A stretch of DNA of 64,000 nt. Origin: Candidatus Methanomethylicia archaeon (GTDB lineage: Archaea > Thermoproteota > Methanomethylicia > Culexarchaeales > Culexarchaeaceae). Location of the stretch: positions 310,001 through 374,000 of the forward strand of contig JANXEO010000001.1 in the NCBI GenBank assembly GCA_025058215.1, written 5' to 3'. Position numbers and translations under genes: made by a program. The notes under the pieces were generated by a model that saw only the letters and a list, made by a program, of their open reading frames with translations, was not told where the DNA came from and searched no databases. Within the stretch, counting starts at the first letter, position 1, and each line of letters opens with the position of its first letter. Shown in pieces: positions 1 to 64,000 of this stretch.

Positions 1-469
1 TTAACTGATATGTTGTACCTAAATATTCATCAAAATTTATTATTTTGCTATATATGTAACTCGCTCTTTCATAAACATTTTTTGGTATATTTAATAGTGA
101 ACATACTCTTCGTAGAGTTGTCAGTGCATCAATACCTCTATGTTTGCTTTTCACATACATAAAATTTATCTTTTTCAGTCTGTAAAATCGTGTTTCTTTT
201 ACTTCCTTACCTTTTCCATCAATGAGTTTACCTTTTACTTTAATGAATGTAGATCCTAATCCCCTCCCTCTAAAAGGTTTACCTTCTGGGCTTACATAAA
301 CTTTCTCTATAGCCGAAAAATCTGACAATGGTTCGATTTCAAATAGCGGTTGTAAATACGTTCTTTCGTGCACAAGACCACATTCGGAACAAACTATTTC
401 ACCATGTTCTGAAACCACTAATTTCCCCTTACATTCTTTACATTTAGATGAAGTATTAGTATCACTCAT
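1..469 (-). CDS. TFB-like transcription initiation factor (partial)
   Basis: The reading frame starts at an ATG at 469 and runs off the left edge of the window, so only about 156 N-terminal residues are visible. It begins with a zinc ribbon (C10, C13, C27, C30), followed by a linker and the start of a cyclin-like fold, as in archaeal TFB, which recruits RNA polymerase to TBP-bound promoters. It is divergent: the usual linker motif around 'DKGLST' and the 'SERN' start of the first cyclin repeat are not recognisable (the local reading is RGRGLGSTF and KSKHRGIDAL). It may therefore be a TFB paralogue rather than the main TFB. The 218-bp AT-rich gap to the divergent SmAP gene must hold both promoters. 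Confidence 0.8.
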   Translation of the reverse strand, partial: MSDTNTSSKCKECKGKLVVSEHGEIVCSECGLVHERTYLQPLFEIEPLSDFSAIEKVYVSPEGKPFRGRGLGSTFIKVKGKLIDGKGKEVKETRFYRLKKINFMYVKSKHRGIDALTTLRRVCSLLNIPKNVYERASYIYSKIINFDEYLGTTYQL

Positions 470-687
470 ATAATTTCAAAATTATTTTAGATTTTTTATA
501 TAATAATTTTTTCTTATAATATTGTATATTTTATTAAATTAATATTACTATTAAAAATTTTTAGTGTTTATTTGATACAATTAACTATCCAATCTCTCTA
601 CACTGAAAGTTATAGCTGTTTGTGAACATGTCTAATTGTAGCAAAAATAAATAAGTCACTTATTTTCTGATATTATTTGGATGAAGC

Positions 688-1131
688 ATGATAAGCAGTG
701 CTAGTACATCAAGTATGGCACGTTATCAACGTGAACTCACCTCACTATTGGATAAGGAAGTTTGTGTTAGAACCATTTACAATAAGAGATTTCGTGGAAA
801 ACTTATGGGATATGATCAGAACACTTTAAATTTAGTGTTATCTAATGCTAAGGACGAGGAAAACAACTTTTATACAAGAATACTAATAAGAGGGGAAGTG
901 ATTTCTGAAATTATTAGGGAAGAAGAACCCTTTGATTTAAAAGGTTTAGCTCAACGATTAGAAAAGTTATTTCCTAATAACGTTACCTTACTTGAAGGTG
1001 CTGGAGTTATTATTGTTATGGATAGAGTTCGAGTAAACGAAAGTGGAGTTATCGAAGGGAGTGGTCCGATAGCTGAAAAAGTTAAAAAGGTATATGAACA
1101 ATTTTTACAGGAAAAGAAGGTAAGTGAATAG
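688..1131 (+). CDS. Sm-like archaeal protein with C-terminal domain (SmAP3/Lsm type)
   Basis: 147 residues. Residues about 12-75 form an Sm fold (LLDKEVCVRTIYNKRFRGKL and the IRGEVISEI strand pair, the Sm1 and Sm2 motifs). A second domain of about 65 residues follows, as in the longer archaeal SmAP3 proteins. Sm-like proteins form rings that bind U-rich RNA. The ATG at 688 is preceded by a purine-rich GGATGAAG. The gene ends 3 bp before the archaeosine TGT gene, so the two are probably co-transcribed. A longer protein than plain SmAP1/2 supports the SmAP3 assignment; its RNA targets cannot be inferred from sequence. Confidence 0.85.
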   Translation: MISSASTSSMARYQRELTSLLDKEVCVRTIYNKRFRGKLMGYDQNTLNLVLSNAKDEENNFYTRILIRGEVISEIIREEEPFDLKGLAQRLEKLFPNNVTLLEGAGVIIVMDRVRVNESGVIEGSGPIAEKVKKVYEQFLQEKKVSE

Positions 1132-1134
1132 TGA

Positions 1135-2748
1135 ATGATATTTGAAATATTTGATAGAGATATTCTCGGTAGAATTGGTAGGTTAAAAACAAAAAATGGT
1201 CTTCTAAATACGCCTGCATTTTTCCCTGTAATAAATCCCATAAAAAACATCATAGATCCTACTGACATTAAGCATCAATTTAAGATCAATCAACTAATGA
1301 CAAATGTGTATTTAATAAAACAAGCAATAGGTAAAGGATTGTTAGAACTCAATGATATACACAAATTACTAAATTTTAACGGCGTTATCATGACCGATTC
1401 TGGTGCGTACCAAATATTAAGTTATGGAGAAATTTCCATAACACCAGATGAAGTCATAGAACTACAGGAGATCATAAACAGCGACATATCTGTTATCCTT
1501 GATATTCCTACATCTAAAAAACATACTTATGAAGAAGCTAAAAGGACTGTTATTTCAACAATAAACAATGCACTTATTTTAGATCGTAAGAAAACAAGAG
1601 ATGATATAATATGGGTTGGTCCAATACAGGGTGGTAGATATCTTGATTTAGTTAGAGAATGTGCATCCAAAATCAGCAAAATACCTATATTTAATATGTA
1701 TGGAATTGGTGCTCCAGTGCAATACATGGTAAATTATAGGTTTGAAGAACTTGTAGATATAATAATAAATATTAAAATGTCATTACCTCAAGATAAGCCT
1801 ATACACATGTTCGGGGCAGGACATCCAATTTTTCTCCCAATGTTAGTAGCCCTTGGATGTGATACTTTTGATTCAGCATCATATGCTCTTTTTGCTAAAG
1901 ATGATCGATACCTAACATCTTATGGTACTATTAAGCTGAAAAACTTAAAGTATTTGCCATGTATTTGTGATGTTTGTAGAAAATACGATATTGAAGATCT
2001 TAAGGAAATGAATAAGAATTCTCGTGAAAAATTATTGGCAATTCATAATCTTTGGATTATAAATAATGAAATAAACCATATCAAACAAGCAATAGTTGAA
2101 GGACGATTATGGGAATTAGTTGAAATAAAATCTAAATCACATCCTCAACTATTTAATGCTCTAATTAAATTGAGTAAATACGCTAAGTTTATTGAAAAAT
2201 ATGATCCAGTAACAAAAGGTATTACTAGAGGAATATTTTACACTACCCATGAAGGACTTTCCAGACCTGAAGTTACGAGGCATATTTTAAGATTGGAGAA
2301 GAATGTTTCTTTTTATGATAAAAGTGTGCTCATACTAGTACCTGATACAATGGTAGGATATCGTAAATATTCAAAATATTTACTAAATAATTTTTATTCA
2401 CAAAACTTCTCTTCGTTAAAAAGTATTCATATATGCATCTACGGCACCCCCCTTGGAGTGATACCAATAGAATTAATCAATGTTTATCCTTTATCACATT
2501 ATATAAAAGCAAGAAAAACCTGCTTTGAATCTGAAAAAACTATTCTTCATAGCCTAAGAATTCTCATCAGTAAGGGGAAATACAAAAAGGCGATAATCTT
2601 TTTAAAACATAGTTTTCTAAATAAACAAACCATTAAAAGTATAGTTCATCTATTTAAAAGCAATAATATTAAAGTGAAAATCTTTTTAAATAAATTAATA
2701 TCATTTGATAAATTAATGAAATTCATTGATAGTGACTCAAGACAATAA
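1135..2748 (+). CDS. tgtA: archaeosine tRNA-guanine transglycosylase (TgtA)
   Basis: 537 residues. It exchanges guanine-15 of tRNA for preQ0, the first step of archaeosine formation. Visible motifs are MTDSGAYQ (about residue 84), the loop GCDTFDSASYALFAKDDRYLT that contains the family's nucleophile region, and the zinc site C-x-C-x2-C with a downstream His (PCICDVC...H). After about residue 365 a second domain contains TPLGVIPIELINVYPLSHY, which resembles the C-terminal domain found in archaeal TGT/ArcS proteins. I see no clear RNA-binding PUA domain after it, so the protein looks like the shorter form. It lies 3 bp after the SmAP gene. Confidence 0.92.
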   Translation: MIFEIFDRDILGRIGRLKTKNGLLNTPAFFPVINPIKNIIDPTDIKHQFKINQLMTNVYLIKQAIGKGLLELNDIHKLLNFNGVIMTDSGAYQILSYGEISITPDEVIELQEIINSDISVILDIPTSKKHTYEEAKRTVISTINNALILDRKKTRDDIIWVGPIQGGRYLDLVRECASKISKIPIFNMYGIGAPVQYMVNYRFEELVDIIINIKMSLPQDKPIHMFGAGHPIFLPMLVALGCDTFDSASYALFAKDDRYLTSYGTIKLKNLKYLPCICDVCRKYDIEDLKEMNKNSREKLLAIHNLWIINNEINHIKQAIVEGRLWELVEIKSKSHPQLFNALIKLSKYAKFIEKYDPVTKGITRGIFYTTHEGLSRPEVTRHILRLEKNVSFYDKSVLILVPDTMVGYRKYSKYLLNNFYSQNFSSLKSIHICIYGTPLGVIPIELINVYPLSHYIKARKTCFESEKTILHSLRILISKGKYKKAIIFLKHSFLNKQTIKSIVHLFKSNNIKVKIFLNKLISFDKLMKFIDSDSRQ

Positions 2749-2892
2749 CCATTTATGTGTTTTCAAATTAAAGGGTCTCAGTAATTAAAAGGTTATTAAG
2801 ATGTGATTTGGTAATTAGTACATTAATTAGAAAAATTAATATCTTACATTTAAAATATCACTTAAAAGTAAAATTGATGTTGAGTTGTTGAA

Positions 2893-4152
2893 ATGAAACT
2901 GACCATGCTTGGTGGAGCAAAGGAGATTGGAAGATCCGCTATACTACTAAGTAGTGAAAACTGTAAATTACTATTAGACTACGGAATTTCTCTTTCAAGA
3001 GAAGGACCAGATTTTCCTTTACCCGTTATAAGTAGGGAGTTAGATGCCGTTCTACTCACACATGCGCATCTAGATCATTCCGGCACAATTCCATTATTAT
3101 ATACTTCAGCAAAACCTAAACTAATAACAACGAAGCTAACTGCCGAATTAAGTAACCTCCTTATAAGAGATCTCATAAAAATATCATCATATCACTTACC
3201 ATATGAATCATTTGAACTCATGAAAATGCTTCAATCAATTCAATACATTGGGATAAGTGATAATTTAAGAATAAAAGACCTACACGTTGAAACATTTAAT
3301 GCAGGACATATACCTGGTAGTTTAATGTTCCTAATAACTACTGAAGGGAAAAAGATACTATATACAGGAGATTTTAATACCATCGACACAAAAATGTTGC
3401 ATGGCGCCCAAATAAAAAATCAGAATATTGATGTTTTAATAATGGAGGGAACCTATGCTACAGTAGATCATGGAAATAGAACACAAATTGAAAGTAATTT
3501 TATAAATTCGGTTAATGAAATCATAAACAGTGGAGGAACCGTAGTTATACCTGCTTTTTCTGTAGGACGCGCACAAGAAATAATTTGTGTACTTCATCAT
3601 GGAAAAATCAATACAAACATATACATAGATGGTATGGCAAAAAACGTTAACATTATTTTTCTAAAATATCCTGAATATTTCAGAGATCCGGAACTATTAT
3701 CTAGAGCTTTCAAACAAACAACACACGTAGAGCGTTGGTCTGAACGCAAACAAATATATAAAAAACCCTGTGTAATTGTAGCTCCTGCAGGTATGCTTCA
3801 AGGAGGAAATGTAAGATTTTATGTTAAAAATATAGCAAAAAGTGAAAAGAATGCTATATTCCTAGTCTCATATCAAGTTGAGGAAACTCCGGGTGCTACG
3901 CTTATTAAAACTGGGTTATATGCCTCTGGTAAAAAGGCTGAAAAAGTTAATGCAAAAATAAGTTATTTTGATTTTTCTTCGCATTGTGGAAATACAGAAT
4001 TGTTAAATACTATAAAGACTACAAAAGCAAAAAAGGTCATCTTAATACATGGTGAAAAAAATTATCTTGAAAAATTCCAAAAGATACTCCAAGAAGAAAA
4101 AATAGCGGAAGAAGTGATTATTCCTGAGACAGGAGAAGAAATAAAAATATAA
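2893..4152 (+). CDS. beta-CASP metallo-beta-lactamase RNase (aCPSF2-like, no KH domains)
   Basis: 419 residues. Metallo-beta-lactamase motifs are clear: HAHLDH (residues 57-62), GH at about 138 and TGDF at about 158. A beta-CASP domain follows, with FSVGRAQE and a C-terminal SSHCGN and LIHGE. Archaeal beta-CASP proteins are RNases of the CPSF/RNase J superfamily involved in 3'-end formation, termination or decay. The protein starts directly with the nuclease fold and lacks the N-terminal KH domains of FttA/aCPSF1, so the aCPSF2 group fits best. No strong Shine-Dalgarno precedes the ATG. It has its own 144-bp upstream gap. Confidence 0.85.
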   Translation: MKLTMLGGAKEIGRSAILLSSENCKLLLDYGISLSREGPDFPLPVISRELDAVLLTHAHLDHSGTIPLLYTSAKPKLITTKLTAELSNLLIRDLIKISSYHLPYESFELMKMLQSIQYIGISDNLRIKDLHVETFNAGHIPGSLMFLITTEGKKILYTGDFNTIDTKMLHGAQIKNQNIDVLIMEGTYATVDHGNRTQIESNFINSVNEIINSGGTVVIPAFSVGRAQEIICVLHHGKINTNIYIDGMAKNVNIIFLKYPEYFRDPELLSRAFKQTTHVERWSERKQIYKKPCVIVAPAGMLQGGNVRFYVKNIAKSEKNAIFLVSYQVEETPGATLIKTGLYASGKKAEKVNAKISYFDFSSHCGNTELLNTIKTTKAKKVILIHGEKNYLEKFQKILQEEKIAEEVIIPETGEEIKI

Positions 4153-4749
4153 GCTTTAATCTTTTGCATAATCTTACCCTAGTATGAGTTTAAAATGAAG
4201 AAATAAACTGTTGAAAAGGTTTATAAGGATGTTGATTAGGACTATATAGATGATTAATTAAAATTCCATTATAGTTATGGGTTTGATTGCGAATTAAATG
4301 ACATGCTAATCTTTTTCATCTCATTGTAGACCTAACAAGGATCATCAAGTGACGTCATCATAAGTGATGATATGTAGAACATTAAATCCCGAATAAAAGA
4401 TTAAGAATGTGAAAATGAGTTTCTTAACATAATCTTAAACCCCTAAAAGTATAAGTGAAGCTATTGATCAATTACTCTAAAAATGTTAAGAGAGTGAGGA
4501 GCATCTTTATAAAGGTTTATTTATATATAGAGTTGATGATAACAATATTACAAGCTTATTTACATAAATCTTTGGTTATAACATTATAGCAAAATCCTCA
4601 ATTATCTAGATAATAAAATAAGCCACAAACTACTTGAAATAAGCAATTCATGCTTATACTTGTTAAATGGGGGAAAGGAGGGTAACAGACATGTTTTTGA
4701 AAAATTGCTACGGGAATTATATGCTTACGAGCTTTTATTATTAGAGTAG
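4153..4749. other. 597-bp gene-free convergent intergenic region
   Basis: This is the longest gap in the window and lies between the 3' ends of the beta-CASP gene and tRNA-Val, so neither needs a promoter here. It holds a cluster of TGATGA/TCATCA words forming nested inverted repeats at about 4341-4372, including the octamer TGACGTCA and a TCATCA-TAAG-TGATGA hairpin. There is a TATA-like run at 4519-4530, and a 17-codon open frame at 4691-4744 preceded by AAAGGAGGG. None of these is enough to call a gene. No GC-rich RNA is visible. Confidence 0.4.
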
Positions 4750-4822
4750 TGGGCGGGCTGGGATTTGAACCCAGGACCACCGCCGTGTAAGGGCGGTATC
4801 CTACCAACTAGACGACCCGCCC
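4750..4822 (-). tRNA. tRNA-Val (anticodon TAC)
   Basis: The cloverleaf reads on the minus strand: acceptor GGGCGGG/CCCGCCC, D arm, anticodon stem CCGCC/GGCGG around loop CTTACAC (anticodon TAC), T arm CTGGG-TTCAAAT-CCCAG and discriminator A. It has 73 nt, no intron and no encoded CCA. Confidence 0.95.
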
Positions 4823-4910
4823 ATGAATAAGTGATATCTGACATTGTGATTACATGTGTTCTTTGATGTTTTTCGTTCTTTAAATTTTGTCAAATTATTG
4901 TTATTGTTAC

Positions 4911-5072
4911 TTATTTAGTTTTTTCACGTTTTTTCCATCTCAAGTTTTTACTTTTACATCGTCTACACTTTATTGCATTTGGTGGATTTCTAGCTCCACA
5001 TTCTCTACAAATCATTAGAAATAGTCTTCTCTGCTGAGCAATTTTTAATGCTTCAGGATCTTGTATTGGCAT
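4911..5072 (-). CDS. rpl40e: large ribosomal subunit protein eL40 (L40e)
   Basis: A 53-residue gene. The protein begins MPIQDPEALKIAQQRR and carries a C4 zinc finger, CREC at residues 22-25 and CRRC at 36-39, followed by a basic tail (KNLRWKKREK). This matches archaeal L40e, a small zinc protein of the 50S subunit. The ATG at 5072 lies in a 140-bp gap upstream of a regulator gene on the same strand. The stop is TAA at 4911-4913. The size and Cys spacing are exactly those expected of the family. Confidence 0.93.
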   Translation of the reverse strand: MPIQDPEALKIAQQRRLFLMICRECGARNPPNAIKCRRCKSKNLRWKKREKTK

Positions 5073-5212
5073 GCTTCTCCACCCACATTTTACAACCTAA
5101 CTTATATCCCAAGTAAGAAAATGGATTTAATGAAATATAAGTCTTTTTGACAAATTATGTGTATACAAACTTGAAAACAATCTTCATCTTCCTTTATAAT
5201 CTCTATTCTAAT

Positions 5213-5692
5213 CTATTTTATTTTTTCAACAACTATGTGTGTTGAAGTTGATATAACACCATCCATTTGTGATATTCTATTCAGAAACTCATTAAGGAAT
5301 TGTTGATTTACAATAGCTATTACGTCTATTTCTCCGGTTACTCTATAAGCCTTAGTTAAAGAAGTTAGGCTCTTTATTTGTTCGTATACTTGATTTCTTT
5401 TTTGTGGTTGAACTTTAATAATAACAAATGTTTCATACAAATGTCCTTCCAAGATTTTTAAAGCTTTTTCAGTTAAATCTATAAATCCTCTACCCGTTCT
5501 TATAAAACCTTTCTCTTTAAGTTTTCTTAAATGTAAACTTAAAGCTTGTCTTGTTATACCTAATTCTTTTGCAAGTTGACTTTGTGACTTTTCTATGCTT
5601 TTTACACTTACTTCCTTTGAGCTTTCGTATAGTTTTGACAATACTAAGACTTGCTTCCCAGTAAGTACATCTTCATCTTCTCTCTCTCTCAT
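5213..5692 (-). CDS. HTH transcriptional regulator with Lrp/AsnC-type ligand domain
   Basis: 159 residues. The N-terminal half is a winged helix-turn-helix (SQSQLAKELGITRQALSLHL at about residues 37-56). The C-terminal 80 residues are an Lrp/AsnC-like alpha/beta ligand-binding domain (ETFVIIKV... AYRVTGEIDVIAIV... STHIVVE). It is likely a dimeric or octameric DNA-binding regulator. The effector and targets are unknown. An AT-rich imperfect inverted repeat at about 5818-5842 lies in the divergent intergenic region it shares with the zinc/KH gene and could be its operator (inference). Confidence 0.8.
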   Translation of the reverse strand: MREREDEDVLTGKQVLVLSKLYESSKEVSVKSIEKSQSQLAKELGITRQALSLHLRKLKEKGFIRTGRGFIDLTEKALKILEGHLYETFVIIKVQPQKRNQVYEQIKSLTSLTKAYRVTGEIDVIAIVNQQFLNEFLNRISQMDGVISTSTHIVVEKIK

Positions 5693-5868
5693 GAAATACC
5701 CCCACTCTACATCAATTTTTATTCACTATACAAATTTTTAACTCTCTCTTTAATTTTTCCATATTGATACTCATTAACATCACTTACAATTTAAAAAAAT
5801 ATATTAGAATCTCAAACAATAATTTGATAAATCAAAAATTATCATAAGTCAAATGGAGATGATGATAA

Positions 5869-6372
5869 TTGAACTTGCCCGTTTGCTTAATCTGCCTAAA
5901 AAGTGGAATATTGTGTAGAAGTTGTCAGAATAGACTTGAGTCTGGTGAAATAGATGATATTGACATTAAAATAAGTAAAGTATTCATTGAATTAGAAAGC
6001 AAATTTCCTGAATTAAAGTATTCTACATTCTATAAAGCCATAGAAATTGATGAAACAGTAATTGTACTAGTTAAAGGTGCTGATAAAAGTTTTAGAACTA
6101 CTTGGAATAAGATAGCATTAAAAATTAAAGATAAAATTGGTAAGAATGTTAAAATAATTGAGAAAACTATGAGTATAAGACAATTGGCAGAACAGATACT
6201 TTCACCAATAAAAGTAAAAAGTGTAAATACAGTGTGGTTTCCAGACGGTACTTGTGAAAACTATATAAAAATACCAAAAGTTGACTTAAATAAATTTTGG
6301 ATCAACAAAGAAGTTATAGAAAAAGTTTTATCAAAATTTACAAAACAAATCATTCGTATAGTTCAAGAATAG
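5869..6372 (+). CDS. zinc-ribbon, NusA-like KH-domain protein
   Basis: 167 residues. The N-terminus has two CxxC pairs (C6, C9, C16, C19), followed by a KH-like, NusA-related domain. The start is TTG at 5869 with GGAGATGATG just upstream; no ATG gives the conserved PVCLICLKSGILC start. Proteins of this architecture are common in TACK archaea, are annotated as NusA-like transcription elongation factors and probably bind RNA, but their function is not settled. The stop is 16 bp before the likely AspRS start, so the two are probably co-transcribed. Confidence 0.7.
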   Translation: MNLPVCLICLKSGILCRSCQNRLESGEIDDIDIKISKVFIELESKFPELKYSTFYKAIEIDETVIVLVKGADKSFRTTWNKIALKIKDKIGKNVKIIEKTMSIRQLAEQILSPIKVKSVNTVWFPDGTCENYIKIPKVDLNKFWINKEVIEKVLSKFTKQIIRIVQE

Positions 6373-6388
6373 CTATTTGGTGGTAATT

Positions 6389-7708
6389 GTGTCACTAGAT
6401 AAATTGGATGATTGGAGAAAAACCCATTATACAAATCAAGTTACTTATATGAACGATGGTGAAAACGTTACTATATTTGGTTGGGTTGAAAATATTAGAG
6501 ATCTTGGTGGAATAATATTCATAATTTTAAGGGATAGAGAGGGACGAGTTCAGATATCCATAGACAAAAAAACATTTCCACAAGATAAAATAGCTATTAT
6601 TAGAAAATTGACTAAAGAATCAGTAATAGGAGTTAAAGGTGTTATCAAAAAGAGTAGCATTGCTAAAAGTGGTGTTGAAATAGTACCTACGGAAATAAAG
6701 ATACTAAACATAGCCAAAAAGTTTCTTCCAATAGATATCACTGGAAAAATACCTGCAAGTCTTGATAAAAGGTTAAACATGAGAGTATTAGATTTACGTA
6801 TGGATGAAAAAATAGCAATATTTAAGATCAAAAATACTCTAGTTAATGCCATAAGGGAATACCTACAAAACAATGGTTTTATTGAAATTTTTACACCAAA
6901 AGTTTTAGCCGCAGCAACTGAAGGAGGTGCCGCACTCTTTTCTGTTGATTATTTCGGCAGAAAGGCGTTTTTAGCACAAAGTCCACAAATATATAAGGAA
7001 ATCCTTACCTCGGTTTTCGAAAAAGTATATGAAATTTCACAGTACTACAGAGCAGAAGAATCAGATACTTCCTACCATTTAAATGAATTCATTTCAGTTG
7101 ATATAGAAATGGCTTTCGCGGATAAAGATGACGTTATGAAAGTACTTGAAGAACTTATTGTTTTCTCAACAGGTAAAATCATTGAAAACAATAAAAAGGA
7201 GCTTAATATTTTAAAATCAAATATTAAAGTTCCAGATACTCCATTTAAGAGAATCACATATAGAGACGCCATAGAAATTATTAGGAGTAAAGATATCAAA
7301 ATGAACTTTGGAGATGATATTCCAACAATCGGAAATAGAATTTTAGGTGCTGAATTTAAAGAGCCCTTTTTCATAATTGACTGGCCTTTACATCTCAAAC
7401 CCTTCTATATAAAACCAAAAGATGAAGATCCTGAATTGAGTGAATCCTTTGACTTAAATTGGTCCTGGTTGGAAATAGCCAGTGGTGGATCTCGAATTCA
7501 CATAAAATCTCAACTTATAAACAGATTATCTCACTTTGGTTTAGACGTCAATAGTTTTGAGCCATTTTTAACATACTATGATTACGGTATGCCTCCTCAT
7601 GCTGGTTGGGGGATGGGATTACAAAGACTCCTTATGCTAATGACTGGAATGAACGATATAAGAGAAGTAACCCTATTTCCACGTGACAAAGACAGGCTTG
7701 TGCCTTAA
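6389..7708 (+). CDS. aspS: aspartyl-tRNA synthetase (archaeal type)
   Basis: About 439 residues. An OB-fold anticodon-binding domain (VTIFGWVENIRDLGGIIFIILRD) is followed by a class II catalytic core with motif 2 (YYRAEES), motif 3 (GWGMGLQRLLML) and the QSPQIYKE substrate loop. The frame is open from TTG at 6377, but GGTGGT at 6379-6384 fits a GTG start at 6389 giving MSLDKLDDW. Archaeal AspRS may also charge tRNA-Asn; discrimination cannot be decided here. It converges on truD with 4 bp between the stop codons. Confidence 0.93.
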   Translation: MSLDKLDDWRKTHYTNQVTYMNDGENVTIFGWVENIRDLGGIIFIILRDREGRVQISIDKKTFPQDKIAIIRKLTKESVIGVKGVIKKSSIAKSGVEIVPTEIKILNIAKKFLPIDITGKIPASLDKRLNMRVLDLRMDEKIAIFKIKNTLVNAIREYLQNNGFIEIFTPKVLAAATEGGAALFSVDYFGRKAFLAQSPQIYKEILTSVFEKVYEISQYYRAEESDTSYHLNEFISVDIEMAFADKDDVMKVLEELIVFSTGKIIENNKKELNILKSNIKVPDTPFKRITYRDAIEIIRSKDIKMNFGDDIPTIGNRILGAEFKEPFFIIDWPLHLKPFYIKPKDEDPELSESFDLNWSWLEIASGGSRIHIKSQLINRLSHFGLDVNSFEPFLTYYDYGMPPHAGWGMGLQRLLMLMTGMNDIREVTLFPRDKDRLVP

Positions 7709-7712
7709 TTTT

Positions 7713-9062
7713 CTAAAAACCAACATCTTGAGGTTTTTCAGGTTTTATTAATTCCCTCAAAACAAGGGTAGCATAGAAACCCTTCTTTAATGTAAAACTA
7801 CATGTAATCTTACAATTCTTAGTTTCACACAATATAAAATCATAAACTCTAAATGTTAGCGGTCTATAATAACCAGCTAATGATATTTCAGGTATTTCTT
7901 TTAGTAAAAAATTCTGAAAATTGATTTTCTCAGAGTCCATGATTTTAGCTATTGGTTCATAAGCATCCCCTATGGGTTTCTTCATAATATCCACCAAGTA
8001 CCCTGGAAGTGGATAAATAACCGTAAATATACCCTTTCTAATCATATCATTGATTTTATCTATGTTTCTATCTGTAACTACAATTATATCTTCATTCTTC
8101 AGTATAGTTGAATGATATGGTCCAACAATATCGCCAACAATTGGATAAGTTAATGATATATCCTTTACTATTCTCATGTTGATCATTTCATTAAATAAAA
8201 ATGATTGATATGCTTGTACAAAAAACCTTATTACAATTTTGGGTAATTCCTCAATTTTTTCAGTATTTTTCTCATATCCTTTCTCTAAAACTTTTATTAA
8301 ATAATCTTCGTAATCAAACCCAAAATTTTCATAGGTAAAATTCTTATCTAACCCTCTCTCTTCTTTTTTCATTAACATTAATTTTATGACTTTTTCATTC
8401 TCTTCTCTTATAATGCTTTTTCCAATTATATGATTAAACGGTGGTTTCAGACCAAATCTTTGGTAGCCAAAGTATGAAGGTAAGCTTTTATTTTGCAATA
8501 ATTTCTGTAATATAATAATGTTATGTATGAAATCATCATTTACAGCGTCTTCCCTCCCTCTAAGAATTATAGTAAATTTATTACCAAATAGTTCATGACT
8601 AGTTACTGGTGCACATGATCTGTATACATTTAACATTTTTATACTTTTCATCTTTTTAATTTCTTTTACATCATCAAATGACATACCGTTTTTACCAAAT
8701 ATGATACTTATAACTTGACTGGTAATGCCTCGAGCGTCTTTTAAACCCAGAAATCCTATTTCACTTAATGGTACATTAAATTTTCTTGAAATAAAATTTA
8801 GCAATGAAAAAGTGTCTACACCCTTTTTAACAAGTACTATTCTTAAATATTTACCTTTTTCGTCTTCAACCGGGGAATAAATTTTCCCAACTTTCTTCAC
8901 TGGCAAAATAATTTTTCCCCTTAAAATTTCATGTACAACAAAATCCCCTAACTTTTTCTTTACATAAAATCCGGTTAAATTAATATCCATAGGTGTAGAG
9001 TAATACTTTATTCCCATATTTTTTTCGACTTCACTTTTTGTTCTATAAAATACTTCTACCAT
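7713..9062 (-). CDS. truD: tRNA pseudouridine(13) synthase TruD
   Basis: 449 residues, typical of the archaeal/eukaryal TruD/Pus7 family, which makes pseudouridine at position 13 of tRNA-Glu. The signature GFLGLKDARGITSQ contains the catalytic Asp. Other family segments are FGYQRFG and the C-terminal LAGYYRPL...GFYATLVLREL. The gene starts at an ATG at 9062, 6 bp downstream of the pth2 stop, so the order of transcription is pth2 then truD. It is convergent with aspS. Confidence 0.92.
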   Translation of the reverse strand: MVEVFYRTKSEVEKNMGIKYYSTPMDINLTGFYVKKKLGDFVVHEILRGKIILPVKKVGKIYSPVEDEKGKYLRIVLVKKGVDTFSLLNFISRKFNVPLSEIGFLGLKDARGITSQVISIIFGKNGMSFDDVKEIKKMKSIKMLNVYRSCAPVTSHELFGNKFTIILRGREDAVNDDFIHNIIILQKLLQNKSLPSYFGYQRFGLKPPFNHIIGKSIIREENEKVIKLMLMKKEERGLDKNFTYENFGFDYEDYLIKVLEKGYEKNTEKIEELPKIVIRFFVQAYQSFLFNEMINMRIVKDISLTYPIVGDIVGPYHSTILKNEDIIVVTDRNIDKINDMIRKGIFTVIYPLPGYLVDIMKKPIGDAYEPIAKIMDSEKINFQNFLLKEIPEISLAGYYRPLTFRVYDFILCETKNCKITCSFTLKKGFYATLVLRELIKPEKPQDVGF

Positions 9063-9068
9063 TATATT

Positions 9069-9434
9069 TCAACCCCTAAGCAGCTCCAGGTGTTTAGTTA
9101 TCCTATTTATTAAATTTGATGGTGCGGGGCCTATTCCAAGGCAAGTTAATGTATTTGGAGGCAATTCCGTAAGTCCTGCATCATAAATTAAAACTGCTGG
9201 TAAATTTGCTGATAGTGCCTCATTATAAAGTTTTAGTAATTCGTTTGCATCTTTAACCTTTAACACTACTTTTTTCTGATTATTCTTAATCCACTTCTCC
9301 CACCATTCATATTTTTCATTCTTAGTTCTTTCTGCTGCACTAACAGCTGCATGAGCTACTTCAACGGCAATTTTGCCTAAACTCATTTTTAAGTCACTTC
9401 TGACTACTATAACCTGCTTTAAATTATCACTCAT
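9069..9434 (-). CDS. pth2: peptidyl-tRNA hydrolase, archaeal/eukaryal type (Pth2)
   Basis: 121 residues from an ATG at 9434 (MSDNLKQVIVVRSDLKMSLGK). The frame extends further upstream, but the family starts at this Met and the upstream part is AT-rich and unconserved. Motifs are SLGKIAVEVAHAAV near the N-terminus and the C-terminal TCLGIGPAP. The enzyme releases peptides from stalled peptidyl-tRNA. It is divergent from the zinc-ribbon/aEF1B pair, with only 86 bp between starts. Confidence 0.94.
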   Translation of the reverse strand: MSDNLKQVIVVRSDLKMSLGKIAVEVAHAAVSAAERTKNEKYEWWEKWIKNNQKKVVLKVKDANELLKLYNEALSANLPAVLIYDAGLTELPPNTLTCLGIGPAPSNLINRITKHLELLRG

Positions 9435-9520
9435 ATCGACACCTAACCACATAATTTTATACGCTATCATAGTAAAATTTTTATTGAAACAATTACTATA
9501 GAGAATCATTGTGATACTAT

Positions 9521-9703
9521 ATGACAGAGAGTACACACTTAAACTTGCCCATATGTGTATCTTGTAAATATCCTATTTTGCCATTCGAGAAAGGAGTTAT
9601 GTTCCCTTGTCCTAATTGTGGTTATATTTTATGGAGGGATAAGCGATGTAGAAAGTTAGCTAGCAAATATCGTTGTTTTAATTGTGGTTTTGAAGGACCA
9701 TAA
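9521..9703 (+). CDS. small zinc-ribbon RNA-binding protein (HVO_2753-like)
   Basis: 60 residues with four pairs of Cys: CVSC, CPNC, a lone C in RDKRCRK, and CFNC near the end. This is the arrangement of the two-zinc 'zinc finger HVO_2753 family' proteins that sit directly upstream of aEF1B in many archaea, exactly as here, where the next gene begins about 16 bp later. The role is unknown but the linkage suggests translation. The ATG at 9521 gives MTESTHLNLPICVSC. Confidence 0.8.
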   Translation: MTESTHLNLPICVSCKYPILPFEKGVMFPCPNCGYILWRDKRCRKLASKYRCFNCGFEGP

Positions 9704-9718
9704 AGTTAGGTGATGTTC

Positions 9719-9988
9719 ATGGGTAAAGTTTACGTTTTAATAAAAGTTTATCCGTCTTCAATTGATGTAGACCTAGACTTTTTAGCGAATGAAATTAAAA
9801 AGAATTTACCTACCGGAATTGTATTCGGTAGTTATATTAAAGAACCTATAGCTTTTGGATTATGCATATTAAAAATTGCAATTATAATGCCAGAGGACAT
9901 TACAGGTGGAACTAGTATAATTGAGGATACTATAAGTGGAATACCATATGTAAGTCATGTCGAAGTTGAATACGTTAGTAGGATATAA
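9719..9988 (+). CDS. ef1b: translation elongation factor 1-beta (aEF1B)
   Basis: 89 residues. It is the guanine-nucleotide exchange factor for EF1A. The fold is recognisable from MGKVYVLIKVYPSSIDVDLD and the C-terminal YVSHVEVEYVSRI. GTG at 9710 and ATG at 9713 are also in frame, but AGGTGAT at 9708-9714 has the right spacing (4 nt) only for the ATG at 9719, which also matches the family start. A short palindrome, GAGTT-ATT-AACTC, follows the stop directly (9989-10001). Confidence 0.9.
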   Translation: MGKVYVLIKVYPSSIDVDLDFLANEIKKNLPTGIVFGSYIKEPIAFGLCILKIAIIMPEDITGGTSIIEDTISGIPYVSHVEVEYVSRI

Positions 9989-10019
9989 GAGTTATTAACT
10001 CATATTTCCCTTTATATAA

Positions 10020-12305
<2,286 letters not shown>

Positions 12306-12314
12306 GTGATGTCC

Positions 12315-12569
12315 ATGACCAAGACATTAAAAGACTCTATTTGGATGAATGAACCCATGGAATCTGTAATACTTTCACTTATTCTCAAAAGCCCTAAGAA
12401 AACTTTTGATGAAAATGAACTCTATGAAAAAATAAGGCAGATCTATGGCAAGATTTCATATCAACAGTTTACTAAAGCTTTAATGAGACTTGAAATATGG
12501 GGTAAAGTAAATGTATCCACTGACAAAAAAGGACAGAAAGTAATAAGTTTAACTCAAATAATAGAGTGA
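12315..12569 (+). CDS. small winged-helix-like conserved protein between cdc48 and fen1
   Basis: 84 residues. GTG at 12306 and ATG at 12309 are also in frame, but the spacing from AGTGATG favours ATG at 12315 (MTKTLKDSIW). The sequence has the alternating pattern of a winged helix (EKIRQIYGKISYQQFTKALM, then a beta wing GKVNVSTDKKGQKVISL). The position between cdc48 and fen1, 7 bp before fen1, suggests a small DNA- or protein-binding factor. I do not recognise a named function. Confidence 0.6.
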   Translation: MTKTLKDSIWMNEPMESVILSLILKSPKKTFDENELYEKIRQIYGKISYQQFTKALMRLEIWGKVNVSTDKKGQKVISLTQIIE

Positions 12570-12576
12570 TCTATAC

Positions 12577-13623
12577 ATGGGTGTTAATTTAAGGGATATA
12601 ATACCTCGAGAAGCCATCGAAGAGGTTGAGCTTTCATATTTCAAAAATAAAGTTATAGCAGTAGATGGGTACAATGCGCTATACCAATTCCTATCAACTA
12701 TTAGACAACATGATGGCAATTTATTAAGGGATAGCAAAGGCAGAATAACCAGTCATTTAAGTGGCTTATTTTATAGGACAGTAAATCTCCTAGAATCTCA
12801 AATAAAAGTTGTTTATGTTTTTGATGGAAAACCCCCAGAATTAAAAGAACTTGAAATTCTAATGAGAAAAAAACGAAAGGAAGAAGCCATCAAAAAATAT
12901 GAAGAAGCTTTAAAGTACGGTGATCTAAAAATGGCTAAAATATATGCTCAGCAAACCGCTCAGCTAACTGAAGAAATGGTTGATACAGCGAAAAATCTTT
13001 TAGACGCTCTAGGGGTACCTTGGATTCACGCTCCTTCAGAGGGTGAAGCTCAAAGCGCTTATATGACTCAAAAAGGAGACGCTTGGGCTGCAGCTAGCCA
13101 AGACTATGATTCCCTTCTATTTGGTACTCTTCGTCTACTAAGAAATCTTACAATTAGTGGTAAACGGAAGCTTCCACGAAAAGAGGAGTATATTGAAGTA
13201 AAACCTGAAATCATCGATACAAACAAAATCCTTAAACTCCTAGATATAAGTAGAGAACAATTAATTGAGGTTGCTATATTAATAGGAACAGATTACAATC
13301 CTGATGGCATTGAAGGTATAGGGCCCAAAACAGCATTAAAACTCGTTAAACAATATAGAGATTTCTCCAAGGTACTAGAGCATTTAGGTAAGAGAGCTGA
13401 ATTTCCTGTGGACCCGTTTAGAATGAAAGAGTTATTTTTAAATCCAACAGTAACATCAAATTACAATCTTGTATGGAAAAAACCTGATAAAGATAGAGTA
13501 ATAAAAATACTATGTGACGAATACAATTTTTCAGTAGAACGAGTGGGAAAAGCTGTAGATCGCGTCCTCAAAGTTTATGAAGAATCATCTAAACAAGCTA
13601 CTCTTAAAAAATGGTTCAAGTGA
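12577..13623 (+). CDS. fen: flap endonuclease 1 (FEN1)
   Basis: 348 residues. The enzyme removes 5' flaps in Okazaki-fragment processing and repair. The N region ([11 protein letters not shown]), I region ([19 protein letters not shown]) and helix-hairpin-helix ([18 protein letters not shown]) carry the acidic two-metal site. The C-terminus QATLKKWFK is a PCNA-interacting PIP box. The ATG at 12577 has GAGTGAT upstream. The 3' end overlaps the convergent pcm gene by 8 bp. Confidence 0.97.
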
Positions 13624-14323
13624 GTTTTTTCCAACCATATTCACCAATTAATGGAACAAAAACACATCCTCCAGCACTATATTTGATTATTCTTCCATTC
13701 CATTCCTTAACACAGACTATTAATTCTTGATAAAAACTTCCACCTACAGGTATCACCATAATACCATCATAATTTAACTGTTCAATTAAAGGTTTCGGCA
13801 CGTCAGGAGCCGCAGCTGTAACTAGTATTCTATCGTATGGTGCTGCTTCCTGATAACCTAAACTTCCATCGCCTAGAATGACATCGACTCTATCTATATA
13901 TCCACATCTTTTTAAATTGTTTCTTGCAAATTCAACTAAAGCTGGTATTCTTTCAATTGTATATACATGTCCCCATTTTTCACGTGGTGCATTACTTGGT
14001 GCAACTATTTCTGCACATACTGCAGCATGGTATCCGGAACCGCTACCAATTTCTAACATTTTCATTCCTATATCCAATCTTAATAATTCACACATTATTG
14101 CAACCATATGAGGCGCTGATATCGTTTGTCCCTCTAATATTGGTAATGGTGTATCAAGATACGCTAAATCCTTATATTTTTGTAATACAAATTCTTCTCT
14201 TGGAACTGTTAACATAGCTCTTATAACATTTTGACTTTTTAAAACACCTTCACGTATTAATTTTTCCACGAGTTCTCTTCTAGCAATTTCAAACGACTTC
14301 TTTATTATTATACCCCCTATCAA
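13616..14323 (-). CDS. pcm: protein-L-isoaspartate O-methyltransferase (Pcm)
   Basis: It repairs isoaspartyl residues using SAM. Motif [14 protein letters not shown] and post-[15 protein letters not shown] are clear, as are VPREEFV and the [11 protein letters not shown] substrate loop. The start is uncertain. In-frame TTG codons lie at 14338 and 14323, but the only good Shine-Dalgarno (GGGGGT, minus strand 14317-14312) lies downstream of both and points to ATA codons at 14308 or 14305. Starting there would give the usual family length (about 229 residues). I list the canonical TTG at 14323. Confidence 0.88.
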
Positions 14324-14515
14324 ATCATAAACTAGCAATTGAAAAATTTAAGTTTTTAATGCTTAATTTTGATTTACTTAATTCTTAATTATCATTTTGT
14401 TAGATTATTGTTTAATTTTCTTCTACATAAGTTTATTTTCTATGTCCACAGTCTGTGTGTAGATATAGTATCATAAAGATTTAAGTAAATATAATTTTTC
14501 TAAATTATTATTGTA

Positions 14516-14935
14516 ATGTTAGTTGAAGAAATAATTGCTTATGGACACCCAAATATAAGAGCAATTCATAGGTCTACAATTGAGATTACTAAAGAAAGTT
14601 ACTTAACTAAAAGAGGGGATTGTATTATTGGTATAAGATCCAATAAAGCTTGTGCAGATATATCTGAAGATTTTAAAAAAGCTTTAAGAAATAGAATTAT
14701 GGTAAAGGTCCTCATAAAATCTGGTGATTTTGAGGATATTATAATTGGTTATGGTCATCCAGGTTTACTACTAACTGATAATACGAGCATTGTAATTAGA
14801 AGGAGCAACTACGTATGTCATAGAACACTATTGATAAATTCTAATAAAGCTGCATATAACTTAAATAGAAATCTTATATACTTCATCAGACACTTTCCTG
14901 AAATTCCTATATACATAAAATTGATCATTGAATGA
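14516..14935 (+). CDS. DUF371 family protein
   Basis: 139 residues. The sequence AYGHPNIRAIHRSTIEIT... LTKRGDCIIGIRSNKAC is the hallmark of the archaeal DUF371 family, and GYGHPGLLLTDNTSIVIRRS continues it. Function is unknown; the conserved HPN and RGDCI positions suggest an enzyme or ligand-binding fold. It starts at an ATG after a 177-bp AT-rich gap from the divergent pcm gene, and precedes tyrS by 109 bp. Confidence 0.78.
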   Translation: MLVEEIIAYGHPNIRAIHRSTIEITKESYLTKRGDCIIGIRSNKACADISEDFKKALRNRIMVKVLIKSGDFEDIIIGYGHPGLLLTDNTSIVIRRSNYVCHRTLLINSNKAAYNLNRNLIYFIRHFPEIPIYIKLIIE

Positions 14936-15044
14936 TTTCCAAAAATTGAAAATATGAGAATTACTCTAATATCAAGGAGCATTAAAAGTCAAACTTTATA
15001 TTTTCAAGCATGTTTTTGATAATTGGACCGAGTAGGTGTAATTA

Positions 15045-16205
15045 ATGAATAAAGATAGCATAATTAACTGGTTCAAGTTACCTCCTACAGAAGAATTACT
15101 CACTGAAGAAAGATTAATTGAGTACATAAATATGGGTTTACCTTTAAAGCACTATATTGGGTTCGAGATATCTGGCTTCGTTCATCTTGGTACAGGTTTG
15201 ATGTGTATGCAGAAAGTTGCTGATTTACAGAAAGTCGGAGTTAAAACTACTGTTTTTTTAGCTGATTGTCATTCATGGATAAACAGGAAACTTAATGGCG
15301 ATCTAGACACTATAAGAAAAGTAGCTGGGGGATACTTCAAAGAAGCTTTAAAAATCTCTATTAAAATTGCAGGAGGTGATCCTGATGATACTGAGTTTAT
15401 ACTTGGTTCAAAATTATATGAAAAGATAGGATTAAGTTACTTGGAAAATATTGTAAAGGTGTCCATGAATACAACTTTCTCAAGAGTTAAAAGGTCTTTA
15501 TCGATAATGGGTAGAAGAAGAGAGGAGGTATTACATTTTTCAGATTTCTTATACCCTATAATGCAAGTGGCAGATATTTTCTCTCTTAATGTAAATGTGG
15601 CTCATGGTGGTATGGATCAAAGGAAAGCACATATAATTGCTATTGAAATAGGCGAAAAAGTGTTTGGTTATAAACCAATAGCCTTACATCATCACATTTT
15701 AATGGGATTAAATGTAAAAAGATCTGATTATTTAACCCTAATTAATGTCACAAAATCTAAAGATGAAGATTTAATAGAAGACAAATTAATTGAAATTAAA
15801 ATGTCTAAATCAAAACCTGAAGGCGCTATTTTCATACATGATGATGAAGATACTATAAAAAATAAAATACTTAATGCATTCTGTCCTCCGACAGAAGTTG
15901 ATTATAACCCAATTTTAGAACTAATTAAATACATAATTATTAGACACATACCCGAAAACTGTGATATTGAAATTATAAATAGGAAAACTAATGAATACAA
16001 AAAATATCGCAACTATAAGGAGTTAGAATATGAATATATAAAAGGGAGAATACATCCCCTAGACTTAAAGTTATATGTGGCTGAAAAACTTATAAACATA
16101 CTCGAACCAGCCATAAAATACTTTAGATATGGGCCTGGAACAAGGTATTTAGAAGAAATGAATGAAATTCTTTTATCTCATAATATTAACAGACTCCATA
16201 GTTGA
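15045..16205 (+). CDS. tyrS: tyrosyl-tRNA synthetase (crenarchaeal type)
   Basis: 386 residues, class I. HIGH-like motif SGFVHLGTG, active-site segments FLADCHSWINRKLNG and GGMDQRKAHIIA, and the KMSKS loop KMSKSKPEGAI are all present. The longer form with a C-terminal region rich in charged helices is the version seen in crenarchaea and relatives. The ATG at 15045 has AGGTG upstream. tRNA-Arg(CCT) follows on the opposite strand. Confidence 0.92.
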   Translation: MNKDSIINWFKLPPTEELLTEERLIEYINMGLPLKHYIGFEISGFVHLGTGLMCMQKVADLQKVGVKTTVFLADCHSWINRKLNGDLDTIRKVAGGYFKEALKISIKIAGGDPDDTEFILGSKLYEKIGLSYLENIVKVSMNTTFSRVKRSLSIMGRRREEVLHFSDFLYPIMQVADIFSLNVNVAHGGMDQRKAHIIAIEIGEKVFGYKPIALHHHILMGLNVKRSDYLTLINVTKSKDEDLIEDKLIEIKMSKSKPEGAIFIHDDEDTIKNKILNAFCPPTEVDYNPILELIKYIIIRHIPENCDIEIINRKTNEYKKYRNYKELEYEYIKGRIHPLDLKLYVAEKLINILEPAIKYFRYGPGTRYLEEMNEILLSHNINRLHS

Positions 16206-16222
16206 CTATTATTAAATGTTAG

Positions 16223-16297
16223 CGGGCCCGGTGGGATTTGAACCCACGACCAACGGCTTAGGAGGCCGCTGCTCTATCCTAGCTGAGCTACGGGCCC
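16223..16297 (-). tRNA. tRNA-Arg (anticodon CCT)
   Basis: Acceptor GGGCCCG/CGGGCCC, anticodon stem GCGGC/GCCGT around CTCCTAA (anticodon CCT), T arm GTGGG-TTCAAAT-CCCAC, discriminator G. 75 nt, no intron, no encoded CCA. Confidence 0.95.
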
Positions 16298-16357
16298 CTA
16301 AACTATTAGAATACTAAAAGGAAGCTAAAAATGTTGTCACTTTCAATACGTTACACG

Positions 16358-16651
16358 TCAACTCTTTAAAATCTCAAATACCCACCTAACAAAATCTTCC
16401 CATTTATAAAACGTCATTAATTCTTTACTCCTTAATTCAACTTCTATTTTTTCTACCTTTAATGCTGATATTACCTCATGTGGAGCTTTTCTTCCAAAGG
16501 CCATAGTCCATATTATTGGGTTAAAATTTTTATCTTCAGCTTTTATCAAACTATTTATGTATAACAAGTATTTTGAGTCTTTGAAAAATATTAGTATCTT
16601 AAGACCTTTCTCCTTAGCAATTGTATGTATCTTCCTAAGTTCTTCTTTCAT
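16358..16651 (-). CDS. hypothetical protein downstream of hisS
   Basis: 97 residues from an ATG at 16651, preceded by GGTGA; its start overlaps the hisS stop by 17 bp, so it is translationally coupled to hisS. The pattern is alpha/beta with a central hydrophobic strand (GLKILIFF) and a C-terminal helix FYKWEDFVRWVFEIL. I do not recognise the family. The overlap, the ribosome binding site and the conserved-looking codon structure argue that it is a real gene of the endA-ubiA-hisS operon. Confidence 0.65.
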   Translation of the reverse strand: MKEELRKIHTIAKEKGLKILIFFKDSKYLLYINSLIKAEDKNFNPIIWTMAFGRKAPHEVISALKVEKIEVELRSKELMTFYKWEDFVRWVFEILKS

Positions 16652-17966
16652 TGAATTTTTCACCTTTCACTATTTCTTCACTTATAAAGTTGATAGCATC
16701 GTTTAATTCAAACAAGTATTGTTTACCCTGATTTAAATCTTTTAAAGTAACCTTGCTCTCTCTTATCTCTGTTTCACCTACTATTATTGCATAATCAAAT
16801 TTAAATGAACTGGCATATGAGAGTGCCTTTTTAACCCCCCTCCCTAAAACTTCAACTTCAACTGGTATATTTAAATCCCTTAGTTTTGAGGCTATTTTAA
16901 CCGTATAGTACACAACATTCCTTGATACTGGTATTACTATTATCCTTTTCTCAACTTTCTTGGGAATTGTTATTTTCTCTTCTTCAATAGCTAGCACAAT
17001 CCTACTAATCCCAGGAGCATAACCAACAGCTGGGGTCGATGGTCCATTGAATATTTCGATTAGATTATCATATCTTCCTCCCCCACCTAAAGCCAATTTA
17101 AATTTCTGCGTAAAACACTCAAATATTATCCCTGTATAATACTCTAATCCTCTTGCAAAACCAAAGTCTAGCGTTATTGGTATATTGATTTCTGACAATC
17201 TTATTAATTCAATGATGCTTTTTAAATTTGATAATGCTTTTAGCGCTTGTGAATACTTGCTTGATATTATTTCCTCTGCATTTTTGATACTTGTATCACT
17301 GACGCCCCCTTTTAAGTTTGTTAATTCAATTATTGTATTTATACAATTTTCAGAAACATTGATAGATTTCAACAATTTAACTGCTTCATCATATAACATT
17401 TTATCAAATAATCCAAATATCACATTTTGAATTTTTTCTGGTACATTTTCTGAAGTTAATATTTCTCTTAAGATCCCAATGTGATTAACTTTCAAAAAGT
17501 AATTTGTGAATCCTAAACGTTTCATTAATGCACTAGCAATACTCAATATCTCAACATCAGCTTCAGGATTTGAAGAACCTATTAATTCAAATCCTCCCTG
17601 CCAAAACTCCCTATATCTACCATATTGTGGTTCATCGTATCTAAAGCAATTTGCTATATACCCCAATCTAATGGGTTTCGGTTTTTGGAGTAAGTGGTTT
17701 ATATAAAATCTAGCAATTGATGGAGTCATTTCTGGCCGTAATGCTACCTTCCTCTTACCTAAATCTGTGAATACATACATCCTATGTCTTAATTCTTCAC
17801 CTGCTTTTGCCTCAAGAAGAGTATAAGCCTCCAATGTTGGTGTCATCACCTCCTTGTAACCATATATTCTAAAAAGTTCCCTTATGATCGATTTTACATA
17901 ATTCAGTTTTTCAACATCTTCAGGTAATAAATCTTTCAGTCCCCTCAGTGCTTTAAATTTCTTCAT
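16635..17966 (-). CDS. hisS: histidyl-tRNA synthetase
   Basis: About 443 residues, class II. It has motif 2 with RPEMTPSIARF and RLGYIANCFRYDEPQ, HisA-type motif FGFARGLEYYTGIIFE, motif 3 around LGGGGRYDNLIE, and a C-terminal anticodon domain from about residue 340. GTG at 17975 is in frame, but AGGTGG 7-12 nt upstream favours ATG at 17966 (MKKFKALRGLKDLLP). It overlaps the upstream prenyltransferase gene by 14 bp and the following small gene by 17 bp. Confidence 0.94.
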   Translation of the reverse strand: MKKFKALRGLKDLLPEDVEKLNYVKSIIRELFRIYGYKEVMTPTLEAYTLLEAKAGEELRHRMYVFTDLGKRKVALRPEMTPSIARFYINHLLQKPKPIRLGYIANCFRYDEPQYGRYREFWQGGFELIGSSNPEADVEILSIASALMKRLGFTNYFLKVNHIGILREILTSENVPEKIQNVIFGLFDKMLYDEAVKLLKSINVSENCINTIIELTNLKGGVSDTSIKNAEEIISSKYSQALKALSNLKSIIELIRLSEINIPITLDFGFARGLEYYTGIIFECFTQKFKLALGGGGRYDNLIEIFNGPSTPAVGYAPGISRIVLAIEEEKITIPKKVEKRIIVIPVSRNVVYYTVKIASKLRDLNIPVEVEVLGRGVKKALSYASSFKFDYAIIVGETEIRESKVTLKDLNQGKQYLFELNDAINFISEEIVKGEKFNERRT

Positions 17967-18804
17967 AATATCCACCTAAAAACATGGCTATTAATGCCAA
18001 AAACATGTATAACAATATTCTATTCTTAATTTTTACAGATTTCTTAGGGTCACAGTCTTTTATAAGTTGATACGATTCAAAAATTAGTCCAGCTACGGAT
18101 GGTATTATGAATGGAATATATAGTAGTGATGTTAATCCATATATTATTGGTAGAATTACGATTGTGATTGCTAAAACGAAAAAACAAATGGCAAGATAAG
18201 CTGCAATTTTTATTCCTCGAGTCACAGCTACGGATTTTATTCCCTTCTCTTTATCTCCTTCTACATCTGCAATTCCTTTAATTATTTCACGTCCAGTATT
18301 AACAAGAAACGCCACTAATGAAAATACTATTAATAACTTGTTTTCCCCATTCACGGCATAACTTCCAAATATAAATGGCATCGAAACGCAAAAACTAACC
18401 ATAAGATTACCAATAATGCCATGTTTTTTAAAGTACATGTTATACAATGTAGATATTATAGAAGATATAATTGCTATTATGAAACAAAAAGTATTTATTG
18501 AATATGCTGACACTAAACCTAAGATAAGTAACAAGAAACCATAAAACCACGCTTCTTTAATACTTATAAGACCACTAGGTAGAGGCCTCTTTGGAGCATT
18601 TATTAAGTCTACTTCATAATCATAAATGTCATTTATAACCATTGAATAACCCGTTAAGGAAAACCCCGTGAGGAATCCATAAACTAAAAGTTGATGGTTT
18701 GGATATGATTTATAAGCTAAAATTTCACTAAAGCATACACTAAGTCCCATCATAACTGAGTTTACTGGTCTAATTATTTTAAATATTGCTAATATCGTAC
18801 TCAA
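17953..18804 (-). CDS. UbiA prenyltransferase, probable digeranylgeranylglyceryl phosphate synthase
   Basis: 283 residues, an integral membrane protein with about eight hydrophobic segments. The two Asp-rich prenyl-diphosphate sites are visible: NDIYDYEVDLINAPKRPLPSG (about residues 60-80, with N and D residues binding Mg) and the second loop KGIADVEGDKEKGIKS. In archaea this clade adds the second geranylgeranyl chain during ether-lipid synthesis. Its start overlaps the endonuclease stop by 4 bp. Other UbiA substrates cannot be excluded. Confidence 0.87.
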   Translation of the reverse strand: MSTILAIFKIIRPVNSVMMGLSVCFSEILAYKSYPNHQLLVYGFLTGFSLTGYSMVINDIYDYEVDLINAPKRPLPSGLISIKEAWFYGFLLLILGLVSAYSINTFCFIIAIISSIISTLYNMYFKKHGIIGNLMVSFCVSMPFIFGSYAVNGENKLLIVFSLVAFLVNTGREIIKGIADVEGDKEKGIKSVAVTRGIKIAAYLAICFFVLAITIVILPIIYGLTSLLYIPFIIPSVAGLIFESYQLIKDCDPKKSVKIKNRILLYMFLALIAMFLGGYYEEI

Positions 18805-19322
18805 AAAGACACCTCATTAACACTATAATATGCTATTTCTCCTTGCCCACTAACAATAGCTAAGACTATCTCTTTTTTAAGACTCTTTGCTGAAGAAACC
18901 ATCTCCTTTAATTCATTTAATTTTAACGGTCTCCCTTCAGTAATACCATAAACTATAATTTTTGCAGAATCCCTACCAACAATGGAACCTTTGTCATAGA
19001 CTCTAAAAGATATACCGCCAACCCCCCCCTTAACTATATATCCTTTTTGACGTAAATCAGAGTATATAGTGTACTTAATCCATATCTCAGGATCAAACTT
19101 TAAAAAGTAATGTAATAATTCATTAAATGAAATGGATTTATTGTCTAAATAAACTTTAATCCTTCCACGTTCAACTAAGTAGAGAGTTTCAAAAGGTAAT
19201 AATATCAATTGATTATTTATCTTTTCACCATAAAAACCCATATTCCATAGAATATCTGCATAATGATCATAAAATATTATTTTGTCATTCAGTATTTTGC
19301 CTATGGGTATTTCAGTAATCAT
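18801..19322 (-). CDS. endA: tRNA-splicing endonuclease subunit (His of the Y-H-K triad replaced by Asp)
   Basis: 173 residues with an N-terminal domain and a C-terminal nuclease-like domain (YSDLRQKGYIVKGG, FRVYDKGS, EIVLAIV). Archaeal EndA cuts bulge-helix-bulge introns with a Tyr-His-Lys triad. By spacing, Y109 and K149 are present, but the His position is D118 (GRDSAK; the codon is GAT). In lineages with alpha2beta2 enzymes the structural subunit lacks catalytic residues, so this may be that subunit, or an altered catalytic one. First gene of the operon with ubiA, hisS and a small gene. It is divergent from the hydrogenase protease gene with 27 bp between. Confidence 0.85.
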   Translation of the reverse strand: MITEIPIGKILNDKIIFYDHYADILWNMGFYGEKINNQLILLPFETLYLVERGRIKVYLDNKSISFNELLHYFLKFDPEIWIKYTIYSDLRQKGYIVKGGVGGISFRVYDKGSIVGRDSAKIIVYGITEGRPLKLNELKEMVSSAKSLKKEIVLAIVSGQGEIAYYSVNEVSF

Positions 19323-19349
19323 ATATTTATCACAATCCTAAATATTATT

Positions 19350-19895
19350 ATGATGGGAAATATAAATAAAATCAGCGACATCGAATGTTTTAAAAATCTC
19401 CTATATAACTTTATTGCAGATGCTAGGAAAGTAGTAATAATGGGTGTAGGCAATCTGCTTAGAGGAGATGATGCTATTGGGATAAAAATTATAGAAGATT
19501 TAAAGGAAAAATTTCACTCATTACTACTTCTAAATAAATCAGTAATACTTTTAAATTGTGGATTTTCTCCGGAAAATTTTCTTGGAAAATTAGAAACTAT
19601 ATCTCCATCGCATATAATAATTATAGATGCCGTGGAGATGGGCTCAACTCCTGGTTCAATTGGTGTATTTAGAAAAGAAGATTTAATTGGCTTCGTAACT
19701 ATATCCACCCATAATATCTCTCCTGAATTATTATTCACATTTCTTGAAGATGTTATTGGCGCAAAAGTATTACTTCTAGGTATTCAGCCTAAAAACTTAA
19801 ATTTTTGTGAAGAAATTTCTAATGAAGTTTGTGAAGCTGCATCCATTGTTATAGACGTTTTATTAGATGTGATCAAAAATGTCAAGAATTCCTAA
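19350..19895 (+). CDS. hydrogenase maturation protease (HycI-like)
   Basis: About 181 residues. The motif GVGNLLRGDDAIG and the later HIIIIDAVEMG and STHNISPELL are those of the nickel-dependent endopeptidases that trim the C-terminus of NiFe-hydrogenase large subunits after metal insertion; the conserved acidic residues and His would bind nickel. In-frame ATG codons at 19350 and 19353 are the best starts; the longer frame would run into the divergent endA. The 3' end overlaps mtnA by 17 bp. Its substrate could be the large subunit encoded at the right edge of the window (inference). Confidence 0.85.
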   Translation: MMGNINKISDIECFKNLLYNFIADARKVVIMGVGNLLRGDDAIGIKIIEDLKEKFHSLLLLNKSVILLNCGFSPENFLGKLETISPSHIIIIDAVEMGSTPGSIGVFRKEDLIGFVTISTHNISPELLFTFLEDVIGAKVLLLGIQPKNLNFCEEISNEVCEAASIVIDVLLDVIKNVKNS

Positions 19896-20928
19896 AACAA
19901 TAGATTGGGTTAATGGTATTATAAAGATAGTGGATCAAACATTTTTACCTAGAAAATTGAAAATAATTGAATGTAGAACCGCGGAGGAAGTGATAGATGC
20001 TATCATTAAAATGAAAATTAGAGGTGCTCCAGCAATAGGAGTAGCTGCTGCCATGGCAATCGCACTTACAGCAAATCAATTTAAACATGAGGACAAAGAC
20101 AAATTTCTAAGTAAAATATATGAAACTGCTATTAAAGTTAAATCTTCAAGACCTACTGCAAGAAATTTATCATGGGCTGTTGAAAGAATTCTTGGTGTAA
20201 TCAATTCAGCAAAAGACACTTCAACAATTGCAAATGATTTACTCAATGAAGCTTTAAAAATAGCGGATGAGGATATTAACGCTAATATTAAAATAGGTGA
20301 ACACGGAGAAAAATTGATTGAAAATGGCGATTCCATACTAACTTATTGTAACGCTGGTTCTTTTGCAACAGTCTATTATGGCACAGCACTTAGCGTCTTA
20401 CGTTTCGCGTGGAAGAATGGTAAAAAAATTAAAGTTTTCATTGCTGAAACCAGACCACAATTACAAGGATCAAGAATAACTGCCTTCGAATTAAAACGTG
20501 AAGGTATACCAGTAATATTAATAACAGATAATGCTATTGGATTTTTAATGAAAAGAGGCGAAATTAACAAAGTTGTAGTTGGTGCTGACCGTATACTAAC
20601 TGACGGAACTGTATACAATAAAATAGGTACGTATACTGTTGCCATATTATCAAAAGTACATGAAATACCCTTTTATGTATCCGCTCCTTCATCTACCTTT
20701 GATTTTACATCAAAAATAGATGATGTAATAATAGAGGAAAGAGATCCTGAAGAAGTTACCAAAATTATGTTAAAATATCGAATAGCTCCTAAAGGTATAA
20801 AAGCATTAAACTATGCATTTGATATAACTCCACCAGATTACGTAACTGCCATAATTACAGAAAAAGGATTAATTCATCCTCCATTTACGGAGAACATACC
20901 AAAAATCCTCTTAGAAAAACAAAAATAA
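19879..20928 (+). CDS. mtnA: S-methyl-5-thioribose-1-phosphate isomerase (MtnA)
   Basis: 349 residues, eIF2B-like fold. Catalytic Cys157 (TYCNAG) and Asp237 (VVGADRI) are in place, with ETRPQLQGSR, KIGTYTVAIL and PFYVSAPSSTFDF. The usual role is aldose-ketose isomerisation in methionine salvage. Related archaeal isomerases act on ribose-1,5-bisphosphate, but the motif set and length match MtnA better. The start overlaps the upstream protease gene, so the two share a transcript. Confidence 0.88.
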   Translation: MSRIPKTIDWVNGIIKIVDQTFLPRKLKIIECRTAEEVIDAIIKMKIRGAPAIGVAAAMAIALTANQFKHEDKDKFLSKIYETAIKVKSSRPTARNLSWAVERILGVINSAKDTSTIANDLLNEALKIADEDINANIKIGEHGEKLIENGDSILTYCNAGSFATVYYGTALSVLRFAWKNGKKIKVFIAETRPQLQGSRITAFELKREGIPVILITDNAIGFLMKRGEINKVVVGADRILTDGTVYNKIGTYTVAILSKVHEIPFYVSAPSSTFDFTSKIDDVIIEERDPEEVTKIMLKYRIAPKGIKALNYAFDITPPDYVTAIITEKGLIHPPFTENIPKILLEKQK

Positions 20929-20961
20929 TCGTTTCACAGTACTTAAATACTAGGATCTATT

Positions 20962-21046
20962 GCGGGGGTTGCCGAGCTAGGTTAAAGGCGGCGGACTCAA
21001 GATCCGCTGGCGCAGGCCTTCGTGGGTTCAAATCCCACCCCCCGCA
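20962..21046 (+). tRNA. tRNA-Leu (anticodon CAA)
   Basis: Acceptor GCGGGGG/CCCCCGC, anticodon stem GCGGA/TCCGC around CTCAAGA (anticodon CAA), a long variable arm as expected for leucine, T arm GTGGG-TTCAAAT-CCCAC, discriminator A. 85 nt, no intron. An upstream ACTTAAATAC at 20941-20950 may be its TATA box. Confidence 0.95.
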
Positions 21047-21165
21047 TAAGTATATCTCAATTTTAATAATTGTTTAACACATAATACAACTGATTTTTTA
21101 TGTTATACATCAAAAATTATTTAATTAAAAGTAAATCATATATTTTAGATTTCTACTTAGACAGT

Positions 21166-22131
21166 TCATGGAGATATTATTCCAGCAACTTTAGGGAACG
21201 GTACGGCATCCCACACTGCTTCTAAACCACATATGTATCTCGTTAATCTTTCAATTCCAATACCAAAACCTGCTGAAGGTGGAATATTATCTTTAAGTAA
21301 TTCAAGATACCACTCATAATTCGAAGGATCATCATTACTCTTAATCATTCTTTCAATCACATATTCATACCTATATTCCCTTTCACCCCCAGAAATTGCT
21401 TCACCATATCCCTCTGGATAAATTAGGTCAAAATCCTTTAATATACCAGGTTTTTCCTCATCCTCAAGATAGTAAAAGCCTCGCGCACCTATAGGGTAAT
21501 TTGTAATCCAGAAAGGTTCCTGATGTATTGAGGAAATTACTTCCTCAATATTCCATGGAATTTCATATCCATATTCCACTTTATAGCCCATAGACAAAGT
21601 AATCCCTAAAATTTCATCATAAGTATATTTTTTGAACGGTATCTTTGGAACCTCTATTGTCCTATTTAATTGTTTAAGTTCCTCATAACAATTTCTTATT
21701 ACATTTTCTATTGTGTATTGTAATAATCTCTCACCAAGTTTCATAACATCTTCACATTTTGCATAAGCAACTTCAACGTCTATTTGTCTAAATTCGGTTA
21801 AATGTCTTTTTGTGTGTATGCTTTCTAAAGGTTCTATTCTAACGTTTGGCGATAAAGCAAAAATTTTAGGGTAACACCTGATAAACATTTGTTTATATAA
21901 GATCATACTGCTCATAACTTTAAAATTTGCACCATAGTAGTCTATACCTAACTGTTTAGCATTACGTATTCCCGGATCTGTACATGGACCTATAATTGGT
22001 GCTAATATTTCAATGAATCCTTCTTTCCTTAAGAAATCTCTAATAGAACTGAGTATTTCGTCTTGTATTTTAAATATAGCTTTAAATTTAGGGTTCTTAA
22101 TAACTAAATGTCTACGTTTAATTGATTCCAT
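21166..22131 (-). CDS. AsnRS-related asparagine synthetase (AS-AR) or AsnRS paralogue
   Basis: 321 residues. It has the class II catalytic core of aspartyl/asparaginyl-tRNA synthetases (motif 2 region HLTEFRQIDVEVAY, motif 3 GFGIGIERLTRYICG) but starts straight at the core and has no OB-fold anticodon-binding domain. Archaeal proteins of this architecture (AS-AR, characterised in Pyrococcus) make asparagine from aspartate, ammonia and ATP rather than charging tRNA. That activity is inferred from architecture. It is divergent from cdc6 across a 224-bp AT-rich gap. Confidence 0.8.
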   Translation of the reverse strand: MESIKRRHLVIKNPKFKAIFKIQDEILSSIRDFLRKEGFIEILAPIIGPCTDPGIRNAKQLGIDYYGANFKVMSSMILYKQMFIRCYPKIFALSPNVRIEPLESIHTKRHLTEFRQIDVEVAYAKCEDVMKLGERLLQYTIENVIRNCYEELKQLNRTIEVPKIPFKKYTYDEILGITLSMGYKVEYGYEIPWNIEEVISSIHQEPFWITNYPIGARGFYYLEDEEKPGILKDFDLIYPEGYGEAISGGEREYRYEYVIERMIKSNDDPSNYEWYLELLKDNIPPSAGFGIGIERLTRYICGLEAVWDAVPFPKVAGIISP

Positions 22132-22355
22132 TTTTAATCAAGATTCAATCCTTTATAGCACAATATAAACTTTAATTATTTATCAATGTAAGAATTGTAA
22201 AAAAATCTATGAATTAACAATTAGATTTCGCAATATAATCATTTATTCATTGTTCTATAATGAAATTTTTATATTATTCATCAGGCATGATCATATAGAA
22301 ATATATAGGTTAGAAAATCAGTAGTTTATTTTGTATTAGAGCTGAGGCGATAAGT
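22132..22355. other. AT-rich region upstream of cdc6, candidate replication origin
   Basis: 224 bp between the divergent AS-AR and cdc6 genes. Archaeal origins often lie beside orc1/cdc6. The region is extremely AT-rich with several A/T runs and imperfect inverted words such as GAATTGT/ACAATT, but I cannot find a clear origin recognition box with its G-run. The cdc6 promoter must also be here. This is a positional guess only. Confidence 0.25.
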
Positions 22356-23555
22356 TTGTCTAATAAACTTGATGAACTTTTTTCAAAAATTGTAAAATCA
22401 CAAATATTTGAAAATAGAGATCTACTTAGGCCCGACTATATTCCAGATGAATTACCACATAGAGAAAATCAAATATTGGCCATTGCAAAGATCCTCGCAC
22501 CAATACTTCAAAATCAAAGACCCTCTAACATGTTTCTCTACGGCTTAACTGGAACTGGAAAAACCGCTGTAGCAAAATATGTTTTAGAGAACATTAAAAA
22601 TAGAAAAGAAGTCTCCGGAAAAATTTTGATTGCGTACATAAACTGTAGGTATGAAGATACTGATTATAGAATTCTAGCAATGTTGAATGAAACTATAGGA
22701 ATACGTGTACCATTTACTGGTTTAGCGACAGCCGAAGTTTATAGAAGATTTGTTAATGGCCTCGATGCGAGGGGTGTAGCTATGATAATAGTACTAGATG
22801 AAATAGATGCTTTAGTTAAGAAATGCGGAGATGAAATACTATATAAATTAACAAGAATAAACACTGAGTTAAAGAGGAGTAAAGTGTGTATAATTGGTAT
22901 AACAAATGATCTTAAATTCACAGAATTCCTAAGTGCAAGAGTTTTAAGTAGTCTTGGGGAAGAGGAAATAGTTTTCCCCCCATATACGGCACCGGAACTA
23001 GAGGATATTCTTATAAAGAGATCTGTGAAAGCTTTTAAACCAAATGTTTTAGAAGAGGGCGTGATACAATTGTGTGCTGCATTGGCAGCTAAAGAACATG
23101 GTGATGCTAGACGAGCGCTAGAACTATTAAGAATAGCTGGAGAAATAGCTGAAAGGGAGGGAAGTAGTAAAGTTGCAATAGAGCATGTTAAACGAGCATA
23201 CAAAGAAATTGAAAAAGATAGAGTGATTGAAGTTTTAAATAGTTTACCATTACATTCAAAATTAATCCTTGTAGCAATATACACACTACAACATAAATTG
23301 AATAAGAGAGAGTTATCAACAGGGGAAATCTATGACATTTATAAAAGCTTATGTGAAACTATGAAAATAGATCCATTAACGCAAAGAAGGGTAGGAGACT
23401 TAATAAATGAACTTGATGTCCTTGGCATAATAAATGCTAAGGTAGTGAGTAAAGGTAGATACGGAAGAACCAAAATTGTAAAATTGAGCATAAGTGAGAA
23501 AAATCTCAAAGAAGGTTTATTAACTGATGAAAAAATATCGAAGTTGTTTATGTGA
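22356..23555 (+). CDS. cdc6: Orc1/Cdc6 replication initiator
   Basis: 399 residues. AAA+ ATPase with Walker A GLTGTGKT (residues 63-70), Walker B IIVLDEIDALV, sensor 1 IIGITNDL and arginine-rich sensor 2 GDARRALELLR. A C-terminal winged helix (about 300-390, TQRRVGDLINELDVLGII) binds origin DNA. The start is TTG at 22356 with GAGGCGATAAG upstream. The stop is 1 bp before the DUF99 start. Confidence 0.95.
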   Translation: MSNKLDELFSKIVKSQIFENRDLLRPDYIPDELPHRENQILAIAKILAPILQNQRPSNMFLYGLTGTGKTAVAKYVLENIKNRKEVSGKILIAYINCRYEDTDYRILAMLNETIGIRVPFTGLATAEVYRRFVNGLDARGVAMIIVLDEIDALVKKCGDEILYKLTRINTELKRSKVCIIGITNDLKFTEFLSARVLSSLGEEEIVFPPYTAPELEDILIKRSVKAFKPNVLEEGVIQLCAALAAKEHGDARRALELLRIAGEIAEREGSSKVAIEHVKRAYKEIEKDRVIEVLNSLPLHSKLILVAIYTLQHKLNKRELSTGEIYDIYKSLCETMKIDPLTQRRVGDLINELDVLGIINAKVVSKGRYGRTKIVKLSISEKNLKEGLLTDEKISKLFM

Positions 23556-23556
23556 A

Positions 23557-24138
23557 ATGAGGATATTATCATTTGAAGATGGAAAAATCATGAAGGAAAA
23601 AATGGATAAAACGATATTAGTAGGTATCAAAATAAATAATACTTTTATTGAAGATATCTTTTATAAAGAAATAGAAATTGATGGATTAAATGCAACTGAA
23701 AAAGTTATAGAAATAGTAAATGAAGCAAAACCAATTGATTTAATTTTACTAAGCGGAATATCATATGCAGGATTCAATTTGATAGATTCAGAAAGAATTT
23801 ATGAAGAATTTAAGATACCATTGGTAATATATACAAAGAAGAAACCAAATAACATGGATGTACTTTCAGCATTAATAAAACATTTTCCAGATTGGCGTAG
23901 AAGATGGGACATAATAAAAAGAACATTAAAAGCATCTAGAGGTATACATCAAATTAAGTTAAGGGAGAACGAAAAACCAGTATATATTGAAACTATTGGA
24001 ATAAGTGTAGATGAAGCAACAAGAATATTAAGGGAAAACACCATATGGGGTAGAACTCCTGAGCCTATACGAATAGCAGAAATAATAGCTAAGGAAACGT
24101 CAAAAACATATATACAAATTAAGCAGAGAAAGGGATAA
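23557..24138 (+). CDS. DUF99 family protein (endonuclease V-like fold)
   Basis: 193 residues from the ATG at 23557, one base after the cdc6 stop. It starts MRILSFEDGK and contains LILLSGISYAGFNLID and the basic WRRRWDIIKRTL stretch typical of DUF99. The family has an endonuclease V-like fold, but its activity is not established. Coupling to cdc6 is seen in the sequence; a link to replication or repair is inference. Confidence 0.78.
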   Translation: MRILSFEDGKIMKEKMDKTILVGIKINNTFIEDIFYKEIEIDGLNATEKVIEIVNEAKPIDLILLSGISYAGFNLIDSERIYEEFKIPLVIYTKKKPNNMDVLSALIKHFPDWRRRWDIIKRTLKASRGIHQIKLRENEKPVYIETIGISVDEATRILRENTIWGRTPEPIRIAEIIAKETSKTYIQIKQRKG

Positions 24139-24183
24139 AGAATAAAAATGCCAAAAGATAACTGTATATTAGATTTTAAAGGG

Positions 24184-24257
24184 GCCTCGGTAGCTCAGCA
24201 CGGTAGAGCGGCGGCCTTGTAAGCCGTTGGTCGCGGGTTCAAATCCCGCCCGAGGCT
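24184..24257 (+). tRNA. tRNA-Thr (anticodon TGT)
   Basis: Acceptor GCCTCGG/CCGAGGC, anticodon stem GCGGC/GCCGT around CTTGTAA (anticodon TGT), T arm GCGGG-TTCAAAT-CCCGC, discriminator T. 74 nt, no intron. Confidence 0.95.
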
Positions 24258-24476
24258 TTAAAACTCAATTATTATCCTCTATTGTTGATGAATCCATAAC
24301 TCATTTAACATTAGCATTAAATTAGTCAAAATTGAGTACAATATACACAGTAGCTTAGTAAGTAGTCAAAGTTTAAGAATAACTTAATGTAACTTAATAT
24401 GATATAATTTAACAGTTATTAAAAGAAAAATATTTTTCCTAATTAGTATCAATAATTTTACAGTTAGAATTTCCTT

Positions 24477-24553
24477 GGGCCGGTAGCTCAGCCTGGAAGA
24501 GCATCCGCTTGGCATGCGGGGGGTCGCGGGTTCAAATCCCGCCCGGTCCACCA
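24477..24553 (+). tRNA. tRNA-Ala (anticodon GGC), CCA encoded
   Basis: Acceptor GGGCCGG/CCGGTCC with the G3:U70 pair that identifies alanine tRNA, anticodon loop TTGGCAT (GGC), T arm GCGGG-TTCAAAT-CCCGC, discriminator A, then a genomic CCA at 24551-24553. No intron. The 219 bp between the Thr and Ala tRNA genes hold nothing else I can support. Confidence 0.95.
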
Positions 24554-24643
24554 AACTAAATATATTGTCAGTTTAGAGCAAAATTAAAGTGTGAGGTCTT
24601 TATTAAATATTCTAGATGATGTGAAGAGGGTCAGTGAGGTTAA

Positions 24644-25387
24644 TTAAACCGATGATCTACGCTGGAAAAACTGATTTTCCCATATACATTCATATAATTT
24701 CATTTCATTTTCATATTGATGTACAATAATAGCAGCTACAATCCAGGAGTCGAGAGTTTCTGGATATATTGCACAATGTAAATCGGCTATCTTCATATTT
24801 TCTTCAGAAAATTCACCTCTTTGAAATCCTCCAATTATTATTGCAGGATTTAGTTCATTGATTAAAATTCTAATTAAACTTGACGGTGTGAATCTTTTTC
24901 CAGCTGATGTTAGCATAAATGTTTTTGATGGATTAATTTTTATAATTAAATCCTTCAGATTTATATTTTCTAATATCATTAATGGGTTTTTACTTTTTGG
25001 AGGAATTTGCTTCTCTTTAAATAATTGCTCAATTAAACCTATAAACCTATTATAATTCCTTGGTAAGCGTATTTTAGGATTTATTGTTATAACAAAATCA
25101 CTTATTGTGTGTACATAAACTTGTATGTACCCAAGTTTATTTATCGGGAATCCAAGAATGTTAAGTAGTGTTAAGTGAGTTATATCTGGTCTTCCTCTTT
25201 TATGGGCATTTGTTATATTTTTCATTGCTGTATAGTGACGTGAGATATCTAGAAGTATCTCATTACTCTTCTTCCCCCTCTTCATGGCATCTTTCACTAT
25301 TACTGGATGATTTACTATTTCTTTGGGTATGAGTTCTAAAGCTGCTTCTCCAATAATTATATGCAACGTTTTTCCAAGTTTATTCAT
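24644..25387 (-). CDS. nep1: rRNA pseudouridine N1-methyltransferase Nep1 (Emg1)
   Basis: 247 residues from an ATG at 25387 (TTG at 25390 is also open). SPOUT-fold methyltransferase for small-subunit rRNA biogenesis. Family segments include LHIIIGEAALELIP, the RGRPDITHLTLLNILG region, VYVHTISDFVITINPKIRLPRNYNRF and a C-terminal IIGGFQRGEF knot region. It is divergent from the RNase P component gene, 48 bp away. Confidence 0.92.
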   Translation of the reverse strand: MNKLGKTLHIIIGEAALELIPKEIVNHPVIVKDAMKRGKKSNEILLDISRHYTAMKNITNAHKRGRPDITHLTLLNILGFPINKLGYIQVYVHTISDFVITINPKIRLPRNYNRFIGLIEQLFKEKQIPPKSKNPLMILENINLKDLIIKINPSKTFMLTSAGKRFTPSSLIRILINELNPAIIIGGFQRGEFSEENMKIADLHCAIYPETLDSWIVAAIIVHQYENEMKLYECIWENQFFQRRSSV

Positions 25388-25435
25388 CAATATATAGATA
25401 AATATATACTCAACTTATTATTAATTTATTAATAT

Positions 25436-25759
25436 GTGTGGAAGCAAATACGTAGTATAGGTCATGAAAGAATAGAAAAATTATTTAAACTTGCAGAGAA
25501 AGTTTTTCATGAAAATCCCAATTTGTCTAATAGATACGTAGAACTAGCACGTAAAATAAGTATGAGGGCAAGAATAAGAATTCCTTTGAAATGGAGAAGG
25601 AGGTTTTGTCATAGATGTTTTTCGTTTTTAGTAGTCGGAGTAAATTGTCATATACGAATTAAAAGTAGAAGGGTATCCCACATAGTAGTTACTTGTCATG
25701 TATGCGGTAATGTGATGAGGTACATTATAAAGAAGGATAAAGAAGAAAAATATTTATGA
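25436..25759 (+). CDS. rnp4: ribonuclease P protein component 4 (Rnp4/Rpp21)
   Basis: 107 residues. A helical N-terminus (RIEKLFKLAEKVF... YVELARKISMRARIRIP) leads into a zinc ribbon, CHRC at about 58-61 and CHVC near residue 89. This is the Rpp21 subunit of archaeal RNase P, which matures tRNA 5' ends. The start is GTG at 25436 with no visible Shine-Dalgarno, so the mRNA may be leaderless. Confidence 0.88.
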   Translation: MWKQIRSIGHERIEKLFKLAEKVFHENPNLSNRYVELARKISMRARIRIPLKWRRRFCHRCFSFLVVGVNCHIRIKSRRVSHIVVTCHVCGNVMRYIIKKDKEEKYL

Positions 25760-25783
25760 AATCATTAACTTATACAATTGAAA

Positions 25784-26068
25784 ATGAATAAAAAAGTTTT
25801 CAAAGGAAAATTGCATGAAATAAAATCACTTATAGTTAAAGATGTGATACCTAAAGTTAATGTAGGTAAAAATGGTTTAAGAGAAAATATCCTGAAGGAA
25901 ATTGATAGGCAACTTGATAGACATAAAACAGTTAAAGTAAAAATTCTAAAAAATGCCACTTTAACTGATGAAATAGGTATTAAAGATATTGGAGGGTATT
26001 TATCTGAGATGTTAAAAGCTAGGGTAATAGACATTAGAGGGAGAACAATAACATTATATAGAGAATAG
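25784..26068 (+). CDS. YhbY/CRM-domain RNA-binding protein
   Basis: 94 residues from an ATG at 25784 (a TTG two codons upstream is open). A single CRM domain is recognisable by VNVGKNGLRENILKEIDRQL and VKVKILKNA, with the GxxG-like loop GKNG. These proteins associate with pre-ribosomal particles or RNA. It lies 24 bp after rnp4 and upstream of S19e in a translation cluster. Confidence 0.82.
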   Translation: MNKKVFKGKLHEIKSLIVKDVIPKVNVGKNGLRENILKEIDRQLDRHKTVKVKILKNATLTDEIGIKDIGGYLSEMLKARVIDIRGRTITLYRE

Positions 26069-26136
26069 AGAGCAAAGAATTTATAAGTGATAGTATAATT
26101 TGAAAAGAGAACTTAAAAGTAACTGGTGATAGAAGA

Positions 26137-26598
26137 ATGGTTTCACCAAAGGAAGTTCCAGCAAATAGATTAATAATTGAATTAGCCAATATTTTAAAGA
26201 ACGATTATCCACAAATAAAACCACCTCCATGGGCTCTATACATAAAAACTGGTGTACATAGAGAGCGAGTACCAGATTATTCTGATTGGTGGTATATTCG
26301 TGCTTCTGCAATATTGAGGAAAATATTTCTAAGGGGAATAGTGGGTGTAGAACGTCTTAGAACAGCTTTTGGTGGTAGGAAGCAAATAGGTACTAGAAAG
26401 TGTCACTTTAGAAAAGGTGGGGGGAGTATCATATCAGAAATATTGCAACAATTAGAAGAAGCAAAACTTGTCAAGAAAATTGATAGTAAAGGTAGAACTC
26501 TCACGCCTGAGGGATTATCTTTATTATATAGAACTTCAAATAAAGTGTTTAGGAGTATAGTTAAGGAGACTCCAGAACTAAAAAAGTATATTATTTGA
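26137..26598 (+). CDS. rps19e: small ribosomal subunit protein eS19
   Basis: 153 residues. Recognised by MVSPKEVPANRLI, the PPWALYIKTGVHRERVPDYSDWWYIRAASI-like core and the AFGGRKQIGTRKCHF loop. It is a component of the 30S head, shared with eukaryotes. GGTGAT precedes the ATG at 26137. First gene of the S19e-PDCD5-L39e-L31e-aIF6 string. Confidence 0.96.
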   Translation: MVSPKEVPANRLIIELANILKNDYPQIKPPPWALYIKTGVHRERVPDYSDWWYIRASAILRKIFLRGIVGVERLRTAFGGRKQIGTRKCHFRKGGGSIISEILQQLEEAKLVKKIDSKGRTLTPEGLSLLYRTSNKVFRSIVKETPELKKYII

Positions 26599-26608
26599 GG
26601 TGTTCTGA

Positions 26609-26953
26609 ATGATCAGTTTTAATGATGAAATAAGTAATGAAGAGCTTGAAGAAATAAGACAAAAACGATTGGAAGCTTTAAGAAGACAAATTGAAGAAGC
26701 TAAGAAAAGAGAAGCTATTGAAATGGCGAAACAAGAAGCTCTAAGAAGGATACTTACTCCAGAGGCCAGGAGTAGATTAGCAAATTTAAGAATGGTTAAA
26801 CCAGAATTAGTTGAGCAATTAGAAATTCAATTAATTCAATTGGCTCAAAGTGGTAAAATATCAATACCGATAACAGATGAACAATTGAAAAATATTTTAA
26901 TGCAAATAACTGGTAAAAGAAGGGAAACCAGAATTGTATGGAGGAGAGATTAA
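26609..26953 (+). CDS. PDCD5-family DNA-binding protein
   Basis: 114 residues, highly charged and helical: an N-terminal [20 protein letters not shown] followed by [19 protein letters not shown] and the C-terminal [20 protein letters not shown]. This is the archaeal homologue of PDCD5/TFAR19, found consistently between S19e and L39e genes. It is reported to bind DNA; its cellular role is unclear. The stop is 2 bp before the L39e start. Confidence 0.92.
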
Positions 26954-26955
26954 AT

Positions 26956-27111
26956 ATGGCTCGTAACAAACATTTAGCTAGAAAACTTAGATTAGCTCAT
27001 GCAATAAAACAAAATTCTCCCGTACCAATGTGGGTAATAATGAAAACTCGTGGGAATTTTAGAACGCACCCAAAACTTAGAAATTGGAGACAAACAAAAT
27101 TAAAGGTATGA
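26956..27111 (+). CDS. rpl39e: large ribosomal subunit protein eL39
   Basis: 51 residues, starting [20 protein letters not shown] and ending in a basic [10 protein letters not shown]. eL39 lines the peptide exit tunnel. [10 protein letters not shown] is the conserved core. It begins 3 bases after the PDCD5 stop and ends at the TGA at 27109-27111, which is part of the Shine-Dalgarno of L31e. Size and sequence leave little doubt. Confidence 0.96.
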
Positions 27112-27121
27112 GGTGTTGGTC

Positions 27122-27421
27122 ATGGGTGAAGAAAGTAAAGGTGAGGAAAAAAAACAAGACATAATTCTTGAGCGCATATATACAATACCGCTTAGAATTG
27201 CGTATTTCGTGCCGAGATGGAAAAGAACAGCTCGAGCTGTTAGATTCGTAAGGGATTTTCTTTCAAAACATATGAAAAGCGATCATGTAGTAATAACACC
27301 TGAATTAAATGAGGTATTGTGGTTAAGAGGTGCTAAAAGACCTCTTAGGAGGGTGAGGGTAAGAGCAGTAAAAACTTCTGAGGGTATCGTAAAGGCATAT
27401 CCCTTCTTAGAAGAAAGTTAG
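27122..27421 (+). CDS. rpl31e: large ribosomal subunit protein eL31
   Basis: 99 residues from the ATG at 27122; GTG at 27113 is part of the ribosome binding site GAGGTG. Family segments: ERIYTIPLRIAYFVPRWKRT, RAVRFVRDFLSKHM and LNEVLWLRGAKRPLRRVRVR. It sits at the exit-tunnel rim. It continues the conserved order and ends 13 bp before aIF6. Confidence 0.95.
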   Translation: MGEESKGEEKKQDIILERIYTIPLRIAYFVPRWKRTARAVRFVRDFLSKHMKSDHVVITPELNEVLWLRGAKRPLRRVRVRAVKTSEGIVKAYPFLEES

Positions 27422-27434
27422 GGGTTAAATACTC

Positions 27435-28103
27435 TTGATAGAAAAGATTTCTATTTACGGTAGTAGTAACATAGGGGTATTTATTTCACCAACAGATGAG
27501 TATGTATTAATACCCTCTAATTTACCACCTAAGATTGTTGATATAATAAGAGACGTATTAAGGGTAAAGGTTATAGAAATAAATTTATGTGATTCAGTGT
27601 TATTGGGTGTTTTGACCGTTGGGAACTCACGTGGTTTACTTACTCCCTATTATACTCCACAAGAGGATATTGTTTATTTAAAATCCAAGTTGAAAGTAAA
27701 TATAGATAAATTACCATGTAAAATTACAGCATTGGGAAATGTTATATTGGCAAATGATCATGCAGCAATAGTCAGCCCAGAACTTGATGATAACTGTGTA
27801 AAAATTATAGAGGATGTACTAGATGTAGAAGTTGAAAAACTTACTATAGCTGGATTTAAGGTCGTAGGGTCAGTTGCCGTTGCAAATAATAATGGTTGCA
27901 TAGTACATCCATTAGCAGCAGAAAAAGAATTAAAAAGTATAAGTGAAATACTTAAAGTAAAGGTTGATGTGGGTACGGTTAATGCAGGATTCCCAATAGT
28001 GGGGGTGGGTATAGTGGCTAATTCTAATGGGATACTCATTGGAGATTTATCCACTGGTCCTGAGATGGCACATATAGAGAAGGTATTGAAGAATTTGGGG
28101 TGA
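27435..28103 (+). CDS. eif6: translation initiation factor 6 (aIF6)
   Basis: 222 residues, made of five quasi-repeats (pentein fold), each with a G[VI]...ANxxG[IV]L motif such as VGSVAVANNNGCIVHP and VGVGIVANSNGILIG. aIF6 binds the 50S subunit and prevents joining with the 30S. The start is TTG at 27435, just after the L31e stop, with a GGGG overlapping that stop. It is the usual neighbour of L31e and L18Ae. Confidence 0.95.
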   Translation: MIEKISIYGSSNIGVFISPTDEYVLIPSNLPPKIVDIIRDVLRVKVIEINLCDSVLLGVLTVGNSRGLLTPYYTPQEDIVYLKSKLKVNIDKLPCKITALGNVILANDHAAIVSPELDDNCVKIIEDVLDVEVEKLTIAGFKVVGSVAVANNNGCIVHPLAAEKELKSISEILKVKVDVGTVNAGFPIVGVGIVANSNGILIGDLSTGPEMAHIEKVLKNLG

Positions 28104-28109
28104 GAATTT

Positions 28110-28355
28110 ATGGATGCAAACATATATCGTGTTAAGGGGGAAATAATTCTAAGAAATGGAGATAAAACTACATTTACTATAGATATACCTGGGTTAAAAC
28201 CTGAACATGCTATTGAACGAGTATACTCAAATCTTAGTAGTTTACATAGAGTGAAGAGAGGGAACATTAAAATATTCTCAATTGAAGTTATATCACCAAA
28301 AATTGTTAAAAATTCTTTGTTAAGGGATTTATGGAGGGAGATCATGAATGAGTAG
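28110..28355 (+). CDS. rplX: large ribosomal subunit protein eL20 (L18Ae/LX)
   Basis: 81 residues starting MDANIYRVKGEIILRNG, with EHAIERVYSNLSSLHRVKRGNIKI. This is the archaeal LX (L18Ae/L20a) protein. The ATG at 28110 follows aIF6 by 6 bp, and its end overlaps the prefoldin start by 8 bp, so the genes are tightly coupled. Confidence 0.9.
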   Translation: MDANIYRVKGEIILRNGDKTTFTIDIPGLKPEHAIERVYSNLSSLHRVKRGNIKIFSIEVISPKIVKNSLLRDLWREIMNE

Positions 28356-28791
28356 TCAAGATCAAAAAAAGATTGAGGAAGAAATTGGCAGAATATATGC
28401 GCAAATAACGACCTTAAATTCGATAGCTGAAGCCTTGAAAGAGCAGAGTGAAAATCTTCAAAGACAAATACTTGATCTTCAATTATCGTTGGATACTTTA
28501 AATGAAATAGGTAGATTGGGAAAAAGTCATAAAATTCTTCTACCATTAGGGTCATCGTTAATGATCGATGCTATAATTGTAGATGATGAGAATTCCTATA
28601 TCAATATAGGTTCAAATGTGGTGATAAAAAGGTCTAATCGAGATGTGAGAGGAATACTTGAAAAACGTATGGAAATGCTTCAAAAACAGCATATTGAAGT
28701 GCAGAGGAGATTAAATGAAACAATAACTAGTATACAATATCTTCAAAATCAATTAAGTGTGTTGATTCAACAGTCAAGGAGGAAAGGATGA
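28348..28791 (+). CDS. pfdA: prefoldin subunit alpha
   Basis: 147 residues with the prefoldin arrangement: an N-terminal coiled coil (about 4-50), a central beta hairpin region (KILLPLGSSLMIDAIIVDDENSYINIGSNVVIKRS) and a C-terminal coiled coil. Two alpha and four beta subunits form the jellyfish-shaped chaperone that hands nascent proteins to the thermosome. It overlaps rplX by 8 bp, and ends 6 bp before ftsY, as in other archaea. Confidence 0.92.
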   Translation: MSSQDQKKIEEEIGRIYAQITTLNSIAEALKEQSENLQRQILDLQLSLDTLNEIGRLGKSHKILLPLGSSLMIDAIIVDDENSYINIGSNVVIKRSNRDVRGILEKRMEMLQKQHIEVQRRLNETITSIQYLQNQLSVLIQQSRRKG

Positions 28792-28797
28792 TATAAA

Positions 28798-29709
28798 TTG
28801 TTCAACAAATTGAAGAATGTATTTAAACATATTGCGGAGGTTCTTTCAACAAAAACTATATCTGAAGAAGATTTAGAGTCAATATTGCTCGATTGGAAAT
28901 TACAATTGGTTGGATGTGATGTAGCATATCAGGTAGCGGAATACATTGAAAGTGAAGTTATGAAGACATTGAAAGGTTTAAGAATCTCAAGGAGTGAAAA
29001 TCTAGGTGAAAGAGTTAGAGAAACAATAAAAACTGCAGTATTAAAGATTATAAGAGATGCTGGAGAATTAGATTTGGAGTTTGAAATTAATGAAAGAATG
29101 TACGAAGGAAAAATACCAATTAAAATGGTTTTTGTTGGTATTAACGGCAGTGGAAAGACTACTACTATAGCTAAACTTGCATATATGTTCAAAGAAAAGG
29201 GTCTTCTCTCAGTATTAGCTTGTAGTGATACTTTTAGAGCTGGTGCTGAAGAGCAATTAATGGTACATGCCAATAGACTTGGTTTAAAAATGATAAAACA
29301 TAAATACGGTGCTGATCCAGCAGCCGTAGCTTATGATGCTGTGAATTATGCACACGCTAGAAAAATACCATTAGTATTAATAGATACAGCAGGTAGAATG
29401 CATACAGATAAAGATTTAATGGCTGAATTAAAGAAGATAATTAAAGTAATTAATGCTGATTATGTTATATTTGTTGGTGATGCATTGGCAGGGAATGATG
29501 CATTAACTCAAGCAGAAAAATTCAACGAATACCTCTCAATTAATGGTTCAATAATAACGAAAATTGATGCTGATGTTAAAGGTGGCGCAGCTCTTTCAAT
29601 AATGTATGCGATAAAGAAACCAATATTGTATCTAGGTGTCGGTCAAAGATATTGTGATTTGATAAAGTTTAATTGTAATTGGCTTATACAGAAATTATTT
29701 ATGGACTGA
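28798..29709 (+). CDS. ftsY: signal recognition particle receptor FtsY
   Basis: 303 residues. An N domain (about 1-95) precedes an SRP-type GTPase: GINGSGKTTT (114-123), DTFRAGAEEQ, DTAGRMHTD and TKIDADVKGGAALS. It docks SRP-ribosome complexes at the membrane; there is no long acidic A domain, as is usual in archaea. The start is TTG at 28798 after GGATGAT. Confidence 0.95.
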   Translation: MFNKLKNVFKHIAEVLSTKTISEEDLESILLDWKLQLVGCDVAYQVAEYIESEVMKTLKGLRISRSENLGERVRETIKTAVLKIIRDAGELDLEFEINERMYEGKIPIKMVFVGINGSGKTTTIAKLAYMFKEKGLLSVLACSDTFRAGAEEQLMVHANRLGLKMIKHKYGADPAAVAYDAVNYAHARKIPLVLIDTAGRMHTDKDLMAELKKIIKVINADYVIFVGDALAGNDALTQAEKFNEYLSINGSIITKIDADVKGGAALSIMYAIKKPILYLGVGQRYCDLIKFNCNWLIQKLFMD

Positions 29710-29824
29710 CCAATAACTATAATTAATTAAATTTAATATGTTATGTTAAAAGTCCTAAATAATAAAATAGAAAAATAAAATTAAGTTATTTTATTAGTGT
29801 TAACATAATATATGTGAGGGGGTT

Positions 29825-30754
29825 ATGTCGTTAAAAGGTAGAGATTTTTTAACATTACAGGAGTTTTCTTCTGATGAATTATGGCAAATAATAAAATTGG
29901 CTAAAAAATTTAAGGAGGATTATTATACTGGTGAAAGAATAAAACCATTACTTAAAGGTAAAACACTTGCAATGATTTTTCAAAAACCCTCAACGAGAAC
30001 AAGAGTATCTTTTGAAATAGCTATGCGCCAACTAGGTGGAGATGCGCTATATCTAAACTGGAATGAATTACAACTTGGAAGGGGTGAAAGTGTAGCTGAT
30101 ACTGCAAGAGTGCTAAGCAGATATACAGATGGAATAATGGCTAGAGTGTATAGACATAGAGATTTAGAGGAAATGGCTTCTGCAGCTACAATACCTGTGA
30201 TAAATGGTTTAAGTGATTTATATCATCCATGTCAAGCTATATCTGATATGTTCACCATATATGAAAAGAAGGGTTATCTTTATGGAGTTAAAATGGCATT
30301 TATTGGTGATGGATCAAATAATGTGTGTAATTCATTGATAATAGCTTCAACTAAACTAGGTTTAGATATAAATATCGCTTCTCCAAAAGACTATTTCCCT
30401 AGACCTGAAGTATTAAAGTTTGCTGAACAAAATTCAGTTGAAAGTAAGTCTACAGTAAAATTATATACTTCGCCTGAGGAAGCTGTAAGAGATGTTGACT
30501 TCATATATACTGATGTTTGGGTTAGTATGGGGCAAGAGAAAGAAGCAGAAAAAAGATTAAAAGTATTCTCATCATATCAAGTTAACTCTAGATTACTGGC
30601 ATATGCTCCTAAAGCTTTGGTAATGCATTGTTTACCTGCACATAGAGGATTGGAAATAACAGATGACGTTATTGATTCTGATAGATCAATAGTATGGGAT
30701 CAAGCAGAAAACAGGTTACATGTACAAAAAGCTATTCTAGCATTGTTACTGTAG
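29825..30754 (+). CDS. argF: ornithine carbamoyltransferase
   Basis: 309 residues. Carbamoyl phosphate binding motif FQKPSTRTRVSFE (residues about 51-63), HRHRDLEEMA and HPCQAISDM sites, and the ornithine-side HCLPAHRG near residue 268 are all present. It makes citrulline in arginine synthesis. A GAGGGGGTT ribosome binding site precedes the ATG. The gene is inserted between ftsY and secE, which are normally adjacent; the 115-bp upstream gap implies its own promoter. Confidence 0.95.
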   Translation: MSLKGRDFLTLQEFSSDELWQIIKLAKKFKEDYYTGERIKPLLKGKTLAMIFQKPSTRTRVSFEIAMRQLGGDALYLNWNELQLGRGESVADTARVLSRYTDGIMARVYRHRDLEEMASAATIPVINGLSDLYHPCQAISDMFTIYEKKGYLYGVKMAFIGDGSNNVCNSLIIASTKLGLDINIASPKDYFPRPEVLKFAEQNSVESKSTVKLYTSPEEAVRDVDFIYTDVWVSMGQEKEAEKRLKVFSSYQVNSRLLAYAPKALVMHCLPAHRGLEITDDVIDSDRSIVWDQAENRLHVQKAILALLL

Positions 30755-30813
30755 TTTTCAATGGAGATCGAGAAAAATTTATACGCGAAGATTTGTTATT
30801 GGTAGTGGCAAAT

Positions 30814-30984
30814 ATGTATGACTTCATAAAATCTGTTAAAAAAATCTTGAAGTTATCTCGTAAACCGACTTTTAAAGAATATCTTCTAACCTTGAGAATA
30901 TGTTTATTGGGATTGTTGCTTATAGGGAGCTATGGGTTTATTATACAATTGATATCATTAGTATTACAATCACTTCCAAGGTGA
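30814..30984 (+). CDS. secE: preprotein translocase subunit SecE (Sec61 gamma)
   Basis: 56 residues from the ATG at 30814. An amphipathic N-terminal helix with the conserved LKLSRKPTFKEYLL is followed by one transmembrane segment (about residues 29-52, LCLLGLLLIGSYGFII-like). This is the single-span gamma subunit of the Sec channel. It is followed by Spt5, whose ribosome binding site overlaps the secE stop, the standard archaeal order. Confidence 0.88.
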   Translation: MYDFIKSVKKILKLSRKPTFKEYLLTLRICLLGLLLIGSYGFIIQLISLVLQSLPR

Positions 30985-30989
30985 TGTTG

Positions 30990-31433
30990 ATGTCACCATA
31001 TTATGCTATTAGAACAACTGCAGGGCAGGAGGGTAATGTAGCTTTATTAATAGAAACTAGATCGAAAGCAAGTAACATTGGTATTTTATCTATAATAGCT
31101 CCTGAAAGAGTAAGTGGTTTCATTTTCATAGAAGTTGAAGATGCAACTAAAGTTGATAAGGCGATAAGCGGGATAAGGCATGTTAAAGGATGGCTTCCCG
31201 GAATCATTGATGTAAAGGATATAGAAAGATTCTTAATACCAAAATCACCACTTGAAGAATTAAAAGTTAGTGATCTAGTGGAGGTTGTAAGTGGACCATT
31301 AAGAGGAATGTTGGGGAAAGTTACGAAAATTAATTTAGAAAGGAATGAAGTGACAATAGAACTTCTTGAAGTTTCATACACATTACCAATAACAATAAAT
31401 GCTGATGCAGTTAGAAAAACTACGAGAACATAG
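30990..31433 (+). CDS. spt5: transcription elongation factor Spt5 (NusG homologue)
   Basis: 147 residues: an NGN domain (YYAIRTTAGQEGNVALLIE... GFIFIEVED) and a KOW domain (VSDLVEVVSGPLRGMLGKVTKINLERNEVTIEL). Together with Spt4 it clamps RNA polymerase. The frame is open upstream inside secE, but AAGGTGATGTTG favours the ATG at 30990. First factor gene before L11. Confidence 0.94.
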   Translation: MSPYYAIRTTAGQEGNVALLIETRSKASNIGILSIIAPERVSGFIFIEVEDATKVDKAISGIRHVKGWLPGIIDVKDIERFLIPKSPLEELKVSDLVEVVSGPLRGMLGKVTKINLERNEVTIELLEVSYTLPITINADAVRKTTRT

Positions 31434-31500
31434 AATGGAAAAATATAATAGAGAGGTATAAAATTGACATTTATCGATACAGAAATATGCGGTGGAGTAT

Positions 31501-31998
31501 ATGAAGAGTAGTAAAAGAAATTTTACATTTTTAATTGAGGGGGGAAAAGCTACCGGAGGTCCACCTATAGGTCCATCTTTAGGACCTCTTGGAGTCAATG
31601 TAATGCAAGTAGTGAATCTAATAAACGAAAAAACAAAGGAATTTCTTGGTATGAGAGTTCCTGTAACTGTTACTGTGGACATTGAAACGAAGGAGTTTAT
31701 AGTAGAAGTTGGAATACCAACAACTGCAGCATTGATACTAAGAGAGTTAAAAGTAGAAAAGGGTTCTGGAAGTCCTCATGAGAAGAAGATTGGAGATTTA
31801 ACCATGCATCAGGTAATAAAAATAGCTAAAATCAAGAGACCGCAACTGTTAGCAAAAACTTTAAAGGCAGCAGTAAAGGAAATATTGGGAACTTGTGTAA
31901 GCATGGGAGTATTAATTGAAGGAAAGAGTCCTAAGATAATACAACAAGAAATTGATAAAGGAGTTTATGATGAAATGTTTAGAGAGGAGGAAGGTTAA
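31501..31998 (+). CDS. rpl11: large ribosomal subunit protein uL11
   Basis: 165 residues from the ATG at 31501 (GTG at 31492 is part of GGTGGAG). The family signature GGKATGGPPIGPSLGPLGVN is followed by the rRNA-binding C-terminal domain. L11 forms the base of the GTPase-associated stalk. The stop overlaps the L1 start (TAATG). Confidence 0.96.
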   Translation: MKSSKRNFTFLIEGGKATGGPPIGPSLGPLGVNVMQVVNLINEKTKEFLGMRVPVTVTVDIETKEFIVEVGIPTTAALILRELKVEKGSGSPHEKKIGDLTMHQVIKIAKIKRPQLLAKTLKAAVKEILGTCVSMGVLIEGKSPKIIQQEIDKGVYDEMFREEEG

Positions 31999-32645
31999 TG
32001 TCAACATTAGAAGAAAAATTGAGGAAGGCTATTGATGAAGCTAAGAGAATCTCAGAGAAAAGGAATTTTAATCAATCAGTTGAACTTATTATAAATCTTA
32101 AGGATATTGATATTAAAAAACCTGAGAATAAAATAAATGAAAAAATATTATTACCCAATACTGTAAGTGGAGATATCAAAATATGTGTATTTGGTGATGG
32201 CAGTTTTGCAGAGAAAGCAAAGGAAGCTGGTGCGCATACAATTATCACTAGAGAGATTTTAGAAAAGAAAGCAGTCAATAAAAAGGAGATGAAAAAACTT
32301 GCGGAAGAGCATGATTTTTTCATTGCCAGAGCCGATTATATGCCTCTTATAGGTAGATATTTAGGACCAATACTTGGTCCTAGAAATAAAATGCCAGAAC
32401 TTGTACCTCCAACTGGAGATTTAACTTCAGTAATAGGTAAATCTAAGAACTTTGTTTGGATAAGAATGAAAGATCAACCAACAATACAGTGTATCATTGG
32501 TAAAGAGGATATGTCAACAGATAAATTACTTGAAAACGCATTAACAATAATATCTAGGATAAGGGATAAATTTAAGAGTTTAAGGAATATTAAGTCGATA
32601 TACGTTAAGACAACTATGGGTAAACCAGTGAAAATAATACCTTGA
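31998..32645 (+). CDS. rpl1: large ribosomal subunit protein uL1
   Basis: 215 residues. The L1 core is clear: FGDGSFAEKAKEAGA, LGPILGPRNKMPELVPPTGDL and SIYVKTTMGKPVKI. It forms the L1 stalk and in many archaea represses its own operon by binding the mRNA leader; I did not identify such a leader hairpin here. Starts at an ATG overlapping the L11 stop. Confidence 0.96.
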   Translation: MSTLEEKLRKAIDEAKRISEKRNFNQSVELIINLKDIDIKKPENKINEKILLPNTVSGDIKICVFGDGSFAEKAKEAGAHTIITREILEKKAVNKKEMKKLAEEHDFFIARADYMPLIGRYLGPILGPRNKMPELVPPTGDLTSVIGKSKNFVWIRMKDQPTIQCIIGKEDMSTDKLLENALTIISRIRDKFKSLRNIKSIYVKTTMGKPVKIIP

Positions 32646-32655
32646 GGTGCTTAGC

Positions 32656-33687
32656 ATGTTAAGAGGTAAGAGTATGTATGAAAAAAACGTTGGTAAAATT
32701 AGGAAACAAAAGATATTAGAAGAATTAATTAATTTGATGTCTTCAAATAATGTTATAACAATAGTGGATTTAAGGGGTGTTAGAGCTAGTCAACTACAAG
32801 AAATAAGGCACATGCTAAGAAATAATAACATTAACGTGAAGGTTTCTAAGAATAGTTTATTCATAAAAGCCCTTGAAAAATGTAAAGGGTATGTAAAAAA
32901 CTCTGAGGATATAATTAAATACTTAAAGGGTCAAAACGCCTTCATATTTGCAAAGGAAAATCCTTTTTCAATATTGCTACTACTTGAAAAGAATAAAGTT
33001 TACACTGAAGCTAAAGCGAAAGATATAGCTCCAAATGATATAGTTGTACCTGCTGGAAATACTGGTATGAGTCCTGGACCTATAATAAGTAAATTTAATA
33101 CATTTAAAATACCAATAAAGATCGAAGAAGGTTCTATTTGGATAACTAAAGACACTGTGGTTGCAAAGAAGGGGGATGTTATAAGTCAAGATTTAGCAGA
33201 CTTATTGAAAAGACTGAATATAAAACCCATAGAAGTTAAACTCAATGTAAAGGCTATGTACTTTGATGGTATAGTACTAAGCGGCGATCAGTTAGTAGTA
33301 GATATTAATAGATATCGTCAAAGTATTATTGATGCTGTAAAAATTGCTCATGTGCTCTCAATAGAAGCAGTAATACCAATACGTGAAACTATAATTCAGA
33401 TAATTTCAAGGGCTGTGAAAATAGCAGATGTTATTTCTAGTAGGACCGTTATACCTGACCCAAACCTGATAAAAAGATCATTAGTTAATGCAAAATTAAA
33501 AGCTATGGTAGTTGCTCAAAAAATAATGGATATAAATCCTGAAATCAAAATAGAAGGCATAATAACACCTTTAAAAACAGTTTCTCCGCCTACTGAAGGT
33601 AAGGGTAAAGTAGTTGAAGAAGATAAGAAAAAGGAGGAAAAGGAGGAGGAAGAAATAGCTGAAGGTTTAGCGGCATTATTTGGATAA
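32656..33687 (+). CDS. rpl10: large ribosomal subunit protein uL10 (P0 stalk base)
   Basis: 343 residues from the ATG at 32656, placed by GAGGTG 7 nt upstream. The N-terminal domain binds 23S rRNA (TIVDLRGVRASQLQEIRHML... KVSKNSLFIKALEK); helical spine segments at about 250-310 bind L12 dimers. The last 35 residues, a Lys/Glu-rich hinge and EEIAEGLAALFG tip, are identical to those of L12, because the 3' ends of the two genes are a perfect 120-bp repeat. Confidence 0.95.
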   Translation: MLRGKSMYEKNVGKIRKQKILEELINLMSSNNVITIVDLRGVRASQLQEIRHMLRNNNINVKVSKNSLFIKALEKCKGYVKNSEDIIKYLKGQNAFIFAKENPFSILLLLEKNKVYTEAKAKDIAPNDIVVPAGNTGMSPGPIISKFNTFKIPIKIEEGSIWITKDTVVAKKGDVISQDLADLLKRLNIKPIEVKLNVKAMYFDGIVLSGDQLVVDINRYRQSIIDAVKIAHVLSIEAVIPIRETIIQIISRAVKIADVISSRTVIPDPNLIKRSLVNAKLKAMVVAQKIMDINPEIKIEGIITPLKTVSPPTEGKGKVVEEDKKKEEKEEEEIAEGLAALFG

Positions 33688-33697
33688 ACAATCTTTA
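33578..33697 (+). repeat. 120-bp perfect direct repeat, copy 1 (3' end of rpl10)
   Basis: Identical at all 120 positions to 33951-34070 (offset 373 bp). It covers the last 110 bases of the L10 gene, including its stop, plus 10 bases of 3' flank ending ATCTTTA. Identity starts and stops abruptly at both edges. Confidence 0.95.
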
Positions 33698-33713
33698 AAT
33701 ATACGTTTAAATA
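33693..33713 (+). promoter_or_regulatory. possible internal promoter for rpl12
   Basis: The 55-bp gap between rpl10 and rpl12 contains two overlapping TATA-like words, CTTTAAATAT (33693-33702) and GTTTAAATA (33705-33713), about 30-50 bp upstream of the L12 start. An extra promoter would fit the several L12 copies needed per ribosome. No experimental support is visible. Confidence 0.35.
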
Positions 33714-33742
33714 TTTAAATCACAAATTTGGGGGTGATTCTT

Positions 33743-34060
33743 ATAGAGTACATATATGCAAGCCTCCTATTACATTATGCCAAAAAACCATTGGAAGAGA
33801 AAAATTTAAGAAAAGTTTTAGAAGCTGCTGGAATTGCAGTAGATGAAATAAGATTAAAAGCTATAATAGCAGCGTTGAAAGAGATAAACATCGACGAAGC
33901 AATTAGTGCAGCAACTAGTGCTATGACAGTCACTGCTATACCCGCAGCACCAGTTTCTCCGCCTACTGAAGGTAAGGGTAAAGTAGTTGAAGAAGATAAG
34001 AAAAAGGAGGAAAAGGAGGAGGAAGAAATAGCTGAAGGTTTAGCGGCATTATTTGGATAA
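33743..34060 (+). CDS. rpl12: large ribosomal subunit protein P1/L12, probable ATA start
   Basis: 105 residues if read from ATA at 33743, which aligns with the family Met of M-EYIYASLLLH. The Shine-Dalgarno GGGGGTGAT (33730-33738) lies 4 nt upstream of this ATA, exactly as in the neighbouring genes with ATG starts. The only canonical in-frame starts (TTG 33728, GTG 33734) overlap the Shine-Dalgarno itself and would add a few non-family residues. The helical N-terminal dimerisation domain, Ala-rich hinge and acidic tail are all present; the tail is shared with L10. Confidence 0.92.
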   Translation: MEYIYASLLLHYAKKPLEEKNLRKVLEAAGIAVDEIRLKAIIAALKEINIDEAISAATSAMTVTAIPAAPVSPPTEGKGKVVEEDKKKEEKEEEEIAEGLAALFG

Positions 34061-34070
34061 ACAATCTTTA
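33951..34070 (+). repeat. 120-bp perfect direct repeat, copy 2 (3' end of rpl12)
   Basis: Second copy of the repeat at 33578-33697, covering the L12 C-terminal tail, stop codon and 10 bases beyond. After it, the L12 copy continues TAGATAG while the L10 copy continues AATATAC. Confidence 0.95.
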
Positions 34071-34164
34071 TAGATAGACTTCTCAGTATTTATCTTTATA
34101 ATTAAAACTTAAATAAGTAATCTGTATATAATTGAATGATTGTTAGTGATTGGTGATAAATTAA

Positions 34165-36864
34165 ATGATTATTAATGAAAATGAGTATGTAATTGAATTT
34201 TTTAAGAATAATTCATTCTATAGGAAATTATGTAGAAAATGTGGTAAAAGTTTCTGGACGCAAAACCCTAGGCGTGAAACTTGTGGAGAAGCTCCTTGTG
34301 AACCCTATAGTTTCCTATTTAATCAACTGATGAGAAAACATAGGTCTTTAGATGAAATCAGAAATAATTTTCTATCGTTCTTTGAAAAGAATGAACATAG
34401 AATTATAAATCCATATCCAGTAGTTGCTAGATGGAGAGATGACATATATTTAACTATAGCTAGTATAGCTGTTTTTCAACCTTTTGTAACTAATGGTGAA
34501 GCAGATCCCCCAGCTAATCCATTAGTGATTTCTCAACCATGCATAAGATTAGTTGATATAGATAATGTTGGAAAAAGTATGAAACATTTAACGATATTTG
34601 AAATGGCCGCTCATCACGCATTTAATTATCCAAATAAAGAAATTTATTGGAAAGATAAAACTGTTGAGTTATGCCATAATTTTATGATTGATGTAATGGA
34701 TGCTGATCCCAAGGATATAGTATACAAGGAGGGATGGTGGGAAGGAGGTGGAAATGCTGGTCCTTGTTTTGAAGTTTGTATAGGTGGGTTGGAGGTATCT
34801 ACACTAGTTTTCATGATGTATAAAATGAATGGTGGAAAGTATGAGCTAATGCCCCTGAAAGTTGTTGATACTGGGTATGGATTAGAGAGAATATTGTGGG
34901 GGTCTGAGGGTTCATCTACGATTTTTCATTCAATTTATAATGGAATTATTGAGAAAATATTTAGGGAAAATTGCATAGAGTTTCAAGATGATCTCTTTAG
35001 AAAGTATGTATATTATTCTTCAATTGGAGTAAGTGATTATAATATCGGTATAAGTGAGTTAAGTAAAATTCAGAATATATTTGCCCTTATGGATTATACT
35101 AAATGTTTAACTTTTATGTTAGCTGATGGATTAGTACCATCAAATTCTGGTGGTGGGTATTTAGCAAGATTGTTAATTAGAAGAATAATTAGGCTAATAA
35201 ACTTAACAGATATATCCTTATCATTAAGAGATTTCATAAAATTGCAAATGGATTACTGGGGGAGAACATTTAAACACATTATAGATATGAAAGACAGTAT
35301 ATTAAGCATATTAGAGGAGGAAGAAAAACGTTATGAAAACACTCTTAAACGTGGGGAGAAACTCGTTAAAACTCTAATAAATGAAATGAAGTTATCAGGG
35401 TTAAGAACTATAAATATGCCATTGACAAAATTTGTAGAATTATATGATTCTCATGGCGTACCTCCAGAACTAGTAAGAGACATAGCTTTAGAAGATGGAT
35501 TTACAATCGAAATTCCAGAGAATTTTTACTCAGAGGTTGCTAAAAGACATATGGTAGCTGAAAAAAGGGTTGAAAAAGAAGAATTAGTATTGAATGAAAA
35601 AAAGTACCCAGAGACAAGGAAACTTTTCTATGAAGATGCTTATAAATTAACATTTTATGCAAAAGTTATAGGAGTGGAGGATCATTATGTGATACTTGAT
35701 TCAACAGCATTCTATCCAGAGGGTGGAGGACAAGCCTGTGATTATGGGAAAATAATGTGGGATGATAAGGAAGCAACAGTAATTGATGTTAAGAAGGTTG
35801 GAAACGTTATTCTTCATAAATTGGATGGAGAAGTACCTCCAGTGGGGAAAAATGTATGTGGAATTATAGATAGTGAAAGAAGATTAGCACTTATGAGGAG
35901 TCATTCAGCAACACATTTATTGTTGGCGGCAGCTGTAAACGTTCTTGGGAAGCATGTGTGGCAAACTGGTGCTCAAAAAGACTTATTTAAGAATCGTTTA
36001 GATATTACCCACTACAGAATGTTAAATTATGATGAAATTAAGAAGATAGAAGAGTTAGCTAATACATATGTATTAAAAAATGCTAACATCAAGATTTATG
36101 AAATGCCAAGAGCTGAAGCTGAAGATAAGTATGGTGTGAGAATATACCAAGGTGGTGTAGTTCCTGGAAATGTTATTAGAATAATTGATATTGAAGGAAT
36201 TAATACTCAAGCATGTGGAGGATTACATGTAAGTAAAACGGGGGAAATTGGAATTATCAAGGTAATTGATGTAGAAAGAATCCAAGACGGTGTATTAAGA
36301 CTTATATTTACATGTGGATTATCTACATTAAAGTATTTACAGACTCTGGACGAAACTATTGTAAAATTAGCAAAGCTACTGAACATTCAAGAGGAAAATT
36401 TATTGATAAAAGTAGAAAAACTTGTTGAGGAAAGAAATCAATTAAAGTCTGAAATTAAGCAATTGTGGAAGAGATTTTTATCTATGCTGGTAAATAATGT
36501 TGTAATGAAACCAGAGATGATTTTTAATGATATTAAAGTCTACATATTAAAACTTGAAGATATTGCTAGAGACAAAATGATAGAAATAGGAGGAGAAATT
36601 TTGAAGAGGAGTAAGAATGCAATTGTAACGATAATTGGTGTAAAAACAAATATGGCTGAATATGTTATTATGATTGATGATAATTTGATAGTTAAAGGGA
36701 TAAGCGCTTTAGATTTAGCTAAATTAATATCTATGCGGGTTGAGGGTAAGGGTGGTGGAGATAAGACTATAGCACAAGGATATATTAAAGATAAGAGTAA
36801 AATTGATTTAATAAGAAATGAAATTGAAAAATATATTAGGTGTATTGTTGGAGAATGTACGTAA
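34165..36864 (+). CDS. alaS: alanyl-tRNA synthetase
   Basis: 899 residues, the archaeal long form. It has an N-terminal segment with Cys residues (CRKCGKSFW, CGEAPC), a class II core (VARWRDDIYLTIASIAVFQP, GGNAGPCFEV, GYGLERI), the editing domain with HSATHLL and CGGLHVS zinc/editing motifs, and a C-terminal coiled coil and dimerisation domain (GKGGGDKTIAQG). Alas follows L12 in crenarchaeal-type gene order. Its end overlaps the DUF434 start by 10 bp. Confidence 0.96.
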   Translation: MIINENEYVIEFFKNNSFYRKLCRKCGKSFWTQNPRRETCGEAPCEPYSFLFNQLMRKHRSLDEIRNNFLSFFEKNEHRIINPYPVVARWRDDIYLTIASIAVFQPFVTNGEADPPANPLVISQPCIRLVDIDNVGKSMKHLTIFEMAAHHAFNYPNKEIYWKDKTVELCHNFMIDVMDADPKDIVYKEGWWEGGGNAGPCFEVCIGGLEVSTLVFMMYKMNGGKYELMPLKVVDTGYGLERILWGSEGSSTIFHSIYNGIIEKIFRENCIEFQDDLFRKYVYYSSIGVSDYNIGISELSKIQNIFALMDYTKCLTFMLADGLVPSNSGGGYLARLLIRRIIRLINLTDISLSLRDFIKLQMDYWGRTFKHIIDMKDSILSILEEEEKRYENTLKRGEKLVKTLINEMKLSGLRTINMPLTKFVELYDSHGVPPELVRDIALEDGFTIEIPENFYSEVAKRHMVAEKRVEKEELVLNEKKYPETRKLFYEDAYKLTFYAKVIGVEDHYVILDSTAFYPEGGGQACDYGKIMWDDKEATVIDVKKVGNVILHKLDGEVPPVGKNVCGIIDSERRLALMRSHSATHLLLAAAVNVLGKHVWQTGAQKDLFKNRLDITHYRMLNYDEIKKIEELANTYVLKNANIKIYEMPRAEAEDKYGVRIYQGGVVPGNVIRIIDIEGINTQACGGLHVSKTGEIGIIKVIDVERIQDGVLRLIFTCGLSTLKYLQTLDETIVKLAKLLNIQEENLLIKVEKLVEERNQLKSEIKQLWKRFLSMLVNNVVMKPEMIFNDIKVYILKLEDIARDKMIEIGGEILKRSKNAIVTIIGVKTNMAEYVIMIDDNLIVKGISALDLAKLISMRVEGKGGGDKTIAQGYIKDKSKIDLIRNEIEKYIRCIVGECT

Positions 36865-37532
36865 ACCTAAACATAGAGTTGTTAAAAGAAGCTGTTATAG
36901 ATTTAAGATATCTGTTGAGTAGAGGGTATAATCGTAAGACAGCAGTCGATTATATAACATCAAGATACAGATTAAATAGAGAAGAGAGAGCAATAATATA
37001 TAGGTCAGTATATTCCGAAAGGGATTCTAAAAAAAGATTAAATAAATTAGTTAAACCAGAAGATGTCATTGGAAAAAAACTATTGATCGATGGATTTAAT
37101 AACATCATAACGATTGAAAGCGCTCTAGCTGGAAGGATATTATTCGTATGCGACGATGGAGTAATACGTGATGCATCTTACATCTCTAAAAAATTTAAAT
37201 TTTCACAATATACTAAAAAAGCAATAGAACTTATCTTCGGATTTTTAAAACAATATCGACCATTCGAAATCCTTTTCCTATTCGATCAACAAGTAAGCTT
37301 TAGTGGAGAAATGGCTTCCATGATTAGAGAGCTAATCATTAAAGAAGGACTTCATGGTGATGCTAAAACATCAAAAAAGAATGATATAGAACTTTTATCC
37401 ATGGGTGAAATAATAGCTTCAAGTGATTCCATCATAATAGAGAAAGCTGATAGAGTATTCGATTTAGCAGGTTACATAATTAAATCAAAATTTAGTGAAA
37501 GCATCCTCGATATATCCTCATTTAAAAATTGA
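36855..37532 (+). CDS. DUF434/DUF5616 family protein
   Basis: 225 residues from an ATG at 36855 that overlaps the alaS stop. The N-terminal DUF434 part (LKEAVIDLRYLLSRGYNRKTAVDYITSRYRL) precedes a conserved KLLIDGFNNIITIESALAGRILFVCDDGVIRDAS segment. The DGFN and CDDG motifs suggest a nucleotide- or metal-binding fold, but no activity is known to me. It converges on tRNA-Lys with no gap. Confidence 0.72.
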   Translation: MYVNLNIELLKEAVIDLRYLLSRGYNRKTAVDYITSRYRLNREERAIIYRSVYSERDSKKRLNKLVKPEDVIGKKLLIDGFNNIITIESALAGRILFVCDDGVIRDASYISKKFKFSQYTKKAIELIFGFLKQYRPFEILFLFDQQVSFSGEMASMIRELIIKEGLHGDAKTSKKNDIELLSMGEIIASSDSIIIEKADRVFDLAGYIIKSKFSESILDISSFKN

Positions 37533-37607
37533 CGGGCCCGGCGGGATTTGAACCCGCGACCAATGGGTTAAAAGCCCACTGCTCTATCCTGGCTGAGCTA
37601 CGGGCCC
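37533..37607 (-). tRNA. tRNA-Lys (anticodon TTT)
   Basis: Acceptor GGGCCCG/CGGGCCC, anticodon stem GTGGG/CCCAT around CTTTTAA (anticodon TTT), T arm GCGGG-TTCAAAT-CCCGC, discriminator G. 75 nt, no intron. Its 3' end abuts the DUF434 stop. Confidence 0.95.
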
Positions 37608-37686
37608 ACTAAATAGTAATTATCCTAATATCTCCAGTATTAAAATAAATATTAAAAAATTACGATACATGAATGTATTGTTAAAA

Positions 37687-37764
37687 TGGCGCCCAGGCCG
37701 GGATTTGAACCCGGGGCCCGAGCTCGACAGGCTCGGATGTTAGACCGGGCTACACCACCTGGGC
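37687..37764 (-). tRNA. tRNA-Asp (anticodon GTC), CCA encoded
   Basis: Acceptor GCCCAGG/CCTGGGC, anticodon stem CGAGC/GCTCG around CTGTCGA (anticodon GTC), T arm CCGGG-TTCAAAT-CCCGG, discriminator G and a genomic CCA (minus strand, 37689-37687). No intron. Confidence 0.95.
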
Positions 37765-37872
37765 ATTATCACTACTTTAAAGAAAAAGTAACTGTTTTTA
37801 TATTTTTCGCATAAATCATATAAATTTGTCACATAGCATTCTATACTAGTAATATTTGTTCTTAATGATTTA

Positions 37873-37947
37873 GGGCCCGTAGCTCAGCCAGGATAGAGCG
37901 CTGGTCTTCGGAACCAGAGGTCCTGGGTTCAAATCCCAGCGGGCCCG
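37873..37947 (+). tRNA. tRNA-Arg (anticodon TCG)
   Basis: Acceptor GGGCCCG/CGGGCCC, anticodon stem CTGGT/ACCAG around CTTCGGA (anticodon TCG), T arm CTGGG-TTCAAAT-CCCAG, discriminator G. 75 nt, no intron, no CCA. The 235 bp to rpoH hold no gene I can support. Confidence 0.95.
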
Positions 37948-38182
37948 CTCTTTGAGGAGTTTTCAACATGAAGTAGGCTATAATATCAATCATATAAGGT
38001 GTTTACGACTTCATACCCATTAACAATTAATCAATAAATTATTTTTATCAGAGTTAATGTCTTTATGTTTTATACAATTTTATTTAAGATAGTCATGGTG
38101 TTATGATGAGCGAAACATTTATTGGTAAGTAAATATGTTTAACCATTTTAGTTTACTTTTTAAATTTATCTTGGTGATGTGG

Positions 38183-38425
38183 ATGAGCAAGAAATTTTCA
38201 ATTTTTGATCATTTTCTTGTACCTCAACATATATTGTTAAGTAAACAGGAAGCAGAAGAAGTTCTAAAACGATTAGGTGTTAAACCGCATCAATTACCTT
38301 ATATAAGAGTTAGTGATCCTGCTGCAAGAGCTTTGGGTGCTAAAAGAGGGGATATAATAAAAATAATTAGAAAGAGTTCAACTGCAGGTGTGTCAATTGC
38401 ATATAGGTATGTTGTTCCAGGATGA
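38183..38425 (+). CDS. rpoH: RNA polymerase subunit H (Rpb5 C-terminal homologue)
   Basis: 80 residues from the ATG at 38183, chosen because GGTGATG lies 5-6 nt upstream; the open frame extends further but with unrelated sequence. Conserved core: [45 protein letters not shown] and AYRYVV. First gene of the rpoH-B-A1-A2 operon. The stop lies 12 bp before the rpoB start. Confidence 0.95.
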
Positions 38426-38436
38426 TGGTGATTAAC

Positions 38437-41400
38437 ATGTGTCCTAAAATTTTAACTGAACATGAGAGATGGGTCATAGTAGAATCTTTCTTTAAAGAAA
38501 GAGGTCTTGTTAAACAACATTTAGAATCATTTAATGATTTCTTAACAAAAGGTTTGCAGCAAATAGTTAATGAACAAGGAGAGATAGAAACCAGTATACC
38601 GGGATTAAAGGTAAGATTGAAAAATATAGAAGTTGAATTGCCAAATATAGTAGAAGCTGATGGTTCTGTAGAATGTATTTATCCAATGGATGCTAGACTT
38701 AGAAACTTAACATATGCTGGCTCAATATATCTTAATATGTCTCCAGTCGAAGATAATATTGAGTTTGAAAGCGTTAGAGTTTTCATAGGGAAACTTCCAA
38801 TAATAGTTAAATCAGTTAAATGTAGATTACATGGTTTAAGTAGAGATGAATTGATTGAACATGGGGAAGACCCAGATGATCCTGGAGGATACTTTATAAT
38901 AAATGGTTCTGAAAGAGTTTTAGTTGCTCAAGAGGACCTCGTAGCAAATAGAATTCTTGTGGATATTGGTAAATCGGGAAGTTCAGCTACCCATACAGCG
39001 AAAGTTTTTTCAACGGCAGCTGGATATAGAGTGCCAGTAACTCTCGTCAGATTGAAGGATGGAACTCTCCACATCTCATTCCCATCAGTTCCTGGAAAGG
39101 TACCTCTATGTATATTGGTAAGAGCTCTTGGATTGAGAACTGATAAGGAGATTGCCGAAACAGTTTCAGATGATTATGAAATACAACAATTAATGATACC
39201 TTCTTTAGACCAAGCTTCAGCAATAACAACTGTTGAAGATGCATTAGATTACATCGGTAATCGTGTTGCAATTGGTCAAACACGTGAATATCGTATCCAA
39301 AGGGCTCAACAAATATTAGATAAGTATTTCTTACCACATTTAGGTACCGATTCCAAGAGTAGAAGGAAAAAGGCATTATTTCTTGGTCAAATGGCTGAAA
39401 AATTGTTGGAATTAGTACTCAATAGACGTAAACCTGATGATAAAGACCATTATGCAAATAAACGTTTAAAGCTTGCTGGCGATCTTTTAATGAGTTTATT
39501 TAGGGTAGCATTTAAAAACCTATGTAGAGACATACGATATCAATTAGAACGTGCAAAAAGTAGGGGTAGGAGAATAAACATTGTTAACCTTATTAGAGCT
39601 GATATTATTACAGAAAGATTAAGGCACGCTATTGCAACAGGTAATTGGGTTGGGGGCAAAGTCGGTGTTAGTCAACTACTGGATAGAACAAATTATATGT
39701 CAACTTTAAGTCATTTAAGAAGAGTGGTATCCCCATTAAGTAGGAGTCAACCTCATTTCGAAGCTAGAGATTTGCATCCAACACAATGGGGACGTCTATG
39801 TCCCACAGAAACACCCGAAGGACCCAATTGTGGTCTTGTTAAAAATCTTTCATTAATGACGGTTGTATCTGTGGGCGTTGATGAAGAAATTATAGAGAAA
39901 AAACTAATACATCAACTCGGTGTAATACCAATAGAAATTGCGAAACGTGAGAGAATTAAAGGTGGTAAAGTGTTCTTAAATGGACGGTTAATAGGTGTTC
40001 ATCAAGAACCTGAAATATTATGTAGAGAATTTAGAAGATTACGTAGATTAGGTAAAATACATCATGAAGTAAGTATCGCCCATTATAAAAGTGAATATAT
40101 AAATGAAGTTTATGTGAATAGCGACAACGGAAGAGTTCTACGACCAGTATTTGTAGTTGAAGATGGAACTATTAAAATAACACAAGAAACAATAAATAAG
40201 TTAAAGTTGATGGAATGGACTTGGAGTGATTTAATTAAAAATGGTATAGTGGAATATCTAGATGCTGAAGAAGAAGAAAACGCTTATGTGGCAGTAGATC
40301 AAGAACATTTAACTAAAGAACACACACATTTAGAAATAGCTCCATCTACAATCTTTGGAGTTTGTGCATCAATAATACCATATGCTGAACATAATCAATC
40401 CCCAAGAAATTCTTATGAAGCAGCTATGGCAAAACAGGCATTAGGACTTTACACTACCAATTTTCAGATAAGGATGGATTCGAGAGCACACTTATTACAC
40501 TATATACAAAAACCGGTAGTAACAACAAAAGCTAGTAAAGTAGTTAAATATGAAGATCGACCAGCTGGACAAAACCTAATTGTTGCTGTTTTAAGTTATT
40601 CAGGTTATAATATTGAAGATGCAATAATAATAAATAAGTCTTCAGTAGAGCGAGGACTTAGTCATTCAACATTCTTCAAATGTTATGAAATAGATGAGAA
40701 GAGATATCCTGGAGGAGAGATGGATAGAATAGAAGTACCGAGTTCATCTGTTAGAGGCTACAGAACAACTGAAGCTTATAGGTTCTTGGACGAGTATGGA
40801 ATAATAGAACCTGAGATAGAGGTAAAAGGTGAAGTTGTATTAGTTGGTAGAAGTAGTCCTCCAAGATTTCTAGAGGAGCCTACTGGAATAAAAGTTGAAG
40901 AAAGAGGTAGGAGAGAGACATCTTTGGCATTAGGTCATGGAGAAGGAGGTATCGTAGATAGAGTTCTTCTCACAAAAACATCTGAGGGAAATAAATTAGT
41001 CAAAGTGAGGATAAGGGAGCTTAGAGTACCTGAAATAGGGGATAAATTCGCTTCAAGACATGGACAGAAAGGTGTTATAGGACTATTAGTACCTCAGGAG
41101 GATATGCCTTTCACTGAAGATGGTATAGTTCCAGATCTGATAATTAATCCTCATGCAATACCTTCAAGGATGACTCTTGGACAATTACTTGAAAGTATAT
41201 CTGGTAAGGTTGGTGCATTAGAGGGACGTTTTGTGGATGGCTCTACATTTGAAAATGAAAAAGAAGAAGTTGTCAAAGAGGCTTTAAAGAAATTAGGGTT
41301 TAAGCCCAATGGATGTGAAATAATGTATGATGGAAGGACTGGAAGAATACTTAAGACAGAAGTGTTCATCGGAGTAGTCTACTATCAAAAGCTTCACCAT

Positions 41401-41772
41401 ATGGTTTCAGATAAAATACATGCACGTGCAAGAGGACCCGTACAAATGTTAACGAGACAACCTACTGAAGGAAGAGTTAGAGAAGGAGGATTAAGATTTG
41501 GGGAAATGGAAAGAGATTGTTTAATAAGTCATGGTGCATCAATGTTACTAAAGGATAGATTACTTGAGGAGTCTGACAAGACAGTAGTATATGTTTGTGA
41601 AAGTTGTGGTTTAATGGCATATTATGATATGAATAAAAGGGATTATGTCTGTAGAGTATGTGGTGATAAGGCTAAAATATCTCCTGTAGTAATATCATAC
41701 GCTTTTAAATTACTCTTACAAGAATTAATGGGTCTAACTATAATGCCGAGATTAATCTTAGAGGAGGTGTGA
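38437..41772 (+). CDS. rpoB: RNA polymerase subunit B (unsplit Rpb2 homologue)
   Basis: About 1111 residues. B is one continuous protein, as in crenarchaea and related lineages, not split into B' and B''. Landmarks: GYFIINGSERVLVAQED, the fork and link region HPTQWGRLCPTETPEGPNCGLVKNL, KFASRHGQKGVIG, LTRQPTEGRVREGGLRFGEMERD and a C-terminal zinc site CESC...CRVC. The start ATG at 38437 is placed by GGTGAT 4 nt upstream; two ATGs at 38422/38425 overlap the rpoH stop. Confidence 0.97.
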   Translation: MCPKILTEHERWVIVESFFKERGLVKQHLESFNDFLTKGLQQIVNEQGEIETSIPGLKVRLKNIEVELPNIVEADGSVECIYPMDARLRNLTYAGSIYLNMSPVEDNIEFESVRVFIGKLPIIVKSVKCRLHGLSRDELIEHGEDPDDPGGYFIINGSERVLVAQEDLVANRILVDIGKSGSSATHTAKVFSTAAGYRVPVTLVRLKDGTLHISFPSVPGKVPLCILVRALGLRTDKEIAETVSDDYEIQQLMIPSLDQASAITTVEDALDYIGNRVAIGQTREYRIQRAQQILDKYFLPHLGTDSKSRRKKALFLGQMAEKLLELVLNRRKPDDKDHYANKRLKLAGDLLMSLFRVAFKNLCRDIRYQLERAKSRGRRINIVNLIRADIITERLRHAIATGNWVGGKVGVSQLLDRTNYMSTLSHLRRVVSPLSRSQPHFEARDLHPTQWGRLCPTETPEGPNCGLVKNLSLMTVVSVGVDEEIIEKKLIHQLGVIPIEIAKRERIKGGKVFLNGRLIGVHQEPEILCREFRRLRRLGKIHHEVSIAHYKSEYINEVYVNSDNGRVLRPVFVVEDGTIKITQETINKLKLMEWTWSDLIKNGIVEYLDAEEEENAYVAVDQEHLTKEHTHLEIAPSTIFGVCASIIPYAEHNQSPRNSYEAAMAKQALGLYTTNFQIRMDSRAHLLHYIQKPVVTTKASKVVKYEDRPAGQNLIVAVLSYSGYNIEDAIIINKSSVERGLSHSTFFKCYEIDEKRYPGGEMDRIEVPSSSVRGYRTTEAYRFLDEYGIIEPEIEVKGEVVLVGRSSPPRFLEEPTGIKVEERGRRETSLALGHGEGGIVDRVLLTKTSEGNKLVKVRIRELRVPEIGDKFASRHGQKGVIGLLVPQEDMPFTEDGIVPDLIINPHAIPSRMTLGQLLESISGKVGALEGRFVDGSTFENEKEEVVKEALKKLGFKPNGCEIMYDGRTGRILKTEVFIGVVYYQKLHHMVSDKIHARARGPVQMLTRQPTEGRVREGGLRFGEMERDCLISHGASMLLKDRLLEESDKTVVYVCESCGLMAYYDMNKRDYVCRVCGDKAKISPVVISYAFKLLLQELMGLTIMPRLILEEV

Positions 41773-41775
41773 TAG

Positions 41776-44430
41776 ATGGGGGAAGATATAGAATCCTATA
41801 AGAAAATCAAATACATTAAATTTGGAATATTCTCACCAGATATTATTAGGAAAATGTCTGTGGCCATGATGTCTACTCCTGATACCTATGATGAAGATGG
41901 ATGGCCAATTGATGGTGGATTAATGGATAAAAGATTAGGAACCATTGAACCAAGTCAGAAGTGTGCGACATGTGGTAATAGGATGAGTGAATGCCCAGGA
42001 CATTTTGGACATATAGAGCTGGCACGACCAGTAGTACATGTTGGTTACGCTAAAGTTATACACCAACTATTAAGAGCTACTTGCCGGATTTGTGGTAGAA
42101 TTTTACTTACTCAAGAAGAAATAAACAATTATAGAAGGATAATTGAAGAATATTCGAAGAAGTGGCCTGATTTATTAGATGATTTACATAAGAAAATACT
42201 TGCAAAATGTATGAAAGTTAAAGAATGTCCTCATTGCAATGAGATTCAATATAGAATAAAGTTGGAGAAACCCACAACTTTCTATGAAGAAACTAAAGAG
42301 GGTGTTATAAAGATTTCACCAATAGATATTAGAGCGAGATTAGAAAGAACGCCTGATGAAGACCTTATATTACTAGGTTTTGATCCAAAAAATGCTAGAC
42401 CAGAATATATGGTTTTAACAGTATTACCAGTACCTCCAATAAGTGTTAGACCATCAATAACATTAGAATCCGGAGTTAGATCTGAAGATGATTTAACACA
42501 TAAATTAGTTGACATAGTACGTATAAATGAACGTTTAAAAGAGAATTTAGATGCAGGAGCTCCTCAACTAATAATTGAAGATTTATGGGAGTTACTACAG
42601 TACCACGTAAATACGTATTTTGATAATGAGATCTCAGGTGTACCACCAGCTAGACATAGATCTGGTAGACCTCTAAGAACGTTGACTCAAAGGTTAAAGG
42701 GTAAAGAAGGTAGATTTAGAAGTAATCTTTCCGGTAAAAGAGTGGATTTTTCTGCTAGAACAGTTATATCCCCTGATCCAAACATAGGCATTAATGAAGT
42801 TGGTGTTCCAGAGGAAGTAGCTAAAATACTCACAATACCAGAAAAGGTAACTCCATGGAATATCGAAGAACTCAAAAAGCTAGTTATAAATGGACCATTT
42901 AAACACCCTGGAGCCAATTATATAATTAGACCTGATGGAAGAAGAATCGATTTAAGATATCCTAAGGACTTGAATGCTACAGCAAATAGCTTGGCACCAG
43001 GGTATATAGTTGAAAGACATATTAGAAATGGAGATATAGTTTTGTTTAATAGACAACCTTCACTTCACAGAATGTCTATAATGGCGCATAGAGTTAAAGT
43101 ACTACCATATAAGACATTTAGACTGAATCTTTGTGTTTGTCCACCATATAATGCTGATTTTGATGGAGATGAAATGAATTTACATGTACCACAGAGTGAG
43201 GAAGCCAGAGCTGAAGCTGAAATACTAATGCTAGTTCAAGAACAAGCTTTATCCCCGAGATATGGAGGTCCAATAATCGGCGCTTTACAAGATTATATAA
43301 CTGGAGCATATCTTTTAACAAGGAGAGAAACTTTGTTAAGTAAAGATGAAGTATGTAGATTACTTTATGTATCAGGATATACCGGTCCACTACCGCCACC
43401 AGCAGTTAAAGAACCGAATGAAATGTGGTCTGGAAAACAATTGGTAAGTTTATTTCTACCTTCATATTTGAATTTTGAGAAAAGGGCAAATATATGTAAT
43501 AAATGTGATGAATGTAGGAAAGAGAAATGCCCATATGATGCCTATGTATTAATAAGGAATGGACAGTTAATATCAGGAGTTTTCGATAAAAAGATTATAG
43601 GGGCAGGACAACCTGAAACCTTATTACATATACTCATTAAAGATTATGGAACTGATCTTGCGAGGAAATTTATGGATCATGTTTTCAAAATGTTTCTTGC
43701 ATATATAGATTCAATTGGATTTACCATGACTCTTAGGGATGAAGATCTACCAATCGAAGCAAGAAATACCATTAAGAATATACTTGAAAGAGCTGAAGGA
43801 AAAGTAAATAACCTTATAAAAGCATTTAAAGAAGGAGAATTACACAGACTTCCTGGAAGAACACTTGAAGAAACATTTGAAATGAAGGTCATGGAAATAT
43901 TGAGTAATGCAAGAGATTCTGCAGGTAAAGTTGCTGCAGAATATTTAGGGTTAGATAATAATGTTGTAATTATGGCTAAAACCGGTGCTAGAGGTAATAT
44001 ACTTAATTTAACACAGATGGCTGCTGTTATTGGTCCACAATCCATTAGAGGTGAAAGGATATCTCGTGGATACACTAATAGAACATTATCTCATTTCAAA
44101 CAAGGGGATATAGGTATGGCAGCTAAAGGATTTATTTATAGTTCATATAAGAGTGGATTAAACCCACTGGAATTTTTCTTTCATAGTATGAGTGGACGTG
44201 AAGGTCTTGTAGATACCGCTGTAAGGACATCGCAAAGTGGATATATGCAGAGAAGATTAATGAATGCATTACAAGATCTAAAGGTAGAATATGATAATAC
44301 AGTTAGAGCATCAAATGGTAGAATAATCCAATTTGTTTATGGTGAAGATGGTATTAACCCAGCAAAAAGTTATCATGGGAAATCTGTGGACATAGATAGA
44401 ATTATTTCAAAAGTTATGGAGGGATCTTAA
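41776..44430 (+). CDS. rpoA1: RNA polymerase subunit A' (Rpb1 N-terminal homologue)
   Basis: 884 residues. N-terminal zinc sites ([17 protein letters not shown]) and a second Cys cluster near residue 575 ([15 protein letters not shown]). The catalytic loop [15 protein letters not shown] supplies the Mg-binding aspartates, and the bridge-helix region (ARDSAGKVA... [22 protein letters not shown]) is near the end. Subunit A is split, so the rest is in A''. It starts 3 bp after the rpoB stop. Confidence 0.97.
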
Positions 44431-45611
44431 TGGAATACATGGAGCATGAAGAGGTAATTGAAAGAATTGAACGTTTAAAATTTTTACTTCCTCTTTCAAT
44501 AATTGAATATTTAAAAAAGAAATTATTAAACTTGAAATTAACTGAGGATAAACTTAATAGAATTATCGAATCTGTTATAAAAGAATATTTTGATGCACTT
44601 GTTGAGCCTGGAGACCCTGTTGGAGCTGTAGCAGCACAATCGATAGGTGAGCCAAGTACACAAATGACATTAAGAACATTCCATTATGCAGGTGTAAGAG
44701 AATTTAATGTTACATTAGGTTTACCTAGATTAATTGAAATATTAGATGCAAGAAAAGTTTCCTCTACTCCTATGATGACAATATATTTAGATGAAGAACA
44801 TAAATATAGCGAAGAAAAAGCTAAGGAAATTGCAAGAACCATAGAAACAACATATGTGGAGAATGTGATCAAAAATGTTGAAGTAGATTTTATCTCAGCT
44901 TCAATAATTCTAACTTTGGATTTAGATGTTATGGAAGATAAAGGAGCAAAAATGGAGAGTGTAGTAAATGCACTTGAAAAACTAAATGTTGGAGAAATAA
45001 AAATTGAAGGTGATGATAAAATCGTAGTATACACAAATATCTATGAAATCAACAAATTACAGAAAATTAAGAACAGAATACTGGCTACAAAAATAAAGGG
45101 CGTAAAGGGCATAGAAAGGGTGATAATAAGAAAAGAAAGAGATGAATACGTGCTTTATACTGAAGGATCAAATCTTGCAGCTGTACTTAGAATAAAAGGT
45201 ATTGATCAAACTAAAGTTTATACTAATAATATACATGAAATAGCTGATGTACTAGGAATAGAAGCTGCTAGAAATGCAATAATTAAGGAAGCTATGAGTG
45301 TATTGGAGGAACAGGGTTTAGATGTTGACATTAGACATGTGATGCTAGTGGCAGACATAATGACATCCGACGGTAGAGTTAAACAGATTGGTAGACATGG
45401 GGTTAGTGGTGAAAAACCAAGTGTACTTGCAAGAGCAGCCTTTGAAGTAACTATAAATCATTTATTAGATGCAAGCATCCGTGGAGAAGTAGATAGATTA
45501 CTTGGTGTTGCAGAAAACGTAATTGTAGGACAAATAGTACCTGTTGGAACAGGTATGGTTCAAATGTTCATGGCTATGAAGACTAGTGAAAATTATAAAG
45601 AAAAAAGTTAA
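44430..45611 (+). CDS. rpoA2: RNA polymerase subunit A'' (Rpb1 C-terminal homologue)
   Basis: 393 residues. Its ATG shares bases with the A' stop (TAATG). The trigger-loop motif GDPVGAVAAQSIGEPSTQMTLRTFHYAG (about residues 57-84) is intact, and the jaw and cleft end GRHGVSGEKPSVLARAAFE is present. There is no intein. Confidence 0.96.
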   Translation: MEYMEHEEVIERIERLKFLLPLSIIEYLKKKLLNLKLTEDKLNRIIESVIKEYFDALVEPGDPVGAVAAQSIGEPSTQMTLRTFHYAGVREFNVTLGLPRLIEILDARKVSSTPMMTIYLDEEHKYSEEKAKEIARTIETTYVENVIKNVEVDFISASIILTLDLDVMEDKGAKMESVVNALEKLNVGEIKIEGDDKIVVYTNIYEINKLQKIKNRILATKIKGVKGIERVIIRKERDEYVLYTEGSNLAAVLRIKGIDQTKVYTNNIHEIADVLGIEAARNAIIKEAMSVLEEQGLDVDIRHVMLVADIMTSDGRVKQIGRHGVSGEKPSVLARAAFEVTINHLLDASIRGEVDRLLGVAENVIVGQIVPVGTGMVQMFMAMKTSENYKEKS

Positions 45612-45661
45612 AATTAGCTTGAATACTATGTATTGACAATGGATTGATGGTGTGATATGGT

Positions 45662-45970
45662 ATGTCTTTGAAATTGGATAAGGAATTACAAGTAATATTA
45701 AAAACTGGTAAAATGATTTTTGGTTCTAAAAGTGCTATAAAGAGTGTTAAGCTAGGGAAAGCTAAAATGATAATAATATCATCCACTATACCTAAGAATA
45801 TAAAGGAAGATATATTGTATTACGCTAAACTTTCAAATATTCCAGTAATCGAATTTAATGGATCGAGTTGGGACTTGGGATTTATATGTGGTAAACCATT
45901 TATGATATCAGCAATAACCGTACTTGACCCCGGTGAATCAGAGATTTTAAAATTGGCAGAGGGAAGGTGA
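45662..45970 (+). CDS. rpl30e: large ribosomal subunit protein eL30
   Basis: 102 residues. L7Ae/L30e fold: ELQVILKTGKMIFGSKSAIKSVKLGKAKMIIIS, AKLSNIPVIEFNGSSWDLGFICGKPF and SAITVLDPGESEIL. It sits between rpoA2 and the NusA gene, as in most archaea. Its 3' end provides the GGTGAT used by the next gene. Confidence 0.94.
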   Translation: MSLKLDKELQVILKTGKMIFGSKSAIKSVKLGKAKMIIISSTIPKNIKEDILYYAKLSNIPVIEFNGSSWDLGFICGKPFMISAITVLDPGESEILKLAEGR

Positions 45971-45976
45971 TGAGAA

Positions 45977-46411
45977 ATCCCCAGTATAAAATTAACAATA
46001 GATGAAATGCATTACATATCATTATTTGAAAGTTTAACGGGAGCAGTTATAAAAGATTGTATTTTGGATGATGAAAATAATAGGGTAATATTCATAGTTA
46101 GACAAGGAGATATGGGTTTAGCTATTGGAAAAGGTGGAGTTAACATCAGGAGATTGCAAAGCATATTGAATAAAAATATTGAAGTAGTTGAATATGCAGA
46201 AGACCCCGAAACTTTCATAAAACATGCATTAGCACCAGCAAGAGTTAAAGCTGTGAAAATAGTAAAATCACCTGATGGTAAAAAAGTAGCGCATGTAACT
46301 GTTGAACCTCAAGATAAGGGGATAGCTATAGGTAAGAACGGTAAGAACATTTTAAAAGCTAAACTAATTATGAAAAGGTACTTTGATATAGATAAGATTG
46401 CCATGACATAA
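45977..46411 (+). CDS. nusA: archaeal NusA-like factor (two KH domains), probable ATC start
   Basis: 144 residues if read from ATC at 45977. Two KH domains are visible, with GxxG loops GKGG (about residue 46) and GKNG near residue 121. The family N-terminus M-P-x-I-K-L-T-x-E-E-M is encoded from 45977 (I-PSIKLTIDEM), but the first ATG is only the Met at its end (46007). No ATG, GTG or TTG precedes it in frame after the TGA at 45971. GGTGAT at 45966-45971 has ideal 5-nt spacing to the ATC. RNA-binding elongation factor. Confidence 0.9.
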   Translation: MPSIKLTIDEMHYISLFESLTGAVIKDCILDDENNRVIFIVRQGDMGLAIGKGGVNIRRLQSILNKNIEVVEYAEDPETFIKHALAPARVKAVKIVKSPDGKKVAHVTVEPQDKGIAIGKNGKNILKAKLIMKRYFDIDKIAMT

Positions 46412-46444
46412 CTTTTATTATTGAAAATTAAGTAACAATAATTT

Positions 46445-47170
46445 ATGCAGTATACATTTAATAGATTTATCTCAGCAAGGGCAAATATGGGTAAAGATGT
46501 TTTAATTGAGGGGAATTGCATAATTCTTGGCCCCTCAAATATAGGTGATAATACAATTATATGTGAAAATTGTATAATAGGCTATCCTAAGAAGAATTCG
46601 ATTAAAAAACTTATTAAAGAGAAGTCTATTAATTGGTGGAAGTATGATGAAGTAAGTGAAGGAACAAATATAGGAATAGGTAGTATTCTACGCTCTGGAA
46701 CTATAATATACGAGAACGTTACCATCGGAGATAATTTTGAGGGGGGTCACAGTATTCTTATCAGAGAAAAAACGATTATTGGAAGAAATGTTAAAATAGG
46801 TACAAACACGATAATAGATGGTGACACAATTATAGGTAATAATGTAAATATTCAATCATCAGTTTATATACCACCCAAATGTATTATACATGATGATGTT
46901 TTCATAGCTCCAAGAGTATGTTTTACAAATGATAAATATCCACCAAGTAAAAGATTAGTTGGCGTTGTTGTAGAAAGAGGGGCGATACTTGGAGCTAATT
47001 GTACACTAATTTCTGGGGTAAGAATAGGAGAAGGGGCCATTATAGCAGCGGGAGCCGTTGTAACTAAAGATGTGCCAAGCAATGTAATTGTAGCTGGTGT
47101 TCCTGCAAGAATATTATCCAATAGAAAAATTTTTGATGAAAAGAAAAGATTGTGGGAAGAACTTACCTGA
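46445..47170 (+). CDS. left-handed beta-helix acyltransferase (hexapeptide repeat)
   Basis: 241 residues made almost entirely of hexapeptide repeats ([LIV]-G-x-x-x-x: [50 protein letters not shown]), interrupted by a loop at about 50-75. The C-terminal [19 protein letters not shown] is typical of trimeric O- or N-acetyltransferases of sugar-modifying pathways. The acceptor is unknown. No Shine-Dalgarno precedes the ATG. It is not a member of the transcription/translation string it sits in. Confidence 0.82.
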
Positions 47171-47603
47171 GGGGTTTTTGTTTCTTTCCCTTTAATAATG
47201 CATCAAGTGATACACCATTAACTTTTATAACTTTATATCTAACCCCCGGAAGATCACCATAAGCTCTTCCTAACGATCCACCAATACCTTCTATTATAAC
47301 TTCATCGTGTTCTTCAACAAAATTAAGTGCACCATCTTTTGGTAGGAATGCTGTTACTTGTTTTCCATTTTTTATTAATTGAACTCTTACGCATTTTCTA
47401 ACTGCAGAGTTTGGTTGTCTGCTTTCAATTCCAACTTTTTCAATTACAATACCTCTTGCTTGAGGAGCTCCTTCCAGTGGATCTGCTTTTATATCTAACA
47501 TGAGCATTTTCCTTTTATAGTCTCTCTGAGACCATCTAAAATTTTTCCTCTTCATTTTTAGTTTCCTAGCTGCATAAACTCCTTTAGGCGATTTTGAGCC
47601 CAA
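47163..47603 (-). CDS. rps12: small ribosomal subunit protein uS12
   Basis: 146 residues, archaeal-length uS12 with the decoding-site loops ([35 protein letters not shown]) and PNSAVRKC. The start is TTG at 47603 with GGTGAT 3 nt upstream. In most archaea S12 lies between NusA and S7 on the same strand. Here it is on the opposite strand, downstream of the pyruvate oxidoreductase genes, and its end overlaps the acyltransferase end by 8 bp. Confidence 0.95.
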
Positions 47604-47706
47604 ATTATCACCTTACAATTAGACTATACCTTTCAGGGAATTCTCGTTTAAAAACTTTTCCTTTTATTCTAAAAAATTAAGGAAAATTAGAGTTTAACTA
47701 CTGAAA

Positions 47707-48666
47707 TTAAATGTTTTCACATCTTTCTTTTAAGCTTTCCCATACTTCATCCACGTATTCTTGCAGTCTCTTAATTAAAATTTGATTTTCAGGTGTAAAA
47801 AGATGGCTGAATCTACCTTGAACCTTTAGGAATTCTTCTATAGGTTTCTTCAAATTTGGATTTTTAGCTATTGCTAAACTTCTATCAGTTAATTTATATG
47901 CTCCATTTTCATATTCCCAGAGCGGGAAGTAACATGTATCTACTGCTTTCTTACATAATTCAATAGTTATAGATTCACCATGCCTCCATCCTCTAGGGCA
48001 TGGAGATAATGTATGAATAAATGTTGGACCTCTAACCTCAATAGCTTTTCTAGTTTTTCTAATTAAATCAATGAAATGAGCAGGTGTTGCTGTTGCTACA
48101 TATGGAGCTCTATGTGCAATAACTATGTCTGCTATAGGTTTCTTATTTTCTGTTTTTCCAGGAATGGCTTTCCCTGCAGGGGTAGTTGTAGTTGAAGCTC
48201 CAAGTGGAGTTCCACCACTTCTCTGAATACCTGTATTCATATATGCTTCATTATCAAGTAACACATATAGAAAATCATGATTTCTTTCAATTGCACCACT
48301 TAAAGCTTGTAAACCAATATCATACGTTCCCCCATCTCCAGCAAACGCAATAACATCTACATGTTCATACTTTAATAAACCTTTTTCGCTTAATGCTTTT
48401 ACCGCAGCTTCTATACCTGATGCAACAGCTGCAACATTTTCAAATGCTACATGAATCCATGGAATATTCCAAGATGTATATGGATAGATAGATGTAGAGA
48501 CCTCTAAACATCCAGTAGCTGTTGCTACTATTGTTGGACCTCTAGTTGCAAGGAGCACTTGTTTTACTATAATGGCTTCTGCACATCCAGCACATAATCT
48601 ATGTCCCGAAAGAAGTTTTGGGGGTTGTTTAGCTGCTTCTCTAATATTGAATATGAATGTGCTCAT
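47707..48666 (-). CDS. porB: pyruvate:ferredoxin oxidoreductase, beta subunit
   Basis: 319 residues. It holds the thiamine diphosphate site (AFAGDGGTYDIGLQALSGAIERNHDFLYVLLDNEAYMNTG, the GDG...N motif) and the N-terminal Cys pair GHRLCAGC that, with later Cys (SPCPRGW), binds an Fe-S cluster. The four-subunit complex converts pyruvate and CoA to acetyl-CoA, CO2 and reduced ferredoxin. It is the last of four por genes, starting where porA stops. Confidence 0.93.
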   Translation of the reverse strand: MSTFIFNIREAAKQPPKLLSGHRLCAGCAEAIIVKQVLLATRGPTIVATATGCLEVSTSIYPYTSWNIPWIHVAFENVAAVASGIEAAVKALSEKGLLKYEHVDVIAFAGDGGTYDIGLQALSGAIERNHDFLYVLLDNEAYMNTGIQRSGGTPLGASTTTTPAGKAIPGKTENKKPIADIVIAHRAPYVATATPAHFIDLIRKTRKAIEVRGPTFIHTLSPCPRGWRHGESITIELCKKAVDTCYFPLWEYENGAYKLTDRSLAIAKNPNLKKPIEEFLKVQGRFSHLFTPENQILIKRLQEYVDEVWESLKERCENI

Positions 48667-49875
48667 CTATCTCACCCCTAAAAATCTCACCTCTCCCCAC
48701 TCCGTGGTTGGTAATTCTTCAAAAACTTTTTCAATTATTTTTGGTGGGGTATCTCTACCGCCAAGACCATATATATAATTGACAAATTTAGGTTGTCTCT
48801 TTAAGTTGTAAAATGCTGCTATGGTTTCTACGAAAACAGGTCCGCCTACTCCACCATAAAATCCGCTTCTATCCATAACCCCTACATTCTTAACATTTTT
48901 CAGAAGTTCTGTTAATTCCTTTATTGGAAATGGTCTAAAAGTTCTAATTCTTAACATGCCAACTTTTTTACCTTCATGTCTAAGTTTTTTAGTAACATAT
49001 CTAACGGTTCCTGCTGTTGATCCAAGAACTATTATTACATCTTCCGCATCTTCCAGACCATAGGCATCGATAAGTCCATCACCATATCTTCTACCACTAA
49101 TCTTAAAATATTCGTCATGTACCTCCTTTACAACTTTATCTGCGTTTTTAATAGCTTCATGTTGTTGAAGTTTATGTTCAAAATAATAATCATAAAGATC
49201 TAAAGAGCCAAATGTTAATGGGTTTTCTGGGTCTAATATCATTGGAAGCTTACCTCTATTTGGTATTTCTATATTTATAGGTTTCCTGACATCAACAAAA
49301 CTCTTTACATCATCATCTCGTAGTAAATTAACGTTCTGCATAGTATGACTTATAGTGAATCCATCTATCGTGATCATTACTGGTAATTGAACAAATTCAT
49401 GTTCAGCTATTCTAAAAGCTTGGATAGTTGTATCATAGGCTTCTTGAGCATCTTCACAATAGATTTGAATCCAAGAAGAATCTCTACAACCCATACTATC
49501 ACTGTGATCACAATGTATGTTTATTGGTGCAGACAATGCTCTATTAACAACAGCCATAACTATTGGAAGTCTAAGTCCAGATGCTATGTACATAAGCTCC
49601 CACATTAATGCTAGTCCTTGAGAAGATGTTGCAGTAAAAGTTCTAGCACCCAAAGCTGCTGCACCTATACACACACTTAGTGCTGAATGTTCTGACTCAA
49701 CGGGTACAAATGCACATTTAACTTCTCCATCTGCTACGAATTCTGAGAATTTTTCAACTATAATCGTCTGTGGGGTTATTGGATATGCAGATACTACATC
49801 AACATTACATTGTTTCACAGCATATGCTATAGCTTCATTTCCATTAAGTCCCATTAAATTTTTACTTTTTGTCAT
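48667..49875 (-). CDS. porA: pyruvate:ferredoxin oxidoreductase, alpha subunit
   Basis: 402 residues from the ATG at 49875, which overlaps the porD stop (ATGA) and has GGTGAG upstream. Motifs: GNEAIAYAVKQCNVDVVSAYPITPQT at the N-terminus, TSSQGLALMWEL and the C-terminal VGMLRIRTFRPFP. The subunit forms the active site with porB. HCDHSDSMGCRDSSWIQ is the conserved loop of pyruvate-type enzymes. Confidence 0.93.
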   Translation of the reverse strand: MTKSKNLMGLNGNEAIAYAVKQCNVDVVSAYPITPQTIIVEKFSEFVADGEVKCAFVPVESEHSALSVCIGAAALGARTFTATSSQGLALMWELMYIASGLRLPIVMAVVNRALSAPINIHCDHSDSMGCRDSSWIQIYCEDAQEAYDTTIQAFRIAEHEFVQLPVMITIDGFTISHTMQNVNLLRDDDVKSFVDVRKPINIEIPNRGKLPMILDPENPLTFGSLDLYDYYFEHKLQQHEAIKNADKVVKEVHDEYFKISGRRYGDGLIDAYGLEDAEDVIIVLGSTAGTVRYVTKKLRHEGKKVGMLRIRTFRPFPIKELTELLKNVKNVGVMDRSGFYGGVGGPVFVETIAAFYNLKRQPKFVNYIYGLGGRDTPPKIIEKVFEELPTTEWGEVRFLGVR

Positions 49876-50141
49876 GTTCTCACCATGCTTATGCATTTAA
49901 CAGGACATTCATATGCACAAATTCCGCAACCTTTACAATACTCATATTTTTCACGCACTTTTTCACCATCCCATTCAATAGCCATATCTGGGCAAAGAAT
50001 CCAACAAATTAAACATTTAATACATTTATTTTGATCGATTTTTGGTTTAAATGGAGACCAATCACCTGTCTTTATTTCTAAAGAACTTTTCCAAGCTACT
50101 CCCCCTATAGGTATTTCTTTCCAACTTTTTAATTCACTCAA
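49872..50141 (-). CDS. porD: pyruvate:ferredoxin oxidoreductase, delta (ferredoxin-like) subunit
   Basis: 89 residues. It holds two [4Fe-4S] sites: CIKCLICWILCPD and CKGCGICAYECPVKC. The start is probably TTG at 50141 (MSELKSWKEIPIGG), preceded by AGGTGG at 5 nt; an upstream ATG at 50177 lies well inside porC. It overlaps porC by 8 bp and porA by 4 bp. It passes electrons from the POR core to ferredoxin. Confidence 0.92.
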   Translation of the reverse strand: MSELKSWKEIPIGGVAWKSSLEIKTGDWSPFKPKIDQNKCIKCLICWILCPDMAIEWDGEKVREKYEYCKGCGICAYECPVKCISMVRT

Positions 50142-50697
50142 TTTTACCACCTTCAGTTTTCTCATATGATTTTTCAATAACCTTAATATTTAGTTCAGCA
50201 ATTTTGAGAGGAAATCTCTCCATAATAACTTCTCTAACACTATTTAAACTTACTATATTAACTACTTTTAAAAATGCTCCTATCATTGCCGTGTTAGTTA
50301 TTGGTCTACCAATGACTTCTATTGCTATATCAGTTGCAGGAGTTGTATAAATACAAGAATTTCTTGGAGCTTTTATAATTTCAGCAATTCTCTTATAGTT
50401 ATCCTTTGAATTTACAATTATTTTTCCTTCATCTTTTAATCCTTGAGTTACAGGTACTGTTTGAAGTAAGGAATCATCTAAAACTATTACAACATTAGGT
50501 TCATATATGCCACAATGTAATTCTATAGGTTCATCATTTATCCTAGTAAAAGCCATTACCGGTGCCCCCATACGTTCAGGACCAAACGTTGGGAATGATT
50601 GCACGTATTTTCCCTCCTTAAGTGCTGCTTGTGCAAGTAAATTACTGGCAGTCCATACGCCTTGTCCTCCCCTACCATGCCATACTATCTCTAGCAA
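50134..50697 (-). CDS. porC: pyruvate:ferredoxin oxidoreductase, gamma subunit
   Basis: 187 residues. Recognised by GRGGQGVWTASNLLAQAAL, SFPTFGPERMGAPVMAFTRI and AMIGAFLKV. First gene of the por operon porC-D-A-B, then S12. The start is TTG at 50697 with GGAGTGATC upstream. It is divergent from S7 across about 138 bp, which must carry both promoters. Confidence 0.93.
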   Translation of the reverse strand: MLEIVWHGRGGQGVWTASNLLAQAALKEGKYVQSFPTFGPERMGAPVMAFTRINDEPIELHCGIYEPNVVIVLDDSLLQTVPVTQGLKDEGKIIVNSKDNYKRIAEIIKAPRNSCIYTTPATDIAIEVIGRPITNTAMIGAFLKVVNIVSLNSVREVIMERFPLKIAELNIKVIEKSYEKTEGGKIE

Positions 50698-50835
50698 TCT
50701 TGATCACTCCGTAATTTCTGCAATCATATTAATATTCAAATTGTCTTAAATCTTTCCCTATAAATTGAAGAAAATTTAAATTTATGATTGTATGATAGTT
50801 TTGAACGTTAATTTGCACTATAGGTGGTAGTGAAC

Positions 50836-51414
50836 ATGCATGCATTTAATGTTGAGATAAAATTATTTGATAAATGGAGTTTTAATGGAGTTGAAGTTAG
50901 AGATCCAGGTTTAAAGAGATATATCTGCTTAAAGCCAGTTTATATTCCACATACTGGTGGAAGACACGAGCATAAAAGATTTGGTAAAGCAGAAGTACCT
51001 ATAGTCGAAAGATTAATAAATAAACTTATGAGACCTGGCAAGAATATGGGGAAAAAAAATTTAGCAACCAATATCGTTAAACAAGTCTTCGAAATAATAT
51101 ATTTAAACACGAAGGAAAATCCAATACAAGTTCTTATAAGGGCCATAGAGAATACTGCTCCGAGGGAGGAAACTACAAGAATAATGTATGGCGGGATAGT
51201 TTATCATCAATCCGTAGATGTTTCCCCCCTCCGTAGGTTAAATTTAGCATTAACATTTATAACCGAAGGAGCTAGATTAGCATCTTTCAATAGCGTTAAA
51301 AGTATTGAAGAAGCTTTAGCTGAAGAAATTATTAAAGCAGCAAAGGGTGACACATCTTCTTATGCTATACAGAAGAAGGAGGAGATAGAACGTATAGCTT
51401 TAGCATCAAGGTAA
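50836..51414 (+). CDS. rps7: small ribosomal subunit protein uS7
   Basis: 192 residues from the ATG at 50836; GTG codons at 50824 and 50830 fall in or next to the Shine-Dalgarno AGGTGGT. Family core: [51 protein letters not shown] and the C-terminal [16 protein letters not shown]. It nucleates the 30S head. A TATA-like AAATTTAAATT lies about 60 bp upstream. Confidence 0.96.
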
Positions 51415-51421
51415 TAAACAC

Positions 51422-51437
51422 AAAAAACTTAAATATG
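51422..51437 (+). promoter_or_regulatory. BRE/TATA promoter of EF1A
   Basis: AAAAAAC followed by CTTAAATAT lies 38-53 bp upstream of the EF1A ATG. A start site near 51458 gives a leader of about 17 nt that still includes the strong Shine-Dalgarno GGAGGT at 51464-51469, fitting a highly expressed gene. Confidence 0.6.
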
Positions 51438-51474
51438 AAAATAAATCACTAATTTCCGAGAGAGGAGGTATATT

Positions 51475-52764
51475 ATGTCTGAGAAACCACATCTTAACTT
51501 GGTGATAATTGGTCATGTAGATCACGGAAAAAGTACAACTATGGGACATTTGCTATACTTGACCGGAAATGTAGATGAACGTACAATGAAGATGTTAGAG
51601 GAAGAATCTGAGAAAATCGGGAAAGGGTCATTTAAATATGCATGGGTTTTAGATAAGTTAAAGGAAGAAAGAGAGAGAGGATTAACGATAGATGTATCAT
51701 TTTGGAAATTTGAAACTCCAAAATATTACTTTACAATAATCGATGCGCCAGGACACAGAGACTTCGTTAAAAACATGATTACAGGTGCTTCTCAAGCTGA
51801 TACTGCCGTATTAGTAGTATCGGCGAAAAGAGGTGAATATGAGGCTGGAATGGGTGCTGCTGGACAAACTAGAGAACATGCTTTCTTAGCAAAAACATTA
51901 GGTATAGACCAGTTGATAGTTATTATAAACAAAATGGATGATCCAACCGTTAATTATAGTAAAGAGAGATTTGAAGAAGTAAAAACTGGAGTAACAAAAT
52001 TCTTAAGAATGATAGGATATGATTTAAGCAAGGTACCTGTAATACCAGTATCAGGGTGGTATGGAGATAATTTGGTTGTAAGGAGTGACAAGATGCCTTG
52101 GTATAATGGACCAACTCTGGTTGAAGCGCTAGATCAATTTAAAGAACCTCCACGACCAGTAGATAAGCCGTTAAGAATACCAATACAAGATGTCTATACA
52201 ATATCTGGTGTAGGTACAGTTCCTGTAGGACGTGTAGAAACGGGTGTATTAAATGTCGGTGATACTGTACTTTTCCTACCGGTAAATAAGAAGGGTGAAG
52301 TTAGGAGTATAGAAATGCATCATCAACCACTTCGAAGAGCCATTCCTGGAGACAATATTGGATTTAATATAAGAGGCGTAGCAAAAGAAGATTTGAGAAG
52401 AGGACATGTATGTTGTCATACAGAAAATCCAGTTAAAGTAGCTAAATCATTTATAGGTAGAATTTATGTACTCTATCACCCCACAGCAATAGCATCAGGT
52501 TATACTCCTGTCTTGCATATACACACAGCTACCGTAGCCATTAGATTTGATCAATTACTAAAGAAGATAGACCCACGATCTGGAGCCACCATCGAGGAAA
52601 ATCCAACATTTCTTAAGCAGGGTGATGCAGCTATAGTTAAGTTTGTACCATTAAAACCAATATGTATGGAGAAATACGCTGAGATACCTCAGTTAGGTAG
52701 ATTTGCCATAAGAGATATGGGTAGAACAGTAGCAGCTGGAATCGTAATGGATATTGAAGAATAA
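51475..52764 (+). CDS. tuf: translation elongation factor 1-alpha (EF-Tu homologue)
   Basis: 429 residues. GTPase motifs are GHVDHGKS (13-20), DAPGHRDF, NKMD and a SGW segment (VIPVSGWYGDNL); ERGLTIDVSFWKF is the effector region. Two beta-barrel domains follow. It delivers aminoacyl-tRNA to the ribosome. Strong ribosome binding site. It lies between S7 and S10, the usual order. Confidence 0.98.
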   Translation: MSEKPHLNLVIIGHVDHGKSTTMGHLLYLTGNVDERTMKMLEEESEKIGKGSFKYAWVLDKLKEERERGLTIDVSFWKFETPKYYFTIIDAPGHRDFVKNMITGASQADTAVLVVSAKRGEYEAGMGAAGQTREHAFLAKTLGIDQLIVIINKMDDPTVNYSKERFEEVKTGVTKFLRMIGYDLSKVPVIPVSGWYGDNLVVRSDKMPWYNGPTLVEALDQFKEPPRPVDKPLRIPIQDVYTISGVGTVPVGRVETGVLNVGDTVLFLPVNKKGEVRSIEMHHQPLRRAIPGDNIGFNIRGVAKEDLRRGHVCCHTENPVKVAKSFIGRIYVLYHPTAIASGYTPVLHIHTATVAIRFDQLLKKIDPRSGATIEENPTFLKQGDAAIVKFVPLKPICMEKYAEIPQLGRFAIRDMGRTVAAGIVMDIEE

Positions 52765-52794
52765 TGAAAGCAAATTATTTGACAGGTGGCCACA

Positions 52795-53103
52795 ATGGTT
52801 AGAAAAGCGAGAATAAGGCTTTCTAGTAATGATTATAGGAAATTAAATGAGGTATGTGAAGAAATAAAGAGAATAGCAAAAACTACTGGTGTGAAAATTG
52901 CAGGCCCTATACCTCTACCAACAAAAAGACTTATAATACCCGTAATGAGAACACCTTGTGGTGATGGAACAAAAACTTGGGACAAATATGAAATGAGAAT
53001 TCATAAAAGAGTAATAGATATTGATGCTGACGAAAGAACAATGCGTCAAATAATGAGAATAAGAGTTCCACAAGAAGTAAAGATAGAAATCGAATTAACA
53101 TGA
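52795..53103 (+). CDS. rps10: small ribosomal subunit protein uS10
   Basis: 102 residues from the ATG at 52795 (GTG at 52786 is part of AGGTGG). Family core: [57 protein letters not shown] and the C-terminal VEIEL-like end. It ends the S7-EF1A-S10 group. The 222 bp to the tRNA-Ser hold no feature I can support. Confidence 0.95.
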
Positions 53104-53325
53104 TATTAGAAGATTAACAAATTAAAAACATTCTCCATATAATTTTTGGAAGTAACAAATTTTTAGTGGCAAAAATACCTGCATAATTTAAACAAATTTA
53201 AAATCATACTAATGTAGATCAATAACCATATAAATTTTCATTTAGTCAGAGTAACTACTCATTTCTAATTTATTCAAATTTAAGATTAAAATAATTATTG
53301 TTAATCTAAGTTCTAAGTCTTGTAG

Positions 53326-53412
53326 CGCCGGGGGCGGGATTTGAACCCGCGAGTCCCCCAAAGGGACACAGGCTCTCAAGGCCTGCGCCTTAGTCCACTC
53401 GGCCACCCCGGC
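53326..53412 (-). tRNA. tRNA-Ser (anticodon TGA)
   Basis: Acceptor GCCGGGG/CCCCGGC, anticodon stem CAGGC/GCCTG around CTTGAGA (anticodon TGA), a long variable arm as in serine tRNAs (TGTCCCTTTGGGGGACT), T arm GCGGG-TTCAAAT-CCCGC and discriminator G. 87 nt, no intron. Confidence 0.95.
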
Positions 53413-53477
53413 ACATTTCACTAAGGTTAAATTTCTAATCAATAAATTTATTTTTGTTGTTTTCACTTTATGTAAGA

Positions 53478-53921
53478 ATGATGAAGAAAGATTGCGGTTT
53501 TCAATTTTTGGATCATAGGGCTGACGTATATATTATGGCATATGGTAAAAATTTGAATGAAAGTTTTGAATGTGCTGCAAAAGCTATGTTTGAAGTTATT
53601 ACAGATACTTCTAGGGTTGAGCCAATTATCAAGAAGGACATAACTGTTAATGGTTTTGATTTATACTCACTTCTATACTCTTGGCTTGAAGAACTTCTAT
53701 ACTTCTTTGATACGGAAAATATGGTTTTTTCCCATTTTTTCATACATGAAATATCCATAATTAACGGGGATAATTATATTTTAAATGCTACAATTTTTGG
53801 AGAGAAATTTGATCCATTAAAACATGAAAAAAGAACGATAGTTAAAGCTATAACCTATTTTCAAATGGAGATAAAAGAGGAAGATGGGAAATTCATTGTG
53901 AAATTTGTTTTAGATATATAA
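53478..53921 (+). CDS. archease
   Basis: 147 residues from the ATG at 53478 (a second ATG follows directly). Motifs: FQFLDHRADVYIMAYGKNLNESFECAA, LLYSWLEELLYFFD, and the C-terminal KAITYFQMEI. The conserved acidic residues (HRADV, D near the end) bind metal. Archease activates RtcB ligase, which is encoded by the next gene, 59 bp downstream, so this is a functional pair. Confidence 0.92.
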   Translation: MMKKDCGFQFLDHRADVYIMAYGKNLNESFECAAKAMFEVITDTSRVEPIIKKDITVNGFDLYSLLYSWLEELLYFFDTENMVFSHFFIHEISIINGDNYILNATIFGEKFDPLKHEKRTIVKAITYFQMEIKEEDGKFIVKFVLDI

Positions 53922-53979
53922 ATTTCAAGTGTAACGTAAAATTTTATTTCTCGTTTAATCTATTAATTGGTGATAGAAT

Positions 53980-55425
53980 ATGGTTAGAATCGAAAGAGTT
54001 AATGAATACACGTGGACGATACCGAAAAATGCATCAGCAGGGATGCGTGTTCCAGGAATAATTTATGCTGATGACATTTTACTTCAAAAAATGAAGGAAG
54101 ATAGAACTATTGAGCAATGCATAAATGTTGCTAAATTGCCTGGTATATACAAGTATTCAATAGTTCTACCTGATGGACATGAAGGATACGGCTTTCCCAT
54201 AGGTGGTGTTGCTGCATTTGATGCTGAAGATGGAGTTATAAGCCCTGGTGGTGTTGGATATGACATCAATTGTGGTGTAAGATTAATTAGAACAAATCTA
54301 AGTTATAAGGACATTAAAGATAAATTGAAGCAGTTACTGGATACTATTTTTATAATGGTTCCTTCAGGTGTAGGTTCTACAGGTAAAATTAGGTTAAGTG
54401 ATGCACAATTAGATGAAGTTTTAATGGATGGTGTTTTTTGGGCTGTTGAACACGGTTATGGATGGAAAAAGGACATACCTTATTGTGAAGCTAATGGTCG
54501 TATGGAAGAAGCAAATCCACTTAAAGTTTCAGGTAAAGCTAAATCTAGAGGTGCTCCTCAACTAGGGACTTTAGGAAGTGGTAATCATTTCCTCGAAATA
54601 CAAATTGTTGACAAGATATATGATGTTGAAACAGCTAAAATCTTTGGGATCTCTCATGAAGAACAAATAATGGTGATGATACATACAGGATCGCGTGGAC
54701 TTGGTCATCAGGTATGTTCGGATTACTTGATGGTTATGGAGAGGGCTGCTAGAAAATATAATCTTAAATTCCCAGAAAGAGAGCTAGTATATGCACCATC
54801 GGAAAGTAATGAAGCAAAAGATTACTTTGCAGCTATGGCATGTGCGTCAAATTATGCTTGGGCTAATAGACAAATAATACTACATTGGGTTAGAGAGTCA
54901 TTTGAAAAAGTATTAAGACAATCTGCAGAATCATTAGGTATGAATTTAATTTATGATGTAGCTCATAATATAGCTAAACTTGAGAAACATAAAGTTAATG
55001 GGGAAAAAGTTGATGTATACGTACATAGAAAAGGTGCTACAAGAGCTTTTCCAGCAGGACATCCGGAACTTCCACAAGAATATAAAGATGTTGGTCAACC
55101 AGTTATAATACCTGGTTCTATGGGTACAGCTTCATATCTACTACTAGGTCAACCTAAAGCTATGGAAATAAGTTTTGGCTCAACAGCTCATGGTGCTGGA
55201 AGAATGATGAGTCGTGCTGAGGCATTAAGACAATTTACTGCTGATTCAATCATAAATAAATTGGAGAGAAGAGGAATACTGATTAAAGCGGCTAGTAAAG
55301 ATGGTATTATTGAAGAAGCACCTGAAGCATATAAAGATATCGATAGAGTTGCACGTGTATCACATGAAGTTGGGATAGCGACTCTTGTTGCTAGAATGGT
55401 ACCATTAGCAGTAGCCAAAGGATAA
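53980..55425 (+). CDS. rtcB: RNA-splicing ligase RtcB
   Basis: 481 residues, without an intein. Conserved: LPDGHEGYGFPIGGVAAFD, GGVGYDINCGVRL, LGTLGSGNHFLEIQ, DVAHNIAKLE, HRKGATRAFPAGH and GSTAHGAGRMMSR, whose His is guanylylated. It joins 2',3'-cyclic phosphate and 5'-OH ends after tRNA intron removal, so it acts after the endonuclease on introns such as that in tRNA-Leu(GAG). GGTGAT precedes the ATG. Confidence 0.96.
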   Translation: MVRIERVNEYTWTIPKNASAGMRVPGIIYADDILLQKMKEDRTIEQCINVAKLPGIYKYSIVLPDGHEGYGFPIGGVAAFDAEDGVISPGGVGYDINCGVRLIRTNLSYKDIKDKLKQLLDTIFIMVPSGVGSTGKIRLSDAQLDEVLMDGVFWAVEHGYGWKKDIPYCEANGRMEEANPLKVSGKAKSRGAPQLGTLGSGNHFLEIQIVDKIYDVETAKIFGISHEEQIMVMIHTGSRGLGHQVCSDYLMVMERAARKYNLKFPERELVYAPSESNEAKDYFAAMACASNYAWANRQIILHWVRESFEKVLRQSAESLGMNLIYDVAHNIAKLEKHKVNGEKVDVYVHRKGATRAFPAGHPELPQEYKDVGQPVIIPGSMGTASYLLLGQPKAMEISFGSTAHGAGRMMSRAEALRQFTADSIINKLERRGILIKAASKDGIIEEAPEAYKDIDRVARVSHEVGIATLVARMVPLAVAKG

Positions 55426-55449
55426 TTCACTATTTTAGGTTAACAGCCT

Positions 55450-56325
55450 ATGTTTAATCCACAGAAAAGAGAAAAACTTTTATCGATAGCCCTACCAGCA
55501 AGTTTGACTGCAGATTATAATCTAAGGGATAAAACTATTAAAGTTGGTATTATAGCTAGAATTGCAGCAATATATAGAGTTGATGAAATTTTCATATATA
55601 TTGACAAATATGGTGTTGAAGATGAAGGCGAATTACTTAATATGTTGCTTAAATATTGTGAAACACCACAGTATCTACGCAAATACGTGTATAAATTGTC
55701 TGCATTTTTAAGATTCGCTGGCCTCCTCCCTCCATTAAAAATACCATCGCATGTTGTAACTGATGATATAACTCGTGTAAAGAATGGTGAATTCAGAGAA
55801 GGAGTAGTTGTAAAGAGTAATAAAAAAGGTTCATGGATTGATATTGGTTTTAAAAAACCATATTTTATATCTCAAAGGATTCGTAAAGGAGAGAGAGTTA
55901 CAGTTAGGGTATATAGGGAAAATGATGAAGAATTAAAATTACATATTGTATCGAAAGATGAAGTAAACTTATATTGGGGTTATAAAGTTCATTATGAATA
56001 TGATAATATCGTTGATTTAGTAAGGAAATCTAATGCAGATCTTGTAATTGCTACTTCTCGGTATGGTCATATGATTTATAATGTTATAGATGAATTAAAC
56101 GAAGCTATAGATAGAAGTAATAAGATACTGGTTTTATTTGGTTCTCCGCATGAAGGTTTGTTTGAAATTTGTAAAAGATTTAATGTGGAGTTGAGTAAAT
56201 TTGCACATTTCATAGTAAATACTATACCATTTCAAGGTTGCGAAACCGTGAGAACCGAAGAAGCTTTAGCATCAACTTTAAGTATATTGAATATATTACC
56301 TCATATTCAAACACGCAAAAAATAA
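55450..56325 (+). CDS. SPOUT-fold RNA methyltransferase family protein (COG2106 type)
   Basis: 291 residues. An N-terminal alpha/beta part (IGIIARIAAIYRVDEIFIY) is split by an OB-like insertion (VVKSNKKGSWIDIGFKKPYFI, about 117-165), and the C-terminal KILVLFGSPHEGLFEI and HFIVNTIPFQGCETVRTEEAL form the trefoil-knot SAM site. Homologues lie immediately upstream of L3 in many archaea, as here, suggesting an rRNA substrate. Confidence 0.85.
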   Translation: MFNPQKREKLLSIALPASLTADYNLRDKTIKVGIIARIAAIYRVDEIFIYIDKYGVEDEGELLNMLLKYCETPQYLRKYVYKLSAFLRFAGLLPPLKIPSHVVTDDITRVKNGEFREGVVVKSNKKGSWIDIGFKKPYFISQRIRKGERVTVRVYRENDEELKLHIVSKDEVNLYWGYKVHYEYDNIVDLVRKSNADLVIATSRYGHMIYNVIDELNEAIDRSNKILVLFGSPHEGLFEICKRFNVELSKFAHFIVNTIPFQGCETVRTEEALASTLSILNILPHIQTRKK

Positions 56326-56376
56326 ATATACCCTTCTAAATTTACATTTCAAGTCAAATGATCTTGGTGATAGAGT

Positions 56377-57381
56377 TTGGGTCGTAGAAAATGGAGTGCT
56401 CCAAGAAGAGGGTCTTTAGCTTTTGCTCCAAGAGTTAGAGCTAAGAGTATAGTTCCTACTATCAGATCTTGGGTTAAAGTTGAAAGTAAAGATGTTAGAA
56501 TACTTGGTTTTGCTGGGTATAAGGTCGGTATGACTCATGTTGTTACAATTGAAAATAGACCTGGTACACCTATGTACGGTAGAGAGGTGGTTAGAGCTAC
56601 AACTATAATCGAGACTCCACCATTATTTGTTCTTGGAATTAGAGTTTATTCTAAAAAGCTTGGATCTTTAATCCCATTTAATGAGGTTTGGGCTGAAAAT
56701 CTACCAGAAAATTTAAAACGTGTTCTCACATTACCTGAGAAACATGATGATAGTGGAAAATTAAATGAGATACTTTCATCCATACCTGAAATAAGTGAAG
56801 TGAGGTTAATTGTCTGTACACAACCACATAAAGCTGGTATACGTAAAAAAACTCCTGAAATATTTGAAATAAAGGTAGATGGCAGTACCATAGAAGATCA
56901 AATTAAATTTGCACTTAAATTACTTGGTTCTGAAATAAATGTAGGTGATGTATTTAAAGAAGGACAGTATGTAGATGTAATTGCCGTAACTAAAGGTAAA
57001 GGTTTTCAAGGTGTCATTAAACGCTTTGGCATAAAAGAGTTAGGTAGATGGCATAAACATAGAAAAGGATCTAGGAAAGTAGGGTCAATAGGACCTGGCA
57101 CTCCCTCAATAGTAATGTGGACTGTTCCACGTCCTGGTCAAATGGGTTTTCATCGTAGAACTGAGTTAAATAAGAGAATACTTAAAATAGGTAGTAGTGG
57201 TGATGAAATTAATACTAAAGGAGGATTCAAACATTATGGGTTAGTCAAAGGTCCATATTTATTAATTGAAGGGTCTGTTCCAGGTCCTCCAAAACGTTTA
57301 ATTAAGATTAGATATGCAATACGTATCCCCTTTACAAAACAACAATTTACTCCGCCAAAAATAATTTACATAAATAGGTGA
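56377..57381 (+). CDS. rpl3: large ribosomal subunit protein uL3
   Basis: 334 residues, archaeal/eukaryal-length uL3: MGRRKWSAPRRGSLAFAPR at the start, GFAGYKVGMTHVV, KGKGFQGVIKRFG and the central RKGSRKVGSIGPGTPSIVMWTVPRPGQMG loop near the peptidyl transferase centre. The start is TTG at 56377 with TTGGTGAT upstream. First of the L3-L4-L23-L2 group. Confidence 0.96.
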   Translation: MGRRKWSAPRRGSLAFAPRVRAKSIVPTIRSWVKVESKDVRILGFAGYKVGMTHVVTIENRPGTPMYGREVVRATTIIETPPLFVLGIRVYSKKLGSLIPFNEVWAENLPENLKRVLTLPEKHDDSGKLNEILSSIPEISEVRLIVCTQPHKAGIRKKTPEIFEIKVDGSTIEDQIKFALKLLGSEINVGDVFKEGQYVDVIAVTKGKGFQGVIKRFGIKELGRWHKHRKGSRKVGSIGPGTPSIVMWTVPRPGQMGFHRRTELNKRILKIGSSGDEINTKGGFKHYGLVKGPYLLIEGSVPGPPKRLIKIRYAIRIPFTKQQFTPPKIIYINR

Positions 57382-57387
57382 TAATGT

Positions 57388-58227
57388 GTGATATCCTCAA
57401 AAATTGTTAAAGTGTATAGTTTGGAAGGGCAAATTTTAGGGGAGATTACGCTTCCATGGTTTTTCCTTATGCCTATAAGAAAGGATTTAATTAGAAGGGC
57501 ATATTTATCATCATTAACCGCTAAAATACAACCTCAAGGAAGAGATCCTCTTGCTGGTAAACGTACATCAGCTGAAAGTTTGGGTGTAGGTTATGGTATT
57601 GCTAGAGTACCTAGAGTTAAAGGTTCAGGTTATCCTGAGGCAGGAACAGGAGCTTTTGCTGCAATGACTGTAGGTGGTAGAAGACCTCATGCGCCAAACG
57701 TTGGAAAAATAATACATGAGAAAATAAATGAAAAAGAACGTATTTATGCAATACTTTCTGCAATATCTGCAACTGCAAATTTACATTTTGTATCTAAAAG
57801 GGGTCATATAGTATCATCAATACCGGAACTACCATTGATAGTTTCCAATGAACTAGAGAACATTAACAGTAGTAAACAATTTAGGGAAGTAGCTTTAAAT
57901 TTAGGGTTACTACCAGATCTTGAAAGAGTTAAAGAAAATATTAAGATTAGAGCTGGTAAAGGTAAGATGAGGGGTAGAAAATATAAAGTTAGGAAAGGTC
58001 CTCTTATAGTAATATCAAATTGTAGTCCAATTATTAATGCAGTGCGGAATTTTCCGGGACTAAATGTAGTTAAAGCGTCAGATGTAAGTGTGATACATTT
58101 AGCTCCTGGAGGAAATCCTGGTAGATTAACTGTATGGACTCAGAATTCACTAAATGTATTAAGCGAAAGATTTTCAAAATACGAGGGGAAACATTTATTG
58201 ACCACCAACGTATTTAATTATCTTTAA
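57388..58227 (+). CDS. rpl4: large ribosomal subunit protein uL4
   Basis: 279 residues. LPWFFLMPIRKDLIRRAYLSS, the tunnel loop GRDPLAGKRTSAESLGVGYGIARVPRVKGSGYP and PLIVISNCSPIINAVRNFPGLNVVKASDVSV identify it. The start is GTG at 57388, 4 nt after GGTGATA; an ATG at 57384 is in another frame. Confidence 0.95.
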   Translation: MISSKIVKVYSLEGQILGEITLPWFFLMPIRKDLIRRAYLSSLTAKIQPQGRDPLAGKRTSAESLGVGYGIARVPRVKGSGYPEAGTGAFAAMTVGGRRPHAPNVGKIIHEKINEKERIYAILSAISATANLHFVSKRGHIVSSIPELPLIVSNELENINSSKQFREVALNLGLLPDLERVKENIKIRAGKGKMRGRKYKVRKGPLIVISNCSPIINAVRNFPGLNVVKASDVSVIHLAPGGNPGRLTVWTQNSLNVLSERFSKYEGKHLLTTNVFNYL

Positions 58228-58248
58228 AATAGTAACTCGGGGTTATGT

Positions 58249-58518
58249 ATGGGAAGTATAGATCCGTGGGCTATAATTATTAGGCCTGTTATATCTGAAT
58301 CTTCATTAAGAAAGATTGAGAAAGAAAATACCCTTGTCTTCATAGTTAATAGGAAAGCTAATAAACACAATATTAAATGGGCTGTGGAAAAACTATTTAA
58401 TGTAAAAGTTGAAAAAATTAATACATTAATAACATCTCAAGGAGAGAAAAAAGCTTATGTTAAACTTAAAACAGAATATTCAGCATCAAGTATAGCTTCG
58501 AACATGGGAATATTATGA
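58249..58518 (+). CDS. rpl23: large ribosomal subunit protein uL23
   Basis: 89 residues: IIRPVISESSLRKIEKENTLVFIVNRKANKHNIKWAVEKLFNVKVEKINTLIT, followed by EKKAYVKL. It sits at the tunnel exit and anchors SRP. ATG at 58249 after GGGGTT. It ends 10 bp before the L2 start. Confidence 0.95.
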   Translation: MGSIDPWAIIIRPVISESSLRKIEKENTLVFIVNRKANKHNIKWAVEKLFNVKVEKINTLITSQGEKKAYVKLKTEYSASSIASNMGIL

Positions 58519-58528
58519 GGTGGTCAAC

Positions 58529-59269
58529 ATGGGTAAGAGAATACTCGTTCAAAGAAAGGGGCGTGGTGGATCTAATTTTAGATCCCCTAAATGGATTAAA
58601 GTCGGAGCTGCAAAATATAATAATCCTCAAAAAGTGGATTATGAATCAAAAATAACTGGAGTTGTAAAAGAATTACTACACGATCCTGGCAGAGGATGTC
58701 CATTGGCATTACTAAAATATGAAAATGGAAGTGAAGAATTAATAGTGGCACCTGAAGGCATACATGTTGGGAAAAATATTGAAAAGGGAGCTTTAGCAAG
58801 CATAGAAGTCGGGAATATTCTTCCAATTGGACGTATACCTGAAGGTACAAGTGTTTGTAATATTGAATTAAGACCTGGTGATGGAGGAAAACTTGCTAGG
58901 AGATCAGGTGCATATGCTGTAATAGTGGGACATTCTGCAGATCAAACCATAATCAAATTACCATCAGGTAAAATGAAAACGATTGATTCGCGATGTAGAG
59001 CTACAATAGGAATAGTGGCTGCTGGTGGAAGAGTGGAAAAACCCTTTGTTAAAGCTGGAAATAAGTATCATTCAATTAAGAGGAAAGCAACTAAATGGCC
59101 AATAGTTAGAGGTAAAGCTATGGTTGCTGCAAGCCATCCACATGGTGGAGGTTCGCATCCTAAGGGAGGAATTCCTGTACCTAAAACAGCACCTCCTGGT
59201 CAAAAAGTAGGAGTAATTGCATCTCGAAGAACTGGAAGAAAGAAAGGTGCTCCAAGAAAAGTACGTTAA
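58529..59269 (+). CDS. rpl2: large ribosomal subunit protein uL2
   Basis: 246 residues from the ATG at 58529, after GAGGTGG. Family: GKRILVQRKGRGGSNFRSPKW, GKLARRSGAYAVIVGH and the C-terminal MVAASHPHGGGSHPKGG with the conserved His near the peptidyl transferase centre. In most archaea S19 and L22 follow; here the ribosomal string stops. Confidence 0.95.
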   Translation: MGKRILVQRKGRGGSNFRSPKWIKVGAAKYNNPQKVDYESKITGVVKELLHDPGRGCPLALLKYENGSEELIVAPEGIHVGKNIEKGALASIEVGNILPIGRIPEGTSVCNIELRPGDGGKLARRSGAYAVIVGHSADQTIIKLPSGKMKTIDSRCRATIGIVAAGGRVEKPFVKAGNKYHSIKRKATKWPIVRGKAMVAASHPHGGGSHPKGGIPVPKTAPPGQKVGVIASRRTGRKKGAPRKVR

Positions 59270-59284
59270 TACAAGGGAGTGGAA

Positions 59285-59542
59285 ATGGGTAAGAAAAATT
59301 CAAAACGTAAATCCAGCAGGAAAAGAAAGATCTATACATTCAGCAGGATTAATGAAGGAGAAGTATACACCGTTGTAGTAGAAGATTATTCTGATAAGGG
59401 TGAAGGTATAGCTAGATTAAAAGACACAGCAATATTTATTCCAGGAGCAAAAATAGGAGAAATAGTTAAAATTAAAATAACTTCAGTAAAACTTAAAAAA
59501 GCTAGAGGTGACATAATCTCGAAAATAGGAACTGTACAGTAA
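59285..59542 (+). CDS. TRAM-domain protein
   Basis: 85 residues. A basic N-terminus (KKNSKRKSSRKRK) leads into a TRAM domain: GEVYTVVVEDYSDKGEGIARLKDTAIFIPGAKIGEIVKIKIT. Small archaeal TRAM proteins bind RNA and act as RNA chaperones. GTG at 59279 is in frame, but the ATG at 59285 follows GGAGTGG better. It follows L2 by 15 bp and may be co-transcribed. Confidence 0.88.
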   Translation: MGKKNSKRKSSRKRKIYTFSRINEGEVYTVVVEDYSDKGEGIARLKDTAIFIPGAKIGEIVKIKITSVKLKKARGDIISKIGTVQ

Positions 59543-59610
59543 CATTTGAATGTTAAAATAACATTTTAATTTAATTTTGATTATGATTTTATTAAGAACA
59601 ATAAGTATAT

Positions 59611-59710
59611 GCGGGGGTAGCCAAGCTAGGTCAAAGGCGCAGCCCTGAGGAGAATTCTCTCGGAACGGCTGTCCCGAAGGGGTTCGTGGGTTCAAATCCC
59701 ACCCCCCGCA
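59611..59710 (+). tRNA. tRNA-Leu (anticodon GAG) with a 15-nt BHB intron
   Basis: Acceptor GCGGGGG/CCCCCGC, anticodon stem CAGCC/GGCTG, long variable arm, T arm GTGGG-TTCAAAT-CCCAC, discriminator A. The anticodon loop is interrupted at position 37/38 by AGAATTCTCTCGGAA (59651-59665). The exon CTGA (59645-59648) pairs with intron TCGG (4 bp central helix), flanked by 3-nt bulges GGA and AAC, a canonical bulge-helix-bulge. The spliced loop is CTGAGGC with anticodon GAG. 100 nt, 85 after splicing. Confidence 0.93.
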
Positions 59711-59729
59711 CTTTACCCTTAAAATATTT

Positions 59730-59759
59730 ATTTCTAATTTTAGTAGTAAAATTAGAAAT
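59730..59759. repeat. perfect 13-bp inverted repeat upstream of the kor-mvh operon
   Basis: Arms ATTTCTAATTTTA and TAAAATTAGAAAT around GTAG. It lies between the tRNA-Leu 3' end (20 bp away) and the korA TATA box (about 16 bp away). It could be an operator, or a terminator hairpin for the tRNA; there is no clear T-run directly after it. Confidence 0.7.
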
Positions 59760-59774
59760 TATTGTTTTAAAGGG

Positions 59775-59787
59775 TATTTTATATATA
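59775..59787 (+). promoter_or_regulatory. TATA box of the korABC-mvhDGA operon
   Basis: TATTTTATATATA lies about 33-45 bp upstream of the korA ATG at 59820. It is the only good promoter element before the string of six coupled genes that runs to the window end. Confidence 0.5.
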
Positions 59788-59819
59788 GTTCTGTAGTTTA
59801 AGATTATTGGTGTTTGTTG

Positions 59820-60974
59820 ATGAAGTTTTTACGTGGAGTATTCTTCATGCAGGGAGATGAAGCTTGTGCCGAAGGAGCTATAGTTGCTGGTTGTAGGGTG
59901 TTTGCTGGATACCCTATTACACCATCTACTGAAGTTGCGGAGAGATTAGCTGTTAGACTTCCTCAAGTTGGTGGAGTTTTTATACAAATGGAAGATGAAA
60001 TTTCCTCTATAGCATTGATAATAGGTGCATCTTATGCTGGAGCAAAAGCTATGACGGCTACTAGCGGTCCTGGAATGAGTTTGATGATGGAAAATATAGG
60101 TTTAGCATTTATGACTGAAGCACCAATAGTTGTAGTTAACGTTATGCGTGGAGGTCCAAGTACAGGTCAACCAACAAGAGCTTCTCAAGGAGATATTATG
60201 CAGGCAAAATGGGGTAGTCATGGTGATTATGAGATTATAGCTATAGCTCCATATTCAGTTCAAGAAATGTTTGATTTAACTATAGAAGCATTTAATTTAG
60301 CTGAAAGATTTAGGGTACCTACAATAATTCTTGCTGATGAGATAATAGGTCATATGAGGGAAAAAGTTGTAATAAAACATCCGAGTGAAGTTAAAATAGT
60401 GAATCGTAAAACTCCTTCAATAACTCTTAATAAAGAATATTTACCATTTATGCCAGATGATGATCTCATACCATCAATGGCTCATTTCGGTGAAGGTTTA
60501 AAAGTCCATGTAACAGGATTAACACATGATTATAGCGGTTTCCCAGAAACCGTTAATCCAGAAGTTCACAACAATCTTGTTAGAAGATTATGTGATAAGA
60601 TTAAGATGAATGTCGATAAAATAGTGATGTTGGATGAAAAGTTTACTGAAGATGCTGAAGTAATTATTGTTGCATATGGTTCTCCAGCTAGATCAGCATT
60701 AAGAACTGTAAAAATGTGTAGAGAAAAGGGATTAAAAGTTGGATTATGTAGATTGATAACTATATGGCCCTTCCCAGAATACATATTTACTGAATATTCA
60801 AAGCGTATTAAAGCTTTTGTAGTTGTTGAAATGAATTATGGTCAAATAGTTAGGGAGGTTGAAAGATGTACGCGTGGAAAACCTGTATTTATGTTACCTA
60901 AACTCGGTGGTGAACCTCATACACCCAATGAAATATTTGATTTCGTATATGAGGTGATTAAAGATGTCAAGTAA
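59820..60974 (+). CDS. korA: 2-oxoacid:ferredoxin oxidoreductase, alpha subunit (KorA type)
   Basis: 384 residues from the ATG at 59820 (two TTG codons precede it). It is the KorA-type alpha subunit: FMQGDEACAEGAIVAGCRVFAGYPITPSTEVAE, TATSGPGMSLMMENIGLA, VNVMRGGPSTGQPTRASQGD and CRLITIWPFP. With KorB it oxidises 2-oxoglutarate (or another 2-oxoacid) and reduces ferredoxin. There is no ferredoxin-like korD gene upstream; the preceding gene is a tRNA. It overlaps korB by 11 bp. Confidence 0.9.
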   Translation: MKFLRGVFFMQGDEACAEGAIVAGCRVFAGYPITPSTEVAERLAVRLPQVGGVFIQMEDEISSIALIIGASYAGAKAMTATSGPGMSLMMENIGLAFMTEAPIVVVNVMRGGPSTGQPTRASQGDIMQAKWGSHGDYEIIAIAPYSVQEMFDLTIEAFNLAERFRVPTIILADEIIGHMREKVVIKHPSEVKIVNRKTPSITLNKEYLPFMPDDDLIPSMAHFGEGLKVHVTGLTHDYSGFPETVNPEVHNNLVRRLCDKIKMNVDKIVMLDEKFTEDAEVIIVAYGSPARSALRTVKMCREKGLKVGLCRLITIWPFPEYIFTEYSKRIKAFVVVEMNYGQIVREVERCTRGKPVFMLPKLGGEPHTPNEIFDFVYEVIKDVK

Positions 60975-61836
60975 TAGTGAAAATGTGGAATCAGTACACC
61001 CTATAGATCATCTTTTAATTAGAGATCGTCTACCACATATATGGTGTCCAGGTTGTGGAATAGGAATAGTTTTAAATTGTTATTTAAGAGCTTTGTTAGA
61101 GTCAGGTATTGATTTAAAAAATGTAGTAGTGGTATCCGGTATAGGATGTAGTGGTAGAATTGCAAATTACGTTGCATTAGATTCATTTCATACAACACAT
61201 GGAAGAGCTATTCCACTTGCTATGGGTATAAAGGTAGCTAAACCCTACCTTAAGGTTTCAGTTATTAGTGGAGATGGAGATATATTTGCAATAGGTGGAA
61301 ATCACTTTATACATGCTGCAAGAAGAAACGTTGATCTACTAGTAATATGCATAAACAATTTTAATTATGGTATGACTGGAGGTCAATTAGGTCCAACAAC
61401 ACCTCATGGAGCAAAAACTACGACAACGCCATATGGAAATATTGAGATTCCATTCAATCTACCACATCTTGCAGCAGCCGCAGGGGCTACTTTCGTAGCA
61501 AGATGGACTATTGTTCAACCATTTGCATTAATTAAAACAATTAAAAAAGCTTTTCAAAGAAGGGGATTTTCATTTATTGAAGTTATAGCTCCTTGTGTAA
61601 CATTATTCGCTAGATACAATAGACTTGGAGGACCTAACGAAATAATGAGACACTTATCAAATAATAGTGTGATTAAATATGGAATTGATCCCTCTCTTGC
61701 TGATATAGAAATAAGTGGGAGAATAATTGTTGGTGAATTTATAGAGAAGGAGAAACCTGAATTCATTAGTGAACTTTATAAATTAATAAAAGAACAAACA
61801 GGTGAAGATTTAAAATCGATAGTCGGTGAGGGTTGA
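60964..61836 (+). CDS. korB: 2-oxoacid:ferredoxin oxidoreductase, beta subunit (KorB type)
   Basis: 290 residues. Fe-S and thiamine diphosphate binding residues: WCPGCGIGIVLNCYLRAL, VSGIGCSGRIANYV, VISGDGDIFAIGGNHFIHAARRN...CINNFNYGMTGGQ. The GDGD...N motif binds ThDP-Mg. The stop is immediately followed by the korC ATG. The single N-terminal CxxC pair plus a later C (APCVTLF) is as in KorB. Confidence 0.92.
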   Translation: MSSNSENVESVHPIDHLLIRDRLPHIWCPGCGIGIVLNCYLRALLESGIDLKNVVVVSGIGCSGRIANYVALDSFHTTHGRAIPLAMGIKVAKPYLKVSVISGDGDIFAIGGNHFIHAARRNVDLLVICINNFNYGMTGGQLGPTTPHGAKTTTTPYGNIEIPFNLPHLAAAAGATFVARWTIVQPFALIKTIKKAFQRRGFSFIEVIAPCVTLFARYNRLGGPNEIMRHLSNNSVIKYGIDPSLADIEISGRIIVGEFIEKEKPEFISELYKLIKEQTGEDLKSIVGEG

Positions 61837-62391
61837 ATGAAACACGAAATAAGGATATCTGGACTTGGTGGTCAAGGTATACTTTTAGCTGGCTACATAT
61901 TGGGAAAGGCTTCAACAATATATGATGGTAAGAATGCTGTTCAAACAGAATCTTATGGTCCTGAAGCTAGAGGAAGTAGATCGAAAACAGACATAATAAT
62001 ATCAGATGATGAAATCGATTACCCATATATAACCTCAAATAATATACTAGTAGCGTTATCACAAGATGCGTACAATTACTATAAGACTTATGTTTGTAAA
62101 GGTGGTATAATAATAGTAGATGAAGATCTAGTTGAAATTACAGGCTCAAGAGAAGATGTTAAAATTTACAAAATTCCAGCTACACGAATTGCAACATCAA
62201 TTGGCAGGAAAATAGTAGCGAATATTGTGGTTTTAGGAGCACTTTGTGCTATAACTGGAGTAATCACTTATGAAGCTCTAGAGAAAGCAGTTCTAGATAG
62301 TGTACCAAAAGGTTCAGAAGAAATAAATCTAAGAGCTCTACGCGAGGGGTATAACTATGGAAAAAATCTCCTCACAAATAGTAAATTCTAA
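61837..62391 (+). CDS. korC: 2-oxoacid:ferredoxin oxidoreductase, gamma subunit (KorC type)
   Basis: 184 residues: EIRISGLGGQGILLAGYILGKA, QTESYGPEARGSRSKTDIIISDDEIDYP and NIVVLGALCAITGV. Gamma subunits bind CoA or structure the complex. ATG at 61837 directly abuts the korB stop. The 3' end overlaps the MvhD-like gene by 35 bp, so the oxidoreductase and hydrogenase genes are in one transcriptional unit. Confidence 0.92.
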   Translation: MKHEIRISGLGGQGILLAGYILGKASTIYDGKNAVQTESYGPEARGSRSKTDIIISDDEIDYPYITSNNILVALSQDAYNYYKTYVCKGGIIIVDEDLVEITGSREDVKIYKIPATRIATSIGRKIVANIVVLGALCAITGVITYEALEKAVLDSVPKGSEEINLRALREGYNYGKNLLTNSKF

Positions 62392-62782
62392 ATCAAAAAT
62401 AATTGGATTTATGTGTAAATGGTGTGGTTATGCGGCAGCAGATTTAGCTGGAAACTTAAGGAAAATATATCCTACAAATTTAAGGATAATAAGAGTTGCA
62501 TGTAGTGGGAGAATAGATACAACACATATCTTAAGAGCTTTTGAAATAGGTGCAGATGGCGTATTAATAATAGGGTGTCATCCCGGGGATTGCCATTACA
62601 TAAACGGTAATTATAAGGCTTATGTAAAAGTTATGTTTATGAAGCAATTGCTTAAAGAATTTGGACTAAATCCAGAGAGATTACATATAGATTGGGCTTC
62701 TGCAGGAGAGGGGGAGAGATTCTCTAAAATTGTTAGTGATTTTGTAGACAGAATTAATAAGATTAAAAAAGTTTCTCCCTAG
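62357..62782 (+). CDS. mvhD: MvhD-like hydrogenase delta subunit (2Fe-2S)
   Basis: 141 residues. Cys motifs FMCKWCGYAAAD, RVACSGRID and IGCHPGDCHY fit the [2Fe-2S] protein MvhD, which in methanogens carries electrons from the Mvh hydrogenase to heterodisulfide reductase. ATG at 62357 lies inside korC with GAGGGG upstream; an ATG at 62411 (MCKWCG) is an alternative but leaves out the usual short N-terminus. It is followed 8 bp later by the small subunit gene. Confidence 0.9.
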   Translation: MEKISSQIVNSKSKIIGFMCKWCGYAAADLAGNLRKIYPTNLRIIRVACSGRIDTTHILRAFEIGADGVLIIGCHPGDCHYINGNYKAYVKVMFMKQLLKEFGLNPERLHIDWASAGEGERFSKIVSDFVDRINKIKKVSP

Positions 62783-62790
62783 GTGATTTT

Positions 62791-63681
62791 ATGAAAAAGG
62801 AGAAATTATCGTTAGCTTTATTCCCTTTAACAACTTGTAGTGGATGTGAAAATGCAATACTTGATTCATGGAGTAAAATTCCAGAGAGTTTCATTGAAAA
62901 TATAGAAATAGTGTATTCACCATTGATCTCAGATTCAGTTGAACCAAATAGAGTTGACATCGGGATTGTAACTGGAAGTTTACGATTAAATGAAGATGTA
63001 GATAAACTATTTAGATGGAGAAATAAAAGTAAAATATTAATTGCTTTTGGAAGTTGCTCTTGTTTTGGAGGTTTACCTGGATTACTAAATGTTTATAATG
63101 TGTCTGACACCATTGTGGAAATATATGGTGAAAACATAGATTTCAATACATATAATTTACCGAAATTAATAGAATATGTAAAGCCTGTATCTGAAATAGT
63201 AAGTGTTGATATAATGGTTCCAGGATGCCCTCCGCCTGAAAAATTCATTTTAAGTTTGATTGGAAATTTAATTGAAAATAAACCATTTCAATTAATAGAT
63301 AAAAGTTTATGTTTTGAGTGTCCTCTAAATATTAACGAAATTAAAACCATAAAGGAACTGAGGAGATTTCTACTACCAAAAATAAAAGTGGAAAAATGTT
63401 TCTTGGAAGATGGAGTATTATGTTTAGGAATAGTAACTAGATGTGGTTGTGAAGCTAAATGTATAAGAGCAAATACACCATGTAGAGGATGTTTAGGGTC
63501 ATTATATGATGTTGATGAAGCTGCAGTTAAATTTTTATCTTCCATAGCATCATCACTATCTATAAGTGAAATTGAAATAGGAAAGTTTAATGAGGTAAAG
63601 GACTTAATAGGCTTTCTATATAGATATACATTACCACTATCTAAATTTGCATCGAGAAATAGAGGTTTAAGAAATGAATAG
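62791..63681 (+). CDS. mvhG: NiFe hydrogenase small subunit, group 3 (MvhG-like)
   Basis: 296 residues, without a signal peptide, so cytoplasmic. Proximal-cluster motifs: TTCSGCENAIL near the N-terminus, GSCSCFGG at about 87-94 and VPGCPPPEKF. A C-terminal Cys-rich region (CFLEDGVLCLG, RCGCEAKC, PCRGCLGS) provides two further [4Fe-4S] clusters. Electrons from H2 pass through these to MvhD. AGGTGAT precedes the ATG; the end overlaps the large subunit by 8 bp. Confidence 0.92.
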   Translation: MKKEKLSLALFPLTTCSGCENAILDSWSKIPESFIENIEIVYSPLISDSVEPNRVDIGIVTGSLRLNEDVDKLFRWRNKSKILIAFGSCSCFGGLPGLLNVYNVSDTIVEIYGENIDFNTYNLPKLIEYVKPVSEIVSVDIMVPGCPPPEKFILSLIGNLIENKPFQLIDKSLCFECPLNINEIKTIKELRRFLLPKIKVEKCFLEDGVLCLGIVTRCGCEAKCIRANTPCRGCLGSLYDVDEAAVKFLSSIASSLSISEIEIGKFNEVKDLIGFLYRYTLPLSKFASRNRGLRNE

Positions 63682-64000
63682 GAAAATATCTTTCCATCCA
63701 ATAACTAGAATAGAGGGACACGCGAAAGTCACTATTTACATAGATTCTGAAGGTAAAGTGAAGAATACATTATTTCAAGTTATTGAATATAGAGGTTTTG
63801 AAAGAATACTTAGAAATAGACCTATAGAAGAAGCTCCACTAATAGTATCTAGAATTTGTGGGTTATGTTCCCCTTCACATCATTTAGCATCAGTAAAAAC
63901 TGTTGATGAAATATTTAAATTAGAAATCTCAGAAGAAGATGTTACTTTCAAATTAAGAGATTTATTCCATTTAGCTGGAATACTACATAGTCATCTCTTA
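63674..64000 (+). CDS. mvhA: NiFe hydrogenase large subunit, group 3 (MvhA-like, partial)
   Basis: The first 109 residues only; the gene runs off the right edge. It starts MNRKISFHPITRIEGHAK, the conserved large-subunit N-terminus, and has the first nickel-binding motif RICGLCSPSHHLAS with C62 and C65. The second (C-terminal DPC) motif is outside the window. The ATG at 63674 overlaps the mvhG stop. Maturation would need a protease such as the HycI-like one at 19350-19895. Confidence 0.92.
   Translation, partial: MNRKISFHPITRIEGHAKVTIYIDSEGKVKNTLFQVIEYRGFERILRNRPIEEAPLIVSRICGLCSPSHHLASVKTVDEIFKLEISEEDVTFKLRDLFHLAGILHSHLL

Follow-up and report, generated by a model that had tools for sequence, protein, structure and literature searches.

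The nusA gene in the analysed DNA very likely begins at an ATC codon at position 45977, an inference that rests on sequence alone and has no support from protein or ribosome-profiling data. The window, a stretch of 64,000 nucleotides (G000:C1:310001-374000), is part of an incomplete genome of 452 kb (46%). Its nearest public relatives are Methanomethylicota MAGs, Candidatus Culexarchaeum nevadense among them. The position of the codon, the conservation of the coding frame that follows it, the lack of alternative starts, the constraint on the middle T of the codon and the restriction of the phenomenon to a single gene are all shown by the comparisons described below. That nusA appears to start at this ATC had already been proposed in an initial annotation, which is supported and very probably correct, with conservation between species adding independent backing.

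The nusA locus and its start region

The gene is located in the order rpoA1, rpoA2, L30e, nusA and an acetyltransferase gene. Its upstream neighbour, encoding the 50S ribosomal protein L30e (45662-45970, + strand), was identified from the list of open reading frames and a match to NF002172 at 141.5 bits (cut-off 77). When read from ATC 45977, the nusA frame (45977-46411, + strand, ending with TAA at 46409-46411) encodes an archaeal NusA-like KH protein of 144 amino acids, which scores 183.7 bits against TIGR01952 (nusA_arch, cut-off 74.35) over profile positions 2-140 of 141 and thus meets the criterion for membership in this family above the curated cut-off and over the full profile. The product also contains the KH domains PF07650/PF13184 and matches a solved NusA structure (PDB 2cxc, E=7e-35) in an alignment that begins at query residue 5. 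Directly 3' of nusA we find a hexapeptide-repeat acetyltransferase gene (46445-47170, + strand) and beyond it rps12 (47163-47603, - strand); the window departs from the usual archaeal order of nusA followed by rps12, since the acetyltransferase gene intervenes and rps12 resides on the opposite strand.

The region preceding the inferred start is densely packed. A Shine-Dalgarno (SD) sequence AGGTGAT (45965-45971, + strand) is complementary to the 3' end of the 16S rRNA of the same genome (GGATCACCTCCT) and places ATC 45977 at a distance of 9 nucleotides from the GGAGG-equivalent, at a locus in a genome where this spacing is mostly 7-10 for genes with an aligned canonical start and an SD in both genomes compared. 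The TGA stop of L30e (45968-45970) is contained within this SD, in the frame of nusA and 6 nucleotides before the ATC, and it is overlapped by an ATG (45970-45972, + strand, within TGATG) that is out of frame and is not the start of nusA. The nusA frame itself is closed upstream by another TGA (45971-45973), with GAA (45974-45976) as the sole codon before ATC (45977-45979). From there the gene continues with CCC AGT ATA AAA TTA ACA ATA GAT GAA (codons 2-10, PSIKLTIDE, 45980-46006) before reaching the ATG at 46007-46009, which is codon 11 and the first ATG, GTG or TTG in this frame downstream of the TGA at 45971.

The initial annotation has in these respects held to the base, including its coordinates and codons, the location of the conserved N-terminus wholly upstream of the first ATG, and the spacing of GGTGAT (45966-45971) to ATC (5 nucleotides) and to 46007 (35 nucleotides). 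It missed the L30e stop inside the SD, located in the nusA frame, and the out-of-frame ATG covering that stop. Its evidence was local only, and the variety of NUN codons found throughout the class and the specificity for nusA emerged from other genomes.

Start codons in the class and the evolution of the N-terminus

Our sample of the class comprises 40 genomes, 38 of which contain nusA. All five family genomes (G000-G004) have ATC as codon 1, and so do two named public MAG contigs, L002 and L003, which may be identical to two of these five assemblies. Over the class, codon 1 lies outside ATG, GTG and TTG in 24 of the 38 genes (ATA in eight, ATC in five, TTT in five, TTA in three, and ATT, TTC and GTT in one each), and it differs between genera and even inside three of them (g7, g18 and g19). 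Among the canonical starts, two f6 genera use TTG, families f4, f7 and f8 use GTG or ATG, and f5 uses ATG. One family of the non-canonical clade (G008) has ATG. Every codon 1 in the class conforms to NTN, with CTN being absent. The arrangement seen in the window is no mere coincidence, since it recurs in every family relative examined and in most of the class, as revealed by the comparison with related nusA genes that the initial annotation had called for.

In 23 of the 24 non-canonical genomes the stretch from the upstream stop to codon 1 lacks any canonical codon, the remaining genome (G005) being ambiguous due to an in-frame GTG two codons upstream. The first canonical codon downstream is ATG at codon 11 in most cases, TTG at codon 6 in four and located at codon 46 in G003, and therefore no single downstream start could serve all of them. 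Since an SD (AGGTGAT or GGAGG) precedes codon 1 at normal spacing across relatives, the criteria for a conserved non-canonical start, namely the lack of a usable canonical start upstream or at the N-terminus (unambiguous in the 23) and conservation between species with a properly spaced SD, are met. Among the loci read, the pattern is systematic on that side of the class to which Culexarchaeum and Methanosuratincola/Methanomethylicus belong. In the loci read from other Thermoproteota, nusA nearly always starts with ATG, GTG or TTG, often TTG, the exceptions being L187 with ATC, L230 with CTG, L220 with CTG and an in-frame GTG upstream, and L185, which is unclear. In L187 (G151, Bathyarchaeia-type), ATC follows GGAGG at the place where congeners have ATG, and it probably originated independently.

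Changes counted by the Fitch method on a tree of RpoA2, L30e and NusA show that in the 24 non-canonical genomes the segment following codon 1 evolves as coding sequence under constraint at the protein level, with 51 changes at the nine third positions of codons 2-10 compared to 21 at the 18 first and second positions. At codon 1, the three positions have changed 6, 0 and 8 times over the class and 3, 0 and 6 times among the non-canonical genomes. As each of the positions -5 to -1 has undergone 4-8 changes, the invariance of the middle T reflects a constraint, whereas the first and third bases are loose. This rule is by itself no proof of pairing with an anticodon, because NTN codons also encode hydrophobic residues. 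Codon 2 specifies Pro or Ser in nearly all genes. Methionine aminopeptidase would remove a methionine preceding either residue. Removal of the initial methionine is thus expected from the identity of codon 2, and selection for a hydrophobic first residue is consequently unlikely.

Gene specificity and rival explanations

To what extent other genes share this property was addressed in a stop-to-stop scan of orthologs. All of G000 was compared with about 1 Mb of G001, and both were then compared with roughly 0.73 Mb of G011, which uses TTT. The rRNA region was masked, and a match required that both genomes show conserved residues, four of them identical, ahead of their first canonical codon. The 432, 336 and 231 pairs yielded 9, 0 and 1 matches. 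On inspection, the nine were mostly leaders or SD stretches that run up to a canonical start, besides one tRNA locus and the ambiguous A898, leaving nusA as the only convincing case; in the second comparison nusA, with 3 identical residues, fell just under the threshold. A positive control, in which TTG was no longer counted as a start codon, brought 25 extra matches in the first comparison, 34 instead of 9. A relaxed use of start codons throughout the genome, for which conserved N-termini should precede the first canonical codon in many genes, thus failed the criterion in these 432, 336 and 231 pairs, which contained only isolated and one-sided CTG candidates, and with no second gene resembling nusA in the scans we conclude that the start is specific to the gene rather than the consequence of a relaxed code. 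A changed initiator tRNA was not apparent either, with three CAU tRNAs and nothing odd in each of three partial genome sets. The absence of a genome-wide excess of non-canonical starts had been named by the initial annotation as an outcome that would refute its proposal; this outcome was obtained, and it removes the genome-wide reading only, leaving the nusA start standing because conservation between species supports the ATC independently.

Individual genes were also inspected. L30e has a canonical start codon (ATG, GTG or TTG) in every genome of the class. The gene for the initiation factor aIF1 was considered as a counterpart of infC that might itself start non-canonically, and this was rejected, since ATG or TTG was found at the expected place in the loci read (five of 30 loci were not recovered by the motif filter). 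The apparent start of aIF1 (SUI1) in family f6 is TTG (L238, L248, L249, L252, L256-L264 and L266), whereas ATG prevails in the other families that were read. Three further loci are recorded as observations in their own right. A gene for a hydrogenase/NADH-dehydrogenase-like large subunit (SYYMIPIGPQHPA...), at G000:C1:40604-41785 (- strand) and thus outside the window, displays an apparent CTG start with the SD GGAGGTGA, where G001 has TTG. A TruA-like gene at G001:C1:481914-482771 (- strand), within the 820-kb stretch that was read, has CTG after GGGGAGGG and TTG in its ortholog at G000:C1:144417-145241 (+ strand), which might represent a one-off CTG start. Finally, a conserved open reading frame at G000:C1:381612-382184 (+ strand) has the residues IRxFIVKFN ahead of its first canonical codon in G000, with GTT opposite to a GTG in G001, an unclear start and no obvious SD.

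The most conventional alternative would place the true start at the next canonical codon, ATG 46007 or the TTG at codon 6, and leave the upstream ten codons outside the protein. It is favored by the presence of ATG at codon 11 in most genomes, where standard gene finders would pick it, but we consider it very unlikely in view of the inconsistent location of that codon (11, 6, or 46 in G003), the constraint on codons 2-10, the presence of ATG or GTG exactly at codon 1 in class members with canonical starts and the lack of an SD before the ATG at codon 11. The methionine at this position behaves as an ordinary residue, as it is replaced by Leu, Ile or other residues in some homologs. A sequencing error or a frameshift, by which nusA would start from the overlapping ATG 45970 through an assembly error in CCCC or through ribosomal frameshifting, is all but excluded. 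One C fewer in the CCCC of the window would bring this ATG into the nusA frame, and an ATG is found at the same place in many relatives, which share it because L30e ends in GGA TGA or GGT GAT G. Yet an indel is rejected since close relatives read ATCCCA without CCCC and three loci (L003, L018 and L020) carry the ATG directly before TAA; a +1 frameshift is rejected for the latter reason and because the ATG is missing in several loci (L022, L023, L040, L041, L044 and L046). A base-call error at 45977, which the initial annotation had listed as a further way to be refuted, is excluded by the ATC of the relatives (G000-G004, and also L002 and L003).

The remaining alternatives accept codon 1 as part of the protein. 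It could be decoded like any internal hydrophobic codon (as Ile, Phe, Leu or Val), either through readthrough of the L30e stop, which would fuse L30e to NusA, or because a tRNA other than that for methionine initiates translation, in line with the hydrophobic nature of all NTN codons and with the shared frame of L30e and nusA in the window and in several genera. This is very unlikely, although not excluded, since readthrough in the window would have to pass two consecutive stops, CTN codons for Leu are missing, and in proteins with canonical starts residue 1 is a methionine before Pro that would be cleaved, hence no residue is conserved there. Moreover, the frames differ in other genomes of the Culexarchaeum family (where the L30e stop lies 13 nucleotides past codon 1), in genus g7 (with a gap of 4) and elsewhere, and a single readthrough mechanism would thus not suffice for all. 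Alternatively, the non-canonical start could be real but neutral, with coupling to L30e and a strong SD having made the identity of the codon unimportant and drift having followed. The conservation of the SD and of the tight spacing through the clade and the variation of the codon between and within genera would agree with such a scenario, which we nevertheless regard as unlikely. In the non-canonical families together with f5 (f1, f2, f3, f5, f6 and f9), ATG is found in one genome only and TTG in four, although AUG is one substitution away from ATA, ATC, ATT and TTG and purifying selection normally favours AUG (PMC5622118), the middle T has not changed once, and the scans revealed no further coupled gene that acts like nusA.

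Proposed mechanism, known systems and meaning

Throughout the non-canonical clade, the L30e stop is found between 13 nucleotides past and 6 nucleotides before codon 1 of nusA, and a strong SD is conserved within the 3' end of L30e. The spacing criterion for termination-reinitiation, an upstream stop within few bases of the start, is thus met, while functional coupling is inferred. In the mechanism that we propose, AGGTGAT would place the 30S subunit at ATC 45977, and this subunit would probably come from ribosomes that have just terminated on L30e, only a few bases distant. The initiator Met-tRNA, whose use is likewise inferred, would pair with its CAU anticodon mainly via the middle U and tolerate mismatches at positions 1 and 3, and the methionine would probably be removed after initiation. 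Selection may keep this start weak and the level of NusA low relative to the RNA polymerase and ribosomal proteins of the same operon, and a start-fidelity factor such as aIF1, whose role is untested, could possibly control it. Initiation by Met-tRNAi at NUN, positioned by the SD and by termination on L30e and kept weak to limit NusA, is likely the best overall explanation, its regulatory purpose being an inference. As a caveat, UUU, UUC, UUA and GUU each have two mismatches to the CAU anticodon, and to our knowledge there is no archaeal precedent for starts at these codons. It is also possible to read the strong SD and the proximity of the L30e stop equally well as compensation for a decayed start codon, without any regulatory role. 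A bolder version of the preferred explanation holds that at nusA only the middle U is read, with any NUN including UUU being fixed by the SD and termination coupling, and that this would constitute a lineage-wide homeostatic brake on NusA acting via aIF1-type fidelity, as an archaeal counterpart of infC and sigR; we lean against it.

Related arrangements are known from bacteria, where a strong SD paired with a non-canonical start serves control by IF3 at infC and sigR (PMC5472188). The infC gene, encoding IF3, starts with ATT or ATC, and its Streptomyces version with AUC (PMC5472188). It resembles nusA as a housekeeping regulator gene with a conserved near-cognate start, but it encodes another protein and is subject to autoregulation by IF3, whereas no effect of NusA on the choice of start codon is known, and the codon of nusA is not fixed and ranges over NUN including codons with two mismatches. 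Streptomyces sigR, starting with GTC (GTT in two species), has a conserved strong ribosome-binding site, is repressed by IF3 and was mis-annotated in databases (PMC5472188). It shares with nusA the two-mismatch NUN start and the strong binding site, and its start is kept weak to set protein ratios within the operon, a likeness that for nusA is inferred. It differs by its bacterial origin, by an IF3 dependence that was shown by experiment and by a far narrower range of codons; archaea have aIF1 instead, whose proofreading of initiation complexes recalls that of IF3 (PMC7531240). Termination-reinitiation coupling is described for overlapping archaeal gene pairs (PMC6728339), which, like L30e and nusA, have a start few bases from the upstream stop and an intragenic SD, but these pairs have canonical starts, and coupling between L30e and nusA has not been demonstrated. 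According to a review from 2020, archaea start translation at AUG, GUG and UUG (PMC7531240), and in the open-access literature searched, which leaves out subscription papers, we found no earlier report of a conserved archaeal non-canonical start, at nusA or elsewhere. The function of archaeal NusA has been described as unclear, with RNA binding being shown (PMC8116511).

Starts other than AUG, GUG and UUG are well documented at very few genes. Here, in one group of heat-loving archaea, nusA has moved among seven non-canonical codons while keeping the middle base constant, in a pattern that persists across many species. Gene finders restricted to ATG, GTG and TTG miss the N-terminus of the protein, and NusA would in the non-canonical genomes lose 5 to 45 residues. 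Since the class includes a cultured isolate, Methanosuratincola petrocarbonis LWZ-6 (PMC12244365), the predicted start is directly testable, and the essential-looking nusA of this class offers a natural experiment on the start-codon needs of archaeal initiation.
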